DNA of 21,320 bases from a virus. Position 1 is the stretch's first letter; every line of letters begins with the position of its first letter. The DNA lies in the IMG/VR virus record IMGVR_UViG_3300028571_000146, positions 1-21,320 of that record; one strand, given 5' to 3'. The position numbers and the translations under genes were made by a program. Positions 1-21,320 of this stretch are shown piece after piece. The notes beneath the pieces were generated by a model, which had not been told where the DNA came from, searched no databases, and saw only the letters and a list, made by a program, of their open reading frames with translations.

Positions 1-274
1 TGTGTTTGTCTACCATATCGTCTTCACGAACCGTGGCATCTGATTCGTCATCTTTTCGTTTCCAAAACTCAGCGTCATGTTCCATGTAGTCTTTGTAATT
101 AGATTTTGGAACTGTCCAACCAGTTTGTTCATCCTCTGTGTAACCCTCATCCTTTATCATTCTTTCTCCATGAATAATTCCGTAATGTTGTTTTATTTCA
201 TTACCAGTCATAAACATGGGAAGTTGACCTGCAGCAAGGTGATGACCTAAGTCAAAGTGTTTACGACGACTCAT
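1..274 (-). CDS. Hypothetical phage protein, C-terminus beyond window
   Basis: This gene runs off the left edge; about 91 residues are visible. It starts MSRRKHFDLGHHLAAGQLPM, and the rest is hydrophilic and acidic with several His and Lys/Glu residues. I see no catalytic motif. Its ATG shares one base with the TAA stop of the upstream gene (TAATG), so the two are very probably translationally coupled. The opening His residues match the His-rich character of its neighbour, which suggests both belong to one functional unit. No family is recognised. Confidence 0.7.
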   Translation of the reverse strand, partial: MSRRKHFDLGHHLAAGQLPMFMTGNEIKQHYGIIHGERMIKDEGYTEDEQTGWTVPKSNYKDYMEHDAEFWKRKDDESDATVREDDMVDKH

Positions 275-651
275 TAGTGATGGAAGTGTTCGCCATCAAG
301 AGTAGTGTGTGGATCATCTGTGTACTTGCCATGATCGTGATGGTGTAGGGCGATTAAATCTTTATGTGATAATTCGTGATCCCAATTATTATCAATTGGT
401 CTTACTCCTGGGATATGTGTTTCTTCATGTGAGTTTCTATATTGGGCGAACTTTCCCATCATGTGGCCGTTATCTGATTGCAGATGATCTAATAGATCAG
501 CATGGTTGTGAATACTTACTGCACGAGTTCTTTCAATCTCCGCCCCTGCATGTTGCATCTGTGCGGCAGCATGAATCTGCTTATAAGCATTTACGGTTTC
601 TTCATCTAGATGGATTTCAAAACTACCATCTTCATTGGGTGTATTAGCCAT
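274..651 (-). CDS. His-rich hypothetical protein
   Basis: A 125-residue protein that I do not recognise. It is strikingly rich in histidine, with roughly one residue in seven. These cluster in the last 35 residues, including a HHHDHG stretch and a terminal EHFHH, which is compatible with metal binding (inference). The middle is predicted helical and polar. There is no signal peptide or TM segment. The start ATG lies just after an AGGG ribosome-binding sequence, and a CAGTAGCC element lies 20 nt upstream. The stop overlaps the ATG of the next gene. It lies in a block of small minus-strand genes that could be virion-associated, but nothing here proves that. Confidence 0.75.
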   Translation of the reverse strand: MANTPNEDGSFEIHLDEETVNAYKQIHAAAQMQHAGAEIERTRAVSIHNHADLLDHLQSDNGHMMGKFAQYRNSHEETHIPGVRPIDNNWDHELSHKDLIALHHHDHGKYTDDPHTTLDGEHFHH

Positions 652-670
652 GGCCCTAGTGTGACATTAA

Positions 671-678
671 GGCTACTG
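671..678 (-). promoter_or_regulatory. CAGTAGCC element, copy 1
   Basis: First of five exact copies of CAGTAGCC, read on the minus strand. It is preceded by GA and, about 15 nt further up, by a T-tract. It lies 20 nt upstream of the ATG at 651. It probably belongs to a promoter or start-associated leader (inference from position and repetition). Confidence 0.5.
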
Positions 679-737
679 TCTTACGCCTCTATTTAAAAAA
701 AATTTAAAACGCCAAAGTTTTAATCTCCTTGTAATAA

Positions 738-772
738 CAAAAGAGACAGCCCACGATACCAATACCGTGGGC
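738..772 (-). terminator. Probable intrinsic terminator after the HNH operon
   Basis: On the minus strand, perfect 7-bp arms GCCCACG/CGTGGGC (749-755 and 766-772) flank a 10-nt loop and are followed by a U-rich stretch (TGTCTCTTTTG). It lies downstream of the HNH gene that ends at 844 and upstream of the next leftward unit, the position expected for a terminator. A weaker CCCC/GGGG hairpin lies at about 785-800. Confidence 0.6.
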
Positions 773-843
773 CGTTTTAGATAACCCCCCACTTATGGGG
801 AGATTACTTGCAAATCATAACACCTATTAAAGAAAGTGCAAAA

Positions 844-1212
844 TCACTCATTCTTATGGGTGTAGTGGCCTCGTAGGTGCGTTCGTTTCCTATGACAGTT
901 GGCACATACTACATCGCACTTCTTTAACTCGGCGATCATTTTTTCCCAACTATTAGTCTTATGCAGTAGGGATGGGGTAAATTTTTTCTCAGAGGGCTCT
1001 CTATGGTCTAGGTCTAGGACATAGTAAGGGTACTTAACGCCACAATCCATACAGCCACGGAGTTCTTTATACTTTTGTATGTAATCACGTATCTGGTGTT
1101 TCTTTGTTTTGTTACGGATTAATTGGGCGGGTTTATTTTTGTTGTAGTATCTCTTAGAAGATCTACTATTACTCTCTTTAGCCGCCTTGGACTTCCTGTC
1201 CTTATAAGGCAT
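844..1212 (-). CDS. HNH endonuclease
   Basis: A 122-residue HNH nuclease. The N-terminal 50 residues are very basic and probably bind DNA. The HNH core starts at C54-x2-C57, continues with LDLDH (catalytic His70 in the usual position) and closes with C103-x2-C106 and H107 in CANCHR, so the zinc-binding Cys pairs and the metal-dependent active site all look intact. Free-standing HNH proteins of this type are common in phages, either as homing endonucleases or in genome packaging; which applies here cannot be told. It follows the two-TM peptide gene by only 4 nt and has no strong Shine-Dalgarno of its own, so it is probably translated by coupling. A terminator follows. Confidence 0.9.
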   Translation of the reverse strand: MPYKDRKSKAAKESNSRSSKRYYNKNKPAQLIRNKTKKHQIRDYIQKYKELRGCMDCGVKYPYYVLDLDHREPSEKKFTPSLLHKTNSWEKMIAELKKCDVVCANCHRKRTHLRGHYTHKNE

Positions 1213-1216
1213 CTAG

Positions 1217-1387
1217 TTATTGCTGAGAGTAAAGAATTGCGGCGGTAATCCAGAGTAATGCAATAATTACCGACATTATCTTCATCACCTTATAAACAGG
1301 TGAACTATTCTTACGGGAGAACCACAACAGATACAAGGCTACGACAGTCAAACAGAGTAATGCTAAGAAGTCAGTTATTAAGATCAT
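1217..1387 (-). CDS. Small two-TM membrane peptide
   Basis: A 56-residue open frame with two hydrophobic segments, about residues 2-23 and 35-54. They are joined by a short basic loop (FSRKNSSPVYK), which predicts a hairpin in the inner membrane with the positive loop inside. Start: ATG preceded by GGAG with 6 nt spacing. It lies between a zinc-ribbon gene and the HNH gene in a tight minus-strand series. The size and topology are compatible with a holin or a small membrane regulator. However, no lysin gene is adjacent (the lysozyme-like gene is 12 kb away on the other strand), so a holin role is only a possibility. Confidence 0.75.
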   Translation of the reverse strand: MILITDFLALLCLTVVALYLLWFSRKNSSPVYKVMKIMSVIIALLWITAAILYSQQ

Positions 1388-1403
1388 TTGATTCTCCGAT
1401 CAG

Positions 1404-1550
1404 TTATTTACAACTTGAACAGTAATTAGGGACTCGCAGGTTATCTACTAAGGTCATGTAGTTTCTAGAACACCTGGAACAGGTGACCATTACATCCTTA
1501 ATATCTTTAATGCGAGTATCTCTTCGCAACTCTAGACCAAATAGATACAT
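1404..1550 (-). CDS. Zinc-ribbon microprotein
   Basis: A 48-residue protein with two CxxC knuckles, C24-x2-C27 and C44-x2-C47, the last almost at the C-terminus (YCSSCK). This is the layout of a minimal zinc ribbon. The N-terminal 20 residues are charged. Start: ATG with GGAG 5-6 nt upstream, formed by the end of the preceding gene. The target (nucleic acid or protein) is unknown. It is one of several such microproteins in the window. Confidence 0.8.
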   Translation of the reverse strand: MYLFGLELRRDTRIKDIKDVMVTCSRCSRNYMTLVDNLRVPNYCSSCK

Positions 1551-1552
1551 GA

Positions 1553-1681
1553 TTACTCCTCAAACTCAGTTGGCGGTAAATTGCCCCAACTTGGATTTCT
1601 TGCACCACACATAACACAAGTTACTTGACCATCCATATCTAGGTCAAACTCACACTTAGTGGCGCACTCTTTAGTACTCAT
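1553..1681 (-). CDS. Zinc-ribbon microprotein
   Basis: A 42-residue protein with four cysteines, C6, C10, C22 and C25, the last pair in TCVMCG, followed by a Trp/Pro-rich acidic tail. It is first in a four-gene minus-strand series (zinc ribbon, zinc ribbon, two-TM peptide, HNH) with 2-16 nt gaps. Upstream are a GGG-containing leader and a CAGTAGCC element at 704-711 of the same kilobase (1704-1711), 22 nt before the ATG. Function unknown. Confidence 0.8.
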   Translation of the reverse strand: MSTKECATKCEFDLDMDGQVTCVMCGARNPSWGNLPPTEFEE

Positions 1682-1703
1682 GGGATAAACCCTATACCCT
1701 CTT

Positions 1704-1711
1704 GGCTACTG
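1704..1711 (-). promoter_or_regulatory. CAGTAGCC element, copy 2
   Basis: Minus-strand CAGTAGCC preceded by TATTGACAAAGA and a T-tract. TTGACA resembles a -35 hexamer, with TATAGG 19 nt downstream as a possible though over-spaced -10. It lies 22 nt upstream of the ATG at 1681. Confidence 0.5.
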
Positions 1712-1736
1712 TCTTTGTCAATACTGAAGAAAAAAA

Positions 1737-1895
1737 TTATTGGAGGTTTTCTTGGGAATCCTTGACTATCTGGGTTATCTGATCAATAGTGGGGGCGGAT
1801 AAATTTAAGCCTTGTATACCCTCAAGTATCTCTTTAGCCATCTGATTACGAACACTGGCTTTTAACTCGTCGAAGACGTGGGAGGTTTGTTCCAT
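1737..1895 (-). CDS. Small helical hypothetical protein
   Basis: A 52-residue protein, predicted mostly helical (MEQTSHVFDELKASVRNQ at the N-terminus), with no Cys and no TM segment. Its ATG overlaps the TAA of the preceding gene by one base. It is the last gene of the unit that starts at 2711. Not recognised. Confidence 0.7.
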   Translation of the reverse strand: MEQTSHVFDELKASVRNQMAKEILEGIQGLNLSAPTIDQITQIVKDSQENLQ

Positions 1896-2326
1896 TAGGA
1901 AAATTGTTGTGGGTTTAGATTATTATGGGACATAAGTTTAGAAAACCGTTCTCCTAGTTCAGAGTCGTGGGTACCAGCCATTTGACGATAGTCATCTAGA
2001 TGGGACTGGATTTTTGACATATGGTCAGCAAAAGGTTTAGTCACAGGACTATTAGCGCCCAAGTTGTAATGGGCTACCTGATGGGCTGCACCAAGAGCAT
2101 CCACTACATGACCTAAATGAGTAGTGGCAGATGCGTGGTTGTTCTCATCGTAAGATGAGTTAGCAAACTCATGATGCATCTGGGCGGTTTCTAGGTATTT
2201 GTTCATAAAAACAACTGTGGTATTTACGTGTCCACGTTTTTCTTCTTCAACACCTCTTTGAACTTTATTAATCAGTGTATTGATACCCCTAGTAACATGG
2301 CCAAATGCTTTATCTTCGTTAGCCAT
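1895..2326 (-). CDS. His-rich helical hypothetical protein
   Basis: A 143-residue soluble, predicted all-helical protein containing many His and Asn residues (for example AQMHHEF and THLGHVVDALGAAHQVAHY). It has no Cys, no signal peptide and no TM segment. The histidines recur about every 3-4 residues in the centre, so one helix face would be His-lined (inference). It starts 6 nt after the stop of the upstream gene. Its composition resembles that of the 274-651 product, which may reflect a shared metal-binding or virion role. No family recognised. Confidence 0.75.
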   Translation of the reverse strand: MANEDKAFGHVTRGINTLINKVQRGVEEEKRGHVNTTVVFMNKYLETAQMHHEFANSSYDENNHASATTHLGHVVDALGAAHQVAHYNLGANSPVTKPFADHMSKIQSHLDDYRQMAGTHDSELGERFSKLMSHNNLNPQQFS

Positions 2327-2332
2327 TACAGA

Positions 2333-2563
2333 TTATGGGCGTTCTTCTTTAAATTTGCCCTCATAGTAGTCAAAGCCTTCTTCACCAGTGTTTACTTTAA
2401 TGTCGTGCTCTCCCATGCGATGGGCACGGGCACGGTTTACATTTAAAAGGTCAATGTCATCGCCACTTGCTTGGTAATCCTCAAATTGCCGACCTAAATA
2501 ATTTTTATTTCGCTTTTTAGATGGAGACTTCTCCTCATAATCAGCGTAATCATCTAAAGCCAT
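2333..2563 (-). CDS. Hypothetical acidic/charged protein
   Basis: A 76-residue highly charged protein with many Asp, Glu, Lys and Arg and no hydrophobic core; it is probably extended or partly disordered. An open frame continues upstream to 2680, but that stretch is read in another frame by a convincing zinc-ribbon gene (2583-2711). I therefore use the internal ATG at 2563, which has GAGG 5-6 nt upstream and begins MALDDYADYEE. Function unknown. Confidence 0.7.
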   Translation of the reverse strand: MALDDYADYEEKSPSKKRNKNYLGRQFEDYQASGDDIDLLNVNRARAHRMGEHDIKVNTGEEGFDYYEGKFKEERP

Positions 2564-2582
2564 AGCAACCTCGTTTCGTGGC

Positions 2583-2711
2583 CTAAGTGTAGACCGCCAC
2601 ATCCCAACAAGGTTGGCAAAGATACCCTTGTTTCTCGGGAACATATAGATGTGTGTATCTAGATTTAATCTTATTTTCACAAGTAAGGCATAACCAAGGC
2701 GCTGTTTTCAT
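2583..2711 (-). CDS. Zinc-ribbon microprotein
   Basis: A 42-residue protein MKTAPWLCLTCENK... with two CxxC knuckles, C8-x2-C11 and C32-x2-C35. An in-frame ATG two codons upstream (2717) has a better-placed GGGG sequence and may be the true start. The gene opens the unit 2711 to 1737 and sits just downstream of a CAGTAGCC element. Its cysteine layout matches the microproteins at 1404 and 1553, though the sequences differ. Confidence 0.75.
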   Translation of the reverse strand: MKTAPWLCLTCENKIKSRYTHLYVPEKQGYLCQPCWDVAVYT

Positions 2712-2730
2712 ACCCATAGCCTACCCCATC

Positions 2731-2738
2731 GGCTACTG
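2731..2738 (-). promoter_or_regulatory. CAGTAGCC element, copy 3
   Basis: Minus-strand CAGTAGCC preceded by AGTATCGATCTAAG (compare AGTATTGACAAAGA at copy 2) and a run of six T. It lies 13-19 nt upstream of the two candidate ATGs of the zinc-ribbon gene. Confidence 0.5.
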
Positions 2739-2763
2739 CTTAGATCGATACTATAAAAAAGTA

Positions 2764-3123
2764 TTATTTAGGGGAGGTAGGCTTTTTTAAAGACTTTTTC
2801 CAGGCTTTGCCTGCTTTTGATAGGTTAGAACTATGTTTTGGTGCAATTAAACCTTTTTCTTCAGATTGTTTGTTTGCCTCGTTTAACAAGTGCGTAGCAA
2901 CTCCACGATGACGGTGGTCATCTGCTACTACAATGTTTCTTATATGACCTGTTTCAGGGTGCCAAGAGATGAACCCAGCATAAGTATTTTCGTTTTGATT
3001 GTTTCCTTTATAGGCCTCAATTGAATTAGACCTAGGAATTCCTCCATCATCGTATATATACGTCAAATCACTGTGGGCATATTTTCCCAATTGTTTAGGG
3101 GAAAGGTGGTCTGAGGCTGCCAT
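2764..3123 (-). CDS. GNAT-family N-acetyltransferase
   Basis: A 119-residue single-domain GNAT protein. The central strand and motif A are clear: HIRNIVVADDHRHRGVATHL, with the acetyl-CoA pyrophosphate-binding R71-x-x-G74-x-A76. A C-terminal HSSNLSKAGKAWKKSL helix follows, in the place of GNAT motif B. It is short for the family (usually 140-180), with a brief N-terminal part. It would transfer an acetyl group from acetyl-CoA to an amine; the substrate is unknown. The start has AGGGG 2 nt too close to ideal, and a CAGTAGCC element lies 14 nt upstream. It is the first minus-strand gene next to the large non-coding region. Confidence 0.85.
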   Translation of the reverse strand: MAASDHLSPKQLGKYAHSDLTYIYDDGGIPRSNSIEAYKGNNQNENTYAGFISWHPETGHIRNIVVADDHRHRGVATHLLNEANKQSEEKGLIAPKHSSNLSKAGKAWKKSLKKPTSPK

Positions 3124-3136
3124 ACCCCTAGTTTAC

Positions 3137-3144
3137 GGCTACTG
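3137..3144 (-). promoter_or_regulatory. CAGTAGCC element, copy 4
   Basis: Minus-strand CAGTAGCC in the context GGCAGTAGCCGTAAACTAGG, 14 nt upstream of the GNAT start codon. It lacks the T-tract seen at copies 1-3. Confidence 0.5.
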
Positions 3145-3234
3145 CCATCCTCCCACAGCATCAACCATGTCTCCGACCTGGGGGGTCCCCTGTGCGCTGG
3201 CGTTTAATGGTGGGGGGGTCTTGGCTTATTTGTT

Positions 3235-3285
3235 TGTGTTAACACTTACACCTGATTACTAATCAGGTGCGATCTTGTTAACACA
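3235..3285. repeat. Nested perfect inverted repeats
   Basis: The outer arms TGTGTTAAC (3235-3243) and GTTAACACA (3277-3285) match perfectly. Inside them is a second perfect pair, CACCTGATT (3249-3257) and AATCAGGTG (3261-3269), with a 3-nt loop. It could form a cruciform or stem-loop, or bind a dimeric protein at two spacings. Confidence 0.75.
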
Positions 3286-3351
3286 CGCTTAATTACCATG
3301 TGTTCCACATAGTTTGATGACGAATTGATGACGGATAACAATTAACAGTTC

Positions 3352-3359
3352 GGCTACTG
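3352..3359 (-). promoter_or_regulatory. CAGTAGCC element, copy 5 (no gene directly downstream)
   Basis: Minus-strand CAGTAGCC preceded by TTATTGATCG, close to copy 2. Unlike the other copies it has no open frame directly downstream. A transcript from here would run through the nested inverted repeat at 3235-3285 towards the GNAT gene. Confidence 0.4.
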
Positions 3360-3399
3360 CGATCAATAACATTTTGTCCATACGACCACCACCAGCCTA

Positions 3400-3537
3400 T
3401 TAGCCAACTCTCCGAGTTGTTATCAGATCATTACTTGTTATCAGATCATTACTGCTTATCTCCTTGTAATAACTCACATAACCAAACGCACACGCATTAC
3501 TAACTAGCCATGTATCTAGTGCTTCACTTGAATACAT
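3400..3537 (-). CDS. Possible 45-residue protein spanning the tandem repeat
   Basis: A minus-strand frame of 45 codons, beginning MYSSEALDTWLVSNACAFGY. The 18-bp tandem duplication is in frame and encodes a SNDLIT motif twice. No good ribosome-binding site precedes the ATG. No CAGTAGCC element is upstream, and the frame lies wholly inside the repeat-rich region. It may be chance. Confidence 0.25.
   Translation of the reverse strand: MYSSEALDTWLVSNACAFGYVSYYKEISSNDLITSNDLITTRRVG
3418..3453. repeat. 18-bp perfect tandem duplication
   Basis: TGTTATCAGATCATTACT occurs twice in a row (3418-3435 and 3436-3453). Its first ten bases, TGTTATCAGA, occur three more times in the same orientation at 17164, 17767 and 17821, so it may be a protein-binding unit or iteron. 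Confidence 0.75.
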
Positions 3538-3644
3538 ATCATTACTACAACTTCGTTGTGGCTATCTACTCTTGGCTCTCTTGGCTCTCTTGGGTATTCA
3601 TATAACTATCCATTAAACATGGAACATGTATCTATCTATCTCTC

Positions 3645-3701
3645 TATTTAGTTATTACTGGAAAAAAATACTTCGGGCGCAATTTCCCACCTAACTAAAT
3701 A
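3645..3701. repeat. 10-bp inverted repeat
   Basis: TATTTAGTTA (3645-3654) and TAACTAAATA (3692-3701) are perfect complements, 37 nt apart. They form part of the TTAGTT-type repeats of this region. Confidence 0.6.
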
Positions 3702-3733
3702 ACTTCAACAAAGCGCACACACATAACTAAATT

Positions 3734-3844
3734 AACTAACTCGCATCTGCGTTCGTAAAGTTAGTTCGCAACTAACTCCCCACCACCGCCAGCACCGCCA
3801 CCACTAAGTTCCAGCCGTTAGAACATGTGTTCGCATAGTTAGTT
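3734..3844. repeat. Cluster of AACTAACT/AGTTAGTT half-sites
   Basis: There are four 8-bp half-sites: AACTAACT at 3734-3741, AGTTAGTT at 3759-3766, AACTAACT at 3770-3777, and AGTTAGTT at 3837-3844. The middle two form a 19-bp palindrome with a CGC centre. Both AGTTAGTT copies are followed by CGC. Another copy lies at 4148-4155, and the motif returns as inverted pairs around the integrase (12347-12430, 14563-14596). They are candidate binding sites for a replication or recombination protein. Confidence 0.6.
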
Positions 3845-3910
3845 CGCCAGTTTGCCGATTACCCCCCACGCTTGGGGCTTTCACGCTCAGATACCCCAAA
3901 TCGGGCTTCT

Positions 3911-3930
3911 AAGGGGCTTTTTAGCCCTTT
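3911..3930. other. 8-bp hairpin with T-tract
   Basis: AAGGGGCT/AGCCCTTT form an 8-bp stem with one G-U pair and a TTTT loop. On the plus strand it is followed, after seven bases, by TTTTT. It is terminator-like, but no gene upstream needs one. Confidence 0.4.
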
Positions 3931-4295
3931 ACCCCCCTTTTTGAGCCTATTACCCCACCCAAACCCCAATAAACCAGCCATGAGCCAGCGTGTTCCACGC
4001 TCAAAGGGGCAAATCGGACATTTCCCCCCCGATCATGCTCTCGGCTCTTAATAGGGGTGTTAGGTCAACTGGATTACTTCGTGTATCTTTGGACATGGCA
4101 CACGACAATTAAATAATTAACTTTTTCAGAAACCTCTAGGGGCAATTAGTTAGTTATTTATGCGAGTGGTAAAGGGCTAGTCAGAAATTAAATATCTAGT
4201 GAACTTATTAAGTCATTAAATCCTTCGGGAACTTATTAAGGTGATAGAAAATAATTGGCTGATAATTAAATAGAGAATTGTATTATGTTTTTTCT

Positions 4296-4346
4296 GCTAT
4301 TACTGAACAATAAATAATCTGCGAATTATCTTTGTTTAGTAATAGC
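4296..4346 (+). promoter_or_regulatory. Long leader hairpin upstream of the rightward operon
   Basis: Fifteen-base arms (4296-4310 and 4332-4346) pair fully with one G-T wobble, and an inner ATAAT/ATTAT pair (4314-4318, 4325-4329) extends the structure. It sits 76 nt before the first start codon of the operon. It could be an mRNA leader, an operator, or an origin hairpin. I could not assign a confident -35/-10 pair near it. Confidence 0.6.
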
Positions 4347-4421
4347 GGTGAATACATAATCAAATGTATTCAATACAACTTAATAATAATTTGTTCCTTC
4401 CCCCTAACAAAAGGAATAATA

Positions 4422-4601
4422 ATGAAAACAAATACCTACATAGATACAAACGGAAATATCGTTGCTACTGGAACAATATCTATTAACCAAATTGATCTTG
4501 TTCTATCTAACGGAACTCGCTTTTTTTCTACTCGTTCCGACAATTACACCCTTGATGTTTTGAAAAACTTAAACATTAACAAAATAATCAAAGGACTTTA
4601 A
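4422..4601 (+). CDS. Hypothetical protein, first gene of the rightward operon
   Basis: A 59-residue protein with Asn/Thr/Ile-rich beta-type sequence (MKTNTYIDTNGNIVATGTIS). The open frame extends upstream to 4332 but runs through the leader hairpin. The internal ATG at 4422 has AAGGAA at proper spacing and is the better start. No family recognised. The next gene follows after 12 nt with its own AAAGG site. Confidence 0.65.
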   Translation: MKTNTYIDTNGNIVATGTISINQIDLVLSNGTRFFSTRSDNYTLDVLKNLNINKIIKGL

Positions 4602-4613
4602 GAAAGGTTGTTA

Positions 4614-4910
4614 ATGAACGAACCAATTAAAAAACTAATTGTAGATGATCTAACTCTTGATGAACTTGGGTTGCTCTACACCGCATTAAAAGGCATGGCA
4701 ATAAAAATGAAAGAGTTTGGAGATGAAGTTCCGCAAGAACTTTTGGAAATAACTTTTTCACTTGGACAAAAAGTTCAAATTATCTTTGATCGCAAAAGTG
4801 ATGAGAGAGTTGCTTTTTTTGAACTGGCTAATGAGTTATTAGATGATGTTGCTATTGCTTCTGAAATTATTACCGCAAATCCTAATATCTCAATACCTGA
4901 ATATAAATAA
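4614..4910 (+). CDS. Hypothetical helical protein
   Basis: A 98-residue, acidic, predicted all-helical protein. A TTG in frame six bases upstream could also serve as start, but AAAGG lies at good spacing from the ATG at 4614. No Cys, TM segment or known motif. It lies just upstream of a strong hairpin (4917-4948) and the AAA+ gene, so it may be made in different amount from the genes below it. Function unknown. Confidence 0.7.
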   Translation: MNEPIKKLIVDDLTLDELGLLYTALKGMAIKMKEFGDEVPQELLEITFSLGQKVQIIFDRKSDERVAFFELANELLDDVAIASEIITANPNISIPEYK

Positions 4911-4916
4911 ATAAGT

Positions 4917-4948
4917 TTGTGTTAGTGATTAGGCTTTCACTAACACAA
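4917..4948 (+). terminator. 12-bp perfect stem-loop, possible attenuator
   Basis: TTGTGTTAGTGA and TCACTAACACAA are perfectly complementary, with an 8-nt loop, between the second operon gene and the AAA+ gene. Only TTTA follows, so this is a weak or partial terminator, or an RNA-stability element. Confidence 0.5.
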
Positions 4949-5003
4949 TTTACTTCCCTTGTAATACAAATCAAATAACAACTAACAGAAACGGAAAACA
5001 AAA

Positions 5004-5870
5004 ATGACTACGACAACAACAAAGTCCTTCTTTGTTCCTACTTTGGAACAAACAGGACACTACATAGAGAGAACTTTCGCTGGCAATATCGGTGAAACTC
5101 AAATGTATGACTACGCACTTGAAAACAAAATGAATATCTTAATTGAAGGTGAAGCAGGAACAGGTAAAACAACTTCTGCTATGGCTTACGCTTCAAGGCG
5201 TAAAATGAACTTCTTTGCCGTTCCTTCTAACAACGCACTTGATTTCACACAATTAACTGGTGGATTATTTCCCGATAACAAGGGAGAGTTAAAGTGGGTT
5301 GATGGCGCAATTACTAAGATCGTTCGTGAAGGTGGAGTGTTATTGATTAACGAACTAAATAACGCACCTAAAAATCTTTCACAATATCTAATGAGTTTAT
5401 TAGATGATCGCAGATCAATTACTTTAATGAGCCACGACAACGAAGTTATCCACGCTCACCCTGATTTATTAGTGGTGGCAGATATGAACCCTAACTATCG
5501 TGGAACTCAATTACTTAACGAAGCATGGAAAGATCGCTTTGCTATTAAGTTAACTTACAACTACGACACAAACATTGAAAAGCAAATTGTTAATTCAGGT
5601 TCATTACTGGAACTTGCTAATGGTATGCGTTCAACAATTCGTGTTAATGATGTTAGTTCGTCTGCTTCAACGATATTTGAAACGCCAGTATCTACTCGTA
5701 TATTAAAAACCTTTGAGCAACTTGCTAAGGGTCTTTCTTACGATTTTGCTACCGAAGTATTTGTTAACAACTTTGCTGATGATGAACGACCAGCAGTTCG
5801 CATGTTGTTAGAAGGTAGCGAATACAACATTAAATCCGATCTCGGATTACTTCAACCAGTTAACGCTTAG
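5004..5870 (+). CDS. MoxR-type AAA+ ATPase (CobS/NorQ-like)
   Basis: A 288-residue AAA+ ATPase of the MoxR/CobS/NorQ group, enzymes that remodel partner complexes together with a VWA-domain protein. Visible motifs: Walker A GEAGTGKT (49-56); Walker B region GVLLINELN (111-119), in which the usual Asp of LLIDE is Asn while the catalytic Glu remains; sensor 1 VVADMNPN (157-164); and Arg178 of WKDRF as the likely arginine finger. The length matches single-domain family members. The next gene, 13 nt downstream, encodes the expected VWA partner. CobS itself is part of aerobic cobaltochelatase, but I see no CobN, so the cobalt role is not supported and the substrate is unknown. The start ATG has only a weak GGA upstream. 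Confidence 0.9.
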   Translation: MTTTTTKSFFVPTLEQTGHYIERTFAGNIGETQMYDYALENKMNILIEGEAGTGKTTSAMAYASRRKMNFFAVPSNNALDFTQLTGGLFPDNKGELKWVDGAITKIVREGGVLLINELNNAPKNLSQYLMSLLDDRRSITLMSHDNEVIHAHPDLLVVADMNPNYRGTQLLNEAWKDRFAIKLTYNYDTNIEKQIVNSGSLLELANGMRSTIRVNDVSSSASTIFETPVSTRILKTFEQLAKGLSYDFATEVFVNNFADDERPAVRMLLEGSEYNIKSDLGLLQPVNA

Positions 5871-5883
5871 TTAGGAATAAATA

Positions 5884-7773
5884 ATGGATTATCCATTTTT
5901 AGATGTAGAGAGTTTTCAAGAACTTTCCGATCTAAATAAAGCAACTAAATACAAAGCGGAAATCAAACGCCAAAGAGTTGAAAGGTTTGCTCAATTCTTT
6001 GGCAGAGTTAATTCGGCACTCACACTACGCAAGGTAGAAGTTAAAGTTGAACACGCAGATATAAACGCACCTGCGTGGTCAGGTGCTAGTCATGTTGTAT
6101 TCAATTCACGACTACTTGGTAATTTAGATACCGCAAAAGAAATTGCTGGCTTGCGTGGATTAGATTTACACGAAGTTAGCCATATTCTTTACACACCGAG
6201 AGAAGGTTCGGAGATATTTGAGTGGTGTAGAGAAAATGATTATCTATTTGCCTATAATGCGTTAGACGATCAACGCATTGAAACTTTATTTACAACTCGT
6301 TATCCGTCAACAATAAACTGGTTCACTTCAACAATACTTATTCATTTTGTTGATGATCCAAAAGCGTTTGAAACTTCTTACGGACTATTGCGTGGTCGTC
6401 AATATCTGCCAACAGAACTATTGGCACGATCACGCAACGCATATAAATATCAAGATCACCTTGACGAAATATGCGACATAGTTGACCAGTATCGTTTATT
6501 AACTTTTCCTAACGATACTGAGATCGCAAAAGATTTAATCAAACGCTTTCACGATTTAATGCCAACACAAGAAGTTCCTAATCAAGAAAACTTGGCAAAC
6601 TGGGAACTAGATTTACTTGGTAAAGATAAGTCAGGCAAAAAAATTGTGGTAGCAATTAAATCTCCTTTTGGTCATGGAGAAAGACCACACGAAGGTATAG
6701 AAAGTTCTGCCACTTCACGACCAGTTCCACCAATTCAACAAAAGCGTGATGTTGCTAGGGCTAAATCAATACCACTTAAAGATGATGTTAAATTAGCAGA
6801 ACAATTAAAATCACAACCAGTAATAGAACTTGATTTAACTAATCAAGATAAATCTGCTGATGAAAGTAAGTCTGCTGGTAATAACAAACCTGATGATCTA
6901 TCTGCTATAAAAAATATGTTAGAAAACATATTAGATAATCAACAGATCGCTAATGAGATTAACGACATTATTAGACAAATTGGTGGCTTACCTTCTCTTG
7001 CCACTAACAACTCTAAAGAACCAATTAAATCTCGTTATGAAAATCAATTACCTTGCGCTAAAACTTTTCAGGCTTCATTATCTTTTAGTAGAGAACTGGA
7101 AAGATTAAAAGCAACCTTTGACCCTGCTTGGGAAACTTATCAAGCACAAGGTCGCTTACAAGCGCACAGATATATTCGTGGTGATGATTTAACTACGATC
7201 TTTGATAAGTGGGAACAAGGTAAAGATGAAGCCACAGAAATAGAGTGTGTAATTCTTTTAGATAACTCAGGTTCTATGGGTGGTCATAAAGCACACTCGG
7301 CTTATCGTGCCATGTATGCCATTAAAAAAGCGTTAGATCGTATTAACGCAAACACCACAGTAATTACTTTTAATTCAATTACGAACATTTTGTATCGTGT
7401 TGATGAAAAAGCAACAAATGTAATTCGTAATGCTGGTGCGAGTGGTGGAACTTGCCCAACAGAAGCCATTACATACGCAACTAAAATACTTGCTGAAACT
7501 GAAAAGCCAGTTCGTATTTTCTTTGTAATTACTGACGGAGAGTGGGAAGCCACTTGGGTAAATGAAAACAACGAAGCAATTAAAAAACTGGGTAATGCTG
7601 GTGTGTTAACTGCTTTTGCTTATATCGCTGATAATGCTGAACAGATATATCTTGATAAAGATAAATCTCATTATTGCGAAATTAGTGCGGTTGTTAATGA
7701 CCCACTTAATTTAATTAACATGGCGAGATCAATAGTTAAGTATGCTATTAAACGCAGGTTAGTTAATAACTAA
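5884..7773 (+). CDS. VWA-domain protein with HExxH metallopeptidase-like motif
   Basis: A 629-residue partner of the preceding AAA+ ATPase. The N-terminal half has a zincin-like motif H96-E-V-S-H100 in LDLHEVSHILYT, followed by NALDDQRIETLF (125-136), whose acidic residues may complete the metal site. Residues about 290-390 are polar and probably a linker. The C-terminal VWA domain has a complete MIDAS: DNSGS (460-464), Thr523 in GGT, and Asp551 in ITDGE. This arrangement resembles CobT-like and DUF2201-type proteins (a putative metallopeptidase plus a VWA-like domain) that work with MoxR ATPases. The metal-ion-dependent VWA would bind a target and the ATPase would act on it. Whether the HExxH cleaves anything is not shown. 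AGGAA precedes the ATG. Confidence 0.88.
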   Translation: MDYPFLDVESFQELSDLNKATKYKAEIKRQRVERFAQFFGRVNSALTLRKVEVKVEHADINAPAWSGASHVVFNSRLLGNLDTAKEIAGLRGLDLHEVSHILYTPREGSEIFEWCRENDYLFAYNALDDQRIETLFTTRYPSTINWFTSTILIHFVDDPKAFETSYGLLRGRQYLPTELLARSRNAYKYQDHLDEICDIVDQYRLLTFPNDTEIAKDLIKRFHDLMPTQEVPNQENLANWELDLLGKDKSGKKIVVAIKSPFGHGERPHEGIESSATSRPVPPIQQKRDVARAKSIPLKDDVKLAEQLKSQPVIELDLTNQDKSADESKSAGNNKPDDLSAIKNMLENILDNQQIANEINDIIRQIGGLPSLATNNSKEPIKSRYENQLPCAKTFQASLSFSRELERLKATFDPAWETYQAQGRLQAHRYIRGDDLTTIFDKWEQGKDEATEIECVILLDNSGSMGGHKAHSAYRAMYAIKKALDRINANTTVITFNSITNILYRVDEKATNVIRNAGASGGTCPTEAITYATKILAETEKPVRIFFVITDGEWEATWVNENNEAIKKLGNAGVLTAFAYIADNAEQIYLDKDKSHYCEISAVVNDPLNLINMARSIVKYAIKRRLVNN

Positions 7774-7788
7774 TAAACAACTAAATGT

Positions 7789-7820
7789 GGTGGAACATGG
7801 TCGGGGGGCTATGTTCCACC
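7789..7820 (+). other. 10-bp perfect stem-loop between operon genes
   Basis: GGTGGAACAT and ATGTTCCACC pair perfectly across a 12-nt G-rich loop. It is followed by CTTCTACT and then an AAGGAG site for the next gene. It is not a classic terminator (no T-run). It may protect the mRNA 3' end or separate expression of the ATPase/VWA pair from downstream genes. Confidence 0.5.
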
Positions 7821-7846
7821 CTTCTACTAATAAGGAGAATAAATAA

Positions 7847-8467
7847 ATGAAATCCGCAGAGTTAAATATAGGAACTAACTACGCAGTAATTCCAGCATGG
7901 GATTACTCATCAAGCGATAAGAAAAATCCTGATCGTGTTCAAAGAAACCATGTTGCGAAAGCAACTCTTGTATCTAGTTCTAAATACGAATACAAAGTGT
8001 ATAGATCAGATAAACAAGACGACCCTGCTTTTGCGCCAGCAAATAAGGGTTCAAGAAATGTTGGTTATTTAGTTTGTTCAGATGATTACAAAGCAAATGG
8101 ACAAGCACAGACAACTATTTTTTGGTTGGCTAGACCACAAGATATTGTTGCTGAATATAAAACTCTTGAACCAAAGTGGGCTGAGAGAGAACGACAAGAA
8201 CTCTTGGAACAACAAAAACATGAAGCAGAAAGAAAGGAACAAGAACGCAAACTTAAAGAAGCAAGGGAATATCACGAAAGAGTGTCTGCTTCTTTACTGA
8301 CTTCTTTACAAACCATTATTGGTGATCGTGTAAAGAACATTACAGTTGACCAACGCAACCGCAGAGTTGGCGATCAATATATTGAAACCTCAGAGATGAA
8401 CATAGACTTCAAAACTATGAGCATATTGGTTGAAAAAATCCTTGAAGCAAGAGATATGGTAGGTTAA
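7847..8467 (+). CDS. Hypothetical protein with coiled-coil segment
   Basis: A 206-residue soluble protein. The N-terminal part (1-105) is mixed alpha/beta with several aromatic residues (VIPAWDYSSS, TIFWLARPQDI). Residues about 110-145 are almost only Glu, Lys, Arg, Gln and Leu, a strong coiled coil. A short C-terminal domain follows. A good AAGGAG lies 9 nt before the ATG, and the stop shares its last base with the next ATG. The co-operonic position after the ATPase/VWA pair suggests but does not prove a link. No family recognised. Confidence 0.75.
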   Translation: MKSAELNIGTNYAVIPAWDYSSSDKKNPDRVQRNHVAKATLVSSSKYEYKVYRSDKQDDPAFAPANKGSRNVGYLVCSDDYKANGQAQTTIFWLARPQDIVAEYKTLEPKWAERERQELLEQQKHEAERKEQERKLKEAREYHERVSASLLTSLQTIIGDRVKNITVDQRNRRVGDQYIETSEMNIDFKTMSILVEKILEARDMVG

Positions 8468-9186
8468 TGACTACACAAACTAAAGATAGTTTTTATCTTG
8501 AACGATTAAAAACTAAGTTCAATACTGGTGAAGCCTATTGGAGTGTTGGAGATACCAGCACTTCAATTTGGCAACCACACACTCGTAATAAGTTTGATGT
8601 TTTAACTCAAACAAAGTTAGTTAATTTAACTTTTGATGAGCAAACTTATAAAGGTTTTCAGTTAATACTAATTGGATTTCATTATGAGTTCAGGACAGTT
8701 TTGGACTTAAATGGAAACACAACCGATATTTATTTGGCTGATAGTGATATTGGCGGATACATGAGTGATGTTAAATCGTTTGTTTTTTACGAAAGTATGG
8801 CTTACGAAATTGGTGGTGTTGGCGATAATAACCAAGAGTTAAATTGGTTAGGTCAAGTTGCCACACTTTATATGTATGGCGGTGATACTGACCCAAATAA
8901 AACAATTAAAAAGTGCCAAAAGAGATTAGATTTACTTTCACAAATCGTGAGTGTGAGAGATGAACTAATTTCTATATCTACTGAAAGGGCTGGTTCATAC
9001 GATACAAAAAATCCTTACAACACTAATGTAGGTGATCTAGTATTTATTCAAGCGCATGGTCGTTTGCGTAAAGGCAAAATTGTATCTACAACTGGTAGCC
9101 GATTTATTGTTGGCTATACAACTCCTTCAAACTCTACTGATCTAAAGTATAAAACTCTTAGATTAAATGAGTTGTGGGTTGTATGA
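8467..9186 (+). CDS. Hypothetical protein with KOW/SH3-like C-terminus
   Basis: A 239-residue soluble protein, rich in Tyr, Thr and Asn. The last 50 residues (GDLVFIQAHGRLRKGKIVST and onward) have the alternating strand/turn pattern of a KOW or SH3-like barrel, which often binds nucleic acid or ribosomes. This is a pattern impression, not a firm assignment. Its start overlaps the stop of the preceding gene (TAATG), and its stop overlaps the start of the HNH gene (ATGA). Function unknown. Confidence 0.72.
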   Translation: MTTQTKDSFYLERLKTKFNTGEAYWSVGDTSTSIWQPHTRNKFDVLTQTKLVNLTFDEQTYKGFQLILIGFHYEFRTVLDLNGNTTDIYLADSDIGGYMSDVKSFVFYESMAYEIGGVGDNNQELNWLGQVATLYMYGGDTDPNKTIKKCQKRLDLLSQIVSVRDELISISTERAGSYDTKNPYNTNVGDLVFIQAHGRLRKGKIVSTTGSRFIVGYTTPSNSTDLKYKTLRLNELWVV

Positions 9187-9773
9187 AATCAAAACGAACT
9201 AAAGTGTGTATAGGTTGTTTTACTGCTTTGCCACTTAATCGTTTTAATAAACATATAGACGGAAAATACAAAGTTAGGGCAAGGTGTAAATCATGCTTTG
9301 CCCTAATGCGTAAGGGTTCGCCACAACGCAAGGCAGATAAAATAAAACTACTCGCTAATGGTAAAAGGCGGTGTAGTTATTGTCGCAAGATCAAGCCCTT
9401 ATCTCGTTTTCAACCAAAGGTTCACGCAAGCGGTAATAAGGGCTATGAAGGGGCGTGTAAGCCTTGTGTGTCTATTAGACAGGCAAATCAACACCGAAAC
9501 AACCACAAGGCAGTAAGAGAGTTTGTATTTAATTACTTATTACAAAACCCTTGTGTTAATTGCGGTGAAACTAATGTATTGGCTTTGGAGTTTGACCACT
9601 TACATAGTAAAAAGTTTAATATCGGAACGGCTATTGGTAATAACAAACTTTCTAAATCAATTAAACATGAGATTAAAAAGTGCGTTGTTAGATGTTCCAG
9701 TTGCCACCGCATTAAAACTCATCAGGAACAAAATAGTTGGAGATACCGATTAGTTATGGAAAGGAGTAAATAA
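9183..9773 (+). CDS. HNH endonuclease with two N-terminal zinc knuckle repeats
   Basis: A 196-residue protein. Two similar zinc-binding units come first: C9-x2-C12 ... C35-x2-C38 and C64-x2-C67 ... C92-x2-C95, both with a (P)L-x-RF pattern between the knuckles. The HNH nuclease core follows: C124-x2-C127, D138-H139 and C171-x2-C174-H175. The zinc units probably help DNA recognition. An upstream in-frame TTG (9174) exists, but the ATG at 9183 overlaps the preceding stop and is preferred. It may be a homing-type nuclease. It differs from the HNH protein at 844-1212, which lacks the repeats. Confidence 0.9.
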   Translation: MKSKRTKVCIGCFTALPLNRFNKHIDGKYKVRARCKSCFALMRKGSPQRKADKIKLLANGKRRCSYCRKIKPLSRFQPKVHASGNKGYEGACKPCVSIRQANQHRNNHKAVREFVFNYLLQNPCVNCGETNVLALEFDHLHSKKFNIGTAIGNNKLSKSIKHEIKKCVVRCSSCHRIKTHQEQNSWRYRLVMERSK

Positions 9774-9931
9774 TGAAATCAAAAACTTATTACAAAGTTA
9801 GAACTGCCGTTCGCATTATCTTTTGGAGTGCGTTAGTAGTTGGAGTTTATTATTTAGCAACTCACATAAATTGGGTTGGAGATCATTACTGCTTTGGCAA
9901 TATGGATAAATGTTATTTAGGGGGTGAGTAA
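9773..9931 (+). CDS. Small single-TM protein with two cysteines
   Basis: A 52-residue protein. A basic N-terminus (MKSKTYYKVRTAVR) is followed by one hydrophobic segment at about 13-30, then a short polar tail with C40 and C47, which could be outside the cell and could form a disulfide. Start: ATG with AAGGAG 7 nt upstream, overlapping the stop of the HNH gene by one base. Function unknown. Confidence 0.72.
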   Translation: MKSKTYYKVRTAVRIIFWSALVVGVYYLATHINWVGDHYCFGNMDKCYLGGE

Positions 9932-10105
9932 ATGGGGTATGTAGAAATTGTAAGGCGAGTATCTAGTAATGAACTAGATATATGCGATCAATGTAATCAA
10001 CAAGGCGTTAAAGAAAACGGCAAAATGATTACAGACAATTACTCTCAGGATATTTTGTGGTTCTGCTATAACTGCGTAGAAGCACAAAAAAGATCACTCT
10101 CTTAA
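9932..10105 (+). CDS. Zinc-ribbon microprotein
   Basis: A 57-residue protein with two knuckles, C18-x2-C21 (ICDQCNQQG) and C45-x2-C48 (FCYNCVEAQKR). The loop of 23 residues between them is typical of a zinc ribbon. It starts directly after the TAA of the TM gene, with GGGGGTGAG upstream as ribosome-binding site. A structured RNA region follows. Target unknown. Confidence 0.8.
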   Translation: MGYVEIVRRVSSNELDICDQCNQQGVKENGKMITDNYSQDILWFCYNCVEAQKRSLS

Positions 10106-10117
10106 TTAAATAAACTT

Positions 10118-10254
10118 GTTGGATAGGCGTTAACACAAGACTTGTCGGGTTCGTTTTCATACCCACTCCTTTCACTTGTGAAGGGCGGTCAAGACTTTTA
10201 TTATCCTTAAATTGCTTTGGATAATAAGACGAGCCGTATCTGCGCCTATTCAAC
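10118..10254 (+). ncRNA. Candidate structured RNA with 12-bp closing stem
   Basis: Bases 118-129 and 243-254 of this kilobase (10118-10129, 10243-10254) form a closing stem of 12 pairs with one G-U. Inside are three further helices: GGGT/ACCC (10147-10150, 10161-10164), an 8-pair hairpin starting CCTTTCAC (10168-10185), and an 11-pair hairpin (10196-10206 with 10219-10229). A GGC/GCC pair (10184-10186, 10233-10235) can extend the last, although it competes with the second hairpin. There is no plausible plus-strand reading frame. It is not a tRNA: wrong length and no T-arm. It sits between a zinc-ribbon gene and an HTH gene inside the rightward operon, so it could be an independent ncRNA or a cis-acting leader. 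Confidence 0.55.
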
Positions 10255-10278
10255 TCCCTAATAGAACTGGATTATTAA

Positions 10279-10443
10279 ATGGAAAATAAAACAATACAAA
10301 TACTTCACCAAAGATTTAACTATCAAAAATCTATATCAGAAGTTGCTCGTATGTTTGGAATATCACGAATACAAGTTAGAAAAATAGAGTTAGAACATGG
10401 AACTAAATACTTACTTCAATTTGGAAAAAAGGAGAACTACTAA
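10279..10443 (+). CDS. Small HTH DNA-binding protein
   Basis: A 54-residue protein. Residues about 18-40 form a helix-turn-helix (SISEVARMFGISRIQVRKIE) like that of sigma-region-4 or small regulator families: hydrophobic positions and the turn Gly (FGIS) fit. It is too short to carry a separate effector domain, so it would act as a minimal DNA-binding protein. It lies 24 nt after the structured RNA and has a weak ribosome-binding site, so the RNA may control it. Its stop overlaps the next start. Confidence 0.75.
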   Translation: MENKTIQILHQRFNYQKSISEVARMFGISRIQVRKIELEHGTKYLLQFGKKENY

Positions 10444-10640
10444 TGGCTGATGATCTATTAGATGAAAGTTTGTTTGATGAAACTTTTAATAGCGACCCAC
10501 AATGTAATTGTGAGTGCGGTTGTGAAGTTCCAGTATTAGGACAATGTGTTAGTTGTTCGTCTGATGACGGACACCAAAACAATAATGGGTTGCCAAAATA
10601 TGACCAACTTAATGAACTTGTATTAGGAGATAATCAATGA
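10443..10640 (+). CDS. Acidic Cys-rich microprotein
   Basis: A 65-residue acidic protein. The N-terminus is Asp/Glu-rich, then a cysteine cluster QCNCECGCEVPVLGQCVSC (six Cys, residues about 21-38), then a polar tail. This is a likely zinc- or metal-binding knuckle. AAGGAG lies before the ATG, which overlaps the preceding stop. The stop overlaps the start of the next gene. Similar short Cys-rich products are common in actinobacteriophage genomes, but I cannot name a function. Confidence 0.75.
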   Translation: MADDLLDESLFDETFNSDPQCNCECGCEVPVLGQCVSCSSDDGHQNNNGLPKYDQLNELVLGDNQ

Positions 10641-10933
10641 ACCAAGAACAACAGGACTTAGTTAAATCAATTAACTTTGCCACCGAGTTTATTAAGATCG
10701 TTCGTGGATTTCAGGTTGACCAAGAACGCAAAGATAGTTTGCCCCAAGAAATTAAAGAATATCTAGCCAACGAACACTTGAATAAGTTAATTTCAGATCA
10801 AAGGTTAGAACCTGAAATGTTAGTTTGGGGTTTATTACACATGATAGAGATTTTATTAAGAGTTAATGATTTACAACCTACTGACTTAATTGATCTCATG
10901 GAACAGTTTATTAAAAAAATAGAGAGTGAGTAA
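10637..10933 (+). CDS. Hypothetical helical protein
   Basis: A 98-residue, acidic, all-helical predicted protein with a leucine-rich second half (MLVWGLLHMIEILLRVNDLQ) that could be a dimer interface; it is too polar around it for a clear TM segment. The ATG overlaps the previous stop (ATGA). The WhiB gene follows after 2 nt. Not recognised. Confidence 0.7.
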   Translation: MNQEQQDLVKSINFATEFIKIVRGFQVDQERKDSLPQEIKEYLANEHLNKLISDQRLEPEMLVWGLLHMIEILLRVNDLQPTDLIDLMEQFIKKIESE

Positions 10934-10935
10934 TA

Positions 10936-11271
10936 ATGACTAAAACTAAAAGCCAAGTATCTTTTACTAAGGCGAGAAAAACAACTAAACCAATAGAACT
11001 AACTATGCCTACACCAAGAGATATAGACAATACTCCATGCCAAACAGTTGACCCTGAAATCTTTTTTCCTGACCCAACTGATACGGCTGGCATTACAAAA
11101 GCCAAAACTCTTTGTGGTAATTGCGATCAAGAAATAAAACAAAAGTGTTTATCTTTTGCTTTAACTAATAAAGTTCACTACGGAGTTTGGGGTGGACTTA
11201 CAGAAGTTGAACGCCAAAGTTTGCTTCGCAAACAATACAGAAGTGGTATTACTAATGTATTTACAAATTAA
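10936..11271 (+). CDS. WhiB-family transcriptional regulator
   Basis: A 111-residue WhiB-like (Wbl) protein, a family confined to actinobacteria and their phages that binds a [4Fe-4S] cluster and works with the housekeeping sigma factor. The cluster cysteines are C35, C60, C63 and C71, and the conserved turn GVWGGLTEVER (83-93) follows. The spacing C63-x7-C71 is two residues longer than the usual C-x5-C. The N-terminal 30 residues are basic and probably unstructured. The basic C-terminal stretch after the GVWGG turn (RQSLLRKQYR) would contact DNA. Phage WhiB proteins can repress host whiB genes or control phage genes; which is the case here is unknown. It sits within the rightward operon. Confidence 0.93.
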   Translation: MTKTKSQVSFTKARKTTKPIELTMPTPRDIDNTPCQTVDPEIFFPDPTDTAGITKAKTLCGNCDQEIKQKCLSFALTNKVHYGVWGGLTEVERQSLLRKQYRSGITNVFTN

Positions 11272-11319
11272 ATGGGGGAATAAACCTAATGAAACTAACG
11301 AGAAAGTTAATAAAAAAAC

Positions 11320-11502
11320 ATGAGCGAGTGGCTAACAAATACAGATATAGCAGAATTAACAGGGCTAAAAATAGAAACTCTACACACCTATCTAAATCGC
11401 AACACCCTTCCAACTCCCGACAATTACATAGGGAGAACGCCAGTTTGGAAATCAAATACGATCAAACAATGGATTAAAGACCGAGAACAGGAGATTAACT
11501 AA
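11320..11502 (+). CDS. Excisionase-like / MerR-type HTH protein
   Basis: A 60-residue protein with the winged HTH of the excisionase/AlpA type: WLTNTDIAELTGLKIETLHT, then a proline wing (NTLPTPDNYIGRTPVWKS) and the closing helix IKQWIKDR. It is likely to bind DNA as an excisionase (directing integrase to excision) or as a small regulator. The integrase lies 1 kb downstream, beyond a terminator. An overlapping frame from 11289 has a better ribosome-binding site, and its translation may couple to this start; the HTH frame is the one with protein character. The stop shares two bases with the next ATG. Confidence 0.82.
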   Translation: MSEWLTNTDIAELTGLKIETLHTYLNRNTLPTPDNYIGRTPVWKSNTIKQWIKDREQEIN

Positions 11503-11651
11503 TGGCAACAATGAATATCTATATTGAGTTAAATGATGAGCATGAAGGCGACAATGCGCCAGCGTTTGCTCACGATTTAATGAAATATACCTTTGATGAG
11601 TTAATAATTAAAGATCAAATTAAAAACTACGAGTGGGAGATAATAGAGTGA
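11502..11651 (+). CDS. Small acidic hypothetical protein
   Basis: A 49-residue acidic protein (MATMNIYIELNDEHEGDNAP). Its ATG overlaps the preceding stop and follows a GGAG site. The junction GGAGATTAACTAATGG is repeated before the gene at 11809. Its stop overlaps the GTG of the next gene. Not recognised. Confidence 0.65.
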   Translation: MATMNIYIELNDEHEGDNAPAFAHDLMKYTFDELIIKDQIKNYEWEIIE

Positions 11652-11809
11652 ATAAAGATCAAGCAATTACCGAAATGTTAAATCTACGCCAGTTGTGGGA
11701 ACTAGAACAAAATAGTTCAACAGCAGACGGAAACTCAGATTACGCAACCTATACAGGTGCTATAAATGCGATCAATGTTGCTATTAAAATTGTAAAGGAG
11801 ATTAACTAA
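11648..11809 (+). CDS. Small helical hypothetical protein, GTG start
   Basis: A 53-residue predicted helical protein. The start is GTG overlapping the previous stop (GTGA), with GGGAG 8 nt upstream. It ends with the same GGAGATTAACTAATGG junction, where the stop shares one base with the next ATG. Not recognised. Confidence 0.65.
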   Translation: MNKDQAITEMLNLRQLWELEQNSSTADGNSDYATYTGAINAINVAIKIVKEIN

Positions 11810-12345
11810 TGGGATTAGACATGTATTTATATGCGGAAAAGTATATTGGTAGTTCTACTGATGAAACTGGCTCGTGTAATAAAATTAAAAATCTTGCTGG
11901 ATTAAAAGATTTACCTGCTCCCAGTTTTTCCAGTGTATTAGTTAAATCAATGGTTGGTTATTGGCGAAAAGCCAATGCTATTCATGGCTGGATAATTGAT
12001 CGGTGTGGCAAGGGCGTTGATGAGTGCCAACCAATTTATTTAAGTGATGATGATTTATTAAATCTAAAAAACGATAGTATTAAGGCTTTGGCAAATCCTG
12101 ATCGTGAATATCAAATCACAAATAATAAAGTTTTTTATCAATTATGTGATTACTTAAATACTTTAGAAAAACCAATTACAGTTGATAATTATGAAAATCC
12201 ACTTAAACCAGTTGAAGGATTTTTCTTTGGTGGTGATGAATTAAGCGATTATTATTATGAACAACTGGAATACACTATTGATTTAATCAGTTCTCTATTA
12301 GAAAACGATCAAGAGTTGGGATTTATTTATCAAGCCAGTTGGTAG
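11809..12345 (+). CDS. Conserved phage protein (MGLDMYL family)
   Basis: A 178-residue soluble protein. The signature features are the N-terminus MGLDMYLYAEKY, a central VGYWRKANAIHGW, and GFFFGGDELSDYYYEQLEYT near the C-terminus. I recognise this as a phage protein type seen in many unrelated phages and of unknown function (memory of the family, not a search). Aromatic and charged residues dominate and there is no TM segment. It is the last gene of the rightward operon; repeats and an intrinsic terminator follow. Confidence 0.82.
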   Translation: MGLDMYLYAEKYIGSSTDETGSCNKIKNLAGLKDLPAPSFSSVLVKSMVGYWRKANAIHGWIIDRCGKGVDECQPIYLSDDDLLNLKNDSIKALANPDREYQITNNKVFYQLCDYLNTLEKPITVDNYENPLKPVEGFFFGGDELSDYYYEQLEYTIDLISSLLENDQELGFIYQASW

Positions 12346-12346
12346 G

Positions 12347-12430
12347 AACTAACTTTAGTTTTCTCCAGACAAGTTAGTTAGTTAGTTAATTAAGCGTGAA
12401 CTAACTTTGGGGAATTAAATAAAGTTAGTT
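12347..12430. repeat. Two AACTAACTT/AAGTTAGTT inverted pairs
   Basis: Pair 1 is AACTAACTT (12347-12355) with AAGTTAGTT (12371-12379), the latter running on as a TTAG tetranucleotide repeat to 12387. Pair 2 is AACTAACTTT (12399-12408) with AAAGTTAGTT (12421-12430). A 15-bp stretch around the third arm (12393-12407) recurs inside the integrase gene at 12805-12819. These could be integrase arm-type sites or part of attP (inference). Confidence 0.6.
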
Positions 12431-12439
12431 GATCTTAAA

Positions 12440-12476
12440 TTGCCCTTAGTCCAAATTGGATTAGGGGTAATTTTTT
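12440..12476 (+). terminator. Intrinsic terminator of the rightward operon
   Basis: A 13-pair stem (12440-12452 with 12458-12470, three G-U pairs, 5-nt loop) is followed immediately by TTTTTT. It lies 95 nt after the last gene of the operon. The final T residues overlap the -35 hexamer of the integrase promoter. Confidence 0.85.
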
Positions 12477-12503
12477 GACCTAAAACCTACTGGTGAGTAT
12501 ACT
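12475..12503 (+). promoter_or_regulatory. int: Integrase promoter, sigma-70 type
   Basis: TTGACC (12475-12480) and TATACT (12498-12503) are separated by exactly 17 bp, a near-consensus housekeeping promoter. It is 34 nt upstream of the integrase ATG. The -10 lies inside a palindromic operator, so the promoter should be strongly repressible. Confidence 0.85.
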
Positions 12504-12528
12504 CGCCAGTAATATACTGACCAGTAGG
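12488..12528. promoter_or_regulatory. Palindromic operator over the integrase -10
   Basis: A 24-bp palindrome (12488-12511), TACTGG...CCAGTA with one mismatched pair, is centred on the -10 hexamer. A third half-site, CCAGTAGG (12521-12528), is the complement of CCTACTGG at 12486-12493, so two overlapping dimer sites are possible. A repressor bound here would block RNA polymerase. The binder could be the integrase, the HTH proteins at 10279 or 11320, or a repressor outside the window. Confidence 0.75.
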
Positions 12529-12536
12529 GGGAACTA

Positions 12537-13874
12537 ATGGCGTATGTGGTTAAGCGTAATAACAGATTTACTGGTTATTACAGGCTTGGAAATAGGCGTT
12601 TATCGGCTGGCACATGGGCTAATAAGAGTGAAGCCATATATCACGCCATAGAAGCGGAGAAACAGGGTTCTATTGCCCCTTCAAAGGCTAATTTAAGGGT
12701 AGGCGATTTTATAGATCAATGGTTAGCGGTATCTGACCTAATGCCGATCACAAAGAAGGGCTATAAATCAGTTTTAAGCAGGTTTGTAGTTCCAGTAATC
12801 GGTGAGCGTGAACTAACTTCCCTGAAGCCCGTAGAACTTACTAAGTTAATTGATGATCTAAAACTATCGGGAGTTAAGTCAGCGACCTTAAATCAAATCA
12901 AGGCTTCTCTCGGTTCTATGTTTTCAAAGTTAGTTAGTGCTGGTCAGTTGGAAAGAAATCCCACGCATGGAATTAAGATCAAGGTTAATCATGCGGATAT
13001 TGCCAAGTTAATTGAACCTGACGAGTTCAAAGAGATAGTGAAGTTTTTACCGACACAAGGGGCAAAATTGTTTGCTCAGTTTTTAGTAGTAAGTGGGTGT
13101 CGCTATGGTGAAGCAACGGAAGTAAGGGCAAAAGACATTAACTTCAAAACTGGAGAAGTTTTTATTCAAAGGCGAGTTAGTGATCTAGGGAAGCAATACA
13201 ACAAGGGTAATCGGTTTTTAGTAGTAGAAGCCACGAAATCGGGGCATAAGAGAAGCGTAGTAATAGGAAAAGCCCTATTACAGCAATTAAAAGCGTATGT
13301 CCTAGCAAAAGGCATAGCAAAAGATGACTTGATGTTCCCAAGAACAATTTTATTAACGGAAGGTAAACTTAAAGGTTCACGAAGCACAAAGCCTTCTCAA
13401 CCATTTGAGAAAGGCGGAAAACAGTTCCAGCATGAAACTCTTTACTCCTATACACATGGGGGTTGTAGATGTGAAAGGTGTAGGCAAGCAGTAGCAAACT
13501 ACCGCAAAGCCAAAGCCCAAGCAGAAGCACCAGCAGAAGCAGAGCAGGTAAGAAGCGGAAGCCGTAAGGCAAAGCAGAAGCACCAGCAGAAGCATAAGCA
13601 AGGGAGTTTCATCAACAATATGAGCCACATGCCTCGTGATGTATGGAGAACAACATGGAACAAAGCAATAGCCAAGTCCGCAATCGGCTGGTATCCGAGA
13701 ACTCACGATTTACGACATGCCAATGCTACGCAGTTGTTAAAGAACGGCATAGACATACATGAAGTAAAAGAGCGATTAGGACACCAATCGATCAAGACGA
13801 CAGAGCGGTATTTACACCGCCTTCGTTCACACCAGTCAAAGGCATCTGAAAGTGCCAACGACTATTTGGAGTGA
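12537..13874 (+). CDS. int: Tyrosine-type site-specific integrase
   Basis: A 445-residue tyrosine recombinase that would integrate and excise the element at att sites. The N-terminal arm-binding region is at about 1-55 and the SAM-like core-binding domain at 55-150. The catalytic residues are all present: Arg189 (SGCRYGE), Lys234 (ATKSGHKR), His390 and Arg393 (THDLRHAN), His416 (RLGHQSIK) and Tyr425 (ERYLHR). Between Lys234 and His390 is an insertion of about 60-70 residues: a Cys knuckle C310-x-C312-x2-C315 (THGGCRCERC), then a Lys/Gln/Ala repeat stretch (323-355) encoded by repetitive DNA. Family members are usually 350-400 residues; the insertion accounts for the excess. AGGGGG lies 5 nt before the ATG. 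The stop is followed at once by the lysozyme-like gene. Confidence 0.96.
   Translation: MAYVVKRNNRFTGYYRLGNRRLSAGTWANKSEAIYHAIEAEKQGSIAPSKANLRVGDFIDQWLAVSDLMPITKKGYKSVLSRFVVPVIGERELTSLKPVELTKLIDDLKLSGVKSATLNQIKASLGSMFSKLVSAGQLERNPTHGIKIKVNHADIAKLIEPDEFKEIVKFLPTQGAKLFAQFLVVSGCRYGEATEVRAKDINFKTGEVFIQRRVSDLGKQYNKGNRFLVVEATKSGHKRSVVIGKALLQQLKAYVLAKGIAKDDLMFPRTILLTEGKLKGSRSTKPSQPFEKGGKQFQHETLYSYTHGGCRCERCRQAVANYRKAKAQAEAPAEAEQVRSGSRKAKQKHQQKHKQGSFINNMSHMPRDVWRTTWNKAIAKSAIGWYPRTHDLRHANATQLLKNGIDIHEVKERLGHQSIKTTERYLHRLRSHQSKASESANDYLE
13519..13594 (+). repeat. 23-bp direct repeat in AGC-rich tract
   Basis: A perfect 23-bp sequence (13519-13541) recurs at 13572-13594 inside the integrase gene. The copies are read in different frames, one giving QAEAPAEAE-like and the other KQKHQQKHK-like protein, so the similarity is at DNA level. 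Related AAGC/CAAAGC units continue to about 14520. Confidence 0.8.
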
Positions 13875-13876
13875 TG

Positions 13877-14476
13877 ATGAAATCAAACGCACGAATAAGA
13901 ACCGAGCAGATGCCAAAGACAATAGTCAAAGCATCAGCAAAAGCCAAAGCAAGAGTAAAAGCACTAATACTTAGTGGGTCGATCTCGACCTTAGCCGTAG
14001 CATTTGGAGTAGCAACTACGCCTGATGCCATAGCACCAACTAAAGCCGAAGCAGTAGTAGTTCAAGCAACTACAAATGAAGCGATCTTAAAAAAATATGA
14101 GAACGCTCATAAATTGACCGATACTGAATTGGTCGAATTGCTTCGTGCCGTAGGCTTCACAGGCACAGACCTAAAAGAAGCATGGGCAATAGCAAAAAAG
14201 GAAAGTAATGGGCGACCACTTGCTCACAATCCAAACACAGACACAGGCGATAATTCTTGGGGTATGTTTCAAATAAACATGCTTGGAGAGTTAGGCGAAG
14301 ATCGTAGAGAAAAATTTGGTTTAGAAAATAATGCCGAATTGCTCAATCCTGTGGTTAACGCAAGCATCACCTATTACATGAGTAAAGGTGGTAAAGACTG
14401 GAGTTCTTGGCATGGAATTACACCAAAGACTAAGCAGTTAATGGAACAGTTCCCAGTAAAGAACGCAAAGCAATAG
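13877..14476 (+). CDS. Secreted lysozyme-like transglycosylase
   Basis: A 199-residue cell-wall hydrolase of the lysozyme/soluble lytic transglycosylase fold. A basic N-terminus (1-28) and a hydrophobic segment (29-50, ALILSGSISTLAVAFGVATT) form a signal peptide or anchor. The domain contains the family signature: AWAIAKKES (catalytic Glu109), NGRPLAHNPN, then DNSWGMFQINM. It would cleave peptidoglycan during entry, lysis or superinfection; the role cannot be told. Start: GTG 13871, ATG 13874 and ATG 13877 are in frame. GGAG at 13868-13871 fits the third best. It directly follows the integrase, an unusual place for a lysis gene, and may be a lysogenic function. The 5' part contains the AGC-rich repeat. 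Confidence 0.85.
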   Translation: MKSNARIRTEQMPKTIVKASAKAKARVKALILSGSISTLAVAFGVATTPDAIAPTKAEAVVVQATTNEAILKKYENAHKLTDTELVELLRAVGFTGTDLKEAWAIAKKESNGRPLAHNPNTDTGDNSWGMFQINMLGELGEDRREKFGLENNAELLNPVVNASITYYMSKGGKDWSSWHGITPKTKQLMEQFPVKNAKQ

Positions 14477-14527
14477 CAAAAGCCATAGCAAAAGCATAGG
14501 CAAGCAAAGCAATAGGAGAAGCAGTAG
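14477..14527 (+). repeat. AGC-rich repeat tract after the lysozyme-like gene
   Basis: A continuation of the hexamer-like repeat (units such as AGCAAAAGCCATAGCAAAAG) beyond the stop codon. It does not code for anything obvious and shows that the repeat is not limited to protein-coding sequence. Confidence 0.6.
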
Positions 14528-14560
14528 GAGAAGCCCCATCAGAGATGGTGGGGCTATCTC
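14528..14560 (+). terminator. Strong hairpin after the lysozyme-like gene
   Basis: AGCCCCA (14532-14538) pairs with TGGGGCT (14549-14555), extended by GAGA/TCTC across one bulged A. No T-run follows, so it may be a factor-dependent terminator or mRNA-end structure. Confidence 0.5.
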
Positions 14561-14562
14561 AG

Positions 14563-14596
14563 AACTAACTCTCCTGGCAGCCAGGGGAACTTAGTT
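14563..14596 (+). other. Two-part hairpin with AACTAA/TTAGTT arms
   Basis: AACTAA (14563-14568) pairs with TTAGTT (14591-14596), and inside CTCCTGG pairs with CCAGGGG across a 3-nt loop with one G-T. It lies just before the AGGGGG ribosome-binding site of the next gene. It carries the same arms as the repeats upstream of the integrase, so the integrase and lysozyme-like genes are bracketed by related sequences. It may be part of an attachment region. Confidence 0.45.
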
Positions 14597-14611
14597 AGTT
14601 AGGGGGCAATC

Positions 14612-14938
14612 ATGGGAGAACACTCATTTGTAGATCGTTATGTCGAATTAGACAAGCAATACATAAAGCATAAGCAAGAACAATATAAAGATTATAAAGA
14701 ACCTAACTTGTCTTATAGCGAAGAATTGTTTTGGAATAAGTTAGTTCATTTAGGTTGGAGAAAAGATAGCACAACAACAGAGTGTTTAGTATTGGTCTGT
14801 TCTGTTTGTGAATTATCAATAACAAAAGTCATTCTTAAAGATACCTCTGATGTTAGAGGTTTATTAAATGTAGACGAAAGAAAGCGTCATCACCAAAGAT
14901 ACTATTGCAAAGCAACAGGTAAAGTAGAGCAAGAGTAG
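14612..14938 (+). CDS. Small Cys-containing hypothetical protein
   Basis: A 108-residue soluble protein. The N-terminal third is rich in Lys, Tyr and Glu; the second part has C58, C63 and C66 (TECLVLVCSVCE) and later HHQRYYC, which together could bind one zinc ion. AGGGGG precedes the ATG. It is the last rightward gene and converges with the ribonucleotide reductase gene after 26 nt. I see no clear terminator between them. Function unknown. Confidence 0.7.
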   Translation: MGEHSFVDRYVELDKQYIKHKQEQYKDYKEPNLSYSEELFWNKLVHLGWRKDSTTTECLVLVCSVCELSITKVILKDTSDVRGLLNVDERKRHHQRYYCKATGKVEQE

Positions 14939-14964
14939 AGTGAAAGCAAAGCAGTACCAAAAGG

Positions 14965-16998
14965 CTATTGATTGTCTTTAATTAACCTAACTTCGCAAGC
15001 ATCTGTTGTGCAGTAAGCCTCACCAATAGCGTCGGCAGCCATACCAGCATAAACTCCAGATAAATCAATTGGAAAAAGTTTCATACTTCCTTCTGACTCA
15101 TATTCTTCAGCAGTTATTTGTGTGTAAGGCATTTGAGGATAGGTAGCATTACCAGAAGGTAAAAAGGATACGGTTTTAAGTTGACCATCATACATATGCA
15201 AAGCCGTACCAATAGCAGAGGCTTCCGTTTCAGGATTAAAACTAATAGTCACACTTACAGAATTATCTGACCAATACCTTTGTGCAGTAGCAGCAAGAGC
15301 CATTTTTTCATAGATACTTACATCTTTCTCACTACGCATAGCCTTAGATTTAATTGGAAAGAAGACAACTGAAGTCGTAGCAGGAGACTCACTTGCTGGC
15401 TCTACTCGATAGTTAGCCATCTTAAACAATGGGAGCATTGGATCAGAGTTAGCAAACCTAATAGCACGGTTGAAGTACTGTCCACCTACAGTCCAATGAA
15501 CGCCAGGTGATTCACCTGCCAAGATACTAACTGTTCCACTTGGCTTCACAGTCGTCATCTTGATTGACTCACGGATACCAAGCCACTCTGAGTAGGTTGT
15601 GTCATATGTCTTAATTACCTTGTATCCCTCATCCATCCATTGACGTAATGTTGGTAATCCTTTTCTATCTGCAAAATTAGCCACTCCTGAAACAGAAGTA
15701 CCTATGCGCCGATTTCTTTGCATGATGGCGTTTGTCTCTTCCCAGTGTGTAGGTATAAGAGTTACGGTCTTTGCGTATAAATAAGCAAACTTTAAAGTTC
15801 TTTTAAAATCATCTATATCCTCATGGCGATTTAAATAGGTCTCAACTAAGGTACAGCACTCAAAGGACTCAAGAGATTGTTCTGCACAAGGGTTGTACCC
15901 TGCAATGCGCCAATCTTTATTGTTTATAGGGTCACTCAAACGGCCGTATTGTTTTGAAATATCCATCCAAACAACTCCAGGTTCACCATTGCGGGCAATG
16001 CCATCAATAATGTTATCTAAATTGTCTCCAACATTTACTGACACAGAGTTATTAGACATCCAAGCCCAACCTGGCTTTTCTGGATCGTAAGAGTTTCTTT
16101 CTGGGAATTTTTCTTTGTTCTTTAAATTTAAAAAATCTTCATCATCAATTCTGCCAATAAGTAACTCAGCAGACCGCCTAACGTTGCCAGATACAACACA
16201 AACCCCAATAAGATTCCCAATGTCAGCGATATCAATACGGGTAAGTTTCTGACCAGCACGTTCCTTGAAGATTCCATCGATGTAAAGATGTAACCTAATG
16301 AGCGGTTCTGGACCCGCTGCTGTTCCACCAAATGTCTTGATGGGTTCGCCTGCCTTGCGAATTTCTTCATAGTTAAACCTAGGACGTTTCGAGTCTGGTC
16401 GTAGGTAAGAGTTAATAAGCGTGGCCGTTGATTCGACCCAGCCCTCCCTGGTATCTGGAATGACATGTTGTTCCCCCTCTTGCGGTTTATATATGGTGAA
16501 GTCTTTATCGGCGCCCTTATCATCGAAACCAACTCCAACTCCAAGCATACTAGCCTCCATCAAAAAGGCAAAAGGCTTGGCTGGATCAGTCTTAGTCATT
16601 GAGCCTGTAGACACAAAAGCACAGTTTTGCAAGGCTGCTGAGTTTCGTTTTTCATTTACAAGTGGGGTTCCCATCACCCATAAACCTCTACCTGGCGGTG
16701 TCCACTTTAAGTTCCAAAGACGGTCAAAGGCTTCTTTGGCTGATGCTGCTGCTTTAGCATCTGACCAAGGTAGTCGATTAGTTTTAGCATGGTCTTTTTG
16801 TAAAGAGTACATTCCGTTAATAACTCTTTCACAAACGTCTACCCAAGTTTCTTTAGTACCATCTTGCTTAAGTCGTGAATAGGTACGTAAAAAAGTTATT
16901 TCACCAACTGAGTTACCTGCTGCATCTTGATACCCAAAAGGTGCTTTTAAACTTTTGTATGGTGTAACAAACTCTTCGGCTAATTTAAATGAAAACAT
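14965..16998 (-). CDS. nrdJ: B12-dependent ribonucleoside-triphosphate reductase (class II)
   Basis: A 677-residue monomeric class II ribonucleotide reductase. It would reduce ribonucleotides to deoxyribonucleotides with adenosylcobalamin as radical source, in the cytoplasm. The key residues are visible: C126 (QNCAFVST) and C381 or C382 (FECCTL) as the redox pair, the thiyl-radical Cys371 and Glu373 in NPCAEQ, the PSGTVS loop (486-491), and a C-terminal CTTDAC (C663, C668) with the x4 spacing of the Lactobacillus leichmannii enzyme that re-reduces the active site. It is somewhat shorter than that enzyme (739). GGGGG lies 8 nt before the ATG. The 178-nt gap upstream has inverted repeats but no recognisable B12 riboswitch. 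In phages this supplies dNTPs for replication. Confidence 0.96.
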   Translation of the reverse strand: MFSFKLAEEFVTPYKSLKAPFGYQDAAGNSVGEITFLRTYSRLKQDGTKETWVDVCERVINGMYSLQKDHAKTNRLPWSDAKAAASAKEAFDRLWNLKWTPPGRGLWVMGTPLVNEKRNSAALQNCAFVSTGSMTKTDPAKPFAFLMEASMLGVGVGFDDKGADKDFTIYKPQEGEQHVIPDTREGWVESTATLINSYLRPDSKRPRFNYEEIRKAGEPIKTFGGTAAGPEPLIRLHLYIDGIFKERAGQKLTRIDIADIGNLIGVCVVSGNVRRSAELLIGRIDDEDFLNLKNKEKFPERNSYDPEKPGWAWMSNNSVSVNVGDNLDNIIDGIARNGEPGVVWMDISKQYGRLSDPINNKDWRIAGYNPCAEQSLESFECCTLVETYLNRHEDIDDFKRTLKFAYLYAKTVTLIPTHWEETNAIMQRNRRIGTSVSGVANFADRKGLPTLRQWMDEGYKVIKTYDTTYSEWLGIRESIKMTTVKPSGTVSILAGESPGVHWTVGGQYFNRAIRFANSDPMLPLFKMANYRVEPASESPATTSVVFFPIKSKAMRSEKDVSIYEKMALAATAQRYWSDNSVSVTISFNPETEASAIGTALHMYDGQLKTVSFLPSGNATYPQMPYTQITAEEYESEGSMKLFPIDLSGVYAGMAADAIGEAYCTTDACEVRLIKDNQ

Positions 16999-17176
16999 AG
17001 TTCTAACCCCCGACTATATGTATGCTGGTGTAAATACCCCTTAATGGGAGTATGTATTGTGATGGGTATAAACCTATCACACACTTGTTAACTTGGTTTA
17101 GTAGTTATGTTAAGGATGAAAGGTTAAACTTCCCTCCACTATCATCCACTGCTCTCCACTTACTGTTATCAGATAA
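16999..17176 (-). promoter_or_regulatory. nrdJ upstream region with operator-like inverted repeats
   Basis: A 178-nt gap. It contains a 10-bp inverted repeat with one mismatch (17058-17067 with 17072-17081) and, next to the upstream stop codon, the perfect 13-bp palindrome GTTATCAGATAAC (17165-17177). Neither is followed by a T-run. A minus-strand TTAACA/TATACC pair is spaced only 15 bp, so I do not call a promoter. These are candidate operator sites for nrdJ. Confidence 0.45.
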
Positions 17177-18679
17177 CTATTCTTCTATAGATTGTTGAAT
17201 AATTTTTGTAACTGTATCTTCTTTTAAAGCATCAGGTAACTCACGAAGAGCCTGCGCTCTATCTCCAAAGATTGCAGAAAGAACTCCACCAGAACTTTGG
17301 CGCTCTGCTGTAATGCGGACAAACTCTCGATTTTCTTCTAACTCTTTTAAATTACCAACAAGTTTGAACAAACGATCAATCTCTTGAGATACATTAGGAT
17401 CAGCATATCCGCCATTCATTTCTTCTGCAAAACGCATAAAAGCCACTCTTTGGCCTTGCATTTCAATAATTGCATTAAGTAAAGCCTTTAGTTGATCTTT
17501 AGTCTTTACTTCTACAGGAAGGTTAAAAGCACAACTATTGTCAGGCTTGAAAGCAGGACAATTTGAGGCAACAAAACAGGTATTACATTGGCGAAGTGAT
17601 GAGTGTTGATTGTTAATAATTGGAACATCTTTAAGGACATCCTTTCCTTCTTCATCAGTCTCTACTATAGTTTTCATTTTATATCCAAAAACAGGTAAGT
17701 TTTGAACCTCCGAAGGGTCTCTTTGTACCACTTCGTTAGTAGAATTTTTCCGCATTTCTACCTCACTGTTATCAGAAGACGGTATCTCAAATCCCATTAA
17801 ACCTGTTAACAACTCATCGCTGTTATCAGATACTTTCTCTTCTTTTCCACCATTAATAATATGAAAGTTTGGGCTCTTTTTATCCATTGACTCCTCTAAT
17901 CGTTTGTAAGACCATACGGCAACTTTAGTTGCTTCAAGGGTACCATCTTGGACAAACTCTAAATAGTCTAGTCCAGCCTTCTCTACTATGGGCTTATATC
18001 TTGGTCGTGCTTGATCCTTCATTCTCTTGGGATAACGAACTAACTTAGTTCCATCCCAAATAATAGTTTCACCTCTCCGCATTGGAGATAGCCAAGACAA
18101 TGTGCTTGCAGTGACAAATGGTATCTGTCTTAAGTTGTCTGGTTTTGCACATCCAAGGGCGTGGTATTTAATATTAAACTGTCTTGAATAACTTCTGGTA
18201 ACAGCCGCTAAGTTAGTTACAGACTCAATTTCTGCGTAAGGAATAACAAGGTTAGAATACTTTTCAGACATCTCTTTTAATTTTAATAAACCATATTCTT
18301 CATGCCAAACAACCCATAACTTCGGGTCGTTAGCAAAGAAGGGGCGTTGTTGTTCTACCCACTCTAACCCCAAAATTAAAGAATCAAACTCTTGAAAAGC
18401 CTCTGCTCTGTCAGAGTTATTTACTAAAAACTCTTGATAATCAGCGGCTATTTCAAGTAACTCTTCTTTTGATAAACCAGCCTTATCTGCTTGGGATGCT
18501 CCAGACTCGATGTAAACTTTAGTCTCTGGAGTAAAGTGCTCACTTATAAGCCATAATTTAGTTTTAGGCAATCCCCGTTTACGAAGTCCCCAGTAGTTAA
18601 GTCCCATCGACTCAACTTTCATGCCTTCAAGAAGAGTGCGGTTAGACCCCACCTCTGTGCCGCTAAAAATTAATTTCAT
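17177..18679 (-). CDS. Probable TIM-barrel (TGT/DpdA-like) protein with C-terminal Cys cluster
   Basis: A 500-residue protein with two parts. Residues 1-265 show the strand-loop rhythm of a TIM barrel related to phage tRNA-guanine-transglycosylase-like proteins: KLIFSGTE, VYIESGASQ (in the place of the DSGGFQ segment), LWVVWHEEYG, KYHALGCAKPDNL and PFVTASTLSWL. The expected catalytic acids look changed (ESGA for DSGG, no Asp at TASTLSW), so activity is doubtful. After a polar linker, a Cys cluster C365-x2-C368-x5-C374-x8-C383 may hold an Fe-S cluster or zinc, and a long helical tail follows. Start: the frame opens with TTG at 18691, but the ATG at 18679 overlaps the upstream stop (TAATG) and begins at the first strand. 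No queC/D/E-type genes are seen in the window. The function is inferred and uncertain. Confidence 0.6.
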   Translation of the reverse strand: MKLIFSGTEVGSNRTLLEGMKVESMGLNYWGLRKRGLPKTKLWLISEHFTPETKVYIESGASQADKAGLSKEELLEIAADYQEFLVNNSDRAEAFQEFDSLILGLEWVEQQRPFFANDPKLWVVWHEEYGLLKLKEMSEKYSNLVIPYAEIESVTNLAAVTRSYSRQFNIKYHALGCAKPDNLRQIPFVTASTLSWLSPMRRGETIIWDGTKLVRYPKRMKDQARPRYKPIVEKAGLDYLEFVQDGTLEATKVAVWSYKRLEESMDKKSPNFHIINGGKEEKVSDNSDELLTGLMGFEIPSSDNSEVEMRKNSTNEVVQRDPSEVQNLPVFGYKMKTIVETDEEGKDVLKDVPIINNQHSSLRQCNTCFVASNCPAFKPDNSCAFNLPVEVKTKDQLKALLNAIIEMQGQRVAFMRFAEEMNGGYADPNVSQEIDRLFKLVGNLKELEENREFVRITAERQSSGGVLSAIFGDRAQALRELPDALKEDTVTKIIQQSIEE

Positions 18680-19167
18680 TAATCTTGCCAAAATTCTAAA
18701 TCTTTAGGAGCAGCAGCATCTTTTGATTTAGCAACGTTTATTCTATTTATAGACGCTTCAATTTGATCCCATTGGCGAACTTTTTTAGGAGCATCAGGTC
18801 GTCGTTCAACGGGTAAATACCCAGGATTCATAAACATGATTGCTGGAAGACCTTGTTCTTCAAATACCCAAGCACACATAGTTGGATCAGAGTCTACGTA
18901 TAATTCAATTGGAGCACGACTGCGGCTCATTACAAACTGACGTTTTTTTAAATCTTCGCCTTCTAAATGAAAAGAACGGTCAATTAAATCATCATAGTTA
19001 ATAATTCCGTGAGAGTTTAACCAGTGTTCAGCATCAATGGTAGTCCGAGAGGTCATTAAAGCCACTCTATTATTTACATTTAAAGCGTAGTAAAGCATCA
19101 CACCTGCTCGGATTGGTTCACCTGTATCCGAACTAAGTACTCCGTCTAGTGATAGTAATACGTTCAC
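18679..19167 (-). CDS. HAD-like protein, nucleophile Asp replaced
   Basis: A 162-residue protein with the HAD core: motif I LLSLDGVL (5-11), motif II LMTSR (37-41), a Lys pair (74-75) for motif III, and YVDSDP (90-95) for motif IV. HAD phosphatases use the first Asp of DxD in motif I as nucleophile; here the position is Ser6 and only Asp8 remains. A normal phosphoaspartate mechanism is therefore not possible, unless the alignment is shifted. It could be a binding or regulatory relative, or a phosphatase that lost activity. It starts with GTG, with AAGGA 5 nt upstream, after the nucleotidyltransferase gene. Confidence 0.75.
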   Translation of the reverse strand: MNVLLSLDGVLSSDTGEPIRAGVMLYYALNVNNRVALMTSRTTIDAEHWLNSHGIINYDDLIDRSFHLEGEDLKKRQFVMSRSRAPIELYVDSDPTMCAWVFEEQGLPAIMFMNPGYLPVERRPDAPKKVRQWDQIEASINRINVAKSKDAAAPKDLEFWQD

Positions 19168-19168
19168 G

Positions 19169-20104
19169 TTATCCTTTTGCTCGGTATGTTGCCGCTCTAC
19201 GAATTAGGGTCTGAGTATCTGGTAAATCAATACCATAAGTTTCGTCTGCTTGTTTTGCTTTGTATGCTGACCAGTACTCAGACATTTGTTTTAAGGCAGG
19301 AACTGTTCCATATTTTTTTCCAGCCTGCCATCTATAGTTATAAAAATCATCATATCCTTTGCCATCTTTTTTAAACGCATATCGTCTTGAAGAATGAATA
19401 TCGCTAAATAAAGCCGAACCTTGCATTAAAGCAGTTTGTAAATTAAACTCAGCATTACGTCTAGATGCAGGATTATTTGCACCCTGTAAGTCTGTTAAGG
19501 CTTTGGAATACCGCATTACAATTTCAGATGCCATTGAAGTATCTTTTTGCACCATAGAATCCCAAACAGAGTTTTGTTGTGCGCCTTCTTTTTTAGGAAA
19601 TACCGTCCACTCATTATGAGTTAAATTATAGGCTGCATAAGGATTAATAGTTCTAATGTCAGTGGCACCAGGGTTTACATAAAAAGTAACCTCAAAACCA
19701 TTCCAATTTGTCATTTCTGGTTGTAAATACTCTCTAAACTCTTCATTTAACATTTTGCTAATTTCAACATCAGAAAGCCCCAAATACTCTGGATGCGCTG
19801 TTCTAAACTGAATGTAATCAACACCAATAAGGACGTCTAGGTCTCCTGGTTCACGATCTGCAGACCATTGAAAAGAAACAGCCGAACCTGCAAGCCAAAC
19901 GGTAGTCCACAAATCTGGATGACGATAGGTTTCGTTTAAAAATCCAAATAACTTTTGAAGGATACCGTTGCGAACCCATCCTTTAAGAAAAAAATTTACA
20001 AACAAATGTGGGTCTAACTCTTCTTCTGGATCAGAAAAATAAGAGGTAGAAGATTCCCGCAATTGTATGGGGGTAACAAATCTACTTAAATCGCTCATAG
20101 ACAT
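19169..20104 (-). CDS. Pol-beta-superfamily nucleotidyltransferase
   Basis: A 311-residue protein. The superfamily signature is AGSAVSFQW...GDLDVLIG: Gly73-Ser74, then Asp88-x-Asp90, the metal-binding pair. Glu138 in FEVTFYV is the likely third acid. It would transfer a nucleotide from NTP to an acceptor (nucleic acid, protein or small molecule); the acceptor cannot be told. A helical C-terminal half (about 180-311) has no known motif and could hold the acceptor site. MSMS allows two starts; the first ATG at 20104 is used. It is followed directly by the HAD-like gene, which suggests the two act together. Confidence 0.82.
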   Translation of the reverse strand: MSMSDLSRFVTPIQLRESSTSYFSDPEEELDPHLFVNFFLKGWVRNGILQKLFGFLNETYRHPDLWTTVWLAGSAVSFQWSADREPGDLDVLIGVDYIQFRTAHPEYLGLSDVEISKMLNEEFREYLQPEMTNWNGFEVTFYVNPGATDIRTINPYAAYNLTHNEWTVFPKKEGAQQNSVWDSMVQKDTSMASEIVMRYSKALTDLQGANNPASRRNAEFNLQTALMQGSALFSDIHSSRRYAFKKDGKGYDDFYNYRWQAGKKYGTVPALKQMSEYWSAYKAKQADETYGIDLPDTQTLIRRAATYRAKG

Positions 20105-20117
20105 AGTCTATGGCTCT

Positions 20118-20408
20118 TTAGGCTTGGGGGGTATCTATGCCCCTATCGCTTAACGCATTTATGAGTTTTTCTTTAAATTCTGCAACATTATCTTTAGGTT
20201 GCAGACTTGCAACAACACTTCTTGCCACTCTATCTGCAAGTAATTGACTTTCAATATCAGAGACTAACTCTCGACTTGTTTGATAAATATCAAAGGTTGT
20301 GGCTTTACGTTGAACAACCTCACTTGGCTCAATAATTTCAGTAAATATTGTGCCATCTAATCTAATACCTACAGTGTAAGCAGTTTGAACCACATTATCT
20401 TCGGCCAT
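20118..20408 (-). CDS. Conserved hypothetical phage protein
   Basis: A 96-residue protein: an N-terminal beta part (VVQTAYTVGIRLDGTIFTEI) and a helical C-terminal part. The frame is open upstream to 20462, but the ATG at 20408 overlaps the preceding stop (TAATG) and has GGGG at good spacing, so it is preferred. No catalytic motif is seen. Function unknown. Confidence 0.72.
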   Translation of the reverse strand: MAEDNVVQTAYTVGIRLDGTIFTEIIEPSEVVQRKATTFDIYQTSRELVSDIESQLLADRVARSVVASLQPKDNVAEFKEKLINALSDRGIDTPQA

Positions 20409-20953
20409 TATAACCCCATCAACTTTCTTTTTCTTTGTGCTACGGATATTGCTACAGGACAAAAGTCACAAAGATAAGTCTTTGGCCCAGCAGATTCTTC
20501 ATATTTTTCCATGCCCTCTGCTCTACGTTCTTTTATAGTTTTAGGAACTAGCATCTTGTCTTTTATATGCCAATCAGAACAACCATCTTTAGGCTTATTA
20601 TGTTGACGATAGCACGTCATAGCGTCTTCCATAAAGGTAGAACGTGAATCATAAAAGGTATCATCTACCTCTGCAATACCCGCAGATCCTCCGCCTTTTA
20701 TTTGACGAATAATTTCTTTTTTAGACTCTGTTTTAGCCCAGGCTTTTAAAGGTAATACAAATAGTTTACCTTTATGAGGTTCTCCAGAAGGAAATACATG
20801 TTGTTCACATGCAATTTCTAATAAGTAATCTTTTTCAGGTGCACCTTCATAAGGAGGTAATTCTTCTAAAGTTTGACATACAAGACAGAACAACAATCTA
20901 AATTGAGGTTCGTTGGTTTGTTTTTTCTCGCCAAGAATTGGAATGTTACTCAT
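20408..20953 (-). CDS. Cys-rich conserved actinophage-type protein
   Basis: A 181-residue protein with several metal-binding-like Cys/His sites: C23-x2-C26 (FCLVCQ), C49 with H52, C114, C125, and C162-x2-C165 (LCDFCP). The central part KEIIRQIKGGGSAGIAEVDD is basic and Gly-rich. The sequence type is familiar to me from actinobacteriophage genomes as a protein of unknown function (memory, not a search). AAGGGAG lies 5 nt before the ATG. It opens a tight series of genes that ends at nrdJ. Confidence 0.78.
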   Translation of the reverse strand: MSNIPILGEKKQTNEPQFRLLFCLVCQTLEELPPYEGAPEKDYLLEIACEQHVFPSGEPHKGKLFVLPLKAWAKTESKKEIIRQIKGGGSAGIAEVDDTFYDSRSTFMEDAMTCYRQHNKPKDGCSDWHIKDKMLVPKTIKERRAEGMEKYEESAGPKTYLCDFCPVAISVAQRKRKLMGL

Positions 20954-20989
20954 TATGCTCCCTTTAGTAATCCGTGTAGCCTAGCGTAC

Positions 20990-21166
20990 TTAAGCGGCTA
21001 AGGCTATTTTACGATGTCCTTGATCATGACCTAAACGATCTATTCTTTTAATTGAGTATCCACAACAAGATTTACCCTTGTTTACGTTTGACTTTGGGCG
21101 TTTCTTACTTGCTTTACCACACTTGCGGGCGTCGTTACGACCCCCACCACTCTTACTTCTCGCCAA
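20990..21166 (-). CDS. Small basic protein, start uncertain
   Basis: About 58 residues, very basic, beginning around ARSKSGGGRNDARKCGKASK and including a CC pair (KSCCGYS). The frame is open up to 21223, but that part overlaps the upstream gene. A TTG at 21166 is the nearest candidate start and has no good ribosome-binding site. The frame is +1 relative to the upstream gene and overlaps its end by 14 nt, so a frameshift extension of that protein is another explanation. Not recognised. Confidence 0.45.
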   Translation of the reverse strand: MARSKSGGGRNDARKCGKASKKRPKSNVNKGKSCCGYSIKRIDRLGHDQGHRKIALAA

Positions 21167-21320
21167 GAGGTAGGCCGTATTGTGGATCTTTAGCCATATC
21201 ATGACCACTCTGGAAATGCTCATTTAGTGCACGTTTTACAATACCCTGATGTTTAGATGTAGTTCGTGAATATTTAGAAGAAGATTGTTCCCAACCAGCA
21301 TCGCCATGCCAAGCAATTGG
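21153..21320 (-). CDS. C-terminal part of a phage protein, N-terminus beyond window
   Basis: The last 55 residues of a gene that enters from the right edge. It ends GHDMAKDPQYGLPLGEK before a TAA. The visible part is polar and His/Ser/Lys-rich, with no motif I recognise. Function unknown. Confidence 0.65.
   Translation of the reverse strand, partial: PIAWHGDAGWEQSSSKYSRTTSKHQGIVKRALNEHFQSGHDMAKDPQYGLPLGEK

Follow-up and report, generated by a model that had tools for sequence, protein, structure and literature searches.

We identified a structured RNA at positions 10118-10254 (+ strand, 137 nt) of the window, the whole 21,320-nt stretch of IMG/VR record IMGVR_UViG_3300028571_000146, and found relatives of it in at least 26 IMG/VR loci. 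Comparison of these relatives shows a core of ~90 nt, maintained by compensatory changes, which consists of the closing helix P1, the long-range helix P2, and an arm built from P3, an internal loop, and P5. The RNA family is new relative to Rfam 15, and it belongs to a broad kind, the structured phage noncoding RNAs (ncRNAs), that is already known. We give somewhat better than even weight to a reading in which the RNA is processed from an operon transcript and acts in trans, probably bound by a protein, instead of switching the downstream gene.

The RNA lies in an intergenic gap (10106-10278) within a run of + strand genes. As an earlier note on this DNA had described, this is a true gap between packed genes, extending from the stop codon of a 57-aa ORF (9932-10105, + strand), 12 nt before the RNA begins, to the ATG of a 54-aa ORF (10279-10443, + strand). 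The latter encodes a Sigma70_r4-like helix-turn-helix (HTH) protein (PF04545, E 1.1e-6) and was found only in the clade of the window and in L064-like phages. The gene content suggests that the operon is an early one. ARAGORN detected no tRNA or tmRNA genes in the window, in agreement with the first impression that the element is not a tRNA.

Folding the 137 nt gave a minimum free energy (MFE) of -46.6 kcal/mol, compared with -28.6 ± 3.7 kcal/mol for 200 dinucleotide shuffles, none of which folded as well (z -4.9). The RNA thus beats shuffled sequence, a comparison that had been proposed as a check. The complementary strand is likewise well folded (z -4.2), as expected from long helices. In the compact members of the family, z scores against shuffles range from +0.95 to -2.6 for most, and not all beat the shuffles; therefore, folding energy alone would have missed them. 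The predicted 12-pair closing helix with a single G-U is formed by 10118-10129 and 10243-10254. Three inner hairpins, also predicted from the window alone, are present in the MFE fold, but the upper stem of the middle one competes with the conserved P2. Since the compact, strongly diverged relatives show that the pairing kept is CACAAG/CUUGUG, we revised the fold of three simple hairpins to one with P2, a predicted pseudoknot, and a kink-turn-like arm.

Relatives were gathered by several routes. With the neighboring HNH protein as query, IMG/VR yielded 20 loci (L002-L021) at 82-99% protein identity, all of which carry the RNA at the same place with 89-95% nucleotide identity (near-identical in L002). 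Two pairwise comparisons (with L003 and L012) put the identity of the RNA at 92.6-92.7% versus 76-87% for neighboring genes, and conservation is likewise lower in the HTH gene than in the RNA. Loci with an HNH identity of 58% or less had no covariance-model match. Patterns built on core motifs added L064, with the RNA at the same place and 82% identical, and L077, with an RNA of ~90 nt at a different place; a looser viral pattern returned only chance coding matches, L077 excepted. A scan with ribonucleotide reductase (RNR) queries from the window and L077 brought in 80 further loci, including those with diverged copies (L098, L099, L100, L102, L104, L105, L106, and L123). The copies in L121 (E 3.6e-12) and L129 (E 1.6e-7) were found by the covariance model alone, and neither was in any seed. 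A refined model (R2) found no further copies in the same loci. Model R1, run on whole records with less sensitivity than cmsearch, found no new carriers and missed L129. With filters off, the RNA-negative loci L101, L103, L108, and L114 showed no convincing diverged copy. One candidate, L082, was dropped, as it resembles coding sequence.

We analyzed covariation in two alignments: A3, 14 sequences aligned with plain MAFFT, and A4, with all 26 matches (25 distinct). In A3, standard pairs fill 90.7% of cells and 18 of 29 pairs have two-sided changes, with a covariation score of 0.468; shuffles reach 0.209 and slid partners 0.08-0.17. Two-sided changes occur in 18 of 22 pairs in A4, which is model-fitted and hence biased towards the model. 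For a tree-based null, the substitutions of each column were re-dealt over the branches of a FastTree tree and scored with an APC-corrected G statistic, an approximation in the manner of R-scape that is distinct from R-scape itself. At E<0.05, A3 has 8 passing pairs out of 27 and A4 has 14 out of 22; off the structure, none passes in either alignment. P1, P2, P3, and P5 carry many compensatory changes, so the covariation check suggested for the relatives came out in favor of a conserved RNA structure.

All helices are on the + strand. P1 (10118-10129/10243-10254) has two-sided changes in 9 of 11 modeled pairs, and 6 are significant against the tree-based null on A4. P2 joins CACAAG (10134-10139) to CUUGUG (10175-10180), with two-sided changes in five of six pairs and significance for five of six in both alignments. 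Its forms include CACAAG/CUUGUG, CGCAGG/CCUGCG, AGUAGG/CCUACU, AGAGAG/CUCUCU, and GCGGG/CCCGC, among others. P3 (GCGGU, 10185-10189, with GCCGU, 10233-10237) has two-sided changes in four of five pairs and 99% of cells paired; it occurs as GCGGU/GCCGU, CUAUC/GAUAG, UUGGU/GCCAA, and GUGUC/GACAC. The two basal pairs of P5 (10196-10206/10219-10229) are universal, being 100% paired as UA, CG, GC, or UG, and its other pairs are lineage-specific. A lineage-specific GGG...CCC hairpin between the P2 strands (10147-10164) is missing in compact relatives. A further helix, P4 (CCUU, 10168-10171, with AAGG, 10181-10184), is paired in 91% of cells and has no two-sided change; therefore, we treat it as predicted. 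Placed around the 3' strand of P2, P4 would create an H-type pseudoknot in the predicted fold.

Several unpaired or junction bases are also strongly kept. Junction J1/2 (UUAA, 10130-10133, + strand) reads UYAA in every member and is invariant or nearly so, as is the CUG of junction J3/1 (AUCUG, 10238-10242, + strand). The AAG of the P4 3' strand (10181-10184) is nearly invariant. The internal loop between P3 and P5 also keeps a fixed pattern on both strands. Its long strand (C-A-A-G-A-C, 10190-10195, + strand) follows C-A-N-G-A-Y in 25 of 25 distinct rows, and its short strand (C-G-A, 10230-10232, + strand) follows N-(G or U)-A in every distinct row. Kink-turns are laid out as a three-base bulge followed by tandem sheared G.A and A.G pairs. 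The loop matches this layout by consensus, its flanking helices covary, and it is probably a kink-turn. L104, L105, and L106 have A.U as the second sheared pair. In most members, U.G is the last pair of the bulge-adjacent stem, and C.C is often the first pair past the sheared ones; thus, folding of the kink-turn may need a protein or magnesium. Because these near-invariant unpaired bases are kept as the gene context changes, we would expect the RNA to have a specific partner.

It is hardly credible that the locus works without any RNA, as a DNA operator with dyads or as a small protein. Inverted repeats are present, and in several compact members an SD-like AAGG stands 7-8 nt before an AUG (AAGG...CAUGAC). 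However, covarying positions freely accept G-U pairs, which argues against this reading. The AUG is AAG in the clade of the window, L064, and L123 and AGG in L129, and a small ORF from CAUGAC was ruled out because its AUG is not conserved. Furthermore, RNA length differs between relatives by indels that are not multiples of three. A conserved protein, named beforehand as a finding that would count against an RNA, is not encoded here.

Next, we searched known families and genomes. The whole window has no match at gathering score to the 4227 families of Rfam 15. Relaxed Rfam searches with the copies from the window, L077, L102, L129, and L064 returned only sub-threshold or terminator matches, with a single sub-threshold chance match for the window copy. 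A blastn search of 50,697 records of cultured phages gave short chance or terminator matches only. DNA patterns of the conserved core, requiring exact cores, found no copy in 84,980 bacterial and archaeal GTDB genomes; the first pattern allowed 3-33 nt between blocks, which would miss the type seen in the window, and the second allowed 13-43 nt. Our models found no copy in Actinomycetia phage DSL-LC01 (complete), Mycobacterium phage Gaia, or Gordonia phage ChisanaKitsune. Among open-library titles and abstracts, none describes this RNA. Together, covariation and the absence of an Rfam match strongly support the original proposal of a new structured RNA. The family is new relative to Rfam 15, the reference for this statement; published surveys of candidate RNAs, such as PMC2864571 and PMC8040213, deal with RNAs of the same type.

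The genomic surroundings of the RNA differ between lineages. The RNA is always on the strand of the preceding genes, and these genes vary between the clade of the window, the L077 type, and the L121/L129 type. Behind the RNA, the clade of the window and L064 have the HTH gene, L121 and L129 have other genes, and nine diverged loci (L077, L098, L099, L100, L102, L104, L105, L106, and L123) have an intrinsic terminator within a few bases of the RNA 3' end, with a strong hairpin (-24 to -29 kcal/mol) and a T-rich tail. The next gene in these nine loci is a convergent RNR. As the RNA is kept while its neighbors change, we regard it as a genomic unit independent of them. A block common to L121 (~18945-18985) and L129 (~11480-11520, - strand), AAAGTTTGTGTTGGCCCACCC, was seen behind the RNA; it is shared despite the differing surroundings of the two loci and may be a promoter or a further RNA element.

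The earlier note had left two options, an independent ncRNA or a cis-regulatory leader, and the relatives favor the ncRNA. A leader or riboswitch controlling the HTH ORF (10279-10443) is improbable, although the RNA does lie ~25-35 nt ahead of the HTH start in the clade of the window and L064. In addition, ACUCC just 3' of the RNA (window 10255-10278; e.g., L003:7077-7110) can pair with the GGAG before that start, and the resulting CUCC...GGAG hairpin could hide the HTH Shine-Dalgarno site in several clade members, being weaker in the window. However, the terminator and convergent gene behind the nine diverged copies exclude a leader role there, the RNA is followed by other genes in L121 and L129, and the lower conservation of the HTH gene relative to the RNA also speaks against this role. 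A leader function could hold in the clade of the window at most.

The main rival to our favored explanation is a cis-acting mRNA element, inactive as a free RNA, in which the fold behind the stop codon would block exonucleases or set the stability of segments of the early-operon mRNA. We consider this possible but unlikely. It is consistent with the start of the RNA at 0-23 nt past the stop codon in most loci (52 nt in L129; the called frames of L100 and L104 slightly overlap the RNA, and the ORFs in L064 and L104 may not be real), and with the terminator directly behind the RNA in nine loci. It also agrees with a promoter and terminator scan around the window copy, which detected no terminator and one promoter-like match, inside the RNA, such matches being fewer than in shuffles; no promoter of its own was found there. 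On the other hand, the near-invariant unpaired UYAA, AAG, CAnGA, and CUG exceed what a plain barrier needs and make a partner likelier, and the upstream genes that such an element would protect vary among lineages.

A role as guide, antisense, or replication RNA, in which the folded molecule would act by pairing its loops with a nucleic acid target, is quite improbable. In its favor, the P5 apex is exposed and variable, and RNA-based origins have been reported in some mycobacterial prophages (PMC7157519). In L036, the P5 apex ranks 4 of 618 for pairing with the ribosome-binding site of the second downstream gene (ORF 10443), but in the window the rank of this site falls to 504 of 1049; P5 was extracted for four of eight loci in this ranking, and we rejected this antisense pairing as not conserved. 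Moreover, compact members have just a short P5 helix. A guide RNA for the HNH gene was ruled out, since the diverged carriers lack the HNH neighbor. In L036 (~7481-7540) and L034 (~10980-11030), the P5 arm could pair in part with sequence ahead of the second downstream gene, a complementarity that is absent in the window.

We also inspected other genes of the window. A WhiB transcription factor (10936-11271; PF02467, E 2.6e-18) points to an actinobacterial host, and the carriers look like actinophages; whiB is also reported from cultured Nanopelagicales phages (PMC10202952). A tyrosine-type integrase homolog (12537-13874; phrog_1, E 3e-51) suggests a temperate phage or its remnant. Adjoining the RNR is a queuine tRNA-ribosyltransferase-like gene (17177-18691, - strand; phrog_887, E 7e-58), whose product could be a member of the 7-deazaguanine modification pathway. 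An AAA ATPase followed by a VWA/CobT-like protein (5004-7773) is a pair that also occurs in Gordonia phages. A bacterial Y RNA with Ro60 was rejected: the VWA protein (5884-7773) matches VWA and CobT_C models only, and none of the 10 window proteins in the Pfam scan has a TROVE domain. A 178-aa protein (11809-12345; phrog_7971) has clusters in 11 of 17 RNA-positive versus 1 of 68 RNA-negative loci. We rejected this family as a partner by co-occurrence, as kinship confounds the counts, flanks are incomplete, and a more sensitive search adds RNA-negative loci.

According to the favored reading, that of a processed, trans-acting RNA, the operon transcript would be processed to release the RNA, with the intrinsic terminator setting its 3' end in most of the diverged relatives. 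The released RNA would then act in trans as a separate molecule, with P2 and P4 forming an H-type pseudoknot and the internal loop a kink-turn. Most probably, a protein of host or phage origin would bind it at the kink-turn arm and at the conserved bases of the junctions. More tentatively still, and in our view rather unlikely, the RNA may be an early host-takeover or counter-defense effector, capturing an RNA-binding protein or a ribosomal component of the host.

Several known RNAs resemble this family in part. GOLLD and ROOL have been reported from phage or prophage contexts. Like GOLLD, ROOL, and OLE, orphan structured ncRNAs found in phages and lake metagenomes (PMC12286853), the RNA described here has a strongly conserved fold and no assigned job. 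However, those RNAs fold differently and span several hundred nt, whereas the core here has ~90 nt and no match to any of their Rfam models. The SAM-I riboswitch and box C/D RNAs share the kink-turn layout, in which two helices flank a three-base bulge and the G.A and A.G pairs after it; in our family, this layout stands next to a long-range helix. The helix order and conserved bases differ from both, most loci have no gene to regulate, and no Rfam match exists. Bacterial sRNAs derived from 3' ends also start near a stop codon and often end at the intrinsic terminator of the operon. In contrast to these, the fold here is far more elaborate, and no conserved antisense region was found. Lastly, viral exoribonuclease-resistant RNAs (xrRNAs) are similar in having a compact pseudoknot (predicted here) near the 3' end of a viral mRNA, but they come from other kinds of viruses, and here the 5' end lies within a long helix and the predicted fold shows no ring.

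With this family, actinophage-like phages gain a well-supported class of orphan RNA whose fold is defined almost pair by pair. The alignment and covariance model are ready for use on larger metagenome collections and existing lake metatranscriptomes, and whether the RNA exists as a free molecule is directly testable. If the host-capture proposal is true, this pseudoknot and kink-turn RNA would represent a class of phage RNA without a described relative.
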